A DNA stretch of 64,000 nucleotides from Gloeomargarita lithophora Alchichica-D10 (GTDB lineage: Bacteria; Cyanobacteriota; Cyanobacteriia; Gloeomargaritales; Gloeomargaritaceae). Positions 1-64,000 of the stretch are shown here, piece after piece. A program made the translations under genes and the position numbers. Numbering within the stretch: the stretch's first letter is position 1; the number at the start of each line of letters is the position of its first letter. The stretch spans positions 1,929,791 to 1,993,790 of the forward strand of contig NZ_CP017675.1 of assembly GCF_001870225.1 (NCBI RefSeq), read 5' to 3'. Below the pieces are notes generated by a model. The model was not told the origin of the DNA and did not search any database. It was given only the letters and a program-made list of their open reading frames with translations.

Positions 1-619
1 CCGGTGCCGTGCGGGGGTCAAGGTACGCCCACAACCCATCCAACATCTGCACATCCGGTTCAAACGTCTGCTCAAAAATTGCCAACAACCGCCCCAAAAA
101 ATCACTCTGGCGGTAAATTTTGGGTAAAAAATCCAAATAACGCGCCGGGGGACGCACGGACAATTCCAAGGGCAAAACCTCCAACAGCCGCCATTCCTGC
201 TCCGGCAAACGGCCATAGATGTGCAGTACCCCACTAAAATCCAAGACCAAACTCGTCCCCGGGCGCAGCGCTTGCTGATCCTCCCAAAAATTCCCCGGCA
301 CCGCCACCACCAGCGACACCGGGCGCCGTTCCCCAGGAGCCAACACCCCCTCTGCCCCCAATAAAAAACACCAACCCCGGGGCACCTCCCCCACCAAACT
401 CACCCCCAACTCCAGGGGGGCAGACCCCCGGTATTCCAACTGCAACGCCAATTCCTGCAACGCTCCCGCTGCCACCACCAAAGTCGCCTGCCGCCGGGGT
501 TCCACCAGGGGCACCGCCGCCAATTCCCGCCCATACCCCTGGGACTGAAACGGGGTTAATGCCCCCACCATCGGTGCCAAACGTAACTGCAAAGTCGCCG
601 TGTCCGGGGTAAAAGTCAT
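1..619 (-). CDS. CIS/phage tail protein I-like, partial
   Basis: The reading frame opens at ATG 619-617 and runs off the left edge, so only about 206 N-terminal residues are visible. The first 150 residues are a beta-rich, G- and V-rich region without a motif I know. Residues from about 160 carry RYLDFLPKIYRQSDFLGRLL, then IFEQTF and YLDPRTAP. This is the typical entry of the phage tail protein I / TIGR02242-type domain found in extracellular contractile injection systems (Afp13-like position). It starts 13 bp after the baseplate gene stop, so it is the fourth gene of the minus-strand operon headed by the LuxR regulator. Inferred role: a structural part at the baseplate-fibre end of the particle. 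The C-terminal half and the downstream genes lie outside the window. Confidence 0.75.
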   Translation of the reverse strand, partial: MTFTPDTATLQLRLAPMVGALTPFQSQGYGRELAAVPLVEPRRQATLVVAAGALQELALQLEYRGSAPLELGVSLVGEVPRGWCFLLGAEGVLAPGERRPVSLVVAVPGNFWEDQQALRPGTSLVLDFSGVLHIYGRLPEQEWRLLEVLPLELSVRPPARYLDFLPKIYRQSDFLGRLLAIFEQTFEPDVQMLDGLWAYLDPRTAP

Positions 620-632
620 AATTACAAAATTA

Positions 633-2810
633 TTACATTAAGTTCACACTATGCTGGGAACGCACCTGGCTATCCTCCCAGGAGCAGATCAACCCCTGAG
701 AGCCGGGGTCAACAAAGGGCACGGGCGGCAACCGTTGCCAGCCATTGACCCGCCGTTGGATGGGGAACAACCGCACCTCCCCCAGGTATAAAATCATGGG
801 AATTTTTTGTAATACGCCCACCACATCCGCCGGATAGAGCGTCCGTCCCAGCGGCCAGCCCTGCCCCGCCATGCCCCCGGTCAAGGGATGCAAAAACTGG
901 TACAACGCCGTGCGAATCTGCCGCAAAACCGGCTCCCTGGCCTCCACATGGCGATAGGCTTCCTGCAAGGCCACCTCCACCTGCACCGCCACCCCCACGA
1001 AATCCGCACTGCGGCAGGCCACCTGCACCCCTAGGAGTTTACGTTCCTGCAAATAGGCTAAAATCTCGGTTTCGAGGGCGGGCGTGAGCGCAAAAGCCTC
1101 CGGGGGGGCACCCCGGCTCCGTTCCCCGCCGACCACCTGCGGCACCACCACCAGTTGTACCTGCCCCGGCTGATCCTGGGACACATAATGGCACCGGGCA
1201 ATCCGGCCTTGCCCCGCCTCCAGGGTCAACACCTCAAAATCTTCCGGGGTCACCGCCCGATTCCGACTGCGGAGTAACCGGGGCACCCGAATCACCGCCT
1301 GTTCCAGGGATTCCCCGTCGGTTCCCTGGCGCGCTGGGGCGTGGTTCATCACCTCGACCACGTAGGGCACCGCCGACTTGAGCACCCGGATTGCCCCCGC
1401 TTGCACATTCCCCTGCGCCCCCCCCCCAGTCCGATAGCGAGCCATCCGCAGGGTTGACCCGCGGGGCGGGATTGCCCCGTACTGAAATTCCAACGGACCG
1501 GCGGTTAATTCCCCCCCCGTGCCGCTCCGTTGCCAGGTCGCCCGCTCCTGGGTGGACTGCACCAACTGGCTGGCCTCCCGCACCAGGGGGCCAAACTGCA
1601 CCGTTCCCGTCATGCCATCGAGGGTGTAATGCAAATCCTCCGGCCCGGAACTGGCAAAATCCGGCACCTCCTGCCAACTTTGCACCAACCCGGAGGGCAA
1701 GGTGATCAAAAGCTCCTCCCCCGCTTCCCGTTGCAGTACCGGGCTTTGCCGCAGTTGGAACCGTTGCCCCGGCGTGCCATCACTCACCCCCACCACCTCC
1801 ATTTCCACCCGTTGGCATTGGGTCGCAGGCACCGTCCCCCCCAAGCTCCGCACCTGCATTCCCACCACCCGCGGGGCGGCACTATAGCCCGGTTCCCCCT
1901 GGCTGATGTGATAACTACACCGCAACCACCGCCCCCGGTAGGAGGTAAACTGAGTCACCGGCCAGGCTTGGGGCAAATGGATCAACACCTCTACCCCCTG
2001 GAGGGGATTGCCACCGCTTTGCGCCAACTCATAGAAACTAAACCCCTGGGTAGCATCATCCCCCTCCCGCCGCAGTACCCGCACCCATTCTTTGCCCGTC
2101 CACGCCTCCCATACCCGCGGGGGGGTTTGGGGATTAATCCCCGTCGGGGTGGCCGCCCGCCCCTGAAACCGCAGAGCCAGCACATTCCCCGCCAATTCCG
2201 CCTCCGGGTCAAACACCAGATAAAAACAATTCCCCTCCTGGGGTTGCTCCTGAAATAGGGGCAATTCCGGCCCCCCCCAATGCCCCTCTTGGTTTTGTTG
2301 CCAATAGTAAGCAAACCGATCCCGCAGGGTTTGGGGCGTGGGTTCTGGGATGTCCGCCGTTAAACAATGCGCCAGGCGGGGCACATCAATCACCAGCGGA
2401 CTATCGGTACTAAACACAATCGCCTCATCCATTACCGTCCGTTCCGTGGCCGCCTCAATCCCCTGGGGAATCCCATACCGTTGGGGCAATTCGCTAATCA
2501 AATAAAAGGTCAACTCCGTGCGCGCCGGATTGGGCGGTTGCAAACGCACCCCCAACAGTTCCAAAAACGCCACATAATGGCGCCGGGGCACCTGGTTAAA
2601 CCGCACCAACATCTGCTCCGTCAACCAGGCAAACAATTCAATCAAGGTCACCCCTGGGTCGCTGGGGTTGTAGTTCGTCCACTCCGGGCAATAGCGGGGA
2701 ATGCGGAGTAAACATTCCTCTACCAAGTCCGCAAACGTCCGGTCGTCCAGGTTCGCCTTGGGCAAATTCGGCAAAAAATCAAACTGCACCCCCGGTTCAG
2801 CCGCCATCAT
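633..2810 (-). CDS. Baseplate assembly protein J-like (CIS)
   Basis: 725 residues, resembling the large putative baseplate assembly proteins of contractile injection systems (gpJ/Afp11-12 group). The N-terminus has the typical NLDDRTFADLVEE and NPSDPGVTLIELFAWLTEQM blocks (about residues 20-70). The C-terminal third carries the RVPRLLRSRNRAVTPEDFE block and the final IPMILYLGEVRLF region usual for this family. The start overlaps the gp25-like stop (ATGATG, with the TGA of the upstream gene inside it), which indicates translational coupling. In this family the protein forms the wedge of the baseplate that triggers sheath contraction. Known cyanobacterial CIS can be anchored to thylakoid membranes; whether this one is cannot be told from these genes. 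Confidence 0.88.
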   Translation of the reverse strand: MMAAEPGVQFDFLPNLPKANLDDRTFADLVEECLLRIPRYCPEWTNYNPSDPGVTLIELFAWLTEQMLVRFNQVPRRHYVAFLELLGVRLQPPNPARTELTFYLISELPQRYGIPQGIEAATERTVMDEAIVFSTDSPLVIDVPRLAHCLTADIPEPTPQTLRDRFAYYWQQNQEGHWGGPELPLFQEQPQEGNCFYLVFDPEAELAGNVLALRFQGRAATPTGINPQTPPRVWEAWTGKEWVRVLRREGDDATQGFSFYELAQSGGNPLQGVEVLIHLPQAWPVTQFTSYRGRWLRCSYHISQGEPGYSAAPRVVGMQVRSLGGTVPATQCQRVEMEVVGVSDGTPGQRFQLRQSPVLQREAGEELLITLPSGLVQSWQEVPDFASSGPEDLHYTLDGMTGTVQFGPLVREASQLVQSTQERATWQRSGTGGELTAGPLEFQYGAIPPRGSTLRMARYRTGGGAQGNVQAGAIRVLKSAVPYVVEVMNHAPARQGTDGESLEQAVIRVPRLLRSRNRAVTPEDFEVLTLEAGQGRIARCHYVSQDQPGQVQLVVVPQVVGGERSRGAPPEAFALTPALETEILAYLQERKLLGVQVACRSADFVGVAVQVEVALQEAYRHVEAREPVLRQIRTALYQFLHPLTGGMAGQGWPLGRTLYPADVVGVLQKIPMILYLGEVRLFPIQRRVNGWQRLPPVPFVDPGSQGLICSWEDSQVRSQHSVNLM

Positions 2811-3202
2811 TGCCCCCCATTCAGGTAAAAGGGATACACCACACTCCCCGGCTCGTAGGTCGCCTTCAAACGATAATTGATCGTAATCACCACCCGTCCC
2901 AAGGTCGCCTCCGGTAGCGTCACCACCTGATCCAGGATAATCCGCGGTTCCCAGGCTTGCAGGGCTTCTTCCACATACAGGCGGGTCAGCAACAACGTCT
3001 GGCTATTCAACGGCGCAAACACCAACTCCCCCAACCGACAGCCAAAGGTACTGCGATACACCCGTTCCCCCAACTCCGTGGTCAGGATAATCCAAATCGC
3101 CTCCCGCACATTCACCGCCGCTGCGCTCAGTTGAATCCCCCCCTGGGGGCTAATCCCCGGCGGAAACGCCCATCCCCGTCCCAAATGCCCTGGGTCGTTC
3201 AT
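2807..3202 (-). CDS. gp25/GPW-like baseplate wedge protein (CIS)
   Basis: 131 residues from ATG 3202, preferred over the upstream ATG at 3211 because ATGA 3202-3199 overlaps the LuxR stop exactly. The sequence has the GPW/gp25 signature: VNVREAIWIILTTELGERVY, then RSTFGCRLGELVFAPLNSQT, a helix, and a final beta pair (VVITINYRLKAT). Family members are around 130 residues, so it is full length. gp25 is the core wedge protein of contractile tails and, in extracellular CIS, sits next to the J proteins, as here. Its stop overlaps the start of the following baseplate gene. No catalytic role is expected. Confidence 0.88.
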   Translation of the reverse strand: MNDPGHLGRGWAFPPGISPQGGIQLSAAAVNVREAIWIILTTELGERVYRSTFGCRLGELVFAPLNSQTLLLTRLYVEEALQAWEPRIILDQVVTLPEATLGRVVITINYRLKATYEPGSVVYPFYLNGGQ

Positions 3203-3813
3203 CCCCCCCACCGCATCGCCTGGACAATCGCCTGGGTACGGTTCTGAACCTGCAATTTACTAAAAATCGAAGTCAAATGCGCCTTCACCGTCGCTACTGT
3301 AATCCCCAAGCGTTGGGCAATCTGGTCATTGGCTTCCCCCTGGGTCAACCAGAGCAGCACCTCCTGTTCCCGCCGACTCAGCCGCTCCCCCCGCGCCGAC
3401 CACCCCGGCAACCAGCGTTGCAACAATTCCCGACTCAGATACACCTGCCCCGCCAAAACCATCTGCAAAGCCAAACCCAACTGTTGCCGTACCCCAGAGC
3501 GGATAATACATCCCGCCACCCCCTGCCCCAATACCGCCCCCAGGTCAACCGACGCTTCCACCACCGCCACCACCGGCACCCCCACCAAATCCGGCAATTG
3601 CCCCCACAACAAATCCAGTTCCCCTAGCACCACATCCTGGGGGGTCACCTGCGCCACCCAATTCACCGCCCGCACCCAGCGCCAGGGCATCGGCTCCACC
3701 TGCTCCCGTACCCAACCCGCCAAAACCCCATCCTCAGTCACTAAAACGAGGGAACATCCCCGCCCAGACTGCTCTGCCCCTTGGGGAACCGGCCACCGCT
3801 CAACCAACATCAC
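3199..3813 (-). CDS. LuxR-type regulator heading the CIS genes
   Basis: 204 residues, GTG 3813 or ATG 3810. The C-terminus (about 140-200) is a LuxR/GerE DNA-binding domain: LSRREQEVLLWLTQG, then AQRLGITVATVKAHL and a last helix with KLQVQNRTQAIVQA. The N-terminus has the length and pattern of a receiver domain (VLVTEDGVLAG, DVVLGELDLL, VPVVAVVEA), but the acidic pocket is poor, and at the usual phospho-aspartate position the sequence reads GEL, giving Glu65. The gene overlaps gp25 by the ATGA at 3202-3199, so regulator and baseplate genes are one transcription unit in this order. Inferred role: transcriptional control of the CIS operon without, or with altered, phosphorylation. It could instead act elsewhere. 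Confidence 0.85.
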   Translation of the reverse strand: MMLVERWPVPQGAEQSGRGCSLVLVTEDGVLAGWVREQVEPMPWRWVRAVNWVAQVTPQDVVLGELDLLWGQLPDLVGVPVVAVVEASVDLGAVLGQGVAGCIIRSGVRQQLGLALQMVLAGQVYLSRELLQRWLPGWSARGERLSRREQEVLLWLTQGEANDQIAQRLGITVATVKAHLTSIFSKLQVQNRTQAIVQAMRWGG

Positions 3814-3945
3814 CTGTCCCGCCCCCGATCATAACCCCTTCAATCTAAGTCAATTCCCAGCAATTTAATTCTGTAAATAATCTAAAACCAAGCTGTTTCT
3901 CCCAAAAATCATCAGTTTTTGCTGTGCATTAACCCGTCCTTAACC

Positions 3946-4470
3946 TTAGCGGGTAGCGATCACATTCAGGCTGATCAACGTATCTAAAATTCTAATCCGA
4001 CTGCAATCCGGAAATAAATTAAACTCACTCACCTGTTCATAGTCACGAAACCCGGCCTGTTCCACATACATCCCCAAAATTTCAAAATCCAAACCCGCCT
4101 TATGCACATCATATTCATCGGTTTGTCCCCCAAACATAATCCGCATCAAATGCATCCGTTCGTCGGGGAGCAAATTGGGATTGCCGTACAGCCAACACAG
4201 GATGCGTAAATCCGGCACACTAATCAACAATCTGCCCCCCGGTTTTAGCACCCGGCGCCACTCCACCAACACCCGTAGCAGTTCATTATTCAACGTGTGG
4301 TGAAAATGCTCTAAAACATGGCTGGTATAAATCACATCCACCGATTCATCTCCAAAGCCACTTAAATCCGAGGCATCCATCACATAATCCACCTCCGGGC
4401 GGGGTTCCACATCCACAATTTTCCAGTCCGGGTGGGGGCGGGTGCCACCAATATGGAGCCGTAATACCAT
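3946..4470 (-). CDS. Class I SAM-dependent methyltransferase
   Basis: 174 residues. The fold is of the Methyltransf_11 type: LHIGGTRPHPDWKIVDVEPR (motif I region with a degenerate glycine loop), VDYVMDASDLSGF (motif II acidic), SVDVIYTSHVLEHF (motif III), and WRRVLKPGGRLLISVPD (the post-motif LKPGG strand). Proteins of this short type often occur in glycan or sugar loci and modify small molecules or polysaccharides; the substrate is unknown. It begins 22 bp after the pstS stop on the same strand and may share that transcript. About 130 bp of non-coding DNA separates its stop from the CIS regulator. Confidence 0.8.
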   Translation of the reverse strand: MVLRLHIGGTRPHPDWKIVDVEPRPEVDYVMDASDLSGFGDESVDVIYTSHVLEHFHHTLNNELLRVLVEWRRVLKPGGRLLISVPDLRILCWLYGNPNLLPDERMHLMRIMFGGQTDEYDVHKAGLDFEILGMYVEQAGFRDYEQVSEFNLFPDCSRIRILDTLISLNVIATR

Positions 4471-4492
4471 CGGTTTACCTCTTTTGCCAACG

Positions 4493-5560
4493 TTAAGGGG
4501 ATGCCACCAGGGTATGCTGTTGCATCAAAGTTTGCGCCTGCGCCACCACCGGCCCTGGCAGGGGAACATAGCCCAATTCCAAACCAAATTTTTGCCCTTC
4601 CACCAACGCCCATTTGATGAACTTTCGCAGGGTTTCCCCCTTGTTTTTATCCTCGTATTTTTGGTAAATCAAAAACCAGGAATAGCTAACAATTGGATAG
4701 GCTTCCGGGCTGGCGGGATCGGGGATAAAACCCCGCAATTTAGCATCTAACTTCACATCTGCCACCGCTTTTTCCACCGAATTTTTGGTGGGCAAAAGAA
4801 ACTTACCGCTTTGATTTTCCAAGGCCGCCGTTGCTAACTTCAACTGCTGGGCGTAGGCGGTTTCCACATAGCCAATTACTCCTTCTCCCTGCTGAATTTG
4901 GGCACTAATGCCCGCATTATCTTTAATCCCGGTGCCCACCGGCCAATTCACCGTTAAGCCCGTCCCCACCTGGTTTTGCCATAGGGGATCAATGGCACTT
5001 AAATGACTGGTAAAAATTGCCGTAGTGCCACTACCATCGGAGCGGTACACCACCGTAATCGGCAAATTTGGTAGGGTTAATTCAGGGTTCAATACTGCTA
5101 ACTCCGGGTCATTCCAGCGGGTAATTTGCCCCAGGAAAATTGCCGGTAGGAGTTGGCGAGACAGTTTCAAACCCGTGGGTATCCCCGGAATGTTATAAAC
5201 CACCGCCACGCTCCCCGCTGTCATGGGCACAAACAAAGCTCCCTGCTTTAACTTGGCTGCCTCCGCATCGGTCATCGCCACATCACTGCCCGCAAAATCT
5301 AACGTACCGGTGAGAAACTGCTGAATCCCGGCGGCACTGCCAATGGGTTGATAGGAAATCTGGACTTCGGGATAGAGTTTTTGATACTCTGCAAACCATT
5401 TCAGATATAAAAACGAGGGAAACGTAGCTCCTGCCCCATTCAAAAATACAGGTTCCCCCGGCGCAGGGGTAGTTTCCGGCGGGGGAACGGGCTTGGATTG
5501 GCAAGCAACGGCTCCTAGCCCAACTAATGTACTGAGATAAAGGTAACGACGACGGCGCAT
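4493..5560 (-). CDS. pstS: Phosphate ABC transporter substrate-binding protein PstS
   Basis: 355 residues. The N-terminus is a lipoprotein signal (RRRRY, a hydrophobic stretch, then GLGAVAC with Cys20 as the lipidation site). The mature protein has the PstS hallmarks: LNGAGATFPSFLYLKW, YQPIGSAAGIQQF, FAGSDVAMTDAEA, and YRSDGSGTTAIFT, which supply the phosphate-binding loops (Ser and Thr of GATFP, the SGTT loop, Asp of GSDVAM). It binds periplasmic phosphate for the PstCAB importer. No pstC, A or B gene follows; the next gene is a methyltransferase. I looked for a tandem CTTAACCT Pho box upstream (5561-5750) and did not see a convincing one. Confidence 0.92.
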   Translation of the reverse strand: MRRRRYLYLSTLVGLGAVACQSKPVPPPETTPAPGEPVFLNGAGATFPSFLYLKWFAEYQKLYPEVQISYQPIGSAAGIQQFLTGTLDFAGSDVAMTDAEAAKLKQGALFVPMTAGSVAVVYNIPGIPTGLKLSRQLLPAIFLGQITRWNDPELAVLNPELTLPNLPITVVYRSDGSGTTAIFTSHLSAIDPLWQNQVGTGLTVNWPVGTGIKDNAGISAQIQQGEGVIGYVETAYAQQLKLATAALENQSGKFLLPTKNSVEKAVADVKLDAKLRGFIPDPASPEAYPIVSYSWFLIYQKYEDKNKGETLRKFIKWALVEGQKFGLELGYVPLPGPVVAQAQTLMQQHTLVASP

Positions 5561-5874
5561 AAATTAGGGCACAGGGTTCGCTTTTGATGATACCCCATCA
5601 CTGCCGGAAAACCGCAAAACTTCTGGCAGAATAATCCTCAGCCCTTTGCGAGGGTTCACTTTCTAGGGGCATTTTTGTATGCGCTAAAATCTGAAGCAAC
5701 TACCTCAGTTCGGCAAGTTTCTTGACTGACCCCCTCGAAATTTATTGGCAAGAGGCGTTGCTGATTTAAGGTATGAAGTTTACTTGCGTCATTAATTCAA
5801 CTTTTGGTGTGGGCAGAGCTTTCCCTATGCTGTTTTTTAGTAGCATACCCAGATTCAGCAATGTCCTTTTATTT
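5561..5874. other. Intergenic region with a small inverted-repeat element
   Basis: This 314-bp stretch separates pstS from the glycosyltransferase gene. I find no ORF with coding character and no tRNA. The right half is filled by an inverted-repeat element, annotated separately. The left half (5561-5753) should contain the pstS promoter, but no clear -35/-10 pair stands out. Confidence 0.6.
5754..5866. repeat. 113-bp inverted-repeat element, MITE-like
   Basis: The left end reads GGCGTTGCTGATTTAAGGTA and the right end, reverse complemented, reads GGACATTGCTGAATCTGGGT. The two ends match at most positions across about 23 bp. The interior shows no coding potential. The ends resemble transposase-bound termini of insertion sequences that begin GGCATTGCTGA in cyanobacteria, so this is probably a non-autonomous derivative. 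No target duplication is obvious (left flank GGCAAGA, right flank TTTTATT). It lacks the GGTCGCAGGG core found in the other short elements here. It lies 8 bp downstream of the glycosyltransferase stop. Confidence 0.6.
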
Positions 5875-6783
5875 TTAGCGACTCGATGAACCAAATACCA
5901 AATTTTTGATCAATTTTTTCATTGGTCCAATGCTCCTTTGTATTTTGTTGCGGGCATCAAAAAATTTCTGTTGCAGTTTATATTTCATCGTGCGCTCATA
6001 ATAGGGTGTTCCCCCCCACCCAGCCCATTTTCTATAATTTTGTTCCCATTGGGGAAAATCCCAGCCATTCCAAAACTTCGGTTGAGCATAAGCGTGAATG
6101 ATTTTAGCATCTTTGGTGTGATCCGTCTGGCTGGGATGACAATCATAGACCAAGGGATGCAAAGACCTTTCCACATCAATATTGAACTCCTGCCAAAGTA
6201 GATTAAACACTCCCGTTTCAGGCAACCATAAAGCCTCTGCATATTCTTCTAAAGCAAAATAGCACCACTCCCACATTTTCTGATGGTCTGGCAGATGATC
6301 CCAGACAATATGAAAAGCTCCATGAAAACTTTCTTTATCCATATCATAATCATCAATTTCTCGATAGAGCATATCTCTAACCTTATTTTTAGCCCAAACC
6401 ACCCGCCATCCTGATGGGCAATCTTTGAACATTTCTGATAAATCCCCTTGAATGAGAATGTCATAGTCTGAAAAGATAACTCGCTCATATTCTTGCAGTA
6501 ATTTTAATGCCTCAAATTTAGAAAATACCATTGATGTAAAATAATTCTGTGCAGAATCACTCAATTTTGAAATTTTAATTGGAAAATTATATTCATAGAA
6601 TTTGGTGGGTAAAATGCGATTGAGAAGCTTTTTATCTTTGTCATTGATACCATTGTGAAAAATAACAATCTCATCAACAAAATCTGGGCAGTATTTTTTA
6701 ATATCCATCATCACCGATGCCGTGGCAAAGGTGAAATTAGCAGTAAAACCAAATGCCCAGCAGTTCTTTTTAGTTTTTTTCAT
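5875..6783 (-). CDS. Glycosyltransferase, GT8-like
   Basis: 302 residues. An N-terminal Rossmann-like half contains the motif VIFSDYDILIQGDLSEMF (about 100-117). This is the DxD metal and nucleotide-sugar site with the ..GDL.. follow-up typical of GT8 transferases. Later HPLVYDCHP and AKIIHAYAQPKFW include the His-rich end seen in GT8 enzymes. The C-terminus is basic (KKLIKNLVF). The start ATG overlaps the stop of the upstream capsule-type gene (ATGA), so the two are coupled. Donor and acceptor are unknown. The DNA is clearly more A+T-rich than the surrounding genes, which suggests transfer of this pair. Confidence 0.75.
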   Translation of the reverse strand: MKKTKKNCWAFGFTANFTFATASVMMDIKKYCPDFVDEIVIFHNGINDKDKKLLNRILPTKFYEYNFPIKISKLSDSAQNYFTSMVFSKFEALKLLQEYERVIFSDYDILIQGDLSEMFKDCPSGWRVVWAKNKVRDMLYREIDDYDMDKESFHGAFHIVWDHLPDHQKMWEWCYFALEEYAEALWLPETGVFNLLWQEFNIDVERSLHPLVYDCHPSQTDHTKDAKIIHAYAQPKFWNGWDFPQWEQNYRKWAGWGGTPYYERTMKYKLQQKFFDARNKIQRSIGPMKKLIKNLVFGSSSR

Positions 6784-8495
6784 GATTTGGGTGCTGATTT
6801 TAGAATAGATGCGCTAGAGTTGGTCGCATCAACGCTTCCCGAACTGAATTGAGCTAAATACTGCCCGATGGAATCCGTTAAATTGTTCATAGTCTGTGCA
6901 ACTGGCATAGGGACGATCCCTTCGTAATAAAAGTTAAGATTTAACAAAAAACAAGTTTCATCAAGGGCTTTTAGAAATAACTTCAATTGATGTGGATCGG
7001 GCTTAAAGTTTTCATAAATAATTTTGTGGATGGCTTTTTGGCAGTCTTCAAGGGTAGAAATCTGCAAGACCCCAGGGGCATATTGATAAACATAATGGCC
7101 AAACATAAGTACTGGCTTACCTTTGAAAAGAGCTTCCCAGCCCACGGTACCAGTGGCTGTAGCCACCGCAAGGGCATGATCTGTGAGGGTAAAAGTGTCA
7201 TAATTCCTAGGGATTAAACGCACATTGGGTATGTTAATTATTTCCTGATAAAACTTAATTGACCGACAGCGAATATCTTGACTGGGATGATCCTTCACAT
7301 AAATCAAAACATCATTGGGAACACAGTAAGCCAAAAGCTGGACTATGAGCAGTTGATTCGCAAAAGCCCCAGCTAAAGGCATGGTTGTCGCTTCGGGTTG
7401 AAAGTGTAGTGCCACATAGATATATTTAGAACTTAAATCAGGTTCCACAGCTTTTTTGTTATAAAACCCGAACAACTCAAGTCGCTCCAAGTTGAGCAAA
7501 ATCTCTCTGCGTTGACTTTCTAACTTTTCTTGCTCTTTCCGTAAGCCTAAAATCCAACGGTTTTTCAGCCGCCGAATCAACCAAACATCTAATGTCAATA
7601 ATCTTAGCCAAAAGTCTGGTTCTTTGAGCTTCGCTGAAACGGTTTCCCAAAAGCTTCCCTTGTGATCAGATGGTTGAGGTTTACGGGGTAACAGCAAATT
7701 GATTAATAATTGCTTGAAAGATAATACTCTATTGATTTGATTTACCTGTGATTCAAGATTTTTGATGAAATTCAAATCATTTGTGTATTCAAAAATATCA
7801 TACATTTTTTTTAGATTGGTCTGGATATAGTCTTTATAAGCCGAACTTTCCATATAAGTCGGTGTGGGTTTCGGGTTCCCTATCTGTCGATCATAGTGCG
7901 CTTGGGTAAGCTTGGAGAATTCAATCTCAAGTTCAGAACTGTCTTGCACTAACTGTTGATATTTAATGTAGATATTGACAGCAGACTCTTCCCAATCCTC
8001 AATCCAGCTAAACATACCGCAAATATGGGTAGGCATCAGACACAAAAATCGAATGGCCTTGAATTTACATAGTTCATAGATAACATGATCATAAACGAGA
8101 TGAGGTACGGCAAAATTGATCACCAAATTGATTTTATATTCATCCAAAAACCAATTCCAATACCGCAAGTGTTTCAGATATGGAAGGCGAGATTGCTGGA
8201 AACCTCGCACCGGATCGAAGGCGAATTCATCATCCATTACTCTAAAAAGTAAAGATTCACAAGCAGACATTTTTTCAATTAAATTTTCATCTAAAGGAGG
8301 AATTTCATGCCAGTTGATATAGTGGTCATACCCACCAAAAATAATTTTATTGAAATCCAAATAATTTATTTTATCATTGGGAATTTGCTGATCGCCAACA
8401 CAAAGACAGTAATCTAAGTCAATCTTTCGACTGAGATTATCCAATATCCATTGGTCACGGTAGGGTTCTGCGGATATGACGATGGCTCGAAACAC
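6780..8495 (-). CDS. Capsule/surface polysaccharide biosynthesis-like protein
   Basis: 571 residues from GTG 8495, chosen because TGGAGG lies 9 bp upstream and because the longer open frame to 9101 is only the antisense-phase shadow of hupE. The C-terminal part (about 350-500) has the pattern of the capsule synthesis / KpsC-like retaining transferase family: YIYVALHFQPEATT, VLIYVKDHPSQD, NVRLIPRNYDTFTL, ATATGTVGWEALFKGKPVLM. The G-T-x-G-x-E block followed by GKPVL is the usual nucleotide-sugar site. The N-terminal 300 residues are charged and helical without a motif I recognise. It is coupled to the GT8 gene. Likely role: assembly of an extracellular or cell-wall glycan in the cytoplasm. Confidence 0.7.
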   Translation of the reverse strand: MFRAIVISAEPYRDQWILDNLSRKIDLDYCLCVGDQQIPNDKINYLDFNKIIFGGYDHYINWHEIPPLDENLIEKMSACESLLFRVMDDEFAFDPVRGFQQSRLPYLKHLRYWNWFLDEYKINLVINFAVPHLVYDHVIYELCKFKAIRFLCLMPTHICGMFSWIEDWEESAVNIYIKYQQLVQDSSELEIEFSKLTQAHYDRQIGNPKPTPTYMESSAYKDYIQTNLKKMYDIFEYTNDLNFIKNLESQVNQINRVLSFKQLLINLLLPRKPQPSDHKGSFWETVSAKLKEPDFWLRLLTLDVWLIRRLKNRWILGLRKEQEKLESQRREILLNLERLELFGFYNKKAVEPDLSSKYIYVALHFQPEATTMPLAGAFANQLLIVQLLAYCVPNDVLIYVKDHPSQDIRCRSIKFYQEIINIPNVRLIPRNYDTFTLTDHALAVATATGTVGWEALFKGKPVLMFGHYVYQYAPGVLQISTLEDCQKAIHKIIYENFKPDPHQLKLFLKALDETCFLLNLNFYYEGIVPMPVAQTMNNLTDSIGQYLAQFSSGSVDATNSSASILKSAPKS

Positions 8496-8536
8496 GCTTA
8501 TTAGCCTCCAAAACGAATAAACCACCCACTTTTGAC

Positions 8537-9136
8537 TCACCCCCCCCCTAGGGCTTGGGTCACAACGTATAATGCCCCCACCAAAATGGCTCCCCCCGCC
8601 CAGCGCATGGTCACCGGGGGACAGTAGCGCCGGATGAATTCCCCTGCGAGTAAACCCAACCCATTCAACCCTAGGGTCGCCAACGCAAACCCCAACCCAT
8701 AGCTCCAGCCCGACACATCCCCCGGCATCTCGGTACCGTGGGCATAGCCGTGAAACAAAGCTAAAAATCCCACCAACGGGGCACTGGCGTACAGGGGCAA
8801 ACGGGTGCCCAGCAGGACTAACAAACCAAAAATCACATCTGAGGCAATAATCGCCGGTTCTACCAATGGCAGAGGCAGACCAACCAACCCCCCAATCGCC
8901 CCCAGGGTCATTACCCCGATAAAGGCCAGGGGCACCGCCCACAGAGCCACCCCCCCCAATTCTACAGCCCACAACCCCACCGCCACCATCGCCAGCAGGT
9001 GATCCAAGCCCCCCAGGGGATGCTCCAAACCATGCCAAAAGCCGTGGGTAGCCCCCGCCTGCACATGGGCAAGAGCCGCCGGAGCGATAAAGAGCCACCA
9101 ACCGAGGGCAAACAGGAGTATTAACCGTGAGCGCAT
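8537..9136 (-). CDS. hupE: HupE/UreJ family membrane protein
   Basis: 199 residues from ATG 9136; ATG 9148 is also possible, while an upstream extension to 9208 would run into the regulator gene. A signal peptide (LILLFALGWWLFIAPAALA) precedes the family signature HVQAGATHGFWHGLEHPLGG followed by DHLLAMVAVGLWA, which contains the conserved His and Asp of HupE/UreJ. About six further hydrophobic helices follow, with a second His motif ALFHGYAHGTE. Family members are nickel or cobalt permeases. It lies 43 bp downstream of the Crp/Fnr gene on the same strand. No hydrogenase or urease genes are visible here, so the metal and client enzyme stay open. Confidence 0.85.
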   Translation of the reverse strand: MRSRLILLFALGWWLFIAPAALAHVQAGATHGFWHGLEHPLGGLDHLLAMVAVGLWAVELGGVALWAVPLAFIGVMTLGAIGGLVGLPLPLVEPAIIASDVIFGLLVLLGTRLPLYASAPLVGFLALFHGYAHGTEMPGDVSGWSYGLGFALATLGLNGLGLLAGEFIRRYCPPVTMRWAGGAILVGALYVVTQALGGG

Positions 9137-9179
9137 TTGCAAAATCATAACCGAGTGCAATACATTTGCGATTCTAACC

Positions 9180-9869
9180 CTATCCGTCCACCAATGCTTC
9201 CAACCCATCCCGGTCGGGTAGGTAAAAATGCTCCGGGTCGGGGCGCACCAACAAGCCCTCCTGTTCGAGCTTTTTCAAAACCCGGGTGACGGTTTCCCGG
9301 GTGAGGCCGCACAAATTCCCCAGTTCCCGGTGGGGCAAATTCGGAATCAGCACCCCCCCTTTTTGCACCTGCCCCTGTCCCTCCGCCAAAAACAACAGGA
9401 CATCCGCCAACCGGGAGCCACTTTCCGATTCCCTGACCTGTAAACGCCGGTTGAGTTGTTGAATGCGTTTGACCAATAACTGCGCCAGACGAAATCCCAC
9501 CTGGGGTTCGGTGTTGATCAAATTCCGAAAATCCTCGGCGGGGATACCCCCCACGGTCACGCCCGTCAAGGTGATCACATCGCTGGAGCGGGGGGAAGAT
9601 TCCAGGCTGGCCATTTCCCCAAACAGATTCCCCGGCCCCAGAATATTTAACGTAATGTCCCGCCCATCCCGAGTGTGGGTGACGATTTTGACCCAGCCTT
9701 GGATGAGCAGATATACACAATCCCCCCAATCCTGTTCCAGCAATAGGGTGGCTCCCGCCGGGTGTTGGCGCATCACCAAACGCTGGCTGGCGCGGTTTTG
9801 AATCGCCGGTGGTAGGCCGTGAAACAATAGGGTGGAGCCGAGAAATTCCGCAAAGGCAGGGGAAGGCAT
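9180..9869 (-). CDS. Crp/Fnr family transcriptional regulator
   Basis: 229 residues. The cyclic-nucleotide-binding-like beta barrel is at about 20-130 ([41 protein letters not shown]), followed by a dimer helix and an HTH_Crp domain ([20 protein letters not shown], then [11 protein letters not shown]). The barrel has GEMASLES at the phosphate-binding cassette position but PRSS rather than the R-S/T-A-S of true cAMP binders, so the ligand is uncertain. It is divergent from mreB with 121 bp between starts, so the two may share a control region, and it is followed by hupE. I do not see the characteristic NtcA helix. Confidence 0.88.
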
Positions 9870-9947
9870 GGGGGGATGGGCGCAACCATTATTTTCCTAT
9901 TGTCGGAGAAATTTGCCTCCCTGCCCAGAGGTTTTGGGAATAAATCT

Positions 9948-9956
9948 GCTAGAATG
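9948..9956 (+). promoter_or_regulatory. Putative extended -10 promoter of mreB
   Basis: TGCTAGAAT at 9948-9956 matches an extended -10 (TGnTAtaAT). It lies 35 bp before the GTG start of mreB in the gap to the divergent Crp/Fnr gene. No good -35 is visible, which fits an extended -10 promoter. This is a sequence match only. Confidence 0.35.
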
Positions 9957-9990
9957 CACCGTAACCTTGCCACTCACAAGGGGGCGGATT

Positions 9991-11019
9991 GTGGGTTTAT
10001 TTAGTCGCTTTTCACGGGATATGGGGATCGATCTGGGCACGGCCAACACTTTGGTCTATGTCTTGGGTCGGGGGATCGTCCTCCAGGAACCTTCGGTGGT
10101 GGCCATTGACCAGGATTTGAAAATTCCCCTGGCGGTGGGGGAGGATGCCAAGCGGATGTTGGGGCGCACACCGGGAAATGTGATTGCGGTGCGGCCTCTG
10201 CGGGATGGGGTGATTGCGGATTTTGATACGGCGGAATTGATGTTAAAGCATTTTATCCGGCAGGTGCATGGGGGGCGTTCCCTGGCGCAACCGCGGATTG
10301 TGATCGGCATTCCCAGCGGGGTGACCGGGGTGGAACGGCGGGCGGTGATTGATGCGGCCATGCGTGCTGGTGCCCGCAAGGTAGATTTGATTGATGAACC
10401 GGTGGCGGCGGCGATTGGGGCGGGTCTGCCGGTGGATCAACCGATTGGCAATATGATTGTGGATATTGGGGGCGGCACAACGGAAGTCGCCGTTTTGAGT
10501 TTGCAAGGGGTGGTGCTGAGTGAATCCGTGCGGGTGGCCGGGGATGAACTGAGCGAGTCAATTATGAGCTACATGAAAAAGGTGCATAACCTGGTGATTG
10601 GGGAGCGGACGGCGGAGGATATTAAAATTGATGCCGGTTCCGCCTACCCGGTGGGGATTGATGACCAGATGGTGGAGGTGCGGGGGTTGCATTTGCTGTC
10701 AGGACTGCCCCGGACGGTGACGATTAAAGCCCCGGAGGTGCGCGAAAGTATGGCGGAACCCCTGGCGGTGATTGTGGATGCGGTGAAACGCACCCTGGAG
10801 CGGACTCCCCCGGAGTTGGCCGCCGATATTGTGGATCGGGGGATTATGCTGGCGGGGGGTGGGGCTTTGCTCCGGGGGTTGGATACCCTGATTAGCCATG
10901 AGACGGGGATTGTGGTGCATATTGCCCCGGAACCCCTGAATTGTGTGGTGTTGGGGACGGGCAAGGTGTTGGAAACCGCCCGCGGGTTAGACCGGGTATT
11001 TAGTAGTCGTTCCGGTTAG
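9991..11019 (+). CDS. mreB: Rod shape-determining protein MreB
   Basis: 342 residues from GTG 9991. The open frame continues to 9832, but that part lies antisense to the Crp/Fnr gene and MreB homologues begin [18 protein letters not shown] as here. Actin-family motifs are in order: phosphate 1 ([12 protein letters not shown]), connect 1 ([15 protein letters not shown]), phosphate 2 ([15 protein letters not shown]), adenosine ([15 protein letters not shown]). It polymerises under the inner membrane and positions the elongasome. It is the first gene of an mreB-mreC-mreD cluster. Length is standard. Confidence 0.97.
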
Positions 11020-11061
11020 GGATAAATCGGTGTAGGATAGGGGCAGTTTGGGCGCAGGACT

Positions 11062-11820
11062 ATGACCCGATTTGAGTTCCTCCATCGTTGGTGGCAACGC
11101 TACACGCCCCAAATTTTGGGTGGGGTGGGGGTGGTGTCCCTGGCCGTATATCTGCAAACGTCCCAAGCCTGGGTACTGCGGGAGATGTACCGGGGGTTGC
11201 AGGGGCGGCAGGTGCCGGATACCCGCCTGACGGATGCCCGGGTGCAGGAATTGGAAACCCAGGTGCAGGAATTGCAAACCCAAAACCGGCAGTTACAAAC
11301 ATTATTGAACTATCAACAAAAAATGCCCCTGGCGACAGTAGCAACGACGGTGGTGGGGCGCAGTCCGGGGCATTGGTGGCAACAGATTTGGGTGGGGGAA
11401 GGCAGTAGCAAGGGCATGACCCCCGGCACGGTGGTTTTGGCACCAGGGGGCTTGGTGGGGCGGGTGCTGGATGTGACCCCCCATACCAGCCGGGTGTTGT
11501 TGGTCACCGACCCCAGCAGTAAGGTGGGGGTGATGGTCAATCGCTCCCGGGCGATGGGCATTTTGGTGGGACAGGGAACGGGGCAGGTGGTGCTGGAATT
11601 TTTTGATAAAAATCCCGATGTCAAGCCGGGGGATACGATTGTGACTTCGCCCTTTAGCACGATTTTCCCAGCGGGGATTGGGGTGGGCAAGATTGAAAGC
11701 ATTGATTGGCGCGCCATGCCTGCCCCCCAGGCGACGGTACAACTTTATGCCCCGGTGGAGCGGTTGGAGTGGGTATTATTGCATAGTTATGGTGCGAAAC
11801 CGGCTCTTCTCGCTCCCTAA
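11062..11820 (+). CDS. mreC: Rod shape-determining protein MreC
   Basis: 252 residues with a single N-terminal membrane helix (VGVVSLAVYLQTSQAWVL), a coiled coil (RVQELETQVQELQTQNRQLQ, about 60-85), then the two beta domains of MreC (VVGRSPGHWWQQIWV, GLVGRVLDVTPHTSRVLLVT, GDTIVTSPFSTIFPAGIGVG). A GCAGGAC ribosome site precedes ATG 11062. It links MreB to periplasmic wall synthesis. The last 32 bp overlap the mreD start in another frame. Confidence 0.95.
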   Translation: MTRFEFLHRWWQRYTPQILGGVGVVSLAVYLQTSQAWVLREMYRGLQGRQVPDTRLTDARVQELETQVQELQTQNRQLQTLLNYQQKMPLATVATTVVGRSPGHWWQQIWVGEGSSKGMTPGTVVLAPGGLVGRVLDVTPHTSRVLLVTDPSSKVGVMVNRSRAMGILVGQGTGQVVLEFFDKNPDVKPGDTIVTSPFSTIFPAGIGVGKIESIDWRAMPAPQATVQLYAPVERLEWVLLHSYGAKPALLAP

Positions 11821-12322
11821 TCTGGGGGCGGTGCTGGCCACCGGGGTTTCAGCCTTGGGTTCCCTGGCGTTATTGCCCCTGCGGCTACCGGGGATGGAAT
11901 TGGCGGGGATTGCCCCGGATTGGCCGTTGATCTGGGTGGTGGCCTGGAGTGTCAAACGCACCCCCTGGCAAGGTTTGATTGCGGGGGTGACCCTGGGGAT
12001 TTTGCAGGATGCCCTGGTGAATCCGGGGGTAGGCTGGTGGCCGTCCCATGCCCTGGGGTTGGGGGTGGCGGGTTTTTTGACGGCTCTGTTGCAAAAAGAC
12101 CGGCTGATCCAAGAAGACTTTATCTCGGTGGCGTTGATCGTGTTTGCCATGGCGGCCATCAGTGAGACGTTGATGGCAGTGCAGTGGAGCATTTTAGGGC
12201 ACCGTCCCCTGGGGCAAATTTGGCTGGATCACCAACGCCTGACCCTGGCTTCAGCGATTTTAAGTAGTCTGTGGGCGCCCCTGGTGTATATGCCCCTGAG
12301 TCGGTTGTGGCAAAGTGAATAA
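11789..12322 (+). CDS. mreD: Rod shape-determining protein MreD
   Basis: 177 residues from ATG 11789, inside the end of mreC. Five hydrophobic helices are visible (LGAVLATGVSALGSLALLPL, WPLIWVVAWSV, GLIAGVTLGILQDAL, LGLGVAGFLTALL, VALIVFAMAAIS). The DAL after helix 3 and the overall spacing match cyanobacterial MreD. The order mreBCD and the overlap with mreC support the call. The next gene is convergent and its stop lies 6 bp away. Confidence 0.88.
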   Translation: MVRNRLFSLPNLGAVLATGVSALGSLALLPLRLPGMELAGIAPDWPLIWVVAWSVKRTPWQGLIAGVTLGILQDALVNPGVGWWPSHALGLGVAGFLTALLQKDRLIQEDFISVALIVFAMAAISETLMAVQWSILGHRPLGQIWLDHQRLTLASAILSSLWAPLVYMPLSRLWQSE

Positions 12323-12328
12323 ACCGCC

Positions 12329-12733
12329 TCAAAGCCCTTTTTCTAAAACCGCTTGGATTTCATCCCGTTTCGTTGTCCAACTGTCCGCCCAACTGGTGAT
12401 CGGGTAGGCCAAAGTCAAGGTGCCATATTCAAAACTGGGCATGGTATAGGAGCTTTCCCCCCGCAGAATGACCTTTTTCAAGCCCTCCTTGAGTGCTTCT
12501 TTGCCCAAATCATCCACACAAATTCCTTTGCAGGCTTCAATCAGGGGGCGAAAAAACACCTTGGGTAAATTCTCCTCGTACTGTTCCGAGTAGCCTTCGG
12601 ATACGGCCATAATCGTGTCCCAATCCACTTCCACGGGCACAGCAAAACCGGCCACCGTATCCAATTCGGTCTTGATTTTGGGGTATTTATTTTCCTGAAA
12701 TGCCTTGATCGCTCGCCGTTCTGTCAGACCCAT
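12329..12733 (-). CDS. Conserved hypothetical protein
   Basis: 134 residues from ATG 12733, which has GGGAGAAT 4 bp upstream; the open frame reaches 12763 without a better site. I do not recognise the family. Visible features: a soluble protein without signal or membrane segment, an N-terminal helix (LTERRAIKAFQENKYPKIKT), an acidic central region with two cysteines (ACKGICVDDLG), and a C-terminal aromatic stretch (ITSWADSWTTKRDEI). It is convergent with mreD. Confidence 0.7.
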   Translation of the reverse strand: MGLTERRAIKAFQENKYPKIKTELDTVAGFAVPVEVDWDTIMAVSEGYSEQYEENLPKVFFRPLIEACKGICVDDLGKEALKEGLKKVILRGESSYTMPSFEYGTLTLAYPITSWADSWTTKRDEIQAVLEKGL

Positions 12734-13095
12734 TTTAATTCTCCCTTGGGTAATATCGCCCATATCATAGCCTATTTCCCGTTGGCTGGCTGTATTTCTT
12801 GGTCATGGCAGTACCGGATAGCCCCTTGTAGTTAGCGAAAATCACTGGCATTGTGCCTAATCGAATCAAAACATTACCAAACCATAAAACCCTATAGCAA
12901 TCCGATTTGAATTCAGAATCAGCGGTCGCAGGGGGGCACCCTTGCCATTGGTTCTCCATAATACCTGTTCGCCAATCGGGTGGGATTTCTATATTGCTGA
13001 AATCTGGTAAGCTAGGGAAGAATTGCTTAATCCTGCAAATGTACTACTTTTAGGTTAGTGCGTTTATGGGTTCTAATCCTAGTTGATGCTTAAAT
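12734..13095. other. Intergenic region upstream of the RM locus
   Basis: 362 bp between divergently transcribed genes. The middle holds a group 1 short element (12895-12991). The remainder shows no coding frame. The stretch 13000-13095 is A+T-rich and presumably holds the methyltransferase promoter, but I cannot fix -35/-10 boxes with confidence. Confidence 0.5.
12895..12991 (+). mobile_element. Group 1 short insertion, 97 bp
   Basis: The left end TAGCAATCC and right end GGGATTTCTA form a terminal inverted repeat with one mismatch. TA duplications lie at 12893-12894 and 12992-12993. The interior contains the shared core GGTCGCAGGGGGGCACC...TTGGTTCTCC followed by GTTCGCCAATCGGGTGG. Length is identical to the copy at 14426-14522. 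There is no coding capacity, so movement would need a transposase in trans; TA duplication points to the IS630/Tc1-like group. Confidence 0.8.
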
Positions 13096-14115
13096 ATGCT
13101 GGAAGATAAGGCACGCGCTCCCCAAAATAGAACGATTATTCTGAAAGAGGAAGAAAAAGCCAAATATAAACAAAGACTGTTGCAGTTAAATAAACCTGCG
13201 GACTTGCAAGATGTGATTAACCGCACAATTAACCAGGACTTGTTTCAAATAATGGATTTTTTACCAAAAAATTCGGTTGATTTGCTGTTTATTGATCCAC
13301 CGTATAATCTCAATAAAACATTCAATTCCAGTAGTTTTAAGAAGAAAAATTTAGATACATATACGGATTGGCTAGATTTTTGCTTGACTGGTCTTAAGGA
13401 GGTGTTAAAGCCTACCTCTTCTATTTATATATGTTGTGATTGGCAATCCTCACCTGCTGTTTTTGAGGTGGTCAAAGACCGTTTTCAGATTCGTAACCGG
13501 ATTACATGGGAGCGAGAGAAAGGACGTGGTGCTAGTAAAAACTGGAAAAACTCCTCGGAAGATATTTGGTTCTGTACGGTTTCGGATACATACACATTCA
13601 ACGTAGATGCAGTCAAGCTGAAGCGAAAAGTCATTGCTCCCTATACTGTAAATGGCACTCCCAAAGATTGGGATATGACAGAGCAAGGAAACTATAGTTT
13701 GACACATCCTTCTAACCTGTGGACGGATTTGACTGTTCCTTTTTGGTCAATGCCAGAGAATACAGATCATCCGACTCAAAAACCAGAAAAATTGGTTGCT
13801 AAAGTGATTCTTGCCAGTTCTAATGTCGGAGATGTTGTTTTTGATCCTTTTCTTGGCTCAGGAACAACGCCAGTGGTTGCCAAGAAATTGGGCAGACAAT
13901 TCTTTGGCGTAGAGCTTGACGAAATGTATGCTTGCTTAGCTGAAAAACGCCTAGAGATTGCGGAAATTGAACCTGGGATTCAAGGCTACTCCGAAGGAGT
14001 ATTTTGGGAAAGAAATACGCTGAATGAGCAAGTACGTTCTGTTGGCATAAAGCAAAATTCTCACAATGGTATAAAGTCTCAACAGCAAGAGCTTTTTCAG
14101 TCAGGGGAGTCATAA
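13096..14115 (+). CDS. Type II DNA methyltransferase, beta-class N6-adenine/N4-cytosine
   Basis: 339 residues. The catalytic motif IV DPPY is at 67-70 (LLFIDPPYNL). The SAM-binding FxGxG motif comes late (VVFDPFLGSGTTPVVAKKLG, about residue 250, followed by FFGVELD). This motif order defines the beta class of the N4/N6 methylase family, and DPPY rather than SPPY favours N6-adenine. The next gene, 6 bp downstream, encodes the cognate-looking endonuclease remnant. DNA here is A+T-rich compared with its neighbours. The methylase reads as intact, so it may now act as an orphan methyltransferase that still marks its site. Confidence 0.9.
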   Translation: MLEDKARAPQNRTIILKEEEKAKYKQRLLQLNKPADLQDVINRTINQDLFQIMDFLPKNSVDLLFIDPPYNLNKTFNSSSFKKKNLDTYTDWLDFCLTGLKEVLKPTSSIYICCDWQSSPAVFEVVKDRFQIRNRITWEREKGRGASKNWKNSSEDIWFCTVSDTYTFNVDAVKLKRKVIAPYTVNGTPKDWDMTEQGNYSLTHPSNLWTDLTVPFWSMPENTDHPTQKPEKLVAKVILASSNVGDVVFDPFLGSGTTPVVAKKLGRQFFGVELDEMYACLAEKRLEIAEIEPGIQGYSEGVFWERNTLNEQVRSVGIKQNSHNGIKSQQQELFQSGES

Positions 14116-14425
14116 TCCTCTATGGAGAAAAGCCAGATTTTTTACAGTGACAAGTTTAGTGAAGTCCAAGCAGCCATTAGGGAATTTTTGAACTCTCAAG
14201 AAGATTACTTATCAATATCTACCGCAAATAGCCCAAGAGCAGTCGGTGATGCTATTCAAGATATTCTTGGCATTAATCTACAACAAGTACTCGGTGAAGA
14301 CGTTTGTAAAAATTACTCAGCCAACTTCGCCCGCAGAGCTATGGCTGATCTGGCTTTTGAGGATGACAACGGTTTTTACTATGTTATTGATGTAAAGACG
14401 CACAGACTGAGTACGAAATTTAATA

Positions 14426-14522
14426 TAGCAATCCTAATTCAATTTTGAACAGCGGTCGCAGGGGCGCCGCCCCCGTACTTGGTTCTTCTGAATATTTGTT
14501 CGCCAATCGGGTGGGATTGCTA
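14426..14522 (+). mobile_element. Group 1 short insertion, 97 bp, inside the endonuclease
   Basis: Ends TAGCAATCC and GGATTGCTA are perfect 9-bp inverted repeats. TA lies on both sides (14424-14425 and 14523-14524). The core reads GGTCGCAGGGGCGCCGCCCC with a GC-rich hairpin, followed by GTACTTGGTTCTTC and GTTCGCCAATCGGGTGG. Removal with one TA joins AAT to ATG in frame, giving the restored Asn-Met-Pro-Asn of the endonuclease. That makes the ends of the element certain to the base. Confidence 0.9.
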
Positions 14523-14722
14523 TATGCCGAATTTAACTTCCGTAGAGCGACTCACGCGTTTTTACGAGTCGGATAAGAATGTTTTTGCAGTTCTGATGGT
14601 TGCGTATGATATTGAGCAAACCCGCGTAGAAGTTGAAAGGGTTACATTTGTGCCGATTGAGTTTCTAGGGTGGGACTGCTTAACAATTGGAGCTTTGGGT
14701 TGGGGACAAATTCAGATTGCTA

Positions 14723-14824
14723 TAGCTAAACACGTAAAGGTTGACATAATAACATGGGTCGCAGGGCACCGCCCCGCATTGGTTTTCCGAAATCTTGAGA
14801 CGACAACCTTACTCTACTTAGCTA
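14723..14824 (+). mobile_element. Group 2 short insertion, 102 bp, inside the endonuclease
   Basis: Ends are TAGCTAAACACG and, reverse complemented, TAGCTAAGTAGAG; the longer inverted repeat continues to AAGGTTG. TA duplications are 14721-14722 and 14825-14826. The core GGTCGCAGGGCACCGCCCC...TTGGTTTTCCG is that of group 1, but the termini are different. The sequence is base-for-base identical, in reverse orientation, to 61189-61290, which indicates recent movement. Confidence 0.9.
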
Positions 14825-15121
14825 TAACTCTAATACGATAACTGTTAATCCTGGCTACTCACGTAAACAATGGATGTTAGAACTATGTGATACTCTGGCA
14901 GAGTTCTACCCGCGAGAGATGGCTAAAATTGCGGAACGATTGAGTTATTTTAGTAAAGTCAGAGAATTTTGGCTCAACCATTGTGATTAGCCCAGGTATT
15001 GACGTAGCACTAGCCAGCTAACGATACGCCGCTCCTGCTTCAGCTTTTGGTCGTGCGGATGACCTAAGCCTAGGCAATGCGATAAATTAAAAAACCAAAT
15101 CCAAAACGAGCGGTTATTTAG

Positions 15122-15601
15122 ATGCAACTACGACCCACAACGGCGAAGGTGCGGGAAGCGTTGATCAATATCTGGCGAAATGAACTGGCGGGGGCGGTTT
15201 TTCTGGATTTGTGTACGGGCACGGGGGCGGTGGCGGTGGCGGCTCACCATGCCGGGGCAAGGTTGGTGGTGGCCGTAGATAGTTCGGCCAAGGCCATGCG
15301 TAATTTGGCAGTTTGCGCCAACCGGGAGGATTTTTATACCCTGCGGGGCACCTTGCCGGGATGTTTGGGGGGCTTAAAAACTCGGTTTGATTTGATTTAT
15401 TTTGATCCCCCCTACGCCAGCGGGTTGTACTTACCCACCCTGGCGGGAATTATTAACCATGAATTGCTAACTTCTGATGGGGAATTGGCGGTAGAACACC
15501 ACGTTCATCTGGCTTTGCCGGCGCAGTATCTAGGTTTGACCCGCACCCGCCAAAAAAATTACGGGGATACGGTGCTGAGTTTTTACCAAATGACGGCTTG
15601 A
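15122..15601 (+). CDS. rsmD: RsmD-like 16S rRNA (guanine966-N2)-methyltransferase
   Basis: 159 residues. The sequence begins MQLRPTTAKVREALINIW, the block that follows a short N-terminal strand in other RsmD proteins, then has the SAM motif FLDLCTGTGAVAVAA, Asp of VVAVDSS, and the catalytic motif FDLIYFDPPYAS. It methylates G966 of 16S rRNA in the assembled 30S subunit. A TAG immediately precedes the ATG, so no longer start exists in this frame. The protein therefore lacks the usual first 15-20 residues. Otherwise it looks functional. It is convergent with petG. Confidence 0.85.
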   Translation: MQLRPTTAKVREALINIWRNELAGAVFLDLCTGTGAVAVAAHHAGARLVVAVDSSAKAMRNLAVCANREDFYTLRGTLPGCLGGLKTRFDLIYFDPPYASGLYLPTLAGIINHELLTSDGELAVEHHVHLALPAQYLGLTRTRQKNYGDTVLSFYQMTA

Positions 15602-15616
15602 GTTGGTTGCGGTTTT

Positions 15617-15715
15617 TTAGTTGCGTTTGTACTGCATATAAGCGGCCACAAATAACCCCGCCAGGGTGACCGATACCAATCCCAGGACAATACTCAAGAC
15701 TAAAGGTTCAATCAT
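15617..15715 (-). CDS. petG: Cytochrome b6f complex subunit PetG
   Basis: 32 residues, too short for most ORF callers. The product starts [13 protein letters not shown], continues as one transmembrane helix, and ends [13 protein letters not shown]. This matches PetG, a single-span subunit required for stability of the cytochrome b6f complex in the thylakoid membrane. The start lies 20 bp from the divergent cobS start, so the two promoters must overlap or lie inside the genes. The stop is 15 bp from the convergent rsmD stop. Confidence 0.93.
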
Positions 15716-15735
15716 GTTTTCAACCTGTTAGGGTG

Positions 15736-16505
15736 ATGGAATCTCTGGTTAATTTTAGCGCAATGGGTGAGCTTTGGCGGCGGTTTTGGGGAGCGGTGGC
15801 GTTTTATACCATTTTGCCCGTGCCTCCGGGGGCAGCAGTGCGGCAGGTGGCGGTATGGGCACCGCTGATCGGGTTGTGGTTGGGAAGTTTATTGTTCTTG
15901 GCGGATGGGTTTTTAACCCCCATGCCCCTTTTGCCCCGCAGTGGTCTGGTGGTCACTCTGGGGCTGGTCTTGACCGGCGGTTTCCACCTGGACGGGGTGA
16001 TTGATGCGGCGGATGGCTGGGCGGTGCCTGACCCGGAACGGCGGTTGGCCGTGATGCGTGATAGCCACACGGGAGCCTATGGGGTGATGGCGGGTTGTTT
16101 GGTAATTGTACTGAAAATTATTGCCCTGGGCAGTTTACCAACGGCACGGTTTTGGTTGCTCACCGGGGCGATGGGCTGGGGACGCTGGGGGCAGGTGGCG
16201 GCCATTTGCCTTTACCCCTACCTGCGCCCGGAGGGCAAGGGCAAAATTCACCACCAGGAACCGCTCCCGTGGCAATGGCTACCGGGACTATTGCTCCTGT
16301 TGGCCTGGGGGGGACTCTGGTGGAAAATGACCGGTCAAATTGCCGCTCCCTTGGCCTTGACCGGCTGGGGATTGGGCTTAGCCCTGGGCGTGGGGGGGGG
16401 GTGCACTGGCGCCTGGGGGGGCATACGGGGGACACCTACGGGGCGGTGGTGGAATGGGTGGAAACCCTGTGTTGGTGCGCCATGACCCGGTTTGTATCCG
16501 GTTAA
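15736..16505 (+). pseudogene. cobS: Cobalamin synthase CobS, frameshifted in a G10 run
   Basis: The first frame (GTG 15733 or ATG 15736) gives normal CobS: FYTILPVPPG near the N-terminus, GGFHLDGVIDAADGW with the conserved Asp residues, RMRDSHTGAYGVMAG-type loop (VMRDSHTGAYGVMAG), and several membrane helices. From the run of ten Gs at 16392-16401 this frame degenerates. The adjacent frame then continues the expected end (LGGHTGDTYGAVVEWVETL, then LCWCAMTRF) to TAA 16505. One extra G would restore the gene. CobS joins adenosylcobinamide-GDP and alpha-ribazole in the last steps of B12 synthesis. A homopolymer sequencing error or reversible slippage is as likely as true loss. Confidence 0.85.
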
Positions 16506-16552
16506 GGGAATGCGCTTTATCGTAAAAACCATTAGGTCTGGAGGGAAGCAAT

Positions 16553-18097
16553 ATGGACTACGCCATTGATTTTGGGAGTAGTAATACGGTGATTGCCCGC
16601 CGTTCTCCCAGTACGGGTCAGCCGGAAACGGTGGTGCTACCGGGTTTGTCCCAAGCGGATGGGTTGATCCCCACCCTGGTTTGTGCGGCGGAAAAATCCC
16701 AGTTTTTATGCGGGCAGAAGGTACGGGAATATGTGCAAAATACATCCCCCCAAACCCCCATATTTCATCATTTCAAGCGGCAATTATTGCAATCGCCAAC
16801 TTCAGATTATCCTCAAATTAAAGAGGTGGGAGCCTATTTTTTTCAGCAGGTACTGCGGGGTTTGGAACAGCAAAATTACCCCCTCGATACCTTGGTTCTA
16901 ACTACCCCGGTGGATGCTTTTGAATCCTATCGGCAATGGTTGACCGAGCAGGGGCGGGCATGGCCGTTTACGCAAATTCGCCTCTTGGATGAACCCACGG
17001 CGGCGGCGATTGGCTATGGGGTGGCGGCCAGTGAATTGGTTTTGGTGGTGGATTTTGGGGGCGGCACCTTGGATTTAGCCCTGGTGCAGTTGCAACGACC
17101 GGGAACCCAATCCCATCTGGGCTGGATACTCCGCTCCGGGGAACGCCAATTTACGGCAAACCAAAAGCCTAGCCAAGCCCAAGTTCGAGCTAAGGTGGGG
17201 CTGAATTTGGGGGGGGCTGATATTGACCGCTGGATTGTTGATTATTTGGTGCAAAAACAGGGTTTAACCCTGGGGGATGGAATGCCCCTCACGCCGCAAA
17301 TTGCTGAGGGATTGAAAATTCAACTTTCGGCCAAACCCAGTAGCAATGAACTCTATTTTGACCCGCAAACTAAAATCAACCAAAACTGGTTTTTAGAACG
17401 CACGGAACTGGATCAAATTCTGCGGGAACAAGGCTTTTTTGAGCAGTTGGATAGCACCATGAATCACCTGCTGGAACAGGCACGGGTGCAGGGGTATCGC
17501 CCCCAGGATGTGGATGCGGTGCTCCTAGTGGGCGGCACGAGCCGAATGCCCGCAGTGTACCAGTGGCTACAGGGCTATTTCCCAGCGACTAAAATTCACC
17601 CAGACCGTCCCCTGGAAGCGGTGGCCTACGGTGCCTTGGGCGTGAATTTGACGGCCAAAATTGAAGATTTCCTCTACCACAGCTACGGCCTGCGTTATTG
17701 GGACAAACGCCGCCAGGGGCACCACTGGCACGAGTTAATTCCGGCGGGTCATCCTTACCCCAGCCCCGAACCCCTGGAATTGATCCTAGGGGCATCCCAA
17801 CCGGGTCAAACCACCCTGGAATTGGTGTTGGGGGAATTGAGCTACCCCACCGGCACCGGGGCGGTTTATTTCCACAACGGGCGGCTGGTACTGCGTCCCC
17901 AGGGCGTGACCACCCCCCAGGCGCAGGTGCTGAACGAGGCGGTGCTATTGCCCCTGGAACCACCGGGACAACCGGGTACCGACCGCATTCATCTGGCGTT
18001 CACCGTCAATCAGCACCGGCAACTCTGCCTGATGGCACGGGATTTACTCACCGACCAGGTGCTGTGGCAAAATCAACCCATCCTGACCCTGGCCTAG
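16553..18097 (+). CDS. Hsp70 family protein, DnaK-like
   Basis: 514 residues, ATG 16553 after GGAGGGAAG. The actin-like ATPase motifs are present: YAIDFGSSNTVIA (phosphate 1), LLDEPTAAAIGYG, LVVDFGGGTLDLALV (phosphate 2), VLLVGGTSRMPAV (adenosine), then a shortened C-terminal beta region (about 380-514) instead of a full substrate domain and lid. Canonical DnaK has about 630 residues. It belongs to the short Hsp70-like proteins of cyanobacteria, whose clients are unknown. No dnaJ or grpE is adjacent. Confidence 0.88.
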   Translation: MDYAIDFGSSNTVIARRSPSTGQPETVVLPGLSQADGLIPTLVCAAEKSQFLCGQKVREYVQNTSPQTPIFHHFKRQLLQSPTSDYPQIKEVGAYFFQQVLRGLEQQNYPLDTLVLTTPVDAFESYRQWLTEQGRAWPFTQIRLLDEPTAAAIGYGVAASELVLVVDFGGGTLDLALVQLQRPGTQSHLGWILRSGERQFTANQKPSQAQVRAKVGLNLGGADIDRWIVDYLVQKQGLTLGDGMPLTPQIAEGLKIQLSAKPSSNELYFDPQTKINQNWFLERTELDQILREQGFFEQLDSTMNHLLEQARVQGYRPQDVDAVLLVGGTSRMPAVYQWLQGYFPATKIHPDRPLEAVAYGALGVNLTAKIEDFLYHSYGLRYWDKRRQGHHWHELIPAGHPYPSPEPLELILGASQPGQTTLELVLGELSYPTGTGAVYFHNGRLVLRPQGVTTPQAQVLNEAVLLPLEPPGQPGTDRIHLAFTVNQHRQLCLMARDLLTDQVLWQNQPILTLA

Positions 18098-18107
18098 GAC
18101 AAACCCC

Positions 18108-18137
18108 TTGACAGTAATGTAAAGAATCTGTTACATT
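18108..18137 (+). promoter_or_regulatory. Sigma70-type promoter
   Basis: TTGACA (18108-18113) and TACATT (18132-18137) are spaced by 18 bp, a near-consensus housekeeping promoter. It lies upstream of the small membrane protein gene at 18176, which also has GGAGG at 18164-18168. TGTAAA and TTTACA repeats around the -10 could be an operator. Confidence 0.55.
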
Positions 18138-18175
18138 TATTTACATAAAGTTAAATATCTGATGGAGGTACGGTG

Positions 18176-18445
18176 ATGCGGACGGATTTTGAATTTCGCA
18201 ATGGGGCGTTGTTGGGGCCGGTGGTATTTCGGCCTACTTTTAACCAGTTTGAACCCATCAGTGCCACCCAAGCCTGGTCTTTATTTTTCACCGCCAGCCA
18301 AGAGGACAATGTGCTGGGCTACAACCGGGAAATTGGCCGTTTTTTGAATGGGACGATTTTGGCCGTGATCCTGTTTGGCGGGGCCTGGACATTGTTGTTC
18401 AAAAACTCCTACCTGGTGTGGCAACTCCTGCAACAGTTGGGTTAG
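18176..18445 (+). CDS. Small single-span membrane protein
   Basis: 89 residues from ATG 18176 (GGAGG 7 bp upstream; GTG 18173 is adjacent). The N-terminal half is soluble (PVVFRPTFNQFEPISATQAW). The C-terminal half has one membrane helix (FLNGTILAVILFGGAWTLLF) preceded by NREIGRF. The REIGRFLNG...A stretch loosely recalls the chlorophyll-binding helix of high-light-inducible or Psb35-like proteins, but the E..NGR motif is not exact. A strong promoter precedes it. Function is unknown; a photosystem-associated role is only an inference. Confidence 0.65.
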   Translation: MRTDFEFRNGALLGPVVFRPTFNQFEPISATQAWSLFFTASQEDNVLGYNREIGRFLNGTILAVILFGGAWTLLFKNSYLVWQLLQQLG

Positions 18446-18449
18446 TGGG

Positions 18450-18806
18450 TTAATTTGGCACCAAAAAACGGAATAACCGCACGAGGAGCGGGTGCGGGTT
18501 GGCGGCGGCAAATACCAAGCCCGTCACCTGTCCCCCCGCTTCTTCTGTCCACAAACTCATGGTTTGCTCCGTGCGGCATTCCTGGATCAGTTGTTCAATA
18601 GTCATCTGGGCACGCTCCGCCGGGGGGCTATCCCCTCCCAAAGCGGCCTGGACTTCGGCGGCGGTCACGCTTAAGCCCGCTTCGGTGGCTAAAGTCACTA
18701 CCACCTGCACCAGCGTATCCGGGTCGGTGGCCTCCCGCAACCGTTCTTGACGCTGGGGGTCTTGCAGGATTTGCTCAAGAAAAGTTTGGACTTCGGCGGG
18801 GGTCAT
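18450..18806 (-). CDS. Nif11-domain-like small protein
   Basis: 118 residues from ATG 18806, 17 bp after the stop of the preceding membrane protein; an ATG at 18863 in frame would overlap that gene. Residues 1-57 match the Nif11 pattern: MTPAEVQTFLEQILQDPQRQ, then ALATEAGL-like VVVTLATEAGLSVTAAEVQA, ending LGGD. In many cyanobacteria such domains serve as leader regions of ribosomal natural products, but here a 55-residue tail with one Cys and no Ser/Thr/Cys-rich core follows, and no modification enzyme is near. It is the last gene of the hrcA operon. Function unknown. Confidence 0.65.
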   Translation of the reverse strand: MTPAEVQTFLEQILQDPQRQERLREATDPDTLVQVVVTLATEAGLSVTAAEVQAALGGDSPPAERAQMTIEQLIQECRTEQTMSLWTEEAGGQVTGLVFAAANPHPLLVRLFRFLVPN

Positions 18807-18823
18807 GGGTTGTTGATTTAAGG

Positions 18824-18994
18824 TTACAGGATTAAAAATCCCACGAAATAAGCCATCAGCCAACCCACGTCCAAGTCGGGAGCGGGTCGCATCAGCCCCC
18901 GGCTATCCAACACCAGGGTGATCAGCAAATACAGCACCCCCAGGAGGATAGCCACTGCCCCGGTCAAAATCGCCGTGATTTTACCCCGTTCCAT
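18824..18994 (-). CDS. Small two-helix membrane protein
   Basis: 56 residues from ATG 18994, which lies inside the last codons of hrcA. Two hydrophobic helices (ITAILTGAVAILLGVLYLLI and VGWLMAYFVGFLIL) are joined by a short loop RGLMRPAPDLD. I recognise it only as a conserved-looking cyanobacterial small membrane protein. The overlap with hrcA and close spacing to the Nif11-like gene indicate one transcript. Confidence 0.65.
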   Translation of the reverse strand: MERGKITAILTGAVAILLGVLYLLITLVLDSRGLMRPAPDLDVGWLMAYFVGFLIL

Positions 18995-20045
18995 CTTTAA
19001 TTGCCCCCAAGGATTGGGATACATAGTGTGCCCCCGCCTGCACCAGGGCGATCATGCGGCCATAGGCCATGCGTTTCGGGCCGAGAATGGCTACCGAACC
19101 TACGGGTACCCCGTTTTGTAAATACATCGTTGATACCAAACTACAAATGTGCATAGGCACCAGGGGGTTTTCCTGGCCAATGATCACCTGTACCGAGGCA
19201 TCCTCATCCCAGAGGAGTGCCCCCAGGCGTTCCTGCTGGGTTTCCAAAACCTGCATCACCGGTTGCACCTGCTCCGCCTGTTGAAACTCCGGTTGCCGGA
19301 GTGCCGATGCCACGCCACTGATCACTAGGGGGGTAGGAGTGGTCGCCCGTCCCCAAAAGCGCAACTGCTGGGTCAAGGGGGGCATCAGGGTACGCAACCA
19401 ATCCCCGTAGGAGGCAAATTCCCGCTCCAACAGCGGCCAATCCAGCGTGGCAATATCCCGGAGGGAACGCCCCTGCAAGTGATAATTCAAAAATTGTCCC
19501 AGCATATCCAACGCCGAATCCAGTTCCACCTGGGTCGGGGGTACCCAATCCAACAGAGTTGACTCCACCCGTTCCCCCTCCAAAACCACCATCAAAGCCA
19601 CCCGTTCCCCCACCGCCACCAAGCGCAAATGCTTTAGTCGGGTACTGCGGGGTTGGGGACGGGTCACCACAATAATCGAACCGCTCAGTTGGGAAAGCAG
19701 TTGGGCCGCTTGGCGTAATGCGCCCTCCAGATGTTCAACACCCGTGGGCAAGGCCGCTTCCGCCCAGGCAGGACTGACGGTTTCCGCCCGCCACAACAAC
19801 CAATCAACGTAGCACCGGTAGCCCAAATCCGAGGGAATCCGCCCCGCCGAGGCATGGGGTTGGTACAACAATCCCACCTGCTCCAAACGTCCCATCGCCT
19901 GCCGAATTGTGGCTGGACTGGCCGGAATCCGATACTGGGTCATCAGGGTACGGGAACCCACCGGCTCCCCGGTTGCCACATAATGTTCCACCGTTGCCTG
20001 TAGCACCTGTTGTTGGCGTTCCGTCAGTTCTAAAGGTTGCCCCAT
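18981..20045 (-). CDS. hrcA: Heat-inducible transcription repressor HrcA
   Basis: 354 residues. An N-terminal winged helix (LTERQQQVLQATVEHYVATG, EPVGSRTLMTQY, SPATIRQAMGRLEQVGLL, HASAGRIPSDLGYRCYVD) is diagnostic for HrcA. The GAF-like and dimerisation parts follow (GSIIVVTRP, NPLVPMHICSLVSTMY, GSVAILGPKRMAYGRMIALV). HrcA represses chaperonin genes at CIRCE palindromes and needs GroEL for activity. I saw no CIRCE element (TTAGCACTC...GAGTGCTAA) here, consistent with groESL lying elsewhere. Confidence 0.95.
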   Translation of the reverse strand: MGQPLELTERQQQVLQATVEHYVATGEPVGSRTLMTQYRIPASPATIRQAMGRLEQVGLLYQPHASAGRIPSDLGYRCYVDWLLWRAETVSPAWAEAALPTGVEHLEGALRQAAQLLSQLSGSIIVVTRPQPRSTRLKHLRLVAVGERVALMVVLEGERVESTLLDWVPPTQVELDSALDMLGQFLNYHLQGRSLRDIATLDWPLLEREFASYGDWLRTLMPPLTQQLRFWGRATTPTPLVISGVASALRQPEFQQAEQVQPVMQVLETQQERLGALLWDEDASVQVIIGQENPLVPMHICSLVSTMYLQNGVPVGSVAILGPKRMAYGRMIALVQAGAHYVSQSLGAIKDGTG

Positions 20046-20150
20046 TCTTATGTGAATCCCAGCTTAATAAAAAATTTATGAATTATTTATCTATCATGCC
20101 CAATCCCCCCCAACTCGGCAAGTCCGAGGGACAGTCCCTACTTCAGCCAC

Positions 20151-20684
20151 TTACTTGAGTCGCTCCATTAGTTGACTCACCGGATTAAATCCCGGCGGAA
20201 ACTGGGTCGAGTCGCTGTAATTCGCCCCCACCAAGTCCGCCTGTGCCAGTTGGGTGTCGGTTAAATTCGTGCCAAACAAGACCGCCTGCCGCAGGTCGGT
20301 TTTAGCCAGATTTGCCCCCGGCAACTGTGCCTTAAACAGATTGGCCTGCCGCAGATTTGCCCCCGCCAAGTTCGCCCCACTTAAATCCGCCTCCCCCAAA
20401 TTGGCTCCCTCCAGATTGGCTCCCTCCAGGTTGGCATTGCGGAGATTGACCCCCCGTAAATCCGCCCCCGTCAACACCACCCGGCTCAAATTGGCCGAGG
20501 CTAAATCCGTACCGGTGAGTACCGCTGTGGTAAAGGTCTGCCCGGATAAATTAGCCCCCCGCAACTGGCACTTGCTACAGCGGCTCGTGGTTTGGAATTT
20601 TTGTAAGTCTTTTGTACTGTTGCAGGCTACCAGAAGCATCACCAAACCCGCCGACACCAAACCCACATCCCATCGCCGACCCAT
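20151..20684 (-). CDS. Pentapeptide-repeat lipoprotein
   Basis: 177 residues from ATG 20684, which has GGGGTGA upstream. The N-terminus is a lipoprotein signal (LVSAGLVMLLVAC). A CSKCQLRGANL segment opens a run of about 20 pentapeptide repeats of the A(D/N)LxX type (GADLRGVNLRNANLEGANLE and onward), which fold as a right-handed quadrilateral beta helix. Such proteins are abundant in cyanobacteria and their partners are mostly unknown. The signal suggests a periplasmic, membrane-tethered protein. Confidence 0.85.
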   Translation of the reverse strand: MGRRWDVGLVSAGLVMLLVACNSTKDLQKFQTTSRCSKCQLRGANLSGQTFTTAVLTGTDLASANLSRVVLTGADLRGVNLRNANLEGANLEGANLGEADLSGANLAGANLRQANLFKAQLPGANLAKTDLRQAVLFGTNLTDTQLAQADLVGANYSDSTQFPPGFNPVSQLMERLK

Positions 20685-20787
20685 AAATTCACCCCGCAAA
20701 TTAGGAATTACTTTGGTATGGGAGCGATGAATTTAATTGCTGAGCCACCCACAATTTTAAGGCGTTTCCCGCCATTTGACTAGGGGG

Positions 20788-21744
20788 TTAAACCCGCCCC
20801 AGGGCTAACCCCACCACCAACATCCCCAGGACAAAAAAGGGTTGGGCACTGGCCTGGTATTTCACATCATTCGCCAGGGGATCACGCAAAAAATACATAT
20901 CCTGAAAGGTAACTTGGGGAATCACAAATAGCAACAAAATCGTGGCATAAAGCTGTTGCCCAATGGTAATTAAATAAACCGCCACCCCGATTTGAAATAA
21001 ATCAATCATCCCCGCACTAATCCAGGCCGCCGTTTGCACCCCAAATTGCACAGGTAAGGAAGCCAAACCCAATTCCCGATCCCCTTCAATGCTCTTAAAG
21101 TCATTCACCACCGCAATCCCCAACCCCGCCAAACTATAGAACAAAGTCAGGATCACAATCGTGATATTCAACGTCCCAAACAGGGCATGACCCGCACACC
21201 AGGGCAAGGTAATATAGCTGGCACCCAAAGCATAGTTTCCCAGCCAGCCATTTTGTTTCAATTTCAACGGGGGAGCCGAATAAATAAACGCCAGCAACGT
21301 GCCAATCGTGGCAATGGTGGTAATGATTGGCCAGGACTGCCCCGACCAGGTATCCAAAAATAAAGCCAACCCCAGACCAGCAAGTAACAAAAACCAAATT
21401 TGGGCGATCACTTGCCCCAGGGGAATTGCCCCGGACGGAATCGGTCGGTAGGGTTCGTTGATCGCATCAATTTCCCGGTCATAAAAATCATTCAACGTCT
21501 GGGTATAACCGGTCATCAAAGGCCCGGACAATAACATACAGGTCAAGACTTTTAATACATCTTCCCACTGCCACACAAATCCCCCCGACGAAGCACTGCC
21601 ACACAATACCCCCCAAATCAAGGGAATCCAAGTAATCGGTTTCATCAACTGCAACCGCAACCGCCATTTGGGTAGGTTTTGCACCTGTGCCCCCTTCATG
21701 CCCAGCATTTGCCGCACTTGGGCTTGGCTTTCCGCTTCGCTCAT
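20788..21744 (-). CDS. chlG: Chlorophyll synthase ChlG
   Basis: 318 residues, a UbiA-type prenyltransferase with about nine helices. The first Asp motif is NDFYDREIDAINEPYRPIPS, characteristic of ChlG/BchG, and the second is VVNDFKSIEGDRELGLASLP. LKPITWIPLIWGVLCG at the start and the total length match cyanobacterial ChlG. It attaches geranylgeranyl or phytyl diphosphate to chlorophyllide a in the thylakoid membrane. The GGPP synthase gene lies 4 kb away on the same strand. Confidence 0.96.
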   Translation of the reverse strand: MSEAESQAQVRQMLGMKGAQVQNLPKWRLRLQLMKPITWIPLIWGVLCGSASSGGFVWQWEDVLKVLTCMLLSGPLMTGYTQTLNDFYDREIDAINEPYRPIPSGAIPLGQVIAQIWFLLLAGLGLALFLDTWSGQSWPIITTIATIGTLLAFIYSAPPLKLKQNGWLGNYALGASYITLPWCAGHALFGTLNITIVILTLFYSLAGLGIAVVNDFKSIEGDRELGLASLPVQFGVQTAAWISAGMIDLFQIGVAVYLITIGQQLYATILLLFVIPQVTFQDMYFLRDPLANDVKYQASAQPFFVLGMLVVGLALGRV

Positions 21745-21812
21745 GGTTGAGTTTTAAGTAGGATAACCCATTGATTATAGCTTAGAGATTTCCTCGCCAA
21801 TCCCTTGACCAA

Positions 21813-22370
21813 CTAAAACCCATTTTCATATATTTCTGACAAGGCCAGATCAAAGTTCAGGGAACGCAAGCGCAGGGTATCCTCGGATTTTAATAATTCT
21901 TTGACCCAGTAGCCCTGGGAATTAGGACGGAAAATTTCTATGTGCATTTCTTCTTGGGAAATTAAAATATACTCCTCTAAACTGGGAATACTTTGGTAAT
22001 GCAAGAACTTTTCCCGTCGGTCAATTATTTCCGTACTCGGAGAGAGAATTTCTATGATTAGTTTAGGTTTGGTTTTGAACAATTTTTGGTTATCCGTGGG
22101 GTCACAGGTTACCAAAATGTCCGGGTAGTAAAAAATATCAGCTTCTTGCACATTGATTTTAACTTTCATGTCCGACATGAATACCCGACAAGGACTGCCT
22201 GATAAATGGGCATATAAGCGACTGATAATACTGATGGCAATCAGATTATGCACATCACTGGCACCGGCCATCGCAAAAATGTGACCGCCAATATATTCAT
22301 GGCGAATTTTACTCTTTGCCTCGGCTTCTAAGTAGGCACTGGTGGGTACAAAGTAATCGGGTGATTGCAT
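21813..22370 (-). CDS. Uma2 family (DUF820) putative endonuclease
   Basis: 185 residues with the Uma2 pattern: YLEAEAKSKIRHEYIGGHIF, MAGASDVHNLIAISI, YYPDILVTCDP, LIIEILSPSTEIIDRREKFL, LEEYILISQ. The PDI, E of IIEILSP and R-x-K form the PD-(D/E)xK-like core. Uma2 proteins are highly multiplied in cyanobacteria; nuclease activity is presumed from the fold and the biological role is unknown. It stands alone between moxR and chlG. Confidence 0.88.
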   Translation of the reverse strand: MQSPDYFVPTSAYLEAEAKSKIRHEYIGGHIFAMAGASDVHNLIAISIISRLYAHLSGSPCRVFMSDMKVKINVQEADIFYYPDILVTCDPTDNQKLFKTKPKLIIEILSPSTEIIDRREKFLHYQSIPSLEEYILISQEEMHIEIFRPNSQGYWVKELLKSEDTLRLRSLNFDLALSEIYENGF

Positions 22371-22421
22371 GGCTCAATTAATTTTTTTGGCTAACCCAAT
22401 GACCCCCATTTTAATCAGCTA

Positions 22422-23357
22422 TTATCGGGGCACCGGCACCTGCGCTAGGATATTTTGAATTACCGTATCCACTTTCAACCCCTCCAATTGGGCTTCGGGA
22501 CGCAATAACAACCGATGACGCAGGAGGGGTAAAGCCATCGCCTTCACATCATCCGGGGTGACAAATTCCCGCCCCTGCATTGCCGCCTGTGCCCGACTGC
22601 TGGCCAACCAGACCACCGCCGCCCGCGGGGAAGCCCCCAGGGAAATATCCGGGTGTTGGCGGGTGCGCTGGACTAAATTCAATAGATAATCCAGCAGGTT
22701 ATCGCTGACCGTAATTTGGCCTAACATTTGACGACATTCTAACAATTCTTGTACCGTTGCAAGCGGGTGTAATAAGGCCAAATGCGCCGGTTTTCCCAGA
22801 CCGGAAAATTCATTTTTTAACATCTGTTTTTCGCTGGCCGAATCCGGGTAGTTTACAACTAATTTGAACAAAAATCGGTCTAATTGGGCTTCCGGGAGGG
22901 GATAGGTGCCTTCAAATTCCAGGGAATTTTGGGTGGCAATCACCCAGAAAAACTCCGACAGGGGACGGGTTTGACCATCTAAAGTTACCTGTTGTTCCTG
23001 CATCGCTTCGAGCAAAGCGGCCTGGGTTTTTGGGGGGGTGCGGTTGATTTCATCCGCCAGCAAAATCTGGGTAAAAATCGGCCCCGGTTGAAAATTAAAC
23101 CGAGCGGTGTTGGCATCAAAAACACTAGTTCCTAAAATATCCGCCGGTAAAATATCAGGTGTGAGTTGAATCCGGTGAAAATCTGCCTGGATCAAGCGAG
23201 CCAAAGTGCGTACCAGCAGGGTTTTCCCCGTCCCCGGCACCCCTTCAATAATCAAATGCCCCCCCGCCAGCCCCGCCACCAGCAACTGATCCACCAGTGC
23301 CGTTTGCCCGACAATCACCTGATTGAGCGCATCCCGGAGCCGGGAAAAGACCGTCAT
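22422..23357 (-). CDS. moxR: MoxR-type AAA+ ATPase
   Basis: 311 residues from ATG 23357 (AAGGAT upstream; the frame extends to 23375). Walker A is GVPGTGKTLLVR, Walker B ILLADEINR, followed by TPPKTQAALLEAMQEQQVT, sensor 1 WVIATQN and the arginine finger region EAQLDRFLFK. The C-terminal lid has PSPRA-like SLGASPRAAVVWL. MoxR ATPases act as chaperones for metal insertion or protein maturation, usually with VWA-domain partners, none of which is adjacent here. Confidence 0.93.
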   Translation of the reverse strand: MTVFSRLRDALNQVIVGQTALVDQLLVAGLAGGHLIIEGVPGTGKTLLVRTLARLIQADFHRIQLTPDILPADILGTSVFDANTARFNFQPGPIFTQILLADEINRTPPKTQAALLEAMQEQQVTLDGQTRPLSEFFWVIATQNSLEFEGTYPLPEAQLDRFLFKLVVNYPDSASEKQMLKNEFSGLGKPAHLALLHPLATVQELLECRQMLGQITVSDNLLDYLLNLVQRTRQHPDISLGASPRAAVVWLASSRAQAAMQGREFVTPDDVKAMALPLLRHRLLLRPEAQLEGLKVDTVIQNILAQVPVPR

Positions 23358-23604
23358 TATCCTTGTCCCATCCATGCTTGCCCCCAGGTATGGTCACCAT
23401 TGCCAATCCTAAGGCAAAATGCCCCCCGCACCTATGCCCGCCACGCATGGGTCAAATGTACTTATGGGTTGGGGTGGGAGAATGTGATTCAATCCTAAAA
23501 TAACCAGCCAGGGATACGATTGATACTGATGTAGTTGAACCAATGTAAACCAAACCCAGGCCGACTGCGTATCCTAGGTTAAGTATCCATTCCCTTCATA
23601 AACC

Positions 23605-24312
23605 ATGAAATTTATTGACCTCCTGCGGCTGATTCACCCTACCCTGGCGGTGATTGTGGTCTTTCCTTTGATTGGAATTGTTAGTAATCTGGCCTGGCAA
23701 ACTATGCAACGCCGCCGCCAACTCAAAGATGGTGGTAAAAGTAAAATTCCGCCGGTGGTCGGGCCAGAACACGCCAAATTAGGACGTTGGCTCACGGGCA
23801 GTGTGGTGGGTTTGGTGTTAATTGGGGTGATGGTGCCAATTGGCAAAAATATTCTCAAGAAAAATCTCTGGAGTACCAATCCGACTCAGGTGATTTTGAT
23901 TGGCTTTTTCTTGGTAGCAACGATTGGGGCATTGGTCGCTTTATATTATGCCCAGAAAAAAGTTTGGCGGGCAGTATTTGCGACGTTTACCGGCATTGGC
24001 CTAGTCGTTTTAGGTGCCCAGGAGGGGGTGTGGCGACGGGGGTTTGAATGGTGGGTTTCCCATTACTATTACGGCATTACGGCGGCTTTGTTAATGGTGT
24101 TTTCCCTGGCGATTTTGCCGGATATTTACCAAGACCGCACCCACACCTGGCGCAAGGTGCATATTGCTCTCAATACGATTGCTTTGTTGTTCTTTATCGG
24201 CCAAGGTTTTACCGGTACGCGCGATTTGTTGGAAATTCCCTTGAGTTGGCAGGAACCGGCGGTTTATTCCTGTGATTTTGTCAAATTGACCTGCCCCCAA
24301 ACCCAGCCGTAA
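23605..24312 (+). CDS. DUF4079 membrane protein
   Basis: 235 residues with about six hydrophobic helices. The first segment FIDLLRLIHPTLAVIVVFPL and the His-rich pattern (IHP, KLGRWLTGSVVGLV, THTWRKVHIALNTIALLFFI) match the cyanobacterial DUF4079 family, which is related to haem-binding cytochrome b561-like membrane proteins. Function is not established. It is flanked by divergent moxR and a convergent PAP2-like gene. Confidence 0.8.
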   Translation: MKFIDLLRLIHPTLAVIVVFPLIGIVSNLAWQTMQRRRQLKDGGKSKIPPVVGPEHAKLGRWLTGSVVGLVLIGVMVPIGKNILKKNLWSTNPTQVILIGFFLVATIGALVALYYAQKKVWRAVFATFTGIGLVVLGAQEGVWRRGFEWWVSHYYYGITAALLMVFSLAILPDIYQDRTHTWRKVHIALNTIALLFFIGQGFTGTRDLLEIPLSWQEPAVYSCDFVKLTCPQTQP

Positions 24313-24391
24313 CTGTTGGTTCATCCGGGGGGCAATTGGGCGGGAATAATCAAAACTTTGGCGCAGGCGCAAATTGTATCCGGTCTGATTA

Positions 24392-24499
24392 GGACATCTC
24401 TAAAAGTAGGTCGCAGGGGCACCGCCCGTAATTGGTTCTCAGTAATACCGGCATTTCAGCGAGATGACTTTTTGCTGGTACAAATAAATAGAGGTGTCC
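24392..24499 (+). mobile_element. Group 3 short insertion, 108 bp
   Basis: Ends GGACATCTCTA and TAGAGGTGTCC are inverted repeats with one mismatch. A 4-bp direct repeat ATTA flanks it (24388-24391 and 24500-24503). The centre carries AGGTCGCAGGGGCACCGCCC and TTGGTTCTC, the core of groups 1 and 2. It lies between the convergent DUF4079 and PAP2-like genes. Confidence 0.8.
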
Positions 24500-24511
24500 A
24501 TTAGTTAAAAA

Positions 24512-24961
24512 TCACACCGGGAGCCAAGGGGTGACCAGTAAAGCTACGGTTGCGCCCAACAATCCCCCCACCAATACCTGAGCCGGGGTATGACCCAGCA
24601 ATTCATGCAGGGGATTATGATCCTGAAATTCTGCGTGTTCGCGGCGCAGGGTGTCCACCATTTGATTGAGTAAACGGGCATGGCGGCTGGCGGCCAACCG
24701 TACCCCGGATGCGTCATACATGACAATCAGGGCGACCACCACGGCAATGGCAAATTCCGGGCCATTCCAGCCCCAGGCTTGTCCCACCGCCACTGCCAAG
24801 GCCGCTACCAAGGCCGCATGGGAACTGGGCATCCCCCCCGATTGCACCAATACCTTGGGGTGCCACTGCTGATCGCGCACCAGGGAAACCAGGACTTTCG
24901 CCACCTGTGCCGCTCCGCAGGCCAGCAATGCAATCAGCAAAACCCCGTTCCAGGTTGCCAT
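24512..24961 (-). CDS. Divergent PAP2 family protein (DUF212)
   Basis: 149 residues from ATG 24961, preceded by GGGTGAAAGG. Four or five membrane helices. The conserved VQSGGMPSSHAALVAALAVA segment carries the PSSH of the phosphatase motif. Further conserved parts are MYDASGVRLAASRHARLLNQ and HNPLHELLGHTPAQVLVGGLLG. It follows crtE by 50 bp on the same strand, a pairing common in cyanobacteria. Possible role: an isoprenyl diphosphate phosphatase; not proven. Confidence 0.85.
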   Translation of the reverse strand: MATWNGVLLIALLACGAAQVAKVLVSLVRDQQWHPKVLVQSGGMPSSHAALVAALAVAVGQAWGWNGPEFAIAVVVALIVMYDASGVRLAASRHARLLNQMVDTLRREHAEFQDHNPLHELLGHTPAQVLVGGLLGATVALLVTPWLPV

Positions 24962-25011
24962 CCTTTCACCCCCAGCGTTTACCTTTTGTTTCCATCTTAA
25001 TGGAGTCCCGG

Positions 25012-25923
25012 CTAGTGGCTCCGGGCGACCACAAATTCCGCCAGGGCTTGGAGCGGTATCGCCCGTTCTCCCCAGGGAGCCAGCACGTCTTGGGCGGTTT
25101 GAATCAACTGGTTGGCCTGGCGCCGGGATTCTTCGATGCCCCACAAACTGGGGTAGGTGACCTTTTGGGCTTGCAGGTCTTTCCCGGCAGTTTTCCCCAG
25201 TTCCGCCGCCGTGCCGGTGATGTCCAAAATGTCATCCACGATTTGAAACGCCAGCCCCACGTTGCGGGCATAGTGGGTCAGGGCTTGAATGAGTTCCTGG
25301 GTTCCTCCCGCCAAAATTGCCCCCGAAACCACGGAAATTTCCAGCAGGGCACCGGTTTTGTGAGTATGAATAAAATGCAAAGTTTCCACCGTCACATCGG
25401 GTTTGCCCTCGGATTCCAAATCCACCACCTGCCCCCCCACCAACCCGGTAGCGGCCACCGCATGACCCAGGCGCGCCACCACCTCCAGCAATGCCTCTGG
25501 TTTTACCCCTTGGGTCTGCCGCACCAGCCACTCAAAAGCATAAGCTAATAACCCATCCCCGGAGAGAATGGCAATCGCCTCCCCGTAGATTTTATGGTTG
25601 GTCAAGCGTCCCCGCCGGTAGTCATCGTTGTCCATCGCCGGTAGGTCATCGTGGATCAAAGACATGGTATGTACCATTTCCAGGGCACAGGCCGTGGGCA
25701 AAGCCATCGCCACCGTCCCCCCCGCCAACTCACAACTGGCGAGGCAAAAAATTGGCCGCAACCGCTTGCCACTCCCCAGCAGGGAATAGCGCATGGCTTC
25801 GTAAATCCGTTCGGGATAATGCACCGGCACCGCCGCCGTCAACGCATTTTCAACCCACTCCTGCCTTTGGTGCAGGTAGGCCGATAGGTCAAATTTTGTA
25901 CTCACACCCGCAGGGTTACTCAT
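25012..25923 (-). CDS. crtE: Geranylgeranyl diphosphate synthase
   Basis: 303 residues from ATG 25923. The first aspartate-rich motif is [17 protein letters not shown] and the second [20 protein letters not shown], both intact; GSGKRLRPI and [15 protein letters not shown] also match. It condenses IPP with allylic diphosphates to GGPP for carotenoids, phytol of chlorophyll and quinones. It is likely cotranscribed with the PAP2-like gene. Confidence 0.95.
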
Positions 25924-25983
25924 AGTCCCACTGGTCAACAGTGCCCAATTATTCTGATCCTAACCGATGGGGGGGTCAACGGA

Positions 25984-26910
25984 CTAGGTACCCATGGGTT
26001 TAGGGGTGGGAAGCAGAACTTCCGTCAATTCATGACCGCTATCCAAACGGATCAATCCTTCCACATCATGGCGAATCACCCCGCAAATTTGGTCTAAGGG
26101 CAAGTCATTGGGGTCGAGGCCAAAGGGATTTTCAATTTCTAAGGCAATTTCCTCAATGCCCAGCACCACAAAAGCGGCAATCGCCGTGGCGGGAATGGTT
26201 CCCCACCCCAACTGCGTCACCAAACGAAAGGGAAAGAAAAAGCAGTATAGAACCAAAATATGGCGCAAATGCACCGAGTACGCTATCGGTTGGGGGGTAC
26301 GTAAAATCCGTTCACACACCCCCAACGCATCCACCAACTGGGATAAAACTTGCTCCAAACTGGTGAATTGATAGGCATTCAAATGCTGTCGTTGGTACTG
26401 CCAACGTAAATAATCCCCGATCCAAAAGGCCAGCCCCACGGGACGATGCTCCATCCCTCCCAACAGGTGCAGGCGATCCGGGGGCAGGAGGTTTTGCAAC
26501 TCCGCCAGGGGGGATTGCCCCCGCAAATGACACTTGACGGTAATGGCATAGGCAATGATCAACCGCACCGCCTGCTCCTTTTCGGTGCGATCCCGGGGGG
26601 TGTGTTCATCCACCATAATCAGCAACTGCCGAGCCAGATTGCGAGACGCATTTACCATCGTACCCCAGGCTTTCCGCCCTTCCCAAAACCGGTCGTAGGC
26701 GGTGTTCGTCCGAAATACCAGCAATAACCCCAGCACCAAATCCGGGGTAAAGGTGACCAACCCAAAGGGTACAGAGCCAGCCGTATAGCTGTTGGTCACT
26801 ACCACCACCAAAGCAATCCCGCTATAAAGAATGATCCGGGGTAGGACAGTTGGGACTATCGAACCCCGCCAGGTGAAGGTGAGGTCGTACCAATGTTGAC
26901 GCAATTGCAT
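25984..26910 (-). CDS. Bestrophin-like anion channel (UPF0187)
   Basis: 308 residues. The family pattern is clear: LRQHWYDLTFTWRGSIVP, LGLLLVFRTNTAYDRFWEGRKAWG (the most conserved block, with the FRTN and DRFWE signature), MVNASRNLARQ, and the C-terminal GIEEIALEIENPFGLDPNDL. Bacterial members are pentameric channels. In cyanobacteria and plants homologues conduct anions or bicarbonate across the thylakoid membrane, but that role is inference here. Confidence 0.9.
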   Translation of the reverse strand: MQLRQHWYDLTFTWRGSIVPTVLPRIILYSGIALVVVVTNSYTAGSVPFGLVTFTPDLVLGLLLVFRTNTAYDRFWEGRKAWGTMVNASRNLARQLLIMVDEHTPRDRTEKEQAVRLIIAYAITVKCHLRGQSPLAELQNLLPPDRLHLLGGMEHRPVGLAFWIGDYLRWQYQRQHLNAYQFTSLEQVLSQLVDALGVCERILRTPQPIAYSVHLRHILVLYCFFFPFRLVTQLGWGTIPATAIAAFVVLGIEEIALEIENPFGLDPNDLPLDQICGVIRHDVEGLIRLDSGHELTEVLLPTPKPMGT

Positions 26911-26953
26911 GGGGGGGTAACTTTCAAAGCCCTAGTCATTTTAGCATTTGCCC

Positions 26954-28567
26954 CTAACGGCGCCGGAGGACAAGGCCATTATGCACCCTGCCCCCGGCCA
27001 CCAACACCTGAGCGCCCAATACCAAACTGGTGGAAGTGCCCCCGTCCAGATTCAAGGCCGCCACCGCCCCCACCTCCTGCATGATCCGGCTGAGTTCCAT
27101 TAAAGTTGGCCCCTGTTGGTACTGCTCATTGCCCCCCACCGTGACCCACAACCATTGACCCGAACGGGTGACACCCAGGGCACTGCGGGGGGCTTTTTGT
27201 TGGCTAAAAAAAGGCTGAAATTGCTCCTGCTCTGGGGCTAAGACCACCCGGCCATTGTCCAGCAACAAAGGCCCTGCCCCCAACCCGTGGGGATAGTTTT
27301 GCATCGTCCGGGGAGTGAGTTGCTCACTGATTTGCACCGTCGCCCCGGTGGGGAATTGCTGACCTAGGGAACCCAACCCCCGCCCCACCAGCAGATACCC
27401 GCTCAAGGGAATCGGCACCGGATTGCCGGTCGCCACCATGCCCACGACCTGATTTTGGGCAATCGTAATCACCGTTTCCCCCTGGGTCAAAGGGGTGTAG
27501 GTTGCCCCCCAGTTGGCGGTGTAGCGGGCTAACCCTTTTTGCACATAGCCAGAATTGAGGGCTTGTAAATTCACAGGTGCCCCCTGATTCAGCCGCAGTT
27601 GTTCTTGGAGTTGCGCCCGGGCGAAAACCATCTGCCCCTGGTCATTCCAGCCCGCCATGCCCCGGTTGAGGATCGGACTGCTGTGCCATTGCCCCTGCAC
27701 CCGGATCGCCCCCAGGGGAAGCTGGGTATTGCGGTTGAAAAAACCGCCATTGATCGCCGCTACCCCCTGAGCCTGTTGCGCTAAAGCTGATAGGACAGCC
27801 AAGCCGGTTTGCCCCCGACTGCCCTCCCATACCGGGCGCATGGTGTACTTTTGGGGGTCAATCTCCAGCCAGGTCACCCCGTAGCCCCGCCGTTGTTCCT
27901 GCCGCCACCGCAATCCCGGTGCCCACTCGATACTCAGCTTTTCCGGGGAACGGGGTTCAATCACCAGGCGGGGCGGGTCAGGCAAGGTCGTCACCCGCAG
28001 GGGTTGGTTAAAGGTTAAAACGACGGCCTGGGCACTGAAATTCAGGTTGGCAAATTGTTGGCGCAATTCCGCCCGTCCGGGAGCCAACACCCGCAGAATC
28101 GTCTGCTTGCCCGTCGTTTGCACCGTCCAGGGGGCGGGTTGATCCAGGTCAATCACCGTGCGACGGCTACTTTGGCGGATGGCTTGAATGCGGGCTACCG
28201 GCGCGGTGATGCGTAATTCATTGCCCTGGGTTTGGGTCTGCCAACCGGCGGCGGCAAAAAGCTCCGTCACATCCAAATACCGGCGGGTCTGCTGGGTCTG
28301 CCAGGACACGGGGACATTTTGCACCGGGCTAAACCACACCAGGGGCTGTTCCTGGGGGCGGCGGCTACTGCGGAACCCCATCCCCAACCGTTGGGCATCC
28401 GGGTCACTGAGGGCGATCCGTAGCCGTCCTTGGGTATCCCGCCACTGGCGCCACGCCCCCACCCAGGTTTCCCCGTTGAACCTCAGCCGTTGTTCTAGGG
28501 CGGCAACTTGGGGAGTCGGTAACGGCGTTTGGGCTAATTGGATCGCACCGTACAACTGCTCTAGCAT
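26954..28567 (-). CDS. Phosphodiester glycosidase family protein (NAGPA/DUF2233)
   Basis: 537 residues. The N-terminal half (about 30-230) is beta-rich with a repeat resembling AMIN or amine-oxidase-like domains (RYLDVTELFAAAGWQ, RRTVIDLDQPAPW). The C-terminal half has the NAGPA/DUF2233 signature: VAAINGGFFNRNTQLPLGAI, SALGVTRSGQWLWVTVGG, AVAALNLDGGTSTSLVLGAQ. No clear signal peptide is seen at this start. Family enzymes cleave GlcNAc-phosphodiesters or modify wall glycans. A group 3 element begins 20 bp upstream of the ATG. Confidence 0.85.
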   Translation of the reverse strand: MLEQLYGAIQLAQTPLPTPQVAALEQRLRFNGETWVGAWRQWRDTQGRLRIALSDPDAQRLGMGFRSSRRPQEQPLVWFSPVQNVPVSWQTQQTRRYLDVTELFAAAGWQTQTQGNELRITAPVARIQAIRQSSRRTVIDLDQPAPWTVQTTGKQTILRVLAPGRAELRQQFANLNFSAQAVVLTFNQPLRVTTLPDPPRLVIEPRSPEKLSIEWAPGLRWRQEQRRGYGVTWLEIDPQKYTMRPVWEGSRGQTGLAVLSALAQQAQGVAAINGGFFNRNTQLPLGAIRVQGQWHSSPILNRGMAGWNDQGQMVFARAQLQEQLRLNQGAPVNLQALNSGYVQKGLARYTANWGATYTPLTQGETVITIAQNQVVGMVATGNPVPIPLSGYLLVGRGLGSLGQQFPTGATVQISEQLTPRTMQNYPHGLGAGPLLLDNGRVVLAPEQEQFQPFFSQQKAPRSALGVTRSGQWLWVTVGGNEQYQQGPTLMELSRIMQEVGAVAALNLDGGTSTSLVLGAQVLVAGGRVHNGLVLRRR

Positions 28568-28587
28568 CGGGTTAATAACTCACTCAT

Positions 28588-28697
28588 GGATACCCCTAAA
28601 AATAGGTCGCAGGGGCACCGCCCCCGTCCTTGGTTCTCCGAAACATAAGGCTTCTAGCGAGGTAATTTTCTATCATTGCGAATGGGTAGAAGTGTCC
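28588..28697 (+). mobile_element. Group 3 short insertion, 110 bp
   Basis: Ends GGATACCCCTA and TAGAAGTGTCC are inverted repeats with mismatches. TCAT is duplicated (28584-28587 and 28698-28701). The core is AGGTCGCAGGGGCACCGCCC and CCTTGGTTCTCCG. It sits only 20 bp upstream of the minus-strand phosphodiester glycosidase gene, so the hairpin core would fall in or near its leader. Confidence 0.8.
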
Positions 28698-28738
28698 TCA
28701 TCTTATTGACATAGTATGGATGATGTCTGAAAGTCAAT

Positions 28739-29779
28739 TTAAGTTGCTTGATCCGGCAACTTTTGCTCCAGCCAATCCAAAACCCGATACCATGCCCACC
28801 AGCGGTCTGGGTCTTGGGCACACTGTTGTCCCGCTCGGCTATTGTAATAACCCACATGACCGCCATACTTTGTTAATACTAAATTAACATGGGGATTCTC
28901 GGCGCAAACCCGCTCCAAATCGGGAATAATCGCCGGGGCAAACAGGGGGTCATCGCTGGCGTAAAGGATTAACGTTGGCACGGCCAATTCCCTGAGAAAC
29001 CGCAAGGGACTGGTGCTCGCATAGTAGTCCACCACATTTGTAAACCCCAGGGGCGGGATGACCAACTCCTGGTCAAACGTCCAAATGCTGTGCGCCCGGG
29101 CGATTGCGGCTCCATCAATATGCTGGGGATGGGCAAGGTAAAGTTGCCGAGCTAACTGTTTCAACGACCGGGTAATCGCCTGCTCCACATAGCGTCCCCA
29201 GGGGTGCGCCATCAGGTAGGGCAGGGAACGACCCGCATCCAAATTGGGACAAACCGCTATCACTCCCCCCACCTGGTCACGGGGCAGAGGACTATCCCCA
29301 GCCATCGCCGCCCAGCCCGCCCACAACGCCAACTGTCCCCCCAGGGAATAGCCCGCAAACCAATAGGGGGGCGGACAGCCTAACTTTTGTGCCGTCACCG
29401 CCAAGGCCAAATAATCCTGACCCTCATTCATGCCATCGGAGGGCAGAGCGGGGGACAACTGCCCGGTTTTGCCATGCGCCCGCCAATCAAACAGCAGTAC
29501 CCCATAACCCCGTTCAAATGCCCGATAAGCCCATAGGTACAGCAACCCTTGATTTTCCAAACTCCCCGTAATCCCGTAGGTGGCAATAATGGTACCTTTG
29601 GCACCGGGGGGCACGCTCCACCGCCCAAAGATTGGCACACCCTCGTAACCCGTGAAAATATAATCTTGATACTCCAACCGCAGCAAAAATCGGTCTAGCT
29701 GACGGGTTGCCCAAGTGGTGTACAGAGTCATCGCCCAACCCTGTCGCAAAAACCAAGGCGGTATAAATGTAGAGTTCAC
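28739..29779 (-). CDS. Alpha/beta hydrolase, YheT-like
   Basis: 346 residues from GTG 29779, which overlaps the TGA of the preceding Uma2 gene. The nucleophile elbow is WFAGYSLGGQLALWAG, the oxyanion region is GTIIATYGITGSLENQG, the Asp region is PTLILYASDDPLFAPAII and the His region is TKYGGHVGYYN. The combination of GxSxGG and late GGHxG matches the YheT/EMB8 group, whose substrates are unknown lipophilic esters. Confidence 0.85.
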   Translation of the reverse strand: MNSTFIPPWFLRQGWAMTLYTTWATRQLDRFLLRLEYQDYIFTGYEGVPIFGRWSVPPGAKGTIIATYGITGSLENQGLLYLWAYRAFERGYGVLLFDWRAHGKTGQLSPALPSDGMNEGQDYLALAVTAQKLGCPPPYWFAGYSLGGQLALWAGWAAMAGDSPLPRDQVGGVIAVCPNLDAGRSLPYLMAHPWGRYVEQAITRSLKQLARQLYLAHPQHIDGAAIARAHSIWTFDQELVIPPLGFTNVVDYYASTSPLRFLRELAVPTLILYASDDPLFAPAIIPDLERVCAENPHVNLVLTKYGGHVGYYNSRAGQQCAQDPDRWWAWYRVLDWLEQKLPDQAT

Positions 29780-30372
29780 AAGGTTAAATTGCCCTGGTCT
29801 AAATCAATATCAGCGTATAAATCCGCAATGGGTATTTCAATGCCAATGCTATCTAATTTTAGGGTCATTTGAGGGGAATTATATTCAGAAATTAACCATT
29901 GATTTTCAGCGGTTCTCACCCGATGTTCCACTTGAATTTGATGCTGGTCAATCAACAGGTATTCCGTAAACGTAGGCATGGTGCGATAGGCGGTAAATTT
30001 ATCCCCACGGTCGTAGGCTTGGGTAGAGGGCGAAAGTACCTCAGCGATTAAACAAAAATTGATCAATGTATCCGTGCGACCCGATTGAAATTCGATGGGT
30101 TTAGACACCACCATCACATCGGGATAGGTATAACGATTGACGCTTGGTATCCAGAGTCTTTGATCCACATAAAATACTCGATAATTTTTTTGTCTTAGGG
30201 CAGATTTTAGTAAAACATACAAATTACCAGCAATATCATTGTGATTTGGGGTACCGCCGGTCATGGGAATGATTGCTCCATTGATATACTCATGGCGGAC
30301 TTCGGATTCTAGTTCCAGCGTGAGATACTCTACGGACGTGTAAATTTTGGTTGGTTCAATCTGGAGTATCAT
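29776..30372 (-). CDS. Uma2 family protein, tandem copy 1
   Basis: 198 residues: RHEYINGAIIPMTGG, RYTYPDVMVVSKPIE, CLIAEVLSPSTQAYDRGDKF, FTEYLLIDQHQ. The PDV, E of IAEVLSP and R-x-D-K make the PD-(D/E)xK-like core. It begins 6 bp after the stop of a paralogue with long identical blocks and is followed directly by the hydrolase gene through a 4-bp overlap. Role unknown. Confidence 0.88.
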   Translation of the reverse strand: MILQIEPTKIYTSVEYLTLELESEVRHEYINGAIIPMTGGTPNHNDIAGNLYVLLKSALRQKNYRVFYVDQRLWIPSVNRYTYPDVMVVSKPIEFQSGRTDTLINFCLIAEVLSPSTQAYDRGDKFTAYRTMPTFTEYLLIDQHQIQVEHRVRTAENQWLISEYNSPQMTLKLDSIGIEIPIADLYADIDLDQGNLTL

Positions 30373-30378
30373 AATAAG

Positions 30379-30954
30379 TCACGCTCCAACTCCATCCACA
30401 TCAGCGTATAAATCCGCAATGGGTATTTCAATGCCAATGCTATCTAATTTGAGGGTCATTTGAGGGGAATTATATTCAGAAATTAACCATTGATTTTCAG
30501 CGGTTCTCACCCGATGTTCCACATGAATTTGATGCTGGTCAATCAACAGATATTCTGTAAATGTAGAAATCGTCCGATAGGCGGTAAATTTATCCCCACG
30601 GTCGTAGGCTTGGGTAGAGGGCGAAAGTACCTCAGCGATTAAACCAGGATTGATCAATGTATCCGTGCGACCCGATTGAAATTCGATGGGTTTGGGCACC
30701 ACCATCACATCAGGATAAGTATAACGATTGACGCTTGGTATCCAGAGCCTTTGATCCAAAATAAATACCCGATAAGGGCGTTTTTTCAATGCTATTTTTA
30801 AGATACTCACTAAATTACTGGCAATATCATTGTGATTTGGGGTGCCGCCGGTCATGGGAATGATTGCTCCATTGATATACTCATGGCGAATCTCTGATAC
30901 TACCTCGCCAGCAAGATACGCTTCCGCAGTATAAATGTTCGTCGCTCTGACCAT
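30379..30954 (-). CDS. Uma2 family protein, tandem copy 2
   Basis: 191 residues, paralogous to the next gene. Identical blocks (RHEYINGAIIPMTGG, RLWIPSVNRYTYPDVMVV, SPSTQAYDRGDKFTAYRT and nearly all of the C-terminal 70 residues) alternate with diverged ones (the first 22 residues, and residues around ASNLVSILKIALKKRPYRVFI). The same PD-(D/E)xK-like core is present. It is the first gene of the three-gene minus-strand unit ending with the hydrolase. Confidence 0.88.
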   Translation of the reverse strand: MVRATNIYTAEAYLAGEVVSEIRHEYINGAIIPMTGGTPNHNDIASNLVSILKIALKKRPYRVFILDQRLWIPSVNRYTYPDVMVVPKPIEFQSGRTDTLINPGLIAEVLSPSTQAYDRGDKFTAYRTISTFTEYLLIDQHQIHVEHRVRTAENQWLISEYNSPQMTLKLDSIGIEIPIADLYADVDGVGA

Positions 30955-31022
30955 GATTACCCATTCATTTTTAGCTTTGGCTCTGTTTTAACACAAATGT
31001 CTTAAAAACAAGGATAACTCTA

Positions 31023-31142
31023 GGGCACCTCTATTAATTGAAAATTAGCGGTCGCAGGGGGGCAGCCCCCGCCCTTGGTTCTGGATAATATGGACATTCC
31101 AGCGATGAGATTTTTGGTTAGTTCAAATAAATAAAGGTGTCC
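31023..31142 (+). mobile_element. Group 3 short insertion, 120 bp, next to a group 1 end
   Basis: Left end GGGCACCTCTA and right end TAAAGGTGTCC. The core is GCGGTCGCAGGGGGGCAGCC and CCTTGGTTCTGG. Its length equals the copy at 58945-59064, but no 4-bp duplication is visible (left flank TCTA, right flank TGTT). Directly to the right, 31149-31169 reads AAATCGGGTGGGATTGCTA, the right end of a group 1 element. The locus therefore looks like a junction of the two groups. Confidence 0.7.
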
Positions 31143-31185
31143 TGTTTACAAATCGGGTGGGATTGCTATCGCTGAAAGCATCATT

Positions 31186-32607
31186 TTAAGTCACCTGCTC
31201 CAGCATTAATTTTGAGCGTTTGAGGGCATCCGGCATGGGGACAGGATAATCCCCGGTAAAACAAGCGGAACAGAATTGTTGGGGTGCTGACCCCGTGGCC
31301 GCAAACATCCCCGCCCAACTCAAATAGGCCAGGGAATCCACCTCCAAATGCTGGGTAATTTCGCTCACCGACTGACGGGCGGCGATCAGTTGCTCCTGAT
31401 TGTCCGTATCAATGCCGTAAAAACAGGGATGGGTCACGGGCGGCGACGAAATCCGCATATGCACCTCCCGCACCCCCGCCTCCCGCAGTGCCTGTACCAG
31501 TTTCCGGCTGGTCGTCCCCCGCACGATGGAATCATCCACCACCACCACCCGTTGGGATTGGAGGACATCCCGCAGGGGGTTGAGCTTCATGCGAATCCCG
31601 GTTTCCCGCATGGCCTGGGTGGGCTGGATAAAGGTGCGCCCCACATACCGGTTTTTGATCAACCCTTCGGCGTAGGAAATACCACTTTTTTGGGCAAACC
31701 CAATGGCCGCTGGCACCCCGGAATCGGGTACGGCAATGACTAAATCGGCGCACACCGGCGATTCCTGCGCTAAAATTTCCCCCAACCGGCGGCGATAAGC
31801 GTACAAACTTTTTCCCTCCATCACACTGTCCGGGCGGGCGAAATAAATCATTTCAAAGACACACAATTTCCGTTGCGCCGTCTGCCACTGGCCGCAGGAA
31901 AATCCATTGGGGGTCAACCACACCCATTCCCCCGGTTCCACCTCCCGCAGATAATCCGCGCCAATAATATCCAACGCACAGGTTTCCGAGGCTAAAACCA
32001 AGCCCTGTTCCCCTAACGTCCCCAACACCAAAGGCCGCACCCCGTAGCTATCCCGCATTCCCAAAATCCCCTGGGGCGTGCCAATCACCAGGCTAAATGC
32101 CCCCTGACATTGCTGTGCCATCTGGATCGCCCCCGTCACCCAATCCGCACCCCCGTCCACCGCCTGCGCCAACAACTGTGCCATGATTTCCGAATCCGTG
32201 GTGGAATACAAGGGATAGCGTTCTGGTGGTAATTGTTGACGTAACTCTAATGTATTAACCAGATTGCCATTGTGCGCTAGGGCGATTTCCCCCAAACGGC
32301 TGGGCACCACCACGGGCTGGGCATTGATCACCCGACTACTGCCGGTCGTGGAATAACGGTTGTGCCCCACCGCCCATTGACCGGGCAATTCCCGTAAAAT
32401 TTCCTCCCGAAACACCTGGGACACCAACCCCATGTGCTTGTAATAATGCAGTCGCCCCTGGTCAAACGTAGCGATGCCCGCCGACTCCTGACCCCGGTGT
32501 TGCAGGGCATACAAACCAAAATAGGCCAGCTTTGCCACTGCCTCTGCCGGGGCATAGACCCCAAAGACACCACAGGCTTCTTCTAGCTTGTCTGGAGGAA
32601 CGTGCAT
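31186..32607 (-). CDS. purF: Amidophosphoribosyltransferase PurF
   Basis: 473 residues. MHVPPDKLEEACGVFGVYAP gives a short propeptide ending before the N-terminal nucleophile Cys12. The class II glutaminase domain (VGHNRYSTTGSS, IALAHNGNLVN) is followed by the phosphoribosyltransferase part with the PRPP loop VVVVDDSIVRGTTSRK. The Fe-S cysteines appear towards the C-terminus (CFYGIDT, FCSACFTGDYP). First committed step of purine synthesis. Not linked to purL here. Confidence 0.96.
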   Translation of the reverse strand: MHVPPDKLEEACGVFGVYAPAEAVAKLAYFGLYALQHRGQESAGIATFDQGRLHYYKHMGLVSQVFREEILRELPGQWAVGHNRYSTTGSSRVINAQPVVVPSRLGEIALAHNGNLVNTLELRQQLPPERYPLYSTTDSEIMAQLLAQAVDGGADWVTGAIQMAQQCQGAFSLVIGTPQGILGMRDSYGVRPLVLGTLGEQGLVLASETCALDIIGADYLREVEPGEWVWLTPNGFSCGQWQTAQRKLCVFEMIYFARPDSVMEGKSLYAYRRRLGEILAQESPVCADLVIAVPDSGVPAAIGFAQKSGISYAEGLIKNRYVGRTFIQPTQAMRETGIRMKLNPLRDVLQSQRVVVVDDSIVRGTTSRKLVQALREAGVREVHMRISSPPVTHPCFYGIDTDNQEQLIAARQSVSEITQHLEVDSLAYLSWAGMFAATGSAPQQFCSACFTGDYPVPMPDALKRSKLMLEQVT

Positions 32608-32946
32608 GGAATCACCCGTGAATGTTTAACCTAATCTTAACAATGAACTGGTCGTACCTTTAGCCTACCCTTAGAAATCTCCGCTGACCACTGGTGACGA
32701 TAGGCGGGAATAATTACAGCATTTTATTATTACAAAAAATATCAGAAAGCCCTGATTTTAAGGACGAATTAACAGGTCAAACAAGCTACCTCAGCCCCAA
32801 GGTTTAACCTTTATTTGGCCGTCATCCTCAAATAATCTACATAAAACCGATAGATTTTTGGGAATACAGCTTGTCATCGCCAGCCGGATGTGCGATGTTG
32901 TAAAACACTAAATACCGGTCAAGTTACTGTAGTTTAGGAGATTGAG
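32608..32946. other. Intergenic region between purF and sbpA remnant
   Basis: 339 bp between divergent genes. No ORF, tRNA or short element is seen. It is relatively A+T-rich. TTTAACCTAATCTTAAC near 32623 weakly resembles a Pho-type direct repeat but points away from any phosphate gene. AGGAGATTGAG at 32936-32946 is a ribosome site directly before the sbpA remnant start. Confidence 0.5.
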
Positions 32947-33524
32947 ATGATCAAAAGATGTGGGCGGCGGGCGTGGCTCAAGTCAGTGGTGGCGGGGTTA
33001 TTCGCCGTAGGTGGGTCATTGGTCTGGATCAACGGGAGTCCCGCCCAGCGGGGAAAAACGGTAGAACTAAACCTGATTTCCTTTGCGGTGACCAAGGGGC
33101 CGCCCACGACCGGATTATTCCGGCGTTTATCACCAAATGGCGTAAGGAGACGGGGGAAACCGGGCGGTTTCGTACCAGTTATGGGGGGTCTGGCACCCAA
33201 GCGCGGGCGGTGATTGACGGTTTGCAGGCGGATGTGGTGCATTTGGCCTTGGGACTAGATGTGGATCGTTATGTGGATCGGCGGGGCACCCGGAAAGTGG
33301 CGGCGGCGTTTGTCCAGTATTTGTTCACGGAGCAGGCGCAGCGGGAATTTGCCCGCACCGGGTTCCAGCCCGTGAATCGGGTCGTGGCTCAGGAGTTTCG
33401 CAGTAAGTACCCGCCCGTCGGTAAGTTGTACACGGTGCAAGCCTTGGGGGGTTGGGACAAGGTGCAACAGCAATTTTTCGCTGATGGGGCAATGTTTGAC
33501 CGGATTCAAGCCAATTTGCGTTAG
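32947..33524 (+). pseudogene. sbpA: Sulfate-binding protein SbpA remnant
   Basis: ATG 32947 opens a signal peptide (CGRRAWLKSVVAGLFAVGG) and mature start VELNLISFAVTK. In the GGGG run at 33096-33099 the frame shifts. The adjacent frame continues AAHDRIIPAFITKWRKETG, SYGGSGTQARAVIDGL, ADVVHLALGLDVDRY and then jumps directly to VDRRGTRKVAAAFVQYLFTE, which belongs near the C-terminus of SbpA/Sbp, ending FADGAMFDRIQANLR. The middle third, roughly 150 residues by comparison with the family, is missing. A 10-bp repeat ATGTGGATCG (33259-33268 and 33271-33280) sits at the junction. Non-functional. Confidence 0.88.
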
Positions 33525-33684
33525 CGGCGGACTCACCCCGGTGGTGGGCGGCATCTGTCGGGGTTTTCCTAAGATATGCTTATGAACACCGTTGCAAATT
33601 GGGGATAGGTGATGGAATTTTCCGTTGATTCCAATAAGTTGGTTTAGATCAATAAGGTGTCTTGATCACCAAGGAGATAAAACG

Positions 33685-33894
33685 ATGAAAGTGCGGGCGA
33701 TTGTGGAATGGGATAGTGTCACGGCATCATTTTCGGCTACCTGTCCCGAATTGAATTTTATTTCCTCCTGTGGGGATACCAAAGCCGAAGCTCTGGCTAA
33801 TCTTCAGGATGCTATTCAGTTGATGTTGGAACCCTTGCCTGATTCGCTTTTGGAACCATCCTCCGGTGCGGAAGTTTTTGCCTTGGCTCTGTAG
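33685..33894 (+). CDS. hicB: HicB-like antitoxin
   Basis: 69 residues from ATG 33685 (AAGGAGATAAAACG upstream). The fold pattern is that of HicB: VRAIVEWDSVTASFSATCPE, then SCGDTKAEALANLQDAIQLM. There is no C-terminal DNA-binding domain, so this is the short form. It lies 6 bp before the HicA-like toxin gene. The pair sits between the sbpA remnant and the cysT/cysW remnant, inside what would have been the sulfate operon. Confidence 0.8.
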   Translation: MKVRAIVEWDSVTASFSATCPELNFISSCGDTKAEALANLQDAIQLMLEPLPDSLLEPSSGAEVFALAL

Positions 33895-33900
33895 GGATTT

Positions 33901-34113
33901 ATGTCTGATAAAACCCCACGTCTGACAGCCAAACAGGTGATTAAACAACTCAAAGATAGTGGTTTTGTAGAAGTGTCACAGACGGGTTCGCATCTCAAGT
34001 TATTTAATCCACAAACTCGCCGCTCAGCCATTGTGCCTATTCATACGGGCAAAGTGATTGCTATCGGTACCCTCAAGGCGATTGAGAAACAAGCTAACAT
34101 TAAATTTTCGTGA
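33901..34113 (+). CDS. hicA: HicA-like mRNA interferase toxin
   Basis: 70 residues with the YcfA/HicA pattern: PRLTAKQVIKQLKDSGFVEV, QTGSHLKLFNP with the catalytic His in GSHLK, then IVPIHTGKVIAIGTLKAI. The dsRBD-like fold with this His is the usual HicA active site. Toxin follows antitoxin here, the reverse of the common hicAB order, but both orders occur. Both genes read as intact. Confidence 0.87.
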   Translation: MSDKTPRLTAKQVIKQLKDSGFVEVSQTGSHLKLFNPQTRRSAIVPIHTGKVIAIGTLKAIEKQANIKFS

Positions 34114-34164
34114 TGTCCTGTCTCAATTCCGTGGGAGTGATCATGTCTATCAGCCTATCCCGTC

Positions 34165-34932
34165 TTGCTCGAAAACCCTGGCTATTTGGTCATTATTTTA
34201 TTGATCCCCACGGTGGCTTTGATTGGCAAATCTTTGACGACTACGCCGAGTGAATTTTGGCGGATTGCCACGGATAAGGTAGCCCTGTCTGCCTACGAGG
34301 TGAGTGTGGTGACTTCCCTGGGGGCGGCACTGTTGAATGGGCCGGCGGGGTTGTTGATCGCCTGGGTGTTGGTGCGCTATGAGTTTCCGGGGCGACGGTA
34401 TGTGGATGCCCTGGTGGATTTGCCCTTTGCGTTACCGACTTCGGTGGCGGGGTTGACCCTGGCGACGGTCTATAGCGAAAAGGGCTGGCTCGGTTCCCTG
34501 CTGGCTCCCCTGGGGGTGTTTGTGGCCTTGGTGTTTATTTCCCTGCCGTTTGTGGTGCGGACGGTGCAACCCCTATTGCAGGAAATGTAGTCCCAGCCGG
34601 AGTTTGAGGAGGTGGCGTGGTGTTTGGGCGCCCGCCGGGGGATGACCTTTTGGCGGGTGACGTTGCCCGGTATCCGCTGGGGTCTGCTCTACGGGGTGAC
34701 CTTGACCACGGCCCGCTCGATGGGAGAATTTGGAGCCGTATCGGCGGTATCAGGAAATTTGGCGGGACAAACCCGCACGTTAGTACTATTTGTGGAGCAA
34801 ACCTACAAGGAATACCAAACTCAGGCTTCCTATGCGGCGGCGGTATTGTTGGCGATTTTGGCGTTGTTTACTTTAGTGATCAAGGCGATTTTGGAACAGC
34901 AAACCCACGGGGTCAAGCGACCTTTAGGTTAA
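34165..34932 (+). pseudogene. Sulfate permease remnant, CysT-CysW chimera with in-frame TAG
   Basis: The frame runs from about 34165 (TTG; the preceding ATG 34143 is in another frame) through LVIILLIPTVALIGKSL, FALPTSVAGLTLATVYSEKG and RTVQPLLQEM, all CysT-like, to TAG 34588-34590. It continues in the same frame FEEVAWCLGARRGMTFWRVT, then WGLLYGVTLTTARSMGEFGA, SAVSGNLAGQTRTLVLFVEQ and TYKEYQTQASYAAAVLLAIL, which are CysW-like. The switch falls in the EAA loop (LGA....TFWRVTLP) that both permeases share, so recombination between cysT and cysW with loss of the DNA between them is likely. Total length is that of one permease. Confidence 0.8.
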
Positions 34933-35487
34933 TTTCAGCAGTTGCCAAATGTCTGATGCGGATACGTGCCAGGGGTGTAATTCTGCCAGGACGGGTAAAT
35001 TTTCTGCCCCTTGATGATACGCAAATTCATTGCCCCGGAAGGTCAAAATGCTCTTTTCTTGAGAAGAAATCAGCCAAGCCAGTTCTGTCCCATGTCGAAG
35101 TGCAAAATTGATTTGATCAATTAGTAAAATCGCCGACTGGTTGGGGAACAAAATCTCAATCAACCAATCCGGGGGAATTTGAATTGTATTTAGGGGTTCA
35201 TTTTCCTCATCTTTAGGAATATTTGCCCACTTAAAAATAGAAATATCAGGAACTAAAACTCGACCGCCAAACTGGCACCGCAATTCACAAAAAGCTACGG
35301 CAATATGAGGGGATTCTCCCTGCTGGTTGATCAAAGCAGCGAGCTTGGTTTGGAGGCGGCTGTGCTTGCCTTGAGGCATGGGTTTGGGATGAATTTTGCC
35401 ATTGATGTATTCCCGGTCGGGTTGGGTTTCGGGTAACGCCAGAAATTCTGGGAGAGAGAGGGATTCCTGAGAAAGCGGGGAATACAT
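34924..35487 (-). CDS. Uma2 family putative endonuclease
   Basis: 187 residues from ATG 35487; the open frame to 35655 runs through a degraded short element and is not credible. Motifs: SLPEFLALPETQPDREYING, PMPQGKHSRLQTKLAALINQ, CELRCQFGGRVLVPDISIFK, PDWLIEILFPNQSAILLIDQ. The family's EILSP is EILFP here. The 3' end overlaps the convergent permease remnant by 9 bp. Confidence 0.85.
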   Translation of the reverse strand: MYSPLSQESLSLPEFLALPETQPDREYINGKIHPKPMPQGKHSRLQTKLAALINQQGESPHIAVAFCELRCQFGGRVLVPDISIFKWANIPKDEENEPLNTIQIPPDWLIEILFPNQSAILLIDQINFALRHGTELAWLISSQEKSILTFRGNEFAYHQGAENLPVLAELHPWHVSASDIWQLLKLT

Positions 35488-35524
35488 AGCCGCCAAGGTT
35501 TGATTTCGCAATTTGTGGCAATTA

Positions 35525-35614
35525 TAGCCCATTTCATTTGTATGTATTTGCAGTCGCAGGGCACCGCCCCCGTCTTCTGTAAAGTTTTTGTTTGTAAATC
35601 CTGTCAGATTGTTA
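35525..35614 (+). mobile_element. Degraded group 1 short insertion, 90 bp
   Basis: Left end TAGCCCATT and right end GATTGTTA are decayed versions of TAGCAATCC and GATTGCTA, with TA at 35523-35524 and 35615-35616. The core CAGTCGCAGGGCACCGCCCC is well kept. It lies 9 bp before the start of a toxin-antitoxin operon and upstream of the divergent Uma2 gene. Confidence 0.6.
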
Positions 35615-35623
35615 TAGTAAAAT

Positions 35624-35902
35624 ATGTTAGCTATCAAGAGTAAAAAAGTGACCATTGAACAAGCAATTATCGAGCAGGTGCGGGGGTTATCTCCCGAAAA
35701 ACAACAAGAAGTTTTGGCGTTTATTACATTTTTGATTACCGATGAATGGGAGCAAACCTATAAGGGTCGGTTTCAGGAACTTCAGCAGAATGTTCAGATT
35801 GGAATTGATGCAGCACAACGGGGCGAGGTCATTGATGCAGATATGCTGTTTCAGCAGTTACGAGAAAAACTGCGGCGGCAACAGGATCGGGTTAGTCAAT
35901 GA
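35624..35902 (+). CDS. Antitoxin, DUF2281/ParD-like
   Basis: 92 residues. The N-terminal helix pair IEQAIIEQVRGLSPEKQQEVLAF is DUF2281-like. The C-terminal part QNVQIGIDAAQRGEVIDADM resembles the toxin-binding tail of ParD-type antitoxins (xGxxAADxGxVVxxDE). ATG 35624 is the first in-frame ATG. Its TGA overlaps the toxin ATG (ATGA at 35899-35902). Confidence 0.75.
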   Translation: MLAIKSKKVTIEQAIIEQVRGLSPEKQQEVLAFITFLITDEWEQTYKGRFQELQQNVQIGIDAAQRGEVIDADMLFQQLREKLRRQQDRVSQ

Positions 35903-36210
35903 GTCCAGTTTGCAGGTTTACAATTCCTGCTAGTCGTGATGTTGAAGCGATTATGGATTATCTGGCTGACAATCATAATTTTGACGTGGCGGAACGCTTT
36001 CTCGGTATGATCGATAACAAATGTCGGAGATTGGCAACGTTTCCGAGTATGGGACGAAAGCGGGATGAACTGGCTCCCAATATAAGAAGTTTTCCCATCT
36101 ATGATTACCTAATTTTCTATCGGGAAATCGCTGCAGGAATCGAGGTTTTACGTGTTGTCAGCGGCTATCGAGACTTGCAGGATTTGTTTTCTCAACAGGA
36201 TAAAAACTGA
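35899..36210 (+). CDS. RelE/ParE-type toxin
   Basis: 103 residues with the ParE pattern: FTIPASRDVEAIMDYLADNH, LATFPSMGRKRDELAPNIRS, YDYLIFYREIAAGIEVLRVV, SGYRDLQDLF. The FPxMGR and YLIFYR..xxIEVLRV blocks are typical of this superfamily. It is translationally coupled to the antitoxin. ParE members poison gyrase, while RelE members cleave mRNA; the sequence favours the ParE side. Confidence 0.85.
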   Translation: MSPVCRFTIPASRDVEAIMDYLADNHNFDVAERFLGMIDNKCRRLATFPSMGRKRDELAPNIRSFPIYDYLIFYREIAAGIEVLRVVSGYRDLQDLFSQQDKN

Positions 36211-36225
36211 TTGTATTGGTAAATA

Positions 36226-36351
36226 CAGCGTTTTTCACGATGATGGGGTTTGGGCAAGAGGCTTAAGCTCCTTGTTTTGCAAATATTTTAGCATTGAGTC
36301 CCTTGGTCATAAAAAACGCTATGTCTGTGCCCAAATTGCGTGGGATTGCTA
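36226..36351. repeat. Remnants of short elements downstream of the toxin gene
   Basis: ACAGCGTTTTTCACGATGAT (from 36227) and, on the other strand, CATAGCGTTTTTTATGAC (complement of 36307-36324) form an inverted pair about 100 bp long with no ORF. Right next to it CAAATTGCGTGGGATTGCTA ends at 36351 followed by TA, matching the right end of group 1 elements. No core is present. The stretch reads as an old repeat cut by a group 1 end. Confidence 0.45.
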
Positions 36352-36354
36352 TAT

Positions 36355-36387
36355 CAAAAATAACCCCCCGGCCAAAACCAGAGGGTT
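36355..36387 (-). terminator. Rho-independent terminator of the DUF4912 gene
   Basis: On the minus strand AACCCTCTGG and CCGGGGGGTT can pair around a TTTTGG loop and are followed by ATTTTTG. It lies 35-67 bp after the DUF4912 stop at 36422, the expected position. Confidence 0.5.
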
Positions 36388-36421
36388 GAATTTGCAATTG
36401 TTTTTCAACAAAGTTAGGAAA

Positions 36422-37660
36422 CTAACTAAGCAACCATTCCTCCACCGCTTCTTCCCGGGTGTTGGTACGACGCACCAGGGTTTGCCGGTCAAAGGTCATG
36501 TGAATTTCCCGGTTTTGCTCCCCATCGGCGGCCACCGCAAAAATGGGGAAGTCCAGGTTCCCATCCGGGAAGCTCATCTGGAAGCGGAACGTACCATCGG
36601 AATTTAGCTTGATCCGCCGTCCCCCCACGGTCACGGTCGCATCCGGCTCCGTCGCCCCATAAACAATCAATTCCGCATCCGCCACCAACCAAAACTGACG
36701 GGGGCGAATGGGCGGCATGGAAGCGGCAAAGCCAATCCCCGACATCCCCACGCCCGACAGGGTGGGAATCGCCCAACGGCCAATCCCGGACGGGAACACA
36801 TAGGAACTGATCGCCATTTCCGCACTGCTGACCATAGAACCGGGGACGTGTTGCATAGAACCGTAAAGTGAACCCGCCACCCGCAGGGATTCCGCCGCCC
36901 CCGCCAAGTGCATCACCTCATCGTAAATCGGGGTATCCGCCCCCGCCGTCTGCCGTTCACTCGGAGGCACCAACTGGAAGAATGTCCGCCCCCGCAGGTC
37001 TTCCTCAAAATCCACCGTGATGAAGTGATCCTCAAGCCAATCCGAGGGATACACGGGTGGCATCCGCACCGGCGTGGAACGGCTCAAGCTCAACCAACGG
37101 CCATCGGCACAGCGGTAACCAATTTCCACCACATAGTCCCGGTCACTCACCGGAATGGGCAAGTACCATTCCCGTGCCAACTCGTCACAGGCATATTCCT
37201 GAACGCTGTGGGGAGCCTGCACCGCCAAATTGACCCCGGTGGCATCGTACAACCGCAAGGCAAGCTGTTGTCCTCCCTGTCTGCGCCGCTCTTGCCGCAC
37301 TTCGTTGGGAATATCCCAGTAGGTATAGCCCCACTGGGGGTCACGGGGCATCAACACAATCCGGCTCTCCCCATAACCGCTTGGTAAATCTGGTAAGCCT
37401 TGATCCACATCCTTCAAAGCAGTCGCCACAGAAGTCTGGGCGGGTTCGGTCAATTCTTCTTTTACGGTGTCCACGGTGGTTTGCGCCTCCTGCGTCATGG
37501 GGGAATAGTGGGAATAGGTGGTCTGGAGTGCAGCCGCTCGGATGGCAGTCACCAGGTAGGACTTCCGCATCCGACTGTAACGAGAAATCCCCAGTTCGCT
37601 GGCCCGACGGCGCAGGTCACGCAGGGTCATCTCCTCAAGCGGCAGATGTTCTAGATTCAT
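36422..37660 (-). CDS. DUF4912 protein with Rho N-terminal-like helix domain
   Basis: 412 residues from ATG 37660. Residues 1-45 form a Rho_N/SAP-like segment (LEEMTLRDLRRRASELGISR, YSRMRKSYLVTAIR). The DUF4912 domain follows at about 90-230 (RIVLMPRDPQWGYTYWDIPN, LALRLYDATGVN, DRDYVVEIGYRCADGRWL). The last 100 residues are an Ig-like region (LVADAELIVYGATEPDATVT, DGTFRFQMSFPDG). This architecture is common in cyanobacteria but has no established function; nucleic acid binding by the N-terminus is plausible. Confidence 0.85.
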   Translation of the reverse strand: MNLEHLPLEEMTLRDLRRRASELGISRYSRMRKSYLVTAIRAAALQTTYSHYSPMTQEAQTTVDTVKEELTEPAQTSVATALKDVDQGLPDLPSGYGESRIVLMPRDPQWGYTYWDIPNEVRQERRRQGGQQLALRLYDATGVNLAVQAPHSVQEYACDELAREWYLPIPVSDRDYVVEIGYRCADGRWLSLSRSTPVRMPPVYPSDWLEDHFITVDFEEDLRGRTFFQLVPPSERQTAGADTPIYDEVMHLAGAAESLRVAGSLYGSMQHVPGSMVSSAEMAISSYVFPSGIGRWAIPTLSGVGMSGIGFAASMPPIRPRQFWLVADAELIVYGATEPDATVTVGGRRIKLNSDGTFRFQMSFPDGNLDFPIFAVAADGEQNREIHMTFDRQTLVRRTNTREEAVEEWLLS

Positions 37661-37780
37661 AATGTTTAGAACCCGATACCGGGATCGCAACGTTAATCAT
37701 CAATTTAGGTAAAAATCCCCAGGGGATCAAGGTCAAAAAACCACGCATTGCCTGTTTTACCGCCCCCACAGCGTTAAATA

Positions 37781-39220
37781 TCAAGATTTCTTGACATTCT
37801 CCATCTGCCGGACGATGGCTTGGGCAAATCCAGAGCAGGAGAGGGGCGGTTCCACCGGGGGTTCCAGCAGGCGGGCGAGGTCATAGGTCACCTGGCCTTG
37901 GGCAATGGCGTATCCCAGGGCGGTTTGCACCAAATCGGCGGCCTCCTGCCAGCCCAAAAATTCCAGCAACATTGCCCCGGAGAGGATCAGCGACCCCGGA
38001 TTCACCCGGTCTTTCCCGGCGTGTTTGGGCGCCGTGCCGTGGGTGGCCTCAAAAATGGCACAGCTATCGCCGATATTGGCTCCCGGTCCCATCCCCAACC
38101 CCCCCACGATGGCGGCGGCGGCATCGGAGAGGTAATCCCCATTCAGGTTCATGGTGGCGAGGATCGAATACTCCTGGGGACGGGTTTGAATTTGCTGAAA
38201 AATGCTATCGGCGATCCGGTCATTGACCATGACTTTTTGGCGCCATTGTCCCTGGCCGTGGGTATCGCCAATCTGCGCTAAAACCTGTTGCACTTCGGCG
38301 CCAATTACCGCTTGTTTGGGGGCGGGCAAATGGTCGTAACCGGGTTCAATCAACCGCGCATTTTCCGTAATGGTAATATCAGAGTTTTTTTCCAGGTTTT
38401 CCAAAATCCAGGACTCCCGCTCCGTGACGCATTCACTACGAAATTCACTTTGCACCAATTCATAACCCCAGTCCCGAAAGGCTCCTTCCGTGTATTTCAT
38501 AATATTACCCTTGTGGACGAGGGTGACCAATTGTTTGGCTGGGAGCAGGCGCAGGGCGTGTTGAATTGCCCGCCGAATTAACCGTTGGGAACCGGTTTTG
38601 CTGATGGGTTTGATGCCAATACCACTATCCAGGGGAATTTTTTTGCCCTGGTGTTCGGGGGTGGCCGGGATTAACCGTTCATTTAATAATTGAATCAGTT
38701 CCTGCGCCCGTTCGGTTCCCGCTCGCCATTCGATGCCCAGGTAAATATCTTCCGTATTTTCCCGGTAAATAATCACATCCAGTTGTTCCGGGTGGCGGTG
38801 GGGCGAAGGGGTGCCGGGGTAGTAACGACAGGGACGGATACAGGCGTACAGGTCAAAAATCTGGCGCAGAGCCACATTCAAGGAACGAATCCCCCCCCCG
38901 ACCGGCGTGGTCAAAGGGCCTTTGATGGCCACCCCGTACTCCCGAATGGCGGTGAGGGTATCCTGGGGAAGGTACTGAAATTCACCATACAATTCACAGG
39001 CTTCATCCCCGGCGTAAACCTTAAACCAATGGATTTTGCGGGCGTTGCCATAGCACAATTGCATGGCGGTATCCAACACCAACTGGGTGGCGGGCCAAAT
39101 ATCTACCCCCGTGCCATCCCCCCGCAGGTAGGGAATAATCGGGTCATCCGGCACCTGGGGTACTCCGGCGGCAAAGCGAATCCGAGTCCCTTGGGTGGGG
39201 GGGCTGAGCTTTTCGTACAT
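37781..39220 (-). CDS. icd: NADP-dependent isocitrate dehydrogenase
   Basis: 479 residues. Bacterial Icd signature regions: IPYLRGDGTGVDIWPATQLV, ITTPVGGGIRSLN-type PLTTPVGGGIRSLNVALRQ, DVIIYRENTEDIYLGIEW, KGNIMKYTEGAFRDWGYEL, MNLNGDYLSDAAAAIVGGLG, EATHGTAPKHAGKD. The Ser in GGGIRSLNV binds isocitrate. It supplies 2-oxoglutarate for nitrogen assimilation. Single gene, length typical of cyanobacteria. Confidence 0.97.
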   Translation of the reverse strand: MYEKLSPPTQGTRIRFAAGVPQVPDDPIIPYLRGDGTGVDIWPATQLVLDTAMQLCYGNARKIHWFKVYAGDEACELYGEFQYLPQDTLTAIREYGVAIKGPLTTPVGGGIRSLNVALRQIFDLYACIRPCRYYPGTPSPHRHPEQLDVIIYRENTEDIYLGIEWRAGTERAQELIQLLNERLIPATPEHQGKKIPLDSGIGIKPISKTGSQRLIRRAIQHALRLLPAKQLVTLVHKGNIMKYTEGAFRDWGYELVQSEFRSECVTERESWILENLEKNSDITITENARLIEPGYDHLPAPKQAVIGAEVQQVLAQIGDTHGQGQWRQKVMVNDRIADSIFQQIQTRPQEYSILATMNLNGDYLSDAAAAIVGGLGMGPGANIGDSCAIFEATHGTAPKHAGKDRVNPGSLILSGAMLLEFLGWQEAADLVQTALGYAIAQGQVTYDLARLLEPPVEPPLSCSGFAQAIVRQMENVKKS

Positions 39221-39247
39221 GGGTCATGGGGGAATAGATTGGCAGTA

Positions 39248-39646
39248 ATGTACCATAATCCTAAGGATGACGCAGGCTATGATGGGGTTAAAGTGCCCCC
39301 AGGGTTGGCGGTGAAAGATACCACCCGTTTGCGGTTATTGTTTTACCTTTTGCCGGTGGTGGGTTTGGTGCCAGCGGTGGGAAACCTGCTTACTAATTGG
39401 TCTCGCTCCCCAGTGGAACGGGATTTGAGCCGGAGCGTCATTACCATAACGAGTCTCTGGCTTGTAACCTATGTTTTAGGCGGCAGTTTGGCACAGCAGG
39501 AATCCCTGGGGGTGCCCGCCCTGTTGATGAGTAGTGTGGCAACTTCCGGGTATTTTATACTGCAATTATGGTTGATGGTACGGGTTTGGCGGGGACAATC
39601 CCTGAAATTACCGGGGGTAACACGGTTGGCTCGCCGTTTACCTTGA
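39248..39646 (+). CDS. Small membrane protein, three helices
   Basis: 132 residues from ATG 39248; the frame is open further left only because it shadows icd. Three hydrophobic segments: LRLLFYLLPVVGLVPAVGNL, VITITSLWLVTYVLGGSLA, TSGYFILQLWLMVRVWRG, with a basic C-terminus. I do not recognise a named family, though it looks like a conserved cyanobacterial membrane protein. It starts 27 bp from the divergent icd and lies upstream of the LCP gene on the same strand. Confidence 0.7.
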   Translation: MYHNPKDDAGYDGVKVPPGLAVKDTTRLRLLFYLLPVVGLVPAVGNLLTNWSRSPVERDLSRSVITITSLWLVTYVLGGSLAQQESLGVPALLMSSVATSGYFILQLWLMVRVWRGQSLKLPGVTRLARRLP

Positions 39647-39695
39647 GGGTGATTTAAGCTAGGCTAAATTAGCGATTGTGAGGCTGTTTGTGTCC

Positions 39696-41036
39696 ATGAC
39701 TCCGACTCCGACCCGTATCGCCCCCGCTAAAATTCGACGGCGGGATGCCTCTTGGCTCTGGCTAACCCTGTTTACGGTGTTGGGGCTGGGTTCGGCGGCG
39801 GTGGGGGCGAGTTTGGCGGTGTTGCTCAACGGGTCACCGCTCCAGCAACGCTGGTTGAGCCAGGAGGAGGCCAAAACCTTTTTTGGGGAACCGGTCGCCA
39901 AGGGATTTTTTGGGGTGCCCCAACTCAACCGGCCGGTGAATATTTTATTTATGGGGATCAAAGTCCTGGCCCTTGACCCGGAGGCGGGCTATCAAAAGCG
40001 GGTGAACGATTTTGAGGGTTTGACCGATACGATGATTTTGGCTCGGTTTGACCCCACCACGGATACGGTAACGGCCATTTCCCTGCCCCGGGACACCCAA
40101 GTTTTAATTAATAGTGACCCCTACAGCAAGTTGAATGAAGCCAATTCTAAGGGGGGGCCGGCCTTGGCGGCGGAAACGGTCAGCACCCTGATGGGGGGGG
40201 TTGCCATTGACCGCTACGTGCGGGTGAATCCGATGGGGGTGGAGGCACTGGTGGATGCCCTGGGGGGGATTACCATTAACGTACCCAAGGATTTGAAATA
40301 TCAGGATGATAGCCAGCATCTATACATCAATATCAAGGCTGGGCCGCAGAAATTGACGGGCAAACAGGCGTTACATTTTCTGTTGTTTCGCCAGGATGGT
40401 TTGGGGGATATTGGCCGGATTCAACGCCAACAGATTTTTATGCGGGCGTTTCAGGAGCAGGCCTTGACCCCGCAGACAATAACCCGTTTGCCCCAAATTT
40501 TTGGGGTGGTGAAAGAGTATGTGGATACCAATTTAACTGGGGAGGAATTGTTCGCTTTAGCCAATTTTGCCCAGTCTGCTTCGCGGGAAAAATTCCAGAT
40601 GATTTTGCTTCCCGGTCAGTTTGGGGGAGCCGGTCGGCTGTCGAGCTATTGGATTCCTGAGCCAACTCGGATTCAGACGGTGGCGGTACAGCATTTTGGG
40701 TTGACGGTGCCTGCGGGTTCCCTGCGGGAGATGAATTTGGCGCAGATTGAGGTCGTGATTCAGAACAGTACGGGGGAACGGGCGGCGGTGACGGCACTCA
40801 CGGAGCAGTTGTTGAAAAGGGGTTACCAACGGCTCTATCGGGAAGTGCCCTGGCATGAAACCCTGAATCAAACGGTGGTTATTGCTCAACAGGGCAATGT
40901 ACAAGCGGCGCAGGCGGTGCGGGATGCCTTGGGGTTTGGGGAGGTGCGGGTGGATAGTACGGGGATTCTCAACTCGGATGTAACGGTGCGGATTGGCCGG
41001 GATTGGCGGTTTAGTTTGGCACCGTCAGTTCAGTAG
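39696..41036 (+). CDS. LytR-CpsA-Psr (LCP) family protein
   Basis: 446 residues from ATG 39696 (GAGG upstream; GTG 39678 in frame). One N-terminal membrane helix (LTLFTVLGLGSAAVGASLAV). The LCP domain follows: VNILFMGIKVLALDPEAG, LTDTMILARFDPTTDTVTAI, SLPRDTQVLI with the conserved RDT, LNEANSKGGP, DALGGITINVPKDL, LTGKQALHFLLFRQDGLGDI and GRIQRQQIFMRAF with the catalytic Arg. A LytR_C domain is at about 350-435. LCP enzymes attach glycopolymers to peptidoglycan at the outer face of the membrane. Confidence 0.94.
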   Translation: MTPTPTRIAPAKIRRRDASWLWLTLFTVLGLGSAAVGASLAVLLNGSPLQQRWLSQEEAKTFFGEPVAKGFFGVPQLNRPVNILFMGIKVLALDPEAGYQKRVNDFEGLTDTMILARFDPTTDTVTAISLPRDTQVLINSDPYSKLNEANSKGGPALAAETVSTLMGGVAIDRYVRVNPMGVEALVDALGGITINVPKDLKYQDDSQHLYINIKAGPQKLTGKQALHFLLFRQDGLGDIGRIQRQQIFMRAFQEQALTPQTITRLPQIFGVVKEYVDTNLTGEELFALANFAQSASREKFQMILLPGQFGGAGRLSSYWIPEPTRIQTVAVQHFGLTVPAGSLREMNLAQIEVVIQNSTGERAAVTALTEQLLKRGYQRLYREVPWHETLNQTVVIAQQGNVQAAQAVRDALGFGEVRVDSTGILNSDVTVRIGRDWRFSLAPSVQ

Positions 41037-41048
41037 TTAGTGAGCGGT

Positions 41049-41969
41049 TTATGCTTGACCTTGGTAAATGTCCATAATTTGTCCCAAAAGTTGGAGCGCA
41101 TCCGCCCGGGGACGTTGGAACGAATTGCGCCCAATAATCGAACCGAACCCGCCCCCGGTCTGGATTGCCCGGATTTCATCGAGTACCACCTTGTCCGCAG
41201 AGGTGGCTCCCCCGGAAAAGATGATGATCCGGCGCCCATTGAAGGTACATTGCACCACATGGCGTACCCGGTCGCTCAAGGTGGCGATGGGAACTTGGGC
41301 TTTTTCATAGACTTTGCGAGCCGCTTCCTGTTCGATGTGTTCGCTGGGCAATTTTACCTTGACGATGTGTGCCCCCAACTGGGCGGCAATCTGGGCGGCG
41401 TAGCCAATCACATCCACGGCGGTTTCCCCCGTGCGACTCAGCCCCGACCCCCGTGCGTAGGACCAAATCACCACCACTAATCCGCATCGTTTGGCTTCGG
41501 CGGCGTAGGCGCGGATTTGTTGGTACATCTCAAACCGATGGGCAGAGCCGGGATAAATCGTAAACCCAATGCCCACACAGCCTAAGCGCAGGGCATCCTC
41601 GACACTACCCGTCAACGCCTGGGTGGGGTCGGGTTCATCCAACAGCACATCATGGTCATTGACCTTCAGAATCAGGGGAATCTCTCCGGCAAAGTCCCGC
41701 ACCCCCGCTTCCAAAAAACCCAGGGGAGCCGCATAGGCATTACATCCAGAGGCAATCGCCAGTTCAAAGTGATAATGGGGGTCGTAGGCGGGGGGATTGG
41801 TGGCAAAACTGCGGGCGGGGCCATGCTCAAACCCCTGATCCACCGGCAGGATCACCATTTTACCCGTTCCCCCCAGACGGCCATGATTGAGCAAACGGGC
41901 TAAATTTGTCAGGGTGCCGGGGTTGTCGCTCCCATACCAACTGAGAATTTCTTTGATGCGTGGTTGCAT
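41049..41969 (-). CDS. Class I fructose-bisphosphate aldolase, DhnA type
   Basis: 306 residues. TIM-barrel DhnA/FbaB family: MVILPVDQGFEHGPARSFA, IPLILKVNDHDVLLDEP, DALRLGCVGIGFTIYPGS, GLVVVIWSYARGSG, AQLGAHIVKVKLPSEH with the Schiff-base Lys of VKVK, RIIIFSGGATSADKV, GSIIGRNSFQRP. Acts in glycolysis, gluconeogenesis and the Calvin cycle. It is convergent with the LCP gene (12 bp between stops). Confidence 0.93.
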   Translation of the reverse strand: MQPRIKEILSWYGSDNPGTLTNLARLLNHGRLGGTGKMVILPVDQGFEHGPARSFATNPPAYDPHYHFELAIASGCNAYAAPLGFLEAGVRDFAGEIPLILKVNDHDVLLDEPDPTQALTGSVEDALRLGCVGIGFTIYPGSAHRFEMYQQIRAYAAEAKRCGLVVVIWSYARGSGLSRTGETAVDVIGYAAQIAAQLGAHIVKVKLPSEHIEQEAARKVYEKAQVPIATLSDRVRHVVQCTFNGRRIIIFSGGATSADKVVLDEIRAIQTGGGFGSIIGRNSFQRPRADALQLLGQIMDIYQGQA

Positions 41970-42319
41970 GGGTATTTACCCCCCAGAGACTAATTTGATT
42001 ATAGATTAAGCCCAGGGTTCAATAGCAATCCAAATTGGGTATGGCTACGCCACGCTAATGCCTACGGCACGCTATCGCTAACGCTATGAGAATAGCGGTC
42101 GCAGGGGCACCCCCGTCCTTGGTTCTGCGGAATTTCTGTATGCCTACGGCACGCAGGCTAACGTAAATCATGTCCTATTGCCATAGCAATCTACACGGGT
42201 TGCCCTTTGCACTTCAGTTGATTACGGTTCACGGTTTCATCCTTTGGTTTACCTTTGATCGCCACTGCTTCTTGCCCATTCTGGCACAGTGTTGAGTGAA
42301 TAACTTGGCTTACAAATGC
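41970..42319. other. Intergenic region holding a rearranged group 1 element
   Basis: 350 bp upstream of the aldolase and downstream of the response regulator. Most of its left half is the group 1 element described separately. From 42190 to 42319 there is no supported gene; a 39-codon minus-strand frame with a coding-like tail (KGKPKDETVNRNQLKCKGQP) is too short to call. Confidence 0.5.
42023..42190 (+). mobile_element. Rearranged group 1 element with nested short dispersed repeats
   Basis: The left end TAGCAATCC (42023) is followed by GGCTACGCCACGCTAATGCC and TACGGCACGCTATCGCTAAC, a well-known type of cyanobacterial short dispersed repeat. Then comes the core GCGGTCGCAGGGGCACCCCC and CCTTGGTTCTGCGG, then another CCTACGGCACGC. 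Instead of an inverted right end, a second direct TAGCAATC occurs at 42184. No TA duplication is visible, so ends are approximate. Confidence 0.6.
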
Positions 42320-42976
42320 CTATTTTTTAGGCTTACTTGTTTGCAACGCAACAATTACCAGTTGGGTGCGACTGCGGAGATTTAGCCGATTCAGAATATT
42401 AGTAACATTGTTTTTAACCGTTTTCTCAGAAATATAGAGAGCCTGGGCGATTTCCCGATTGCTTGCGCCCTGCACAATCCAATTCACAATGTCTTGCTCC
42501 CGTGGAGTTAACTGCTGCCAATCCACATTGTAATCAGTCGTGGGATCGGCTGAGTTTGATGTCATCGGTTGCTGAAAAACTGCACTAGAAAGCCCTGGAC
42601 CAATCTGGGTATAACCCTTCAGCACCAAGTGAATGGCTTGGGCTAATTCCTCAAAGGGAGTATTTTTTAGCAGATAGCCCGCTGCTCCCATCTGAAGTGC
42701 CTGGGTCACGTATTCCTGGTTCGGAAAAGTGGTTAGCACCAGAACCCGAGTTTTAGGAAACCGTTGACAGATTTCACGAGTTCCGGCAACTCCATCCACA
42801 ATGGGCATTTGTACGTCCATTAACACCACATCTGGTTGCAACTGTTCTACCAGTTCCACCGCCTCTTGCCCATTGCTCCCCTCTCCCACCACCGCAAACT
42901 CGGCATCGGTTTCGAGCAACGCTTTCAACCCACGCCGAACCAGACTTTGATCATCCACGAGCAATAAACGAATCAT
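42320..42976 (-). CDS. NarL/LuxR-type response regulator
   Basis: 218 residues. The receiver domain has the acidic pair LLLVDDQ, phospho-acceptor Asp54 in VVLMDVQMP, Thr in VLVLTTF and Lys in YLLKNTPF. The C-terminal LuxR domain contains LTPREQDIVNWIVQGASNRE and ALYISEKTVKNNVTNIL. It starts 6 bp after the histidine kinase stop, so the two form one operon. Codon texture lacks the G/C runs of the surrounding genome. Confidence 0.95.
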   Translation of the reverse strand: MIRLLLVDDQSLVRRGLKALLETDAEFAVVGEGSNGQEAVELVEQLQPDVVLMDVQMPIVDGVAGTREICQRFPKTRVLVLTTFPNQEYVTQALQMGAAGYLLKNTPFEELAQAIHLVLKGYTQIGPGLSSAVFQQPMTSNSADPTTDYNVDWQQLTPREQDIVNWIVQGASNREIAQALYISEKTVKNNVTNILNRLNLRSRTQLVIVALQTSKPKK

Positions 42977-42982
42977 AGTTTC

Positions 42983-44164
42983 CTACTGTTTGATTGGCAG
43001 ACAAACCTCAACTCGACATCCCTGTTCAGGTGCTGAGATGATTTTAATCTCCCCTGCCAGGGCTTGTACCCGTTCCCGCATTCCTTGCAAACCGAAACCA
43101 GTTGTGTTTTTTTGCAGATCAAAGCCTTTACCATTATCTGCGATGGTGATTTGAATCTGTTGGTTGCAGTGTTGCACAAGTACAGTTACGGCAGTGGTAC
43201 TGGCGTATTTGCAACAATTGGTCAGGCTTTCTTGCACAATCCGAAAAATGGCCAGGTTGTACGCCTGGGGTAAGGGTTGAGCCAGGTGAATATCCAAAGC
43301 CGGTAAAACGCCAGTTAAGCGGTAGAAATGATCGACCAGGGTTGTGATCGCCTCCGGCAAAGACTTTTCCCCCAGAGGATCGGTTCGGAGCGTAGCAACG
43401 GATTGGCTGACCTCGGCTAGGGTCTGTGCGCCCAGTTGTTTCAATTCCAGTAGCAGGGCTTCGGCCTCGGTGGGTTTAGTTTTCTGGAGACGAATTGCGG
43501 CTTCCAAGTGAAAGTTAAAGGCGGTGAGGGAATGACCCAGGGAGTCATGAATGTCACGGGCAATTCGGTTGCGTTCCTGCATTGTTGCCAACTCTTCTAC
43601 TTTCAAGGCATATTCTTGTAAACGCACATTTGCTGCTGCCAGAGCATCACGGCTTCTACGTTCTGTTATGACTGCGTCAACGAATAACTGCAAAAACAGA
43701 ATGACTAATCCAAAAATGACCAGGGAACCAAACCAGAACACCTCAAACTGATTCGGTTCAATGTGAAAGGGATAGACTCTTCGATTCCACAGGCAAAAGG
43801 CACAGGTAACAAGGGTCAGGACAGTAGTCAGGGTGCGATTGCGCCCTTGAAACAAGACACAATTGCGAATCACCAGAATAATGAATAGCAGTTGAAATAC
43901 GGGAATCTGTCCCACCAGTGCCAGCAACACAATCAAGCCAAGTTGGGTGGCGGTATAGAACCATTTCTGCCACTTAGAAGTGGGTGATACCCATCCGATT
44001 GCGGCAAATAAAATCACTCCCAGTTCATTCCAGACGGGAGGTCCGAAGGGGTAGGGAGAAAGGTGAGACAGGGACACCACGACCAGAACAACCCCCAACA
44101 AGAGCCATTCCAGCCACAGGAGTAAGGGGAGCGGGAAGGAGCAGGATAGGTGGCGCAATCTCAT
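42983..44164 (-). CDS. Sensor histidine kinase, HisKA_3 (NarX/DesK-like)
   Basis: 393 residues from ATG 44164. Five or six membrane helices occupy about 1-155 (LLLWLEWLLLGVVLVVVSLS, ILFAAIGWV, LGLIVLLALVGQIPVFQLLF and others), then a coiled linker (VRLQEYALKVEELATMQ), the H-box ERNRIARDIHDSLGHSLTAF with the phospho-His, and an HATPase_c domain (VQESLTNCCKYA, IADNGKGFD, GFGLQGMRERVQALAG). The membrane sensor has no known ligand-binding motif. Its regulator follows directly; the Spy-like gene is divergent, 148 bp away. Confidence 0.93.
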   Translation of the reverse strand: MRLRHLSCSFPLPLLLWLEWLLLGVVLVVVSLSHLSPYPFGPPVWNELGVILFAAIGWVSPTSKWQKWFYTATQLGLIVLLALVGQIPVFQLLFIILVIRNCVLFQGRNRTLTTVLTLVTCAFCLWNRRVYPFHIEPNQFEVFWFGSLVIFGLVILFLQLFVDAVITERRSRDALAAANVRLQEYALKVEELATMQERNRIARDIHDSLGHSLTAFNFHLEAAIRLQKTKPTEAEALLLELKQLGAQTLAEVSQSVATLRTDPLGEKSLPEAITTLVDHFYRLTGVLPALDIHLAQPLPQAYNLAIFRIVQESLTNCCKYASTTAVTVLVQHCNQQIQITIADNGKGFDLQKNTTGFGLQGMRERVQALAGEIKIISAPEQGCRVEVCLPIKQ

Positions 44165-44312
44165 AGGATTCGGCAACGTTCTATTCTCTACGTTAAGGCT
44201 TGTACGGCGATCTGATCGGGACAAAATCCCGGTTAAGTTGGGACTTTGTGCTCTATTGCCAGTGGTTTTACTACTTTTATATTAGAGATATGCACTGAAG
44301 GAGTAAATTACA

Positions 44313-44756
44313 ATGTACAAAGGATGGATGGCTCTGATGTTTAGTATTCCGATTGTGGTTGCACCGATCGTTACAACCGTTGCCCAGGCGGAACCTGCTG
44401 CGGTTACAACCATTGCCCAGGCGAAACCTGCCTCTGTGACACAGTTATTTCCTGCCCTAGAGGGAATCCAACTTACCCCAGAACAGCAGGTACGACTGAC
44501 AGCGTTGAATAACCAGACATTGACTCAAATCCAAAGGGTGCTCACCCCTGAGCAACAAAGCCAGTTTTATGCCGCTCTCAGCCAGGGTAAAGGCCTGCAA
44601 AATGCCATCTCGTCTGTCAATTTATCGATCCGCCAGCGAATGAGCTTGCGCGATCAGTTGCAAAATACCCGCTCCCAACTCAACCAAATATTGACTCCAG
44701 AGCAACAACAACAATTGTCTAAAAAGGCACAGGCTCTACAAAATCAAAACCGCTAA
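44313..44756 (+). CDS. Secreted Spy/CpxP-like small protein
   Basis: 147 residues, ATG 44313 after GAAGGAG. A signal peptide (GWMALMFSIPIVVAPIVTTV then AQA) contains a tandem duplication: TTVAQAEPAAV / TTIAQAKPASV. The mature part is helical, Q-rich and has LTPEQQVRLTALNNQTL, VLTPEQQSQFYAALSQ and ILTPEQQQQLSKKAQ, the LTPEQ repeats of Spy/CpxP-like periplasmic proteins. Spy-type chaperones are often targets of an adjacent envelope-sensing two-component system, which matches the divergent kinase here. Confidence 0.75.
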   Translation: MYKGWMALMFSIPIVVAPIVTTVAQAEPAAVTTIAQAKPASVTQLFPALEGIQLTPEQQVRLTALNNQTLTQIQRVLTPEQQSQFYAALSQGKGLQNAISSVNLSIRQRMSLRDQLQNTRSQLNQILTPEQQQQLSKKAQALQNQNR

Positions 44757-44886
44757 ATCAATTTGGTGTTGCTGAATTGACCGATGAAATCGGAGCACAG
44801 TGAATTAGAGTAAAGTTTTAATTCACTGTGCTATTCAACACCATTTTAGTTTGATTGCGAATGCAAATAGCAATTAGGAGAAACCT

Positions 44887-45597
44887 ATGCTGAAACGATT
44901 TGAAGAGCTGAGCCGTACCGTTCGCAATCTACATTCTGTTATAGATTTGCTCAAGTCAATGGGGCAAAACACCGACAGCGTATTTGACATTGAAGATAAC
45001 TTTCGGGGCAGCAATCAGATGAAAGTCTGTGTCGATCGGGTCAAGGTAATTCCTGAAGCCCGCACGCTAATGGAAAGTCGTTATCTTGGGCCAGCAATCG
45101 ATCTTGAAGCCCTATCTCAATTGTCCCACGGCACCCTCGGTCATACCTATGCCACGGTGATGAAAGCACTGGACTTTGACCCAAATTTCTTCCGCCAGCG
45201 TGATATTAAAACGGATGAAGATTGGTTGACCCTACGCCTTCGCAAAACCCACGATCTCGTCCACCTGGTGACGGGATTTGGGCCTACGGGCGGAGAGTTG
45301 GGTGTGCTTTCTATTCAAGCAGTGCAGATTGGCTATCCAAGTTCTGTACTGCTTCAGGTGGCCAGCATGGGGATGGCGCTGAAGCAACAACCGGCAAGAC
45401 TTCCAGAGTTAACCCAGCAAGTAGCGAGAGGCATGGGGATGGCAATCCAAATGCAGCCACTCATTGCTCAGCGATGGGAGGACGGTTGGGATAAGCCTCT
45501 ACGTCAGTGGCGCGAGGACTTGAATATTACGAATCCGGTGATTGAGGAACCCTACAGCATGAAAAATCGCTTGCCCAATCTCGCTCTAGATTGGTAA
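44887..45597 (+). CDS. Coq4 family protein
   Basis: 236 residues, ATG 44887 after AGGAGAAACC. The diagnostic Coq4 metal motif is intact: LRKTHDLVHLVTGFGPTGGE, giving HDxxH followed 11 residues later by Glu. The preceding LSHGTLGHTYATVMKALDFD and the FDIEDNFRGSNQM region also fit. Mitochondrial Coq4 acts in ubiquinone ring modification; bacterial homologues are less studied, and cyanobacteria make plastoquinone rather than ubiquinone, so the substrate is open. It is followed by the sterol desaturase gene on the same strand. Confidence 0.85.
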   Translation: MLKRFEELSRTVRNLHSVIDLLKSMGQNTDSVFDIEDNFRGSNQMKVCVDRVKVIPEARTLMESRYLGPAIDLEALSQLSHGTLGHTYATVMKALDFDPNFFRQRDIKTDEDWLTLRLRKTHDLVHLVTGFGPTGGELGVLSIQAVQIGYPSSVLLQVASMGMALKQQPARLPELTQQVARGMGMAIQMQPLIAQRWEDGWDKPLRQWREDLNITNPVIEEPYSMKNRLPNLALDW

Positions 45598-45692
45598 ACC
45601 AATTACTGACATCCGCCCCTATCCCACCACCCGGCTCTTCGCTATCTCCAGCTTCCCACCTTCCCCTATCCCCCTTTTTCTTCCCACTGGTT

Positions 45693-46508
45693 ATGCAATA
45701 CGTTGTCACTCATCGTTTTTACTGGGTCTTTTTTGGATTAATTCTGGTTGAGTTCATCTTGGTTCAGCGCAGTCACCGCTATCGCTATTCCTGGAAAGAA
45801 AGCCTGGCATCTCTGGGAGTTGCGATCGGTCATGGCGTTACAGGAGCTTTGTTCAAGCCAATTTTGCTGGCTCCACTAATGTGGGTATGGAATCAACGGT
45901 TATTTACCTTGCCCCTCAACGGTGTTTGGGATTTCCTGTTGCTGTTTATTGGAATTGAATTTTTCTACTACTGGTATCATCGGGCAAGCCATGAGGTGCG
46001 CTGGTTTTGGGCAACTCATGCAGTCCATCACTCTGCAAAACATTTGAACCTGTCTGCGGCATACCGTCTGGGCTGGACTGGTTTATTGTCGGGTTACATC
46101 CTGTTTTTCCTGCCCCTGATCTGGTTGGGGGTTCACCCGCTCGCCCTCCTCACGGGTTTGTCCCTGAATTTGATTTACCAGTTCTGGATTCACACCGAAC
46201 TGGTGCCAAAACTGGGGGTTTTGGAGTGGTTCCTGAATACCCCCTCCCACCATCGAGTCCACCACGCTGCCAATTCGGAATATATCGATCGTAATTATGG
46301 CGGTGTTTTAATTATTTTTGATCGCTGGTTCGGTACGTTCACCAGTGAAAAGCCAGATTGTCCTGCATTCTACGGATTAACTCATCCACTCCGGTCTTAT
46401 AACCCCGTGACTATCGCCTTTTATGAATGGAGGAGATTGTTTCAAGACCTGGTAACTGCCAGGTCTTGGCGCAATCGTTGCCGTGTGATCTTAGGGCGAC
46501 CTACCTAA
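45693..46508 (+). CDS. Sterol desaturase/fatty acid hydroxylase family protein
   Basis: 271 residues from ATG 45693; upstream in-frame codons form an unlikely P/S-rich stretch. The eight-histidine di-iron motif is complete: YYWYHRASHEVRW, ATHAVHHSAKHLN and PSHHRVHHAANSEYIDRNYG, the last two giving HxVHHS and HHRVHH. Four or more membrane helices surround them. Family enzymes hydroxylate or desaturate lipids, sterols or carotenoids using O2. Its original stop overlapped the convergent radical SAM stop before a short element moved in. Confidence 0.9.
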   Translation: MQYVVTHRFYWVFFGLILVEFILVQRSHRYRYSWKESLASLGVAIGHGVTGALFKPILLAPLMWVWNQRLFTLPLNGVWDFLLLFIGIEFFYYWYHRASHEVRWFWATHAVHHSAKHLNLSAAYRLGWTGLLSGYILFFLPLIWLGVHPLALLTGLSLNLIYQFWIHTELVPKLGVLEWFLNTPSHHRVHHAANSEYIDRNYGGVLIIFDRWFGTFTSEKPDCPAFYGLTHPLRSYNPVTIAFYEWRRLFQDLVTARSWRNRCRVILGRPT

Positions 46509-46515
46509 TCAGCTA

Positions 46516-46635
46516 TAGCAATCCTAATTGAATATGGCTACGCCACGCTATCGCTATGAGAACAGCCGTCGCAGAGGCACTGCCCCCGTAATTAGTTTTT
46601 CTGAATATTTGTTCTTTAATCAGATAGGACTGCTA
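46516..46635 (+). mobile_element. Group 1 short insertion, 120 bp, with nested dispersed repeat
   Basis: Ends TAGCAATCC and AGGACTGCTA; TA duplications at 46514-46515 and 46636-46637. Between left end and core lies GGCTACGCCACGCTATCGCT, absent from the 97-bp copies. The core is GCCGTCGCAGAGGCACTGCC, more diverged than in other copies. Its last three bases form the stop codon of the minus-strand radical SAM gene. Confidence 0.8.
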
Positions 46636-48222
46636 TAGAGAAGTCACCGGCACCAACACCATTTCATCGGCCTGTAAAACCTCCTCTAATTGCATCTCAA
46701 TATCACGCCGGACAATTTGCCGATATTCCAAAAAATGTTCCGCCTGGGCACACACGGAAAGATAGCTACTCACCACCTGGGGATACCGCCACAATATATG
46801 CCCCAAATACAGCCAAAATTGCCAACGGGTGGCACGTTTTATTCCCTGCCGCCAACACAGAATCAATAATGCCCGCACATACACCCAATTGATCGGAGTT
46901 TTTTCTGAGGATTTCGACCGTTTTTGATAGCGTTTCCGGCGGGCTTCGCCAAGTATTAAGTAATGTTCGTAGGTGCGTTTTAGCATAGATTCCGGTTCAT
47001 ACAAATGCCAAAAGGCATCAATAAATTCCCGGGTGACTTCCGCGAGGGAACGGGTGGGGGCAAAATTCATCAAGGTCGCCTGGTGAATATCCCCTTTCCC
47101 ATTCAATAAACGGCCTTCTTTTTGCAAACGATGCCACAGAGCCGTATCTGGTAGGGCTTGCAACATACTCAGCATCGCCGTGGGGATGGCCGTATCCTGC
47201 ACAAATTCCACAATCCGTTGCCCCGCCCCCCGTTTTTCCCCATCAAAACCAATGATAAACCCAGCCATGATGCGTAAACCCGACCGGGCAATGGTGAGTA
47301 CCGATTCCCGCAAGGGGTCACGGTTATTTTGAAATTTGCGGGTGCGTTCTAGGCTATCCGTATCGGGGGTTTCAATCCCCAAAAATACGGTGCCAAAATT
47401 ACAGGCCACCATCAAGTCCATCAACTCCTGGTCTTCAGCCAAATTCACCGAGGCTTCCGTGCCAAAGGAAAAGGGATAGTTGTGGGCTTCTAACCAGGGT
47501 TTGAGTGCCTGCAAAAAGAGTTTGACATTGCGTTTATTGCCAATAAAATTATCATCCACTACAAAAACACTTTTGCGCCAACCCAAATCATACAAACATT
47601 GCAATTCGGCTAATAATTGCTCTGGGGTTTTGGTGCGGGGTTTGCGCCCATAAAGCACGATAATATCGCAAAATTCACACTGAAATGGACAACCGCGGGA
47701 AAATTGCACGGACATTTCTGCGTAGGCATCCATTTCTAACAAATCAAACCGGGGCACAGGCGTTGTTGTCACCGCCGGTTTTTCCCCATTCGCCCTGAAC
47801 GTACCACGGGTGTCCCCCCGCTCCAAAGCGGTCACCAGCAGGGGCAGGGTAATTTCCCCTTCATCTAAGACGAGAAAATCCGCTCCGGCCGCCGCCGCCT
47901 CTTCGGGTAACGCTGTGGCATAGGGTCCGCCAACGGCAACCAATTTACCCCGTTGTTTGGCGCACTGAATTTGGCGAGCAAAATCCTCTTTCTGCACAAT
48001 CATGGCCGAGACAATCACCACGTCCGCCCAATCCCATTCCGCCTCGGTGACTTCCCGCACGTTGCGATCCACCAACTTAAATTCCCAGGTTTGGGGCAAA
48101 AGTGCCGCCACCGTTACCATGCCCAGAGGGGGTAATTGCGCCTTGAGATTGATTAACTTGAGGGTGTTTTCAAAAGACCAAAAACTTTGGGGAAATTCGG
48201 GATAAATCAGCAGAACACGCAT
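46633..48222 (-). CDS. B12-binding domain radical SAM protein
   Basis: 529 residues from ATG 48222. The N-terminal cobalamin-binding-like domain (VLLIYPEFPQSFWSFENTL, VVAVGGPYATALPEEAAAAG, ADFLVLDEGEITLPLLVTAL) is followed by the radical SAM cluster motif SRGCPFQCEFCDIIVLYGRK (CxxxCxxC) and DDNFIGNKRNVKLFLQAL. The C-terminal DUF4070-like part (YEHYLILGEARRKRYQKRS) completes it. Related proteins include hopanoid methylases and others, and the substrate here is unknown. The present stop is contributed by a short insertion; before insertion the end would have been ...SLAD. Confidence 0.9.
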   Translation of the reverse strand: MRVLLIYPEFPQSFWSFENTLKLINLKAQLPPLGMVTVAALLPQTWEFKLVDRNVREVTEAEWDWADVVIVSAMIVQKEDFARQIQCAKQRGKLVAVGGPYATALPEEAAAAGADFLVLDEGEITLPLLVTALERGDTRGTFRANGEKPAVTTTPVPRFDLLEMDAYAEMSVQFSRGCPFQCEFCDIIVLYGRKPRTKTPEQLLAELQCLYDLGWRKSVFVVDDNFIGNKRNVKLFLQALKPWLEAHNYPFSFGTEASVNLAEDQELMDLMVACNFGTVFLGIETPDTDSLERTRKFQNNRDPLRESVLTIARSGLRIMAGFIIGFDGEKRGAGQRIVEFVQDTAIPTAMLSMLQALPDTALWHRLQKEGRLLNGKGDIHQATLMNFAPTRSLAEVTREFIDAFWHLYEPESMLKRTYEHYLILGEARRKRYQKRSKSSEKTPINWVYVRALLILCWRQGIKRATRWQFWLYLGHILWRYPQVVSSYLSVCAQAEHFLEYRQIVRRDIEMQLEEVLQADEMVLVPVTSL

Positions 48223-48387
48223 AATTTGTGCACCTACCACAGTGATTTTTTAAGCTAAAGTTTAACCGCTAACCACAACTTTGGCAAAAATGCCGGATTG
48301 CCCAGCCTAAAATCGCTTCGGGAACCTGGATACTTTAAGTAAAAGTACCTTTTCAGTGTACCGACAATCCCCCCCTAATGCTAGGGT

Positions 48388-49224
48388 TTAGCTCAATTGC
48401 AGTACCATTCCTTCCCGTGCCAGGACACTGTTGGGCAGAATTTGTTGCACTTGCGCTTCGATTTGGTCTAAAAATGGGTCATCATGGCTGGCATCATGGT
48501 GAAACAAGACCAATTGCTTGACCTGGGCAGCCCCGGCCACCTGCACCCCCGCCTGCCAAGTAGAATGCCCCCAACCCTGGCGTGGGGTGACGGGATGGTG
48601 GTATTCTTCTTCGGTATAATTGGCATCATAAATTAGTATATCTGCATCACGAGCCAGATGTACCAAACTCCGATCCAGGCGGTCGGGATAATGCTCCGTA
48701 TCGCTGGCATAAACTACGGTTTTGCCCCGCCAGGTGACCCGAAAGCCGAGGGCATAGTTGGGATGATTCAAGCTCCCGGTTTCCACCGTGACTTCCCCCA
48801 AGGTGATTTTTTCGCCCGCCTGTAGGTCATGGAAGTGTAAATCCGCCTGCATAATCTGCAAGGGCACCGGGAAATTTGGATCTACCATTTGATTGCTTAA
48901 ACTTTGTTTAATCGAGTAACCGTTGTAGGTGACCGGCCCGTAGATATGGAAACAATTGCCCGCAATGTAAGCCGGGGTAAAAAAGGGAAACCCCTGGATA
49001 TGGTCCCAATGGGAATGGCTGAAAAACAGGTGGGCTTGGATATTTTTTGTTGCCACCAGGGTCTTGCCCAGTACCCGCAGTCCCGTACCCCCATCAAAAA
49101 TCAACCGTTGACCCCCCGCCTGCATTTCCACACAGGGGGTATTGCCGCCGTAGCGCACCGTATCCGCCCCGGGCACGGCGATACTGCCCCGCACTCCCCA
49201 AAATCGCACCGCAAATTCTGTCAC
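48388..49224 (-). CDS. MBL-fold metallo-hydrolase
   Basis: 278 residues. MTEFAVRFWGVRGSIAVPG at the start, YGGNTPCVEM, then the metal motif FFSHSHWDHIQGFPFF (HxHxDH), a later His in GSLNHPNYALGF, Asp in VYASDTEHYP, and His in LVLFHHDASHDD. The WGVRGSIPxPG opening is typical of a group of phosphodiesterase-like MBL proteins in cyanobacteria. Substrate unknown. Confidence 0.9.
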   Translation of the reverse strand: MTEFAVRFWGVRGSIAVPGADTVRYGGNTPCVEMQAGGQRLIFDGGTGLRVLGKTLVATKNIQAHLFFSHSHWDHIQGFPFFTPAYIAGNCFHIYGPVTYNGYSIKQSLSNQMVDPNFPVPLQIMQADLHFHDLQAGEKITLGEVTVETGSLNHPNYALGFRVTWRGKTVVYASDTEHYPDRLDRSLVHLARDADILIYDANYTEEEYHHPVTPRQGWGHSTWQAGVQVAGAAQVKQLVLFHHDASHDDPFLDQIEAQVQQILPNSVLAREGMVLQLS

Positions 49225-49319
49225 AACGTTGTCCGCCTTCGGTTCGCCCTATGGTTCAGAATAACCAACTGGGGTCACTTCTGTCAGTGATTGCGCCAGT
49301 AATAACCCCGCCCAGGAGC

Positions 49320-50927
49320 CTAACCCACCCCCGGCGACAGGGGCACCGGCTGGCAATGCGCCAACCCGTACTCCAACCCCTCCGCCACCGCCTGGTAGGA
49401 AGCCTCGATGATATTCGGGGACACCCCCACCGTCGTCCACCGGTGCGCCCCGTGGGTAAATTCCACCAACACCCGGGTCATGGCGGCGGCTCCCGATTGG
49501 CCGTCCAACACCCGCACTTTGTAATCGCTGAGGTGAAATTCCCGCACCTGGGGATAAAAATTCTCCAACGCCCGCCGCAGGGCACGATCCAACGCCGAAA
49601 CCGGCCCATTCCCCTCCGCCGCCGTCAGCAATTCCTGCCCCTCCACCGCCACCTTGATCGTCGCCACCGAAGAACTCCAATGCCCCTCCCCCCGCGCCTG
49701 GGTCTGGCAATGCACCTGGAACCCATGCAGGACAAAGGCCGGTCGCCTCTGCCCCAGCACCTCCCGCACCAACAATTCAAAACTGGCTTCGGCGGCCTCG
49801 AACTGATACCCCTGCTCCTCCAAATCCTTGAGCCTTTGCAACACTTCCCGGGTGGCGGGATGGGAACGTTCCAGGGTAAAGCCCAACTCCTGCGCCTTGG
49901 TAATAACATTGCTCAGACCGGAATGCTCGGAAATCACCACCCGCCGCTGGTTCCCCACCTGCTCTGGGGCAATATGCTCGTAGGTCAAAGGATTCTTGCC
50001 CACCGCACTCACATGCACCCCCCCCTTGTGGGCAAAGGCGGATAACCCCACATAGGGAGCGTGGTCATCCGGGGCTAAATTTACCCGCTCGCTCACCGCC
50101 CGACTCACCTCCACCAGGCGAGCCAACTGGGCAGAAGTAATGCAATTATACTGAAGTTTTAATTGCAAACTGGGAATAACTGTACATAAATTCGCATTAC
50201 CACACCGTTCGCCGTAGCCGTTGATGGTTCCCTGTACCATGCGGGCACCGCTTTGGACAGCAGCCAGGGCATTAGCCACCGCGGTACCACTGTCGTTGTG
50301 GGTGTGGATGCCAATTTGCGCCTGGGGAAACCGGGTCTTTACTTGCTGGACAATGTGGATAATTTGATGGGGCAATGTCCCGCCATTGGTATCACAAAGG
50401 ACAAGCCATTCGGCACCGGCATTGTGGGCGGTTTCTAGGGTGGCGAGGGCGTATTCCGGGTTGGCCTGGTAACCATCGAACCAATGTTCCGCATCGTAGA
50501 GGACGTGCCGGTGCTGGCTGCGCAGGTAGGTAAGGGTATCGGCGATCATGTCCAGATTTTGGGTCAAGGTGGTGCCCAAACCCTCGGTGACCTGCAAATC
50601 CCAGGATTTACCAAACACCGTCACCCAGGGGGTACCGGCGGCGAGAATCCCCTGGAGTAGCGTATCTTCTGCGGCGGTGGTGCGGGGGCGGCGGGTGGAG
50701 CAAAAGGCCACCAACCGGGCTTGGGTGAGGGGTTCCTGTTGCAACTGCCAGAAAAATTGCACATCCTTGGGATTGGCTCCCGGCCAGCCCCCTTCGATAA
50801 AGGGCACCCCCAGTTGGTCAAGCAGATGGGCAATTTGCAATTTATCCTCTAAACTCAAGGCCAGTCCCTCTCGCTGGGCACCGTCTCGCAGGGTGGTATC
50901 GTAAATCCAGATGTGTTCGCCCGTCAT
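49320..50927 (-). CDS. cimA: (R)-citramalate synthase
   Basis: 535 residues. The HMGL-like barrel opens IWIYDTTLRDGAQREGLALS and has LYDAEHWFDGYQANPEYALA, LCDTNGGTLPHQI, IGIHTHNDSGTAVANALAAV (metal HxH), and VQGTINGYGERCGNANLCT. The C-terminal LeuA allosteric dimer domain is at about 400-535. The DTTLRDGAQ and EHWFDGY signatures separate CimA from LeuA. It condenses pyruvate and acetyl-CoA to citramalate for isoleucine. Confidence 0.92.
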   Translation of the reverse strand: MTGEHIWIYDTTLRDGAQREGLALSLEDKLQIAHLLDQLGVPFIEGGWPGANPKDVQFFWQLQQEPLTQARLVAFCSTRRPRTTAAEDTLLQGILAAGTPWVTVFGKSWDLQVTEGLGTTLTQNLDMIADTLTYLRSQHRHVLYDAEHWFDGYQANPEYALATLETAHNAGAEWLVLCDTNGGTLPHQIIHIVQQVKTRFPQAQIGIHTHNDSGTAVANALAAVQSGARMVQGTINGYGERCGNANLCTVIPSLQLKLQYNCITSAQLARLVEVSRAVSERVNLAPDDHAPYVGLSAFAHKGGVHVSAVGKNPLTYEHIAPEQVGNQRRVVISEHSGLSNVITKAQELGFTLERSHPATREVLQRLKDLEEQGYQFEAAEASFELLVREVLGQRRPAFVLHGFQVHCQTQARGEGHWSSSVATIKVAVEGQELLTAAEGNGPVSALDRALRRALENFYPQVREFHLSDYKVRVLDGQSGAAAMTRVLVEFTHGAHRWTTVGVSPNIIEASYQAVAEGLEYGLAHCQPVPLSPGVG

Positions 50928-50978
50928 GGTACTGGGGTGGGGGTCGGTTTTTTAATGTTCCTTATATTGTAGGCGTGT

Positions 50979-52403
50979 TTGGTGAACCAGCGGCTTTCTT
51001 TTGGGGAAAAACTCAGCTATGGGGCGGGGGATTTGGGTCCAGCCATTGCCGCCAATTTGATTGTGGTGTTTCAGTTGATTTTTTTTACCAATGTGGCGGG
51101 TTTGAATCCGGGGATAGCGGGGACGGTGTTGTTGATTGGCAAAGCCTGGGATGCGGTCAATGACCCGATGATTGGCCTACTCAGCGACCGCACCCAAAAT
51201 CCCTGGGGACGCAGACTGCCCTGGTTGTTTTGGGGGGCGATTCCCTTTGGGTTGAGCTTCTTTTTCCTGTGGTTGGTGCCGCAGTTTAGCCCTGACCCGG
51301 CGCAAAATCAAACTCTTTTGTTTTGGTATTACGTTTTAGTTGCCATCGCTGTGAATACGTTTTATACGGTGGTGAATTTGCCCTACACGGCACTGACGGC
51401 GGAGTTGACCCAGGATTACGATGAACGCACCAGTCTCAATAGTTTTCGCTTTGGCTTTTCCATTAGCGGCAGTATTCTTTCGTTAATTTTGGCGTTGGTG
51501 ATTTTTCAACTGATTCCCAATGACCCCCTGCGGCAGTATTTGGTTTTGGGTGGGGTGGGGGCGGTGATCATTACCCTGCCCTTGTATTGGTGCGTGGGGG
51601 GGATTCGGCGGCGGGCAATACAGATGGAGCAAACTCGGCGGGAAACGACCAATTCAGCGATGATTCCCATTGGAGAACAATTGCAAATCGCTTTTCGCAA
51701 TCGCCCGTTTTTGTTTGTAATTGGCATTTATCTGTGTTCTTGGTTGGCGGTGCAAAATACGGTGGCAATTATTCCTTATTTTGTGAAAAATTGGATGGGT
51801 TTGAGCGACCAAGCCTTTACCCAGGTGGTGTTGGCGGTGCAGGTGACGGCCTTGGTAATGTTGTTTGTTTGGGCACGATTGAGTGCCGCCCTGGGGAAAA
51901 AAATGGTGTATTTCCTGGGGATGTTGGCCTGGATTGGGGCGCAAACGGGGTTGTTTTTTCTGCAACCGGGGCAAACGACCCTGTTGTTTGGGCTGGCGGT
52001 GGTGGCGGGGGTGGGGGTGGCAACGGCCTATTTGATTCCCTGGTCAATGATTCCCGATGTGATTGAGTTGGATGAATTGGAAACCGGCCAGCGGCGGGAG
52101 GGGATTTTTTACGCGCTGATGGTGTTTTTGCAAAAGATCGGCCTAGCGATTGGGTTGTTTCTGGTGGGGCAAGCCTTGGAGGTGTCGGGGTTTATCAAAA
52201 CCGTGGCGGGACAACCGGAACCGATACAACCGGCGGCGGCTCTGTGGGCGATTCGGGTGATGATTGGGCCTTTGCCAACGCTGGTGTTGATTTTGGGGTT
52301 GGTGTTTGCCTATTTTTATCCGATTACGCGGGAAAAACACGCCGAAATTTTGCTCCAACTGGCAGAGCGCAAAGGTGCCGCTGACCCCCCGGAAATCCAG
52401 TAG
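50979..52403 (+). CDS. MFS transporter, GPH (glycoside-pentoside-hexuronide) family
   Basis: 474 residues (TTG 50979 or GTG 50982). Twelve hydrophobic helices. GPH landmarks: LSFGEKLSYGAGDLGPAIAA, LLIGKAWDAVNDPMIGLLSD, RTQNPWGRRLPWLFWG, NLPYTALTAELTQDYDERTS, and IPWSMIPDVIELDELETGQR. The DPMIGxLSDRT loop and YDERT are diagnostic. Family members cotransport sugars with Na+ or H+; cyanobacterial members have no assigned substrate. Confidence 0.9.
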   Translation: MVNQRLSFGEKLSYGAGDLGPAIAANLIVVFQLIFFTNVAGLNPGIAGTVLLIGKAWDAVNDPMIGLLSDRTQNPWGRRLPWLFWGAIPFGLSFFFLWLVPQFSPDPAQNQTLLFWYYVLVAIAVNTFYTVVNLPYTALTAELTQDYDERTSLNSFRFGFSISGSILSLILALVIFQLIPNDPLRQYLVLGGVGAVIITLPLYWCVGGIRRRAIQMEQTRRETTNSAMIPIGEQLQIAFRNRPFLFVIGIYLCSWLAVQNTVAIIPYFVKNWMGLSDQAFTQVVLAVQVTALVMLFVWARLSAALGKKMVYFLGMLAWIGAQTGLFFLQPGQTTLLFGLAVVAGVGVATAYLIPWSMIPDVIELDELETGQRREGIFYALMVFLQKIGLAIGLFLVGQALEVSGFIKTVAGQPEPIQPAAALWAIRVMIGPLPTLVLILGLVFAYFYPITREKHAEILLQLAERKGAADPPEIQ

Positions 52404-52433
52404 GATACAAGCAGTACCAATCAGGTTGCAATT

Positions 52434-53588
52434 GTGGATTGTGAACTGGCTCCCCACGGGGGGATATTGATTGACCGCTTGGTGCCCCCGGCGCAACAGA
52501 CCCAATGGCAGGCTCAAACCCGGACGGCACCGACCTTGACCCTGGGGGAGCGGGCTTTGTCAGATGTGGAAATGATTGCCACCGGGGGGCTGAGTCCCCT
52601 GACCGGGTTTATGGGGGAGGCGGATTACCGGGCGGTGGTGGACACCATGCACCTGGCGAATGGCCTGCCCTGGAGTATGCCGATTACCCTGGGGGTGACG
52701 GAGGCGGTGGCAGAAGCGTTAACCCTAGGGACGTGGGTGCGCTTGGCGAATCCCCAGGGGGAGAACATCGGGGTAATGGAACTGCAAGAACTCTACCGCC
52801 CGGATCAGGAACGGGAAGCCCAGCGGGTTTACAAAACTACGGCAACCGCCCATCCGGGGGTGCAGGCGATGGTTGCCCAAGGGTCGGTCTATTTGGGGGG
52901 GCCGATTTGGGTGTGGCAGTTACCCACGCCGCCCTTTCCTGAGTATTATTTACCGCCGGAAAAAAGCCGCCAGGTCTTTGGGGAGCGGGGTTGGCGGACG
53001 GTGGTGGGCTTCCAGACCCGCAATCCCATTCACCGTGCCCACGAATATATCCAGAAATGTGCCCTGGAAATCGTGGACGGGTTGTTTTTGCATCCGTTGG
53101 TGGGGGCGACCAAAAGCGATGACATTCCGGCGGCTGTGCGGATGCGTTGTTATGAGGTGATGCTGGCCCATTATTTCCCCCCCCAGCGGGTGGTGTTGGG
53201 GGTGAATCCGGCGGCCATGCGTTATGCGGGTCCGCGGGAGGCGATTTTCCACGCCCTGGTGCGAAAAAACTACGGATGTACCCATTTCATCGTGGGGCGG
53301 GATCATGCGGGGGTGGGGAATTATTACGGCACCTACGAGGCCCAGGAGATTTTCCGGGAGTTTGACCCGCAGGCGCTGGGGATTAGGCCGTTGTTTTTTG
53401 AACACGCCTTCTATTGCCCCCGCAGTCAGGGAATGGCGACCAGCAAAACCAGTCCCAGCTTACCTGCGGAGCGGATTCACCTGTCGGGGACTAAGGTGCG
53501 GGAGTTGTTGCGCCGGGGGGAAGCCCCACCCCCGGAATTTAGTCGGCCTGAGGTGGCGGCGATTTTAATTGCGGCCATGCGGGGCTAA
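52434..53588 (+). CDS. sat: Sulfate adenylyltransferase (ATP sulfurylase)
   Basis: 384 residues from GTG 52434. Homodimeric Sat/MET3 type: [40 protein letters not shown] with the QTRNPxHRAHE catalytic loop, [40 protein letters not shown] (second H-motif), and [14 protein letters not shown] at the end. It activates sulfate to APS for assimilation. It is intact although the nearby sulfate permease genes are decayed. Confidence 0.95.
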
Positions 53589-53598
53589 ACGGGGGAAT

Positions 53599-55422
53599 AT
53601 GGTCTATACCCGCCGTTCATTGCTCCAAACCACACTGCTGACGCTGGGGGGCACCCTCTGGAGAGCCCAGCGGGTGTTGGCTGACCCCGGCTCCCGCAAG
53701 CTGGCACTGTTGATCGGCATTAATGAGTACCCGAATCCCGCCAAAACCCCTGCCCTCTCCGGTTGTGGGACGGACGTGTGGCTCCAGCAGGAATTGCTCT
53801 GTGGTCGGTTGGGGTTTGACCCCGGAGATGTGCTGACCTTGACCGATGCCCAGGCGACCGGTGCCCAGATTCGCCAAGCCTTTCAGGAACATCTGCGTCA
53901 ACAGGTACGGGCGGGGGATGTGGTGATACTGCATTTCAGTGGTTATGGCAGTCGGGCGACCCAAGCGGCTCTTTTGCCGAGGGATGGGTTAATGACCCCG
54001 GACGGAGCCGAATGGATCGCCGAAGCGGAGGTGTTGGGTTGGTTGCGGCAGTTGGCCACGGATCGCATCATCACCGTGTTGGATACGGGCTATGACTATC
54101 CGGGGAGTTTCGCCTGTGGCAATGTGCGGGTACGGGCTTGCCCACCGGTAGCGGCGGGGGATATTTCCCCCCATCCCAACCTGCGTCCGCCGGGGGTGCT
54201 GTTTCGGGCCGCCCGCCCCGGTAGTTTGGCCACCGAAGCCCTGTGGCCGGGATTTAGTGCCGGGACGCTAACTTATGCCCTCACCCAAACCCTTTGGGGA
54301 ACGACTCCGGGGCCGATTTTGGTGGATGTGGCGGCGCAGATTGCCCAAACCGTGGGGGTCAACCAAGCCCCGGAGATGGTGGGTTCCCCCCAAAGTTTGC
54401 CCCCGGCGGTCGGTGCCGCTGGCCGGGTTGTCCAGGTCACATCCGAAGGGGTGGACTGCGTACTGGCCGGTCTGCCCCCCTGGATTTTGGCCGCTTTAGC
54501 CCCCGAATCCCAACTGGAAACCGCCCAAGGGGTTGCCCTAGCCGTGCGTTCTCGCCAGGGTTTGCTGGTGAAAACCACTAGCCCCGAACCCGTGCCGGTG
54601 GGGGAATGGGTGCGGGAACGGGTGCGGGTCGTGCCCAATAGCTTGAGTTTAACCGTTGCCCTGGCCGCCGAATTGGAGCGCATCGAGCGGGTGGATGCCA
54701 CCAGCGCCCTGGGGAGCTTGAGTTATGTGAATACGGTCAAGGTGGGGGAACAAAGTGCCGATTGTCTGCTGGGGCGGGTGACCCCCACCACCTACGGGCT
54801 GTTTTCCCCCGGCTATGACCTGTTTCCCGGCACCGAAGGGGAGGCGGATGAGGCGGTGAAAGCGGCCATTAAACGCCTGACACCCCGCTTGCAGACCCTG
54901 TTGGCGGCCAAACTCCTGCAACTCACCGACAACCTGGCCGCCACGCCCCTGAATCTCACCGTTACCCTCGCCCAGGCGCAGACCCCCCTGCTCACCCAAA
55001 CCACCACCCCCCTGCTCACCCAAACCGCCCCACCCGCCGCCAACACCCTGATCATTCCCGAACTGCCCCCCGCCAGCCCCCTCACCTGCCAGATTAGCCA
55101 CCAGGAATCCCAACCGCTTTTTGCCCTGTGGTTGAGTATTAATCCCAGCCAGCAAATTACCCTGCACCCCCCCCAGGTCGTGCCATCCCAGACCCCAATC
55201 GAACTGGCCTTGAATACACCCCCCACCCCCGGACTCACGGAACTGCGGTTATTACTATGTAAATCAGAATGGCTCGCATCCCTCCCCCCGGAACCCCTGC
55301 CCCTCGCCCAGGCCATCCTCACCCACCTGCACCAGGCCAGCGAACGTCCCCCCAGCAAGGACACCTACGCCCTACGGATGGACACCTGGGCGGGTTTATC
55401 CCTTATTTATCGGGTGGCTTAG
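53599..55422 (+). CDS. Orthocaspase homologue, catalytic dyad replaced
   Basis: 607 residues from ATG 53599. A twin-arginine-type signal (YTRRSLLQTTLLTLGG) precedes a peptidase C14/caspase-like p20 region: LALLIGINEYPNP, LSGCGTDVWLQQELLCGRLG, FDPGDVLTLTDAQATGAQIR. At the catalytic His site the sequence is HFSGYGSR (Tyr116 for His), and at the Cys site LDTGYDYPGS (Gly164 for Cys). The C-terminal 400 residues are beta-rich, with a Q/T/P-rich linker at about 455-480. Cyanobacterial orthocaspases with substituted dyads are known; proteolysis by this one is unlikely. It overlaps the next convergent gene by 20 bp. Confidence 0.85.
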   Translation: MVYTRRSLLQTTLLTLGGTLWRAQRVLADPGSRKLALLIGINEYPNPAKTPALSGCGTDVWLQQELLCGRLGFDPGDVLTLTDAQATGAQIRQAFQEHLRQQVRAGDVVILHFSGYGSRATQAALLPRDGLMTPDGAEWIAEAEVLGWLRQLATDRIITVLDTGYDYPGSFACGNVRVRACPPVAAGDISPHPNLRPPGVLFRAARPGSLATEALWPGFSAGTLTYALTQTLWGTTPGPILVDVAAQIAQTVGVNQAPEMVGSPQSLPPAVGAAGRVVQVTSEGVDCVLAGLPPWILAALAPESQLETAQGVALAVRSRQGLLVKTTSPEPVPVGEWVRERVRVVPNSLSLTVALAAELERIERVDATSALGSLSYVNTVKVGEQSADCLLGRVTPTTYGLFSPGYDLFPGTEGEADEAVKAAIKRLTPRLQTLLAAKLLQLTDNLAATPLNLTVTLAQAQTPLLTQTTTPLLTQTAPPAANTLIIPELPPASPLTCQISHQESQPLFALWLSINPSQQITLHPPQVVPSQTPIELALNTPPTPGLTELRLLLCKSEWLASLPPEPLPLAQAILTHLHQASERPPSKDTYALRMDTWAGLSLIYRVA

Positions 55423-57058
55423 GCGGGGCAATTTCCCGGCGCAAGATACAGCGAATGTGATTGATGGCCAAATCCCCCAACCCCACCTCCGGGCGAGTGC
55501 CATCCGGGAGCCGCAGTCGTTCAAAACGAATCCCCCGCCCCAATTCCAGATGGAACCAGGCCAACCCCAGGAAAAACCGCTGGGGTTGCAACCAGGGGCG
55601 TTCCGGCAAATGATCCGTATTGGATTCAATCGGCAACCAGCCCCGCCCCGGCCAGTACACCTCCAGCCAAACATGGTTGAACTGGGGCAACAGCGGCACC
55701 CCCAAAAATTCCGGGGTTTGCGGACATTTGTATCGCCCCGCCGTGCGACAGGCAATGCCATTCAACCGCAGAAGTGCCAGCATAATCCCCACGTACTCGC
55801 CACAGGAACCCGTCCCCCGCTGGAGGGCAATATGGGGCGGGTCAATGGTACTTTTCATGTGATAACGCAGGTGGTCATAGACATAATTCCGAATCGCCAA
55901 TAATTTCCCTAAGAAGGTATGGGCATTCGCCACCGCCTCCCTGGCCGCCGCCCGCATGACCGGCTCATCCATGCTCAGTTCGTCATCATCTACTAGGTAC
56001 TGCTGTTGTAATTCTAGTTCCAGTTCAGGAATCCCAGGCGTTTCCCCCGGTGGGATTTGGTACTTGATGCTAAATACTTCCAACTCCGCCCGCCAACCAA
56101 ACATCAACCCCTGCTGATGCGCCAACTGGTCAAAGCGAAAGACCGCCACCGGTTGCCCCTGCTCCCAATCCACCGTAAAAGGCAACCCCACCGGCTCCAC
56201 CCAACGTACCCGCTGCCGCTCCGTCGTGGCGGGCAGGGCAATCCGCCATTCCACCTGGGCTAAATCCACCGCTGACAGGGGCGACCATTCCTCCACATAG
56301 GCCAGTTCCAAAACATAACCATTACTGAGGGTGTACTGCCCCTGCGGGTAATGATCAAACGCCAAAGGATGCACCAATACCCGGTCACGAAACCCCAATT
56401 CCAACGGCTGGCTCGCATTCGGCTCATCCCGGATGTAGGGTTCCTCCCCCGCATAGGCCACATAGTAACGGCTCCGCCAGCAGGCCACCCCCACCGGATG
56501 CTCGTAGGGAGTCAGCACCGATAATTCCACCTGTCCAGTTTCAGGATTAAATTGATACAAAGTCTGTTCAATGTCATCACACAGCCACAGGGTTTCCTCG
56601 ATCATAGTCAACTGGCATACCCCCACCCCCGGAGCAGGCCAGGTCTGGGTCACCTTCCCATCGGCAACCTGGATCACCCAGATACAGCCCCGTTCTTGAC
56701 TGCTGATGTACAGTTGTTCGCCCACTTTGACAATTCCTTCCGCCCGGTCGGCCAAGGTCAAGGCCAAAACCGGTTTCGCCAAGTGCCAAACTTCCCCCTG
56801 CACCTGGCAATAGCTCACATAGACCTGTTCCCGGTCGGTGAACCACAGGGCATTTCCCGCCAGGCTCCACCCCCCAATGTCCTTGAGATAATGGGTCGTA
56901 TCCGGGTTGAGAATGCGGGTATTGTCCGTGGCGGGGTCAAGGCTGACCAGATAGCCGGAACGGGGGTCAACACTCAGGAACTGACCTTGCCAGCCCAGCA
57001 ATCCCTGCAAACTGCGGAGGGCGTGGGGACGAAGGGTGCGAAAACCAGCATCGGTCAT
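55403..57058 (-). CDS. Transglutaminase-like protein with N-terminal propeller-like region
   Basis: 551 residues from ATG 57058. Residues 10-250 contain repeated strands (FLSVDPRSGYLVSLDPATDN, LADRAEGIVKVGEQLYISSQ, LCDDIEQTLYQFNPETGQ) typical of a beta-propeller. The C-terminal half has a transglutaminase core: RNYVYDHLRYHMKS, RGTGSCGEYVGIMLALLRLN with catalytic Cys, and FNHVWLEVYWPGRGWLPIES with His, then Asp in SNTDHLP. No signal peptide. It may be a cytoplasmic peptidase or cross-linking enzyme; substrate unknown. Confidence 0.8.
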   Translation of the reverse strand: MTDAGFRTLRPHALRSLQGLLGWQGQFLSVDPRSGYLVSLDPATDNTRILNPDTTHYLKDIGGWSLAGNALWFTDREQVYVSYCQVQGEVWHLAKPVLALTLADRAEGIVKVGEQLYISSQERGCIWVIQVADGKVTQTWPAPGVGVCQLTMIEETLWLCDDIEQTLYQFNPETGQVELSVLTPYEHPVGVACWRSRYYVAYAGEEPYIRDEPNASQPLELGFRDRVLVHPLAFDHYPQGQYTLSNGYVLELAYVEEWSPLSAVDLAQVEWRIALPATTERQRVRWVEPVGLPFTVDWEQGQPVAVFRFDQLAHQQGLMFGWRAELEVFSIKYQIPPGETPGIPELELELQQQYLVDDDELSMDEPVMRAAAREAVANAHTFLGKLLAIRNYVYDHLRYHMKSTIDPPHIALQRGTGSCGEYVGIMLALLRLNGIACRTAGRYKCPQTPEFLGVPLLPQFNHVWLEVYWPGRGWLPIESNTDHLPERPWLQPQRFFLGLAWFHLELGRGIRFERLRLPDGTRPEVGLGDLAINHIRCILRREIAPPKPPDK

Positions 57059-57202
57059 GGGAGTCTTTTCCAACTTTTGTCCAACGATAATCAATCATTA
57101 TCCCTCAGTTATCGAAAAATCATCCTATGCTGGGGCTCCGCCATCCCCAGGTTCGGTTATCATGGGAATTAATTAAGAAATGTGAATAGTAGGGGGGAGC
57201 GT

Positions 57203-58933
57203 ATGGTTGCCATCGTCACACCGTCCCAGGTCAAGCGGCTATCTTTGCAGGTGGAAAAAATTGGTGCCGACACCACCACCATTCGTTCTTTGGATTGGGA
57301 GCGAGACCGGTTTGATATTGAGTTTGGCTTACAAAATGGCACCACCTACAATTCTTTTTTAATTCAGGGGGACAAAACTGCTTTAGTAGATACCTCCCAC
57401 GCCAAATTTCGGGAGTTGTATCTCCCCCAAATTCAAACCTTAATTGACCTCACCCAACTGGATTATTTAATCATCAGCCATACGGAACCGGATCACAGTG
57501 GTTTGGTGCGGGATATTTTAGCTTTGGCACCCCAGGTGACGGTGGTGGGTTCCAAGGTAGCACTGCAATTTTTGGATAATTTTATCCATGTCCCCTACCA
57601 ACGGATGCAAGTCAAACAGGGGGATACCATTGACCTGGGGCGGGGTCATGTTTTGGAATTTATCAATGCCCCCAATTTGCACTGGCCGGACACGATTTTG
57701 ACCTGGGATCAGGGCAGTCAAATTTTATTCACCTGTGATGTATTTGGGATGCACTACTGCCGGGAAACCCTTTACGATGATTCCCTGACGGAAATTGAAG
57801 CTGATTTTCGCTACTACTACGACTGTTTGATGGGGCCAAATGCCCGCTCGGTATTGGCCGCTTTGAAACGCATGGCACCCCTGGGGCAACCCCAAGTCAT
57901 TGCCACCGGGCATGGGCCTTTACTGCGCCATTACATTCCCGATTGGCTGAGCCGCTACCAAGACTGGAGCCAAGACCAAAGCAAAAGCGACAAGACAATT
58001 GCTGTATTTTATATTGCCGATTATGGCGACAGCGACCGGCTTTCCCAGGCGGTTGCCCACGGGGCGAACAAGGCGGGGGCAACGGTGGAAATGGTGGATA
58101 TGAAAACGGCGGATTTGCAGGAGGTGCGGGAATTGGTGGAGCGCAGTCAGGGGCTGGTGGTGGGTCTGCCGCCGGTGACCGGGGACTTTGCCAGCCATCT
58201 GCGGGCGGTGGTGAGTACGATCCTCGGTTCCGTGCAAAGCAAGCAGAGGGTGGGGTTGTTCGAGTCCGGGGGCGGCGATGATGAATCTATTCATGTTTTG
58301 GCGGCCAAATTCCGGGATTTGGGGTTGAGCGGGGCGTTTCCGGCGTTGCGCTGGGAGGGGTCACCCACGCCAGCGACCTACCAACGGGCGGAGGAGGCGG
58401 GTACCGACTTGGGGCAATGGGTAAACCGGGATCGGGCAATTCAGCAGATGAAAGCCCTGGACAATGACCTGGATCGGGCTTTGGGACGCTTGAGCGGTGG
58501 TTTGTACATTATTACGGCTGAGCAGGAGCAACGCAGCGGAGCCATGTTAGCCAGTTGGGTGACCCAGGCCAGTTTTCAACCCTTGGGTTTAACAATTGCG
58601 GTCGCCAAAGACCGGGCGATTGAGTCCCTGATGCAGGTGGGGGATAGCTTTGTTTTGAACGTGCTGGAAGCGGCGCATTACCAACACCTGATGAAGCATT
58701 TTCTCAAGCGGTTTGGGCCGGGGGATGACCGGTTCGCCGGGGTAAAAACCCAACCGGCCAAGAATGGTTCTCCCATTTTGACTGAAGCCTTGGCGTACTT
58801 AGAATGTACGGTGGCAACTCGGATGGAATGTTCTGACCATTGGATAATTTATGCCACGGTGGACACGGGACGGGTGGCCAAACCGGAGGGTTTAACGGCG
58901 GTACATCATCGCAAGGTGGGGAACCATTACTAA
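57203..58933 (+). CDS. Class C flavodiiron protein
   Basis: 576 residues from ATG 57203 (GGGGGGAG upstream). The N-terminal beta-lactamase-like domain has the full di-iron set: His93, Glu95, Asp97 and His98 in SHTEPDHSG, His160 in APNLHWPD, Asp179 in FTCDVFG and His237 in ATGHGPL. A flavodoxin domain (VFYIADYGDSDRLSQAVAHG) and a C-terminal flavin reductase domain (GLYIITAEQEQRSGAMLASW) follow. Complete ligands are typical of Flv3/Flv4 rather than Flv1/Flv2. It reduces O2 to water downstream of photosystem I or II. The partner Flv is not in the window. Confidence 0.93.
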   Translation: MVAIVTPSQVKRLSLQVEKIGADTTTIRSLDWERDRFDIEFGLQNGTTYNSFLIQGDKTALVDTSHAKFRELYLPQIQTLIDLTQLDYLIISHTEPDHSGLVRDILALAPQVTVVGSKVALQFLDNFIHVPYQRMQVKQGDTIDLGRGHVLEFINAPNLHWPDTILTWDQGSQILFTCDVFGMHYCRETLYDDSLTEIEADFRYYYDCLMGPNARSVLAALKRMAPLGQPQVIATGHGPLLRHYIPDWLSRYQDWSQDQSKSDKTIAVFYIADYGDSDRLSQAVAHGANKAGATVEMVDMKTADLQEVRELVERSQGLVVGLPPVTGDFASHLRAVVSTILGSVQSKQRVGLFESGGGDDESIHVLAAKFRDLGLSGAFPALRWEGSPTPATYQRAEEAGTDLGQWVNRDRAIQQMKALDNDLDRALGRLSGGLYIITAEQEQRSGAMLASWVTQASFQPLGLTIAVAKDRAIESLMQVGDSFVLNVLEAAHYQHLMKHFLKRFGPGDDRFAGVKTQPAKNGSPILTEALAYLECTVATRMECSDHWIIYATVDTGRVAKPEGLTAVHHRKVGNHY

Positions 58934-58944
58934 ATTTGCCTAAA

Positions 58945-59064
58945 GGGCACCTCTATAAATTGAAAATTAGCGGTCGCAGGGGGGCACCCCCCGCCCTTGG
59001 TTCTCGGTAATATCTGCATTCCAGCGAGATAACTTTCTGCTGGTTCAAATAAATAGAGGTGTCC
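58945..59064 (+). mobile_element. Group 3 short insertion, 120 bp
   Basis: Ends GGGCACCTCTA and TAGAGGTGTCC are inverted repeats; TAAA is duplicated at 58941-58944 and 59065-59068. The core is GCGGTCGCAGGGGGGCACCC and CCTTGGTTCTCGG. It lies 11 bp after the flavodiiron stop. This is the best-preserved long form of the group. Confidence 0.85.
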
Positions 59065-59092
59065 TAAAAACGATATATTTTTTGCCCTCTTA

Positions 59093-59185
59093 TAGCGTTA
59101 GCGTACCGTAGGTATACTCCCCTTTTTCATTCTGGGAGAGGAGCAGGGGGTGAGGTTTTATTTGCCGAATAATTTGAGACTGCTA
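59093..59185 (+). mobile_element. TA-flanked short element without the shared core
   Basis: The left end TAGCGTTAG and right end GAGACTGCTA are imperfect inverted repeats, with TA at 59091-59092 and 59186-59187. The interior contains CGTACCGTAGGTATAC and a GGGAGAGGAGCAGGGGGTGA stretch in place of the GGTCGCAGGG core. It may be a group 1 relative with another centre, or an unrelated dispersed repeat. Confidence 0.4.
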
Positions 59186-59220
59186 TAGTCCATCAACTTA
59201 AGAGAGAAATCACCATCAAA

Positions 59221-59748
59221 TCACATTCCCAAAGCCACCATCAACGGCCAAAGAATTAATCCCACCAAAGCCAATTCCGCCAGAATAATCGCCCCCCCAA
59301 AACACAGCACCGCCCGCACCCAATTCAGTTGATGTTCTTGCCCCATACCCCGCACCAAATTCACCACCACCCAAACATTAATTCCTAAGGAAAACAACAA
59401 ACCCAAACGGGGAGAAACCTTCAGCGCACTATTGGCCGCCCCGGTGAGAATTAACGGCCACAAACCCTGCGCCACCACCCCTAAAGTATCGGTCACAGAG
59501 CCAATCCCCCCCAACAGCCGAGCGACCATGTGCAATGCCGCCGACAACCAAAACCAGCCCACCCCGCCCCCCAAAAGGAACAAAAAAAACCACCCCAACC
59601 AACCGTCAGCGGTGCTATTCGTGATTCCCGCCGCATTAAAAGACAACACAGTTAAAACTAACAAAATACTTACAATTGCTACGGAGGGATGGGGGCGACC
59701 CAACCCAGGTCGAAACCAGCTATTGTACAGACCATCCAGGAGCATCAT
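59221..59748 (-). CDS. YIP1-family membrane protein
   Basis: 175 residues with five hydrophobic helices (VAIVSILLVLTVLSFNAAGI, WLGWFFLFLLGGGVGWFWLS, GVVAQGLWPLILTGAANSAL, LGLLFSLGINVWVVVNLVRG, AIILAELALVGLILWPLMVA). Topology and the HMVARLLGG...D.L.V.A...WPL pattern fit the YIP1 superfamily. Bacterial function unknown. It follows sppA by 5 bp. Confidence 0.7.
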   Translation of the reverse strand: MMLLDGLYNSWFRPGLGRPHPSVAIVSILLVLTVLSFNAAGITNSTADGWLGWFFLFLLGGGVGWFWLSAALHMVARLLGGIGSVTDTLGVVAQGLWPLILTGAANSALKVSPRLGLLFSLGINVWVVVNLVRGMGQEHQLNWVRAVLCFGGAIILAELALVGLILWPLMVALGM

Positions 59749-59753
59749 CGGTA

Positions 59754-60716
59754 TTACTCCATGAGTGCCAAGGGAATTTTATTCCAGTAGGTGAGGCGGG
59801 TCAGCCGTTGTTCTGGGAACCATTGGTCGAGGCTGAAACTAAATAATTGTTGAAACGATTCCCGCCAATCGGGGGTTAGATAATTGCGAATCACCGGTTC
59901 CGTTTTTAGTTCTACCAATTCCTTAACTTTTTCCACCGCATCATAATAATTTCCTAGGGAATCCACTAACTTTATATCCAAAGCGGCAGCACCAATTACA
60001 ATCCGACCATCGGCGACTTTTTCTAACTCTGACCGAGTGATTTTATCCTGCCGACCCCGCAAAATAGCTTCAAAAAATTGTTGGTAGGATTGATTCACAA
60101 ACGCCTTCAATAAATCCGTTTCGCCAGGGGTAATCGGGCGGTAGGCAGAGGCAATATCTTTGAATTTCCCACTTTTAATGGTAATCGTCTGCACCCCGAC
60201 TTTTTTGAGTAAATCCGTGAGATTTTGTACCTGGACAATCACCCCAATCGAACCGGTAATCGTCGAAGGATTGGCCACAATATGGTCGGCGGCGGCGGCG
60301 ATATAATATCCCCCAGAAGCGGCGGCATCCGCCATCGTAGCGACAATTTTGACCTTACCTTTTTGGCGCACCCGCATCAATTCTTCGTAAATGGCTTGGG
60401 AAGCGGCGGCGGAACCTCCAGGGCTATTGATATTGAGTAAAATGGCTTTTACCCCATCCCGTTCAGCGCGCCGCACCGCCCGCATAATCGCCTGCGCCCC
60501 AACGGTAGTACCACTGCCCAGGGGACTACTTTCACCAGCGAATGTAATAACGCCAGCAATGGGGATCAAGGCCACATTAGCCGTTCCCCCGCTAGTTCCC
60601 GTTGTAGGGGTCGGGCGTTGTAGGGGCACCCCACCCACCCAATTGCCCAGGGCGGCCACCAGACAAATAATGATCAAGGCAAGGGCAATCAGCCGGTCTT
60701 GACGGAGCATGGACAT
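59754..60716 (-). CDS. sppA: Signal peptide peptidase SppA (short form)
   Basis: 320 residues. One N-terminal membrane helix (LIALALIIICLVAALGNWVG). S49 peptidase motifs: LLNINSPGGSAAASQAIYEE, MADAAASGGYYIAAAADHIV with the catalytic Ser of the ASGGYY block, GSIGVIVQVQN, and the general-base Lys in TIKSGKFKDIAS. Short SppA proteins form homomeric membrane-anchored assemblies that degrade leftover signal peptides; in cyanobacteria SppA has been linked to antenna protein turnover under high light. Confidence 0.93.
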   Translation of the reverse strand: MSMLRQDRLIALALIIICLVAALGNWVGGVPLQRPTPTTGTSGGTANVALIPIAGVITFAGESSPLGSGTTVGAQAIMRAVRRAERDGVKAILLNINSPGGSAAASQAIYEELMRVRQKGKVKIVATMADAAASGGYYIAAAADHIVANPSTITGSIGVIVQVQNLTDLLKKVGVQTITIKSGKFKDIASAYRPITPGETDLLKAFVNQSYQQFFEAILRGRQDKITRSELEKVADGRIVIGAAALDIKLVDSLGNYYDAVEKVKELVELKTEPVIRNYLTPDWRESFQQLFSFSLDQWFPEQRLTRLTYWNKIPLALME

Positions 60717-60762
60717 GAGCTAGATAGAATATCCCGATTTTATCAACTTTAGGGGCATTTCC

Positions 60763-61023
60763 CTAAAAATCCTCCCTCGCAATTGAGGGCACGGGAACCA
60801 TCTCAGTCAATAAAGTTTCCGGGGCAATATCCTGTTCATGGGGCCAAGTAACCGCTCCCAGGAAGATACCGACCTGATTAAAGTAATGTTGATCTCGAAG
60901 TTCTTGAAATACACCCCGATCCAAGTAGGGTTTTAGATCAAAAATTCCGCATCTTCCATTGGCAATTTCTACATAAATGCGATAGTCATCTAGGGGTTTA
61001 ACAACTTTCACATCCCAATACAT
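60763..61023 (-). CDS. DUF2442 protein
   Basis: 86 residues: MYWDVKVVKPLDDYRIYVEI, GRCGIFDLKPYLDRGVFQEL, YFNQVGIFLGAVTWPHEQDI, APETLL. The FDLKPYL..G.F..L and VTWPHEQDIAPE blocks are diagnostic for DUF2442. These small proteins are usually paired with DUF4160 proteins in toxin-antitoxin-like units. It starts 8 bp after the DUF4160 stop, in the usual order. Confidence 0.88.
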   Translation of the reverse strand: MYWDVKVVKPLDDYRIYVEIANGRCGIFDLKPYLDRGVFQELRDQHYFNQVGIFLGAVTWPHEQDIAPETLLTEMVPVPSIAREDF

Positions 61024-61031
61024 AGGTCACC

Positions 61032-61402
61032 TCATAAGGGCATAATTTTGTAGGGAGTTTCGCCATTTACAGCCAATTCCCAATCTGCACTTAATTCATC
61101 TTGGCGTAATTCAATCCAGGCTTGTACTAGGCGTAACTGCTTCCGGGGCAATTTACCAGCCAGTATTTCTCCGTCAGTAATGCTGATATAGCTAAGTAGA
61201 GTAAGGTTGTCGTCTCAAGATTTCGGAAAACCAATGCGGGGCGGTGCCCTGCGACCCATGTTATTATGTCAACCTTTACGTGTTTAGCTATAGATGCTTC
61301 AAATTCTCCATACTTGGCATGAATATGGGGAATATTATGATGCTTATTATCAATGAGGTAGAGGCGGATAATAATTCCGTAAAACATTGAGATAACTGGC
61401 AT
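61032..61402 (-). pseudogene. DUF4160 protein gene interrupted by a group 2 element
   Basis: The visible start is MPVISMFYGIIIRLYLIDNK, then HIHAKYGEFEAS. After removal of 61189-61290 and one TA, the frame continues SISITDGEILAGKLPRKQLR, LVQAWIELRQDELSADWELA and ends at TGA 61034-61032, giving 88 residues with the standard DUF4160 pattern. As it stands the element adds 104 bp and shifts the frame. The DUF2442 partner downstream is intact. Confidence 0.9.
61189..61290 (-). mobile_element. Group 2 short insertion, 102 bp, inside DUF4160
   Basis: Reverse complement identical at every base to 14723-14824. TA duplications are 61187-61188 and 61291-61292. The gene reading restored by its removal fixes the ends. 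It is inserted so that its core reads on the minus strand, the sense strand of the interrupted gene; the endonuclease copy also lies in the sense orientation of its host gene. Confidence 0.9.
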
Positions 61403-61434
61403 TTTTCAATATATTGAGATGGCTTTGATTTCTA

Positions 61435-62679
61435 TCATAACCCATCTCCCTGCGCCAAACGAGCCACCCCCCAAGCCGCTTCCTGTTGGGCGGAAACCAA
61501 TACAGGTACACCTAAAATCCGTTGGCGAATGGTCTGCCATGTTTGGTTGCCACTGCCGCCCCCACTGGTGAAAACCCGTTGCAATTTGGGCGCACCGAGA
61601 TTTTTTAATACCTGATAACCCTGGGCTTCAATGTGTGCCATTGCGGTTAATAATGCTTGTAAAAAATGTACAGGATTATCCGGGCGAGGGGTGAGCCGGG
61701 GCAGTAAATTGGGGTCATGGATGGGGAATCGTTCTCCGGGTCTTAACAGGGGATAATAATCTAAATCTAAGACAATATCCGGGTCAATTTGGGCACTAAA
61801 ATTCAACAGTTCTTCTTCAGAGAAAAAATGGTTTAATACGGCTCCCCCCGTATTGGATGCGCCCCCGACTAACCATAAATTCCCCAGGCGATGGCTATAA
61901 ACACCCGTAGCTTGGTCATCAATGCGATGCTGACTGAGTAATTTCAGCACCAATGTTGAACCCAAAGAAGTCACCCCATCGCCAATTTGATCCGCACCGC
62001 TGGCGATAAAAGCGGCCATGCTATCGGTGGTTCCGGCGTGAATTTGGCAAGTGGTGGGTAGGTGAAATTCTTGGGCTAACCTGGGTTGAATCGTTCCCAC
62101 TGGAGTTCCTGGGATGAAAACCTGGGGGTAATTAACAGCAAAGGGTAAGCCCGCAAACCAATCCGGGTAATTGTTTATGCCGGGGTCGTAGCCTAGTTTT
62201 AAGCTATTATGTTCATCGCTGATACCTAATTTTCCATGTAATAAAAACCCCAACCAATCTACTTGATGCAATAGATATTTATCCTGTAAATCAATGCCCT
62301 GATCCTGATACCAGAATAATTTAATTAAACTCGATGTGGCACTCAAAACCAAATGATTTGCTGGCACATAATGTTTGAGTTCGGGAAGCAAAAAACCAGC
62401 CCGATTATCGTTATACATTAACGTTGGTGCGATGGGTTGACCCTGCCCATCCGTGAGTAAAACCGTGCCTGATGTGCCAGCGATGCCGATGTGGTGGATG
62501 TTGTTAATAATTGACCGGGGAATCTGGCCGAATAATTGCCACACAGCAACCTCCCAGAGAACGGGGGAGGTGGGATTGCGAAAGGGTATCCGGTCGTGGT
62601 ATTGGCATTGCCCCTGGGGATCAATCACTGCGGCTTTGAGTGCTGAAGTGCCGAAGTCCAAACCCAAGGCTAGACCCAT
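61435..62679 (-). CDS. FGGY-family sugar kinase, ribulokinase/xylulokinase-like
   Basis: 414 residues. The opening LALGLDFGTSALKAAVIDPQ is the phosphate-1 loop, IGIAGTSGTVLLTDGQG follows, CQIHAGTTDSMAAFIASGAD has the catalytic Asp region, and FTSGGGSGNQTWQTIRQRIL is the adenosine motif. The shortened length and motifs resemble the cyanobacterial/plant group related to xylulokinase-like XK1, reported to use D-ribulose. Substrate here is inferred. It is divergent from the P-type ATPase. Confidence 0.88.
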   Translation of the reverse strand: MGLALGLDFGTSALKAAVIDPQGQCQYHDRIPFRNPTSPVLWEVAVWQLFGQIPRSIINNIHHIGIAGTSGTVLLTDGQGQPIAPTLMYNDNRAGFLLPELKHYVPANHLVLSATSSLIKLFWYQDQGIDLQDKYLLHQVDWLGFLLHGKLGISDEHNSLKLGYDPGINNYPDWFAGLPFAVNYPQVFIPGTPVGTIQPRLAQEFHLPTTCQIHAGTTDSMAAFIASGADQIGDGVTSLGSTLVLKLLSQHRIDDQATGVYSHRLGNLWLVGGASNTGGAVLNHFFSEEELLNFSAQIDPDIVLDLDYYPLLRPGERFPIHDPNLLPRLTPRPDNPVHFLQALLTAMAHIEAQGYQVLKNLGAPKLQRVFTSGGGSGNQTWQTIRQRILGVPVLVSAQQEAAWGVARLAQGDGL

Positions 62680-62751
62680 GGTTCAGCCCTCGCACGCTGT
62701 TCAACCGCTGACCTAACCTCTAGGATAGGAACAGATGTCACAGGAATTTTC

Positions 62752-64000
62752 ATGGCCACTGCTCCCGATTCACCCTTCCCCGATTGGCACAGTTTCCCCA
62801 TTCTGGTAACCCTAGACCGCCTGGAAAGTAAACCCGAAGGGCTTGACCCGGTGCAGGTGCAGGAACGGTTGGCTCACTACGGGCGGAACGAATTGCAGGA
62901 AATGCACCAGCGGAGTCGTTGGCAGATTCTATGGGATCAGTTCAAAAATATCATGCTGTTGTTGTTGATTGCGGTGGCGGTGATTTCGGCCATTACCGAC
63001 CTGATCCAGTCTTTGCAAGAACAGCGGTTTATTTTTCCTAAGGATACGGTAGCGATTTTAAGCATCGTCATTTTGAATGGCCTGCTGGGTTATGTGCAGG
63101 AAAGCAAAGCTGAGCAAGCCCTGGCCGCTTTGAAAAAAATGTCCTCCTCCCGGGTGCGGGTCCTGCGGGCGGGGCAAGTGCAGGAGGTGAACGCCCCGGA
63201 GTTGGTGCCGGGGGATGTGGTGCTGGTGGAAGCGGGCAACAGACTCCCGGCGGACGGGCGGTGGTTGGTGACGGCCAATCTCCAGGTGCGGGAGGCGGCG
63301 CTGACCGGGGAAGCCCTGCCGGTGACCAAACAGGCGGATGTGGTACTGCCGGCGGATACGGAGTTGGGCGACCGGGTAAATTTGGGTTTTATGGGCACGG
63401 AAGTCATCCAGGGGCGGGGGACGCTGGTGGTGACCCAAACGGGGATGAGTACGCAACTGGGGAAAATTGCCGCCGCCATTCAAGCGGTCGAGGTCGAGCC
63501 TACACCCCTGCAACGGCGGATGGATCAACTGGGGAAGGTGCTGGTCGTAGGAGCCTTGATTTTGGTGGCTTTGGTCATCGTGGGCGGCACGCTTTATCAA
63601 CCGAGTATGTTCGGTGCCCTGGTGCAGGTGTCGTTGAGTATGGCGGTGGCGGTGGTGCCGGAGGGGTTACCGGCGGTGGTGACGATTACCCTGGCGTTGG
63701 GTACCCGGCGGATGATGCAGCGGCGGGCCTTGATTCGTCGCTTACCCGCGGTGGAAACCCTGGGTTCGGTGACGGTGGTGTGTTCGGATAAAACCGGGAC
63801 ATTAACCCAAAATAAAATGGTGGCGCAGGCGGTGGGTCTGCCGGAAATTGGGTTAATTCAAGTCACTGGCACGGGCTACCAACCGCAGGGGGAATTTCTC
63901 CAGGGGGATCACCCCTTCGCACCCCAATCCCACCCGGATTTGATGGGCTTTTTGTTAACCGGACTGCTTTGTAACGATGCGATTTGGCAACAAGACCAGG
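62752..64000 (+). CDS. P-type cation ATPase, type II (PacL-like), partial
   Basis: 416 N-terminal residues from ATG 62752 are visible; the gene leaves the window. Cation_ATPase_N region ([20 protein letters not shown]), the actuator motif [15 protein letters not shown] (TGEA), membrane helix 4 with [20 protein letters not shown], and the phosphorylation site [15 protein letters not shown] are all intact. The PEGLPA motif marks type II pumps (Ca2+, Na+ or related). Ion specificity needs helices 5-6 beyond the window. Confidence 0.93.

What the first reader, a model, noticed from the sequence alone, without database searches (positions are those of the whole stretch)
14122..14990. Restriction endonuclease broken twice; excision in silico restores 221 codons
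Deleting 14426-14524 and 14723-14826 (each element plus one TA) yields an uninterrupted 666-nt frame with the PD-(D/E)xK residues Asp76, Asp90 and Lys92, and an in-frame C-terminus to TAG 14990. One of the two insertions is from group 1 and the other from group 2. The methyltransferase upstream is intact. This gives base-exact element boundaries and shows loss of restriction with retention of methylation.
Basis: seen in the sequence. Interest (0 to 1): 0.7.

Follow-up and report, generated by a model that had tools for sequence, protein, structure and literature searches.

The report
Restriction enzyme gene broken by mini-transposons
A cyanobacterium picked up a DNA-cutting defence enzyme together with its protective DNA-methylating partner, and two tiny jumping-DNA elements have very recently broken the cutter gene while the partner gene stays readable; this is an ordinary but unusually clean example of how bacteria lose restriction enzymes.

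Summary
Removing 14426-14524 and 14723-14826 joins a 666-nt frame of 221 codons. Twenty-one uninterrupted homologues (55-87% identical) align across both junctions without a gap there, and a homologous methyltransferase lies upstream in each; Asp76, Asp90 and Lys92 are invariant. A model of an intact homologue matches R.SwaI, HincII and EcoRV. Each insert is a non-autonomous IS630/Tc1-type MITE with inverted repeats and a TA duplication. Group 2 has 26 identical full-length copies genome-wide; a 1,151-bp IS630 element carries the group 1 ends.

"Retention of methylation" is therefore unproven: an open frame is seen, not activity or selection. The M-R cassette is foreign (40% G+C against 53%; absent at this site in sister species; closest to other cyanobacterial families). 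A 92% identical homologue in another family is broken independently by a 28-bp duplication at the same spot. New member of a known kind.

The parts
12893..12993 (+). older, diverged group 1 type element (80% identical to the one in the endonuclease) between the left neighbour gene and the methyltransferase
   Evidence: blastn in window
13096..14115 (+). DNA methyltransferase, N6_N4_Mtase family, 339 aa, open frame with DPPYN and FLGSGTT motifs
   Evidence: Pfam PF01555 E=7.6e-42; PADLOC MTase_II E=7.1e-65; homologue upstream of every endonuclease homologue for which that stretch is held
14122..14990 (+). interrupted Type II restriction endonuclease gene (EcoRV/HincII/SwaI-like fold), 666 nt of gene sequence plus 203 nt of inserts
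   Evidence: intact homologue folded and matched to R.SwaI, HincII and EcoRV
14122..14425 (+). endonuclease segment 1, with Asp76, Asp90, Lys92 (invariant in the alignment)
14424..14425 (+). TA target-site copy, left of element 1
14426..14522 (+). element 1: group 1 MITE, 97 bp, ends TAGCAATCC / GGATTGCTA
   Evidence: same ends on an IS630 element elsewhere in the genome
14523..14524 (+). TA target-site copy, right of element 1
14525..14722 (+). endonuclease segment 2
14721..14722 (+). TA target-site copy, left of element 2
14723..14824 (+). element 2: group 2 MITE, 102 bp, ends TAGCTAAACACG.. / ..TACTTAGCTA; one of 26 identical copies
14825..14826 (+). TA target-site copy, right of element 2
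14827..14990 (+). endonuclease segment 3, to stop codon TAG

Best explanation
Two MITEs of different families, each moved by an IS630/Tc1-type transposase into a TA dinucleotide and duplicating it, landed in the endonuclease gene. The first adds an in-frame stop, the second shifts the frame, so no complete endonuclease can be made. Both hits are recent. The methyltransferase frame remains open, so the genome now carries, at least for the moment, a methyltransferase without its restriction partner. Shown: element families, TA duplications, exact interruption, intact homologues with the same gene order, foreign origin, absence of decay. Inferred: loss of cutting activity, IS630 transposase as the mover, continuing methylation.
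For: Exact joining. Intact homologues across both junctions, 55-87% identical, catalytic residues invariant; further intact cyanobacterial homologues up to 90%. Same M-R gene order. Fold: predicted model of the intact Tildeniella homologue, pLDDT 86.6; R.SwaI Z 15.4, HincII 12.2, EcoRV 11.5. Elements are genome-wide repeats with inverted repeats and TA; IS630 element with the group 1 ends; ISY100, a cyanobacterial IS630-family element, inserts into TA and duplicates it (PMC2170065). No decay: dN/dS about 0.04, one unique residue. Cassette: G+C 40% against 53%; site empty in sister species with conserved mre-rsmD order; tree placement with other cyanobacterial families, not with the same-genus homologue.
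Against: No experiment or reads; an assembly error at both elements is very unlikely but was not tested against reads. No transposase carrying the group 2 ends was found. Methyltransferase activity and recognition site are unknown.
Confidence: 0.95

Rival explanations
1. Established domestication: the endonuclease was lost long ago and the methyltransferase is kept as a regulatory orphan.
For: Methyltransferase relatives at about 55-65% identity occur in most cyanobacterial genomes sampled without any homologue of this endonuclease, some in a conserved neighbourhood. One close relative (G012, 79%) has no such endonuclease in its genome.
Against: The broken endonuclease shows no relaxation (dN/dS 0.04, no invariant column broken) and element 2 belongs to a family with 26 identical copies; this loss is recent, not old.
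Confidence: 0.06
2. Reversible or mixed state: the elements excise precisely, or only some chromosome copies of a polyploid cell carry them, so that some cells still make the endonuclease.
For: Element 2 belongs to a recently active family; the endonuclease sequence is undecayed.
Against: Two independent precise excisions would be needed. [quoted passage not shown] No reads available.
Confidence: 0.03
3. The segments are not an endonuclease, or the two joins are fortuitous.
For: No hit above curated thresholds in Pfam, NCBIfam or PADLOC for the joined protein and no sequence match in the PDB.
Against: Homologues at 55-90% identity over the whole length in many genomes, next to a methyltransferase, and a confident predicted fold matching R.SwaI, HincII and EcoRV.
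Confidence: 0.01

Closest known systems
R.SwaI, HincII and EcoRV (PD-(D/E)xK Type IIP endonucleases)
   Same: Predicted fold of the intact homologue over about 180-190 residues (Z 15.4, 12.2, 11.5); invariant D..DxK set at D76/D90/K92; single-chain size of about 220 aa
   Different: Sequence identity only about 8-20% in the structural alignments; recognition site unknown; here the gene is interrupted
ISY100 (IS630 / Tc1-mariner family) and cyanobacterial MITEs
   Same: TA target duplication, terminal inverted repeats, about 100-bp non-autonomous copies; an IS630-type element in this genome has the group 1 ends
   Different: TIR sequences are those of this genus; group 2 partner transposase not found
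Orphan (solitary) Type II methyltransferases
   Same: Methyltransferase left without a functional adjacent endonuclease; such orphans are widespread (PMC4752239)
   Different: Here the endonuclease remnant is still present and undecayed, so no evidence that the methyltransferase has been kept for another role
MITE inactivation of genes in cyanobacteria, e.g. the mcy cluster of Anabaena (reviewed in PMC10969869)
   Same: Non-autonomous element interrupts a gene in a natural strain
   Different: Two families hit one restriction gene

Membership tests
Type II restriction-modification system | Adjacent methyltransferase and endonuclease genes, conserved as a pair | tested here: met
   Pair conserved in 23 of 24 loci (the remaining one, L040, starts inside the endonuclease gene at its contig end) and in 10 further cyanobacterial loci
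Type II restriction-modification system | Cleavage at or near the site that the methyltransferase modifies | not testable with these tools
   No activity or methylation data
PD-(D/E)xK endonuclease, EcoRV/HincII/SwaI-like | Conserved acidic residue followed by (D/E)xK | tested here: met
   D76, D90, K92 invariant in 22 sequences
PD-(D/E)xK endonuclease, EcoRV/HincII/SwaI-like | Fold | tested here: met
   Model of an intact homologue: R.SwaI Z 15.4, HincII 12.2, EcoRV 11.5
IS630/Tc1-type MITE | Terminal inverted repeats and TA target duplication | tested here: met
IS630/Tc1-type MITE | Many copies, no coding capacity | tested here: met
   55 and 44 matches in the genome; 97 and 102 bp
IS630/Tc1-type MITE | Autonomous element with the same ends in the genome | tested here: inconclusive
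   Met for group 1 (locus L069; its transposase is in two frames and may be inactive); none found for group 2 among three PF13358 loci
Orphan methyltransferase | No cognate endonuclease gene able to give a full protein | tested here: met
   The only homologue of this endonuclease in the genome is the broken one
Orphan methyltransferase | Active methylation and retention under selection after loss of the partner | not testable with these tools
   No methylation data; too little time since loss

The most novel reading that the evidence does not exclude
The position around codon 101 of this endonuclease family is a recurrent, possibly reversible inactivation point: a MITE here and a 28-bp tandem duplication in another family start at the same TTAATATGCC sequence, both in otherwise undecayed genes, so restriction may be switched off and on within populations while methylation continues.
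Probability: 0.03. Interest if true: 0.65.

Novelty: new member of a known kind. Interest (0 to 1): 0.3.

Why it matters
It catches an R-M system just after the endonuclease was lost and before any sequence decay, with an independent parallel case in another cyanobacterial family. Strains of this species could therefore show directly whether a methyltransferase freed of its partner is kept or decays. It also gives clean insertion sites for two MITE families, one of which has spread recently in this genome.

Tried and rejected
Pfam, NCBIfam, PADLOC and PDB sequence searches give no significant match for the joined endonuclease; only fold comparison places it. No homologue in the plasmid or phage collections, so no vehicle for the transfer was found. 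The idea that the methyltransferase is the known cyanobacterial GGCC enzyme (M.Ssp6803II) was considered: the Anabaena GGCC enzyme is described as a MethyltransfD12 member (PMC4390886), while this one scores far higher against N6_N4_Mtase, so no specificity is assigned. The group 2 transposase was looked for at unpaired group 2 ends without success; some of those loci contain withheld stretches.

Full report
OBSERVATION. As it stands, the frame ends at TGA 14446-14448 inside element 1; the middle piece lies in an open frame up to a stop in or beyond element 2, and the last piece is in another frame because element 2 is 104 nt. Each element is bounded by TA on both sides (TA-TAGC...GCTA-TA), so one TA plus the element is what was added; the edge is ambiguous by one TA register but the joined sequence is not.

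THE ELEMENTS. Element 1 (group 1) is 97 bp with perfect inverted repeats TAGCAATCC/GGATTGCTA; folded as single-stranded DNA it has z = -4.2. It has 55 matches in the genome at E<=0.001, one of them identical over the full length. Element 2 (group 2) is 102 bp with imperfect 23-nt repeats; 26 copies are identical over the full length and 34 are at 97% or more. In the sister species the best group 2 relatives are 77-84% identical over the full length, so the identical set spread recently in this lineage. Both groups share the core GGTCGCAGGG..CCGCCCC....TTGG. A 1,151-bp element at about G000:C1:2156841-2157991 (locus L069, positions 1371-2521) has the group 1 ends and an IS630-type (PF13358, DDE_3) transposase in two frames meeting at a run of A; it is the likely autonomous parent of group 1. 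[quoted passage not shown] No transposase with group 2 ends was found.

THE GENE. The joined protein has no significant hit in Pfam, NCBIfam or PADLOC (a sub-threshold HincII hit only, E 0.065) and none in PDB sequences. A scan of bacterial and archaeal genomes gives 24 relatives; the closest are Tildeniella nuda (87%) and Leptolyngbya sp. FACHB-321 (86%). Twenty-one full-length homologues align with no gap at either junction; Asp76, Asp90 and Lys92 are invariant, and no column invariant in the others is broken here. Twenty-three of the 24 loci have a homologous methyltransferase upstream; the remaining one begins inside the endonuclease gene at its contig end. The intact Tildeniella homologue was folded with its alignment (pLDDT 86.6, pTM 0.85) and compared with solved structures: R.SwaI Z 15.4, HincII 12.2, EcoRV 11.5 (Foldseek). 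It is therefore an EcoRV/HincII/SwaI-like PD-(D/E)xK endonuclease; the recognition site is unknown.

THE PARTNER. The methyltransferase 13096-14115 is a full open frame of the N6_N4_Mtase family (E 7.6e-42; PADLOC MTase_II), with DPPYN before FLGSGTT; its stop lies 6 nt before the endonuclease start. Relatives at about 55-65% identity are common in cyanobacteria: 45 of 59 sampled genomes match at E<=0.001, of which about 30 are at this level; the endonuclease is found in 4 of the 59. Several of these relatives sit next to a universal-stress-type gene and a 2Fe-2S ferredoxin-like gene, that is, as orphans in a conserved place. In one genome (G057) the relative is followed by a different ORF with a DIK motif, perhaps another endonuclease.

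ORIGIN. The cassette has 40% G+C against 53% for the window. In three sister genomes mreD and rsmD are adjacent; in G004 the order is mreD, the homologue of 12329-12763, then rsmD, with no methyltransferase or endonuclease between. Trees of both proteins put this genome with G048, Tildeniella and Leptolyngbya (100/99 support), not with the homologous pair of the same genus in G004 (62-65% identical, elsewhere in that genome). Horizontal acquisition is well supported; the vehicle is unknown, and plasmid and phage collections hold no homologue.

AGE AND SELECTION. The broken endonuclease still looks constrained: Gl-G048 dN 0.041, dS 1.04, ratio 0.04; the methyltransferase ratio is 0.075. Against six close homologues the endonuclease has one unique residue (G133Q), the methyltransferase eight, one of them S259P next to the FLGSGTT motif. 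So the insertions came after nearly all the divergence. That is why I do not accept 'retention of methylation' as shown: the methyltransferase has not had time to decay either.

PARALLEL LOSS. In G048 (another family) the endonuclease (92% identical when its pieces are aligned) is broken by a 28-bp tandem duplication whose unit starts at TTAATATGCC, the very site of element 1; its methyltransferase is open. It too shows no decay (no unique residue). Of 390 cyanobacterial genomes, 16 hold a homologue: 11 full-length and open, five broken or remnant (G000, G048, G036, G093, G153). In G093 remnants of both genes remain; in G036 and G153 no methyltransferase lies within the flank read. So both outcomes, an open methyltransferase beside a broken endonuclease and decay of the pair, occur. 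The shared insertion point may be coincidence.

VERDICT. A confirmed, clean, recent MITE double hit in a horizontally acquired R-M system. Orphan methyltransferases (PMC4752239) and MITE gene inactivation in cyanobacteria (PMC10969869) are both known. Two MITE hits in one 666-bp gene are unlikely for a named gene (about 2e-4 if the roughly 90 counted copies were random) but not remarkable over a whole genome in which many genes tolerate no insertion.

Noticed in passing
L042 (G048:C1:1929630-1930314, minus strand): Close homologue of the endonuclease broken by a 28-bp tandem duplication that begins at the same TTAATATGCC site where element 1 sits in the window; methyltransferase open.
   Followed up: partly
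L069:1371-2521 (about G000:C1:2156841-2157991): 1,151-bp IS630 element with group 1 ends; transposase in two frames joined at a run of A, and the first acidic motif reads LNECHL, which may mean a lost catalytic Asp (judged from memory of the family).
   Followed up: partly
G000:C1:2479473-2479864: Four group 1 copies head to tail at exactly 97-bp spacing, as if each inserted into the TA end of the last; a small tandem MITE array.
   Followed up: no
G000:C1:1441917-1442253: Cluster of group 2 copies followed by a group 1 copy, in a row.
   Followed up: no
window 61187-61292, minus strand: A second group 2 copy in this window, identical to element 2.
   Followed up: no
L047, L048, L050, L052: Orphan relatives of the methyltransferase in a conserved neighbourhood: universal-stress-type gene upstream, 2Fe-2S ferredoxin-like gene downstream; a possible lineage-wide orphan methyltransferase of unknown specificity.
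   Followed up: no
L051:2351-3577 (reverse complement): ORF after a methyltransferase relative with a DIK motif but unrelated to this endonuclease; perhaps another endonuclease family paired with the same methyltransferase type.
   Followed up: no
window 13096-14115, codon 259: S259P just after the FLGSGTT motif of the methyltransferase, unique among seven close homologues; could affect activity.
   Followed up: no

Follow-up and report, generated by a model that had tools for sequence, protein, structure and literature searches.

A probable horizontally acquired envelope/lipid module under two-component control, with a Coq4 gene from a different cassette, in Gloeomargarita lithophora

Five adjacent genes at positions 42320-46508 of a 64,000-nucleotide stretch of the Gloeomargarita lithophora Alchichica-D10 genome (the window) raise the question of whether they entered this lineage together, and what they might do there. 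An earlier note on this DNA, drawn from the sequence alone, read all five as one acquired module. All five open reading frames were found where the note had placed them; these are genuine genes, and they are foreign to this lineage. The best explanation, which we regard as probable, is that the block is an envelope/lipid module controlled by a two-component system and gained by horizontal transfer, in which the Coq4 gene derives from a different cassette.

Two of the genes lie on the minus strand. The first (RR, 42320-42976) encodes a NarL/FixJ-type response regulator, as judged by its ORF, its place in the tree and its Pfam domains Response_reg (PF00072) and GerE (PF00196), both above cut-off; the acidic pocket, the phospho-Asp, the Lys and the GerE helix-turn-helix are all present. 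The second (HK, 42983-44164) encodes a HisKA_3 membrane sensor kinase with HisKA_3 and HATPase_c domains (Pfam), an H-box and a membrane N-terminus. The label "DesK/NarX-like" proposed previously needs correction: by sequence, VraS and DesK are closest to HK among solved structures, and among the NCBIfam models UhpB, MctS and LiaS outscore NarQ and NarX. The HK ORF is listed up to TTG 44224, but its start is likely ATG 44164, and with this start the divergent control region (44165-44312, assigned to neither strand) measures 148 bp, as had been claimed.

The last gene of the block (FAH, 45693-46508, plus strand) encodes an enzyme of the fatty-acid-hydroxylase/sterol-desaturase superfamily, identified by homologue alignment, motifs, tree position and the FA_hydroxylase domain PF04116 (103.3 bits against a Pfam cut-off of 31). 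Its histidine boxes read HX3H, HX2HH and HX2HH, and the box histidines are identical in 20/20 rows of its clade; signature residues are intact here, as they are in RR and HK. The frame is open from TTG 45591, but one homologue aligns from ATG 45693 on, and the latter is probably the true start, so that an overlap of Coq4 and FAH is probably not real. The ornithine-lipid hydroxylase OlsE belongs to the same superfamily and is the only NCBIfam match of FAH, but FAH scores 57.3 bits, short of the curated equivalog cut-off (475), and was rejected as an OlsE member.

Between the divergent gap and FAH, Coq4 (CDS 44887-45597, plus strand) stands apart from its neighbours. It carries the Coq4 domain PF05019 (62.6 bits against a Pfam cut-off of 22.9) and the family motif HDxxH-x(n)-E in the form HDLVH-x10-E. 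Its DNA is 90% identical to the Coq4 gene of a Leptolyngbya-type cassette, and this homology begins in the leader at 44864-44871 and stops at the stop codon. On these limits, together with the identities and dN/dS, the gene and its Shine-Dalgarno leader form a single-gene insert (44871-45597). In three relatives Coq4 adjoins a TetR gene and an M48 peptidase, and in two of these also a BASS-type transporter, while none of 14 related FAH loci has Coq4 nearby. A single transfer unit of five genes was therefore rejected, as the source of Coq4 differs and the gene is missing from related modules; what stands of the earlier proposal is a module of RR, HK, Spy and FAH, which recurs in other cyanobacteria. 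In most relatives the site of Coq4 is occupied by a small secreted repeat protein. No remnant of it was detected in either gap around Coq4 (best E 1.3). Profiles of the small proteins rest on low-complexity sequence, and their evidence of homology is weak. The gap between Spy and Coq4 contains a perfect 14-bp hairpin (44794-44832, plus strand).

It is possible that Coq4, whatever its source, is a functional member of the module, and that quinone or isoprenoid-lipid remodelling is part of the same response. The gene is intact, and purifying selection acts on it (dN 0.045, dS 0.407 against Pegethrix). Moreover, in Mastigocoleus a BASS-Coq4 pair lies divergent to an RR-HK pair from this family, and the gap between the two pairs contains a box-like dyad; this is a second placing of this Coq4 beside this regulator family. 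Nevertheless, we doubt such membership, given the association of Coq4 with other genes in the three relatives and its absence from the related FAH loci.

The remaining gene (Spy, 44313-44756, plus strand) encodes a Spy/CpxP-like (LTXXQ) periplasmic protein. Pfam places it in the LTXXQ family (PF07813; score 30.6 bits, cut-off 24.3), and it has four LTxxQ motifs and a hydrophobic N-terminus. A single-sequence structure model is all helical, with modest confidence (mean pLDDT 71.2), and in the fold search STV, CpxP and CnrX rank high, yet with E values of 0.1-1 and none below 0.1. The weak CnrX matches, standing beside those to CpxP and Spy, leave room for a protein that senses or buffers metals in the manner of CnrX/ZraP, and for a module that answers metals rather than the state of the membrane. 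P-type ATPases, one of them annotated as heavy-metal, adjoin two proteobacterial FAH loci as well. However, HK resembles membrane or envelope sensors, and the block in the window holds no other metal gene; we consider this reading rather unlikely.

Does the association of FAH with the two-component genes itself carry meaning? A divergent NarL-type RR-HK pair was present at 10 of the 12 cyanobacterial loci of the same FAH clade that were assessable, i.e. had enough upstream DNA; loci L273 and L276 lack a two-component system. The source locus shows all the features that define the module, namely a divergent NarL-type RR-HK pair, an FAH of the 100/98 clade and a GGAC-type dyad in the gap. A divergent arrangement of the two-component system and a Spy/CpxP-family periplasmic protein was seen at 31 of the 39 kinase loci examined. 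In the HK tree, nine of ten FAH-linked kinases fall on one side of a 99/96 branch, where no other HK is placed, and the tenth, from genome G091, falls in the other group; in the RR tree, the regulator of genome G060, which has no linked FAH, sits inside the FAH-linked group. The sister FAH clade, composed of Proteobacteria and one cyanobacterium, was unexpectedly linked to OmpR-type two-component systems. Across phyla the hydroxylase thus stays beside divergent sensor genes, although the family of the sensor differs.

The 148-bp gap, where the earlier note had advised looking for a shared binding site of the regulator, contains a candidate RR box at 44218-44244 (plus strand), consisting of the dyad GGGACAAAATCCC, a 9-bp spacer and the half-site GGGAC. 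Counterparts occur at the same place in all nine FAH-linked gaps examined. The pattern has two matches genome-wide, one of them in this gap, and recurs in 5 of 100000 shuffles of the gap. The dyad in the window is one base shorter than those of the relatives, and when a weight matrix derived from ATGACT-type sites was applied, 42 of 500 shuffles equalled its score. Taken together, 44218-44244 is likely a regulator box. This conservation speaks against the idea that the neighbourhood is incidental and that the two-component system does not control FAH. In favour of that idea, such a system is missing near 7 of 20 sister-clade rows and 4 of 15 cyanobacterial-clade rows (two of these cut by contig ends). 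However, one lies close to FAH in 24 of 33 assessable clade rows as against 2 of 17 outside the clade (Fisher p 6e-5, kinship ignored; two of the outside rows, L018 and L021, have only about 1.5 kb of flank), and we regard an incidental neighbourhood as improbable.

The foreign character of the block is evident from its distribution. Among the eight genomes of the order, one of which is 83% complete, HK, a close Coq4 and any DNA of the block are each confined to the source genome, whereas the radical-SAM flank matches five. The sister genome G389 shares synteny with the five genes on the right-hand side of the block, and this synteny ends at the 3' end of the radical-SAM gene. An empty site was sought in the nearest genome, G085, in which the flanking genes lie scattered (on contig 1, FBA at 720,989 and the radical-SAM gene at 2,054,839), so only the right-hand junction can be placed, in G389. 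The claim that the codon texture differs from that of the neighbours was borne out: among 51 contiguous five-gene runs in the window, the block has the lowest codon fit. Taken singly, all its genes but RR agree less well with the codon usage of the window than 45 of the 50 background ORFs do, RR being less extreme (rank 12 of 50), and GGGG runs number 0-5.6 per kb in the block genes against a mean of 17.

Surveys that each sampled 386-387 genomes from a larger group yielded no close donor of RR, HK or FAH, the best FAH match having 64% identity. Compared with genomes G193 and G091, the three proteins share 41-64% of amino acids, and their synonymous sites are saturated or nearly so. Plasmids were rejected as the vehicle, as every plasmid-borne relative is below 60% identity, both for HK (11 records) and for Coq4 (10 records); of 56 plasmid records with FAH, 28 were opened, the remainder being mostly the same genera again. 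Vertical inheritance of a block ancestral to the order and lost in other lineages, to which the presence of the module in other cyanobacteria and the sampling of the order by only eight genomes lend something, is very improbable, as it requires loss in all seven other genomes and conflicts with both the atypical codon usage and the synonymous sites of Coq4, which are closer to those of Leptolyngbya-type genomes than two flanking genes are within the genus (dS 0.72-0.78). By contrast, the acquisition of RR, HK, Spy and FAH as a module is well supported by its restriction to one lineage, the conserved neighbourhood, the largely congruent trees and the conserved candidate box.

The block was also described as bounded by two repeats of one group, the left one rearranged. 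The positions are correct. The left repeat (42021-42184, ends approximate, plus strand; TATAGCAATCC-type ends, diverged here) is, however, an intact member of a long form of ~165 bp, as seen in an alignment with five genomic copies, and this form has nine near-full-length copies (at least 160 bp) elsewhere in the genome. The right repeat (46514-46637, plus strand) is TA-flanked, ~124 bp long and has 46 matches in the genome. Since both forms are common there, the flanking repeats by themselves are weak evidence. The radical-SAM gene takes its last codon and its stop from the right repeat, and the proposed overlap of the hydroxylase and radical-SAM stops in the absence of this repeat holds arithmetically if one TA target copy was kept. 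It is plausible, judging from this single junction, that the block was acquired before the right-hand repeat inserted.

How might such a module work? Its function is likely the control of lipid hydroxylation by envelope or membrane stress. The membrane-embedded, DesK/VraS-like HK would sense a disturbance of membrane or envelope and phosphorylate RR, which would bind the dyad and half-site at 44218-44244 and activate Spy, Coq4 and FAH. Spy would serve as a periplasmic chaperone and perhaps, after CpxP, the feedback partner of its kinase, as a feedback partner of HK. FAH, as a His-box membrane oxygenase, would hydroxylate a membrane lipid, and Coq4, inserted behind Spy, would have been placed under the same control.

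Parts of this arrangement resemble known systems. In CpxRA-CpxP and ZraSR-ZraP, as in the block, two-component genes are divergent from a Spy/CpxP-family periplasmic protein; the block differs in its HisKA_3 kinase, NarL-type regulator and attached lipid hydroxylase, and assignment to CpxRA-CpxP itself, which needs an OmpR-type regulator, was rejected. In DesK-DesR-Des of Bacillus a HisKA_3 membrane kinase is tied to a membrane-lipid oxygenase. Likewise, HK appears close to DesK and is linked to a predicted membrane-lipid oxygenase, but FAH belongs to the FA_hydroxylase superfamily (PF04116) and is not a Des-type acyl desaturase, and periplasmic proteins are added. With COQ4 of coenzyme Q biosynthesis, Coq4 shares the domain and the HDxxH..E motif (solved relatives 3msq and 6e12), whereas members of its clade are accompanied by TetR, BASS-type and M48 genes. 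Cyanobacteria use plastoquinone. Human COQ4 has been described, in one account, as a C1 oxidative decarboxylase (PMC11495197). AgrRS of Cupriavidus metallidurans is presented as an OmpR-type two-component system controlling small periplasmic PrsQ proteins (PMC7380067); it was rejected as the same locus. The word "desaturase" is absent from the main text of that paper.

In a wider reading, which we put forward tentatively as somewhat short of probable, the FAH clade would supply the effector in an envelope-lipid stress module that spans phyla. Its output (secreted small proteins and a lipid hydroxylase, divergent from the sensor genes) would be kept, while its input is exchanged (NarL/HisKA_3 in cyanobacteria, OmpR-type in Proteobacteria); the module, whose proteobacterial version is present in one cyanobacterium, would move between phyla, and new outputs such as Coq4 could be inserted behind the same promoter. 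In the open-licence PMC literature, as far as titles and the beginnings of abstracts can tell, no description of an RR-HK/Spy/FAH module was recognised under two-component systems with sterol desaturase, or under LTXXQ, Coq4 and DesK/membrane fluidity in cyanobacteria, which does not prove absence. If true, this reading would connect an uncharacterised lipid-hydroxylase clade with the signalling of envelope stress and provide a defined candidate promoter box, and would offer a clean natural example of a regulatory module whose output is retained from one phylum to another while its sensor family is exchanged. Gloeomargarita belongs to the lineage most often cited as the closest to plastids, and a recent acquisition here would caution against taking such genes to be ancestral.

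The block is situated on a cyanobacterial chromosome of 3,049,282 bases and comprises five genes. A response regulator gene (RR; 42320-42976) and a sensor kinase gene (HK; 42983 to its ATG at 44164) occupy the minus strand, while a Spy/CpxP-like gene of the LTXXQ family (Spy; 44313-44756), Coq4 (44887-45597) and a gene of the fatty-acid-hydroxylase superfamily (FAH; probable start 45693, stop 46508) follow on the plus strand. The signature residues are intact in all five products: the receiver Asp/Lys of RR, the H-box and ATP-binding motifs of HK, four LTxxQ motifs in Spy, the HDxxH..E motif of Coq4, and FAH's histidine boxes, conserved without change in 20/20 entries of the FAH clade. Between Spy and Coq4 there is also a perfect 14-bp hairpin (44794-44832) with an 11-base loop and without a T run, possibly an mRNA processing or attenuation site.

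Several observations indicate that the block is foreign to the Gloeomargarita lineage. HK is present in one of the eight genomes of the order, and the block DNA finds a match in its own genome only, versus five of the eight for the radical-SAM flank. Among the order's genomes a close Coq4 is limited to this one; four other matches there show 31-39% identity. Five genes on the right-hand side of the block keep the same order in G389, another genome of the order, and the synteny stops where the radical-SAM gene has its 3' end. The encoded protein terminates in VTSL here versus VTSG in G389 and G085 (a further genome of the order), because the right-hand repeat provides the last codon and the stop. 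The left junction has no placement, since the left neighbours of the block are scattered in G085; the left repeat, described in the earlier note as rearranged, is in fact intact. Mean codon fit is lower for the block's five genes than for any other of the window's 51 runs of five contiguous genes. ORFs at 5875-9885 and 13096-14841 have a codon fit as poor as that of the block, and these regions are possibly further foreign DNA. The class I aldolase gene to the left (41049-41969), which among the order's seven other genomes has a DNA-level match in G085 only, may itself be accessory.

RR, HK, Spy and FAH travel together. In a sample of 386 genomes from the phylum, HK was matched in 56 genomes (E up to 1e-40) and FAH in 44 (E up to 1e-10); in a second sample of 387 genomes, FAH was matched in 20 (E up to 1e-40). 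The 39 HK-centred regions that were fetched represent most, though not all, HK-matched genomes; in 31 of them a Spy-like gene is divergent from HK. Fourteen loci of the close FAH clade were compared, two of which begin at a contig end. A divergent NarL-type RR-HK pair is present in 10 of the 12 assessable loci, in one case interrupted by an apparent transposase, and is absent from the remaining two (L273, L276). In most of the ten, HK and FAH are separated by a gene for a small, secreted protein rich in glycine/threonine, and two (L095, L281) also possess Spy. The window HK and eight other FAH-linked HKs constitute one whole side of a 99/96 branch in the kinase tree, and a single FAH-linked HK (G091) lies across it; the RR tree resembles this, except that one RR without a linked FAH is included. 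The proposal of the earlier note, that the five genes are an acquired module, holds for these four; neither of the outcomes that would have told against it, vertical descent of all five genes or lack of a neighbourhood conserved elsewhere, was found. The proposal fails for Coq4, found near none of the 14 FAH loci.

Coq4 is an insert separate from the rest of the block. Its closest relatives (Pegethrix, Leptolyngbya PCC 6406, a Leptolyngbyaceae MAG and Cyanomargarita) share 86-90% amino-acid identity with it, and the DNA similarity starts at 44864-44871, in the ribosome-binding leader, and stops at the stop codon. At synonymous sites, the divergence from Pegethrix is 0.41 for Coq4, versus 0.72-0.78 from this genus for two flanking genes. 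Neither Spy nor FAH was detected, at the threshold used, near Coq4 in any of the 12 loci of the close-relative set. In the three of these relatives that were inspected, Coq4 is accompanied by genes that read as TetR and M48 peptidase genes, and in two also by a BASS-type transporter, these names being assigned by reading the sequences and not by a tool. As Coq4 dS is only ~0.2 among Pegethrix, Leptolyngbya PCC 6406 and Cyanomargarita, this assemblage (L002, L003, L004, L005) looks like a fast-moving cassette. Mastigocoleus testarum (L007:5245-8711) has a BASS-Coq4 pair that is divergent from RR and HK genes of the same family as those of the block, and the gap between the two pairs holds the dyad GTGACAAAAGTCCT. 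This Coq4 has therefore come to lie next to the regulator family on at least two occasions, and a real functional link between them may exist.

The earlier note had proposed a search for a shared regulator site in the divergent gap, and a conserved candidate was found there at 44218-44244, about 100 bases upstream of the Spy start. In FAH-linked cyanobacteria, 9/9 gaps examined contain the dyad (A/G)GGAC-N4-GTCC with a second GGAC 22-24 bases on. The window site consists of GGGACAAAATCCC, nine bases and GGGAC. The combined pattern has two matches in the whole genome, one of them in this gap. Markov shuffling of the gap produces it in 5 of 100,000 trials, a figure that flatters, as the pattern was written with the relatives and the window already seen. 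HK/Spy-type gaps carry the dyad GACT-N2-AGTC followed by a half-site in 21 of 36 cases, the window not among them. Two points count against the candidate: its dyad is one base shorter than that of the relatives, and a weight matrix built from ATGACT-type sites did not single out the window dyad (42 of 500 shuffles equal it).

The solved chains closest to the kinase are VraS and DesK, kinases that read envelope or membrane state. The single-sequence model of Spy has a mean pLDDT of 71.2, and STV, CpxP, CnrX and Spy are among its better fold matches, all with E of at least 0.1. FAH has histidine boxes as in iron-dependent membrane hydroxylases; by NCBIfam comparison it is not OlsE. In the probable mode of action, RR would bind the candidate dyad and raise Spy, Coq4 and FAH, the signal, regulation and lipid product of the module being inferred. 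According to PMC11495197, human COQ4 is a C1 oxidative decarboxylase.

The FAH tree comprises 52 proteins, and within it a clade of 35 (support 100/98) splits (94/90) into 15 cyanobacterial entries and 20 that are proteobacterial except for one cyanobacterium (G312). A divergent NarL-type two-component system (TCS) occurs in 11/15 of the former and an OmpR-type TCS in 13/20 of the latter; within this clade, neither type was ever seen in the other group. The split corresponds to one change on the FAH tree, and 0/500 shuffles were as good. In G312, FAH and its divergent OmpR-type TCS both belong to the proteobacterial type, FAH grouping with alphaproteobacterial ones, and this locus (L098, G312:C38) is an apparent cross-phylum transfer of the module. 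Small EF-hand or repeat proteins are encoded near FAH in 9/12 proteobacterial OmpR loci, and L276 and L277, both cyanobacterial, encode repeat proteins that share the TTTRTGPxGN style. The small proteins at FAH loci gave no Pfam match except for the EF-hand one, and their homology is uncertain because of their low complexity. Outside the clade, some TCS adjoins FAH in 2/17 entries (L219, L223). Several more distant cyanobacterial FAHs (L100, L101, L282, L284, L285) lie directly 3' of a gene that reads as TetR-like, a different mode of control within the superfamily.
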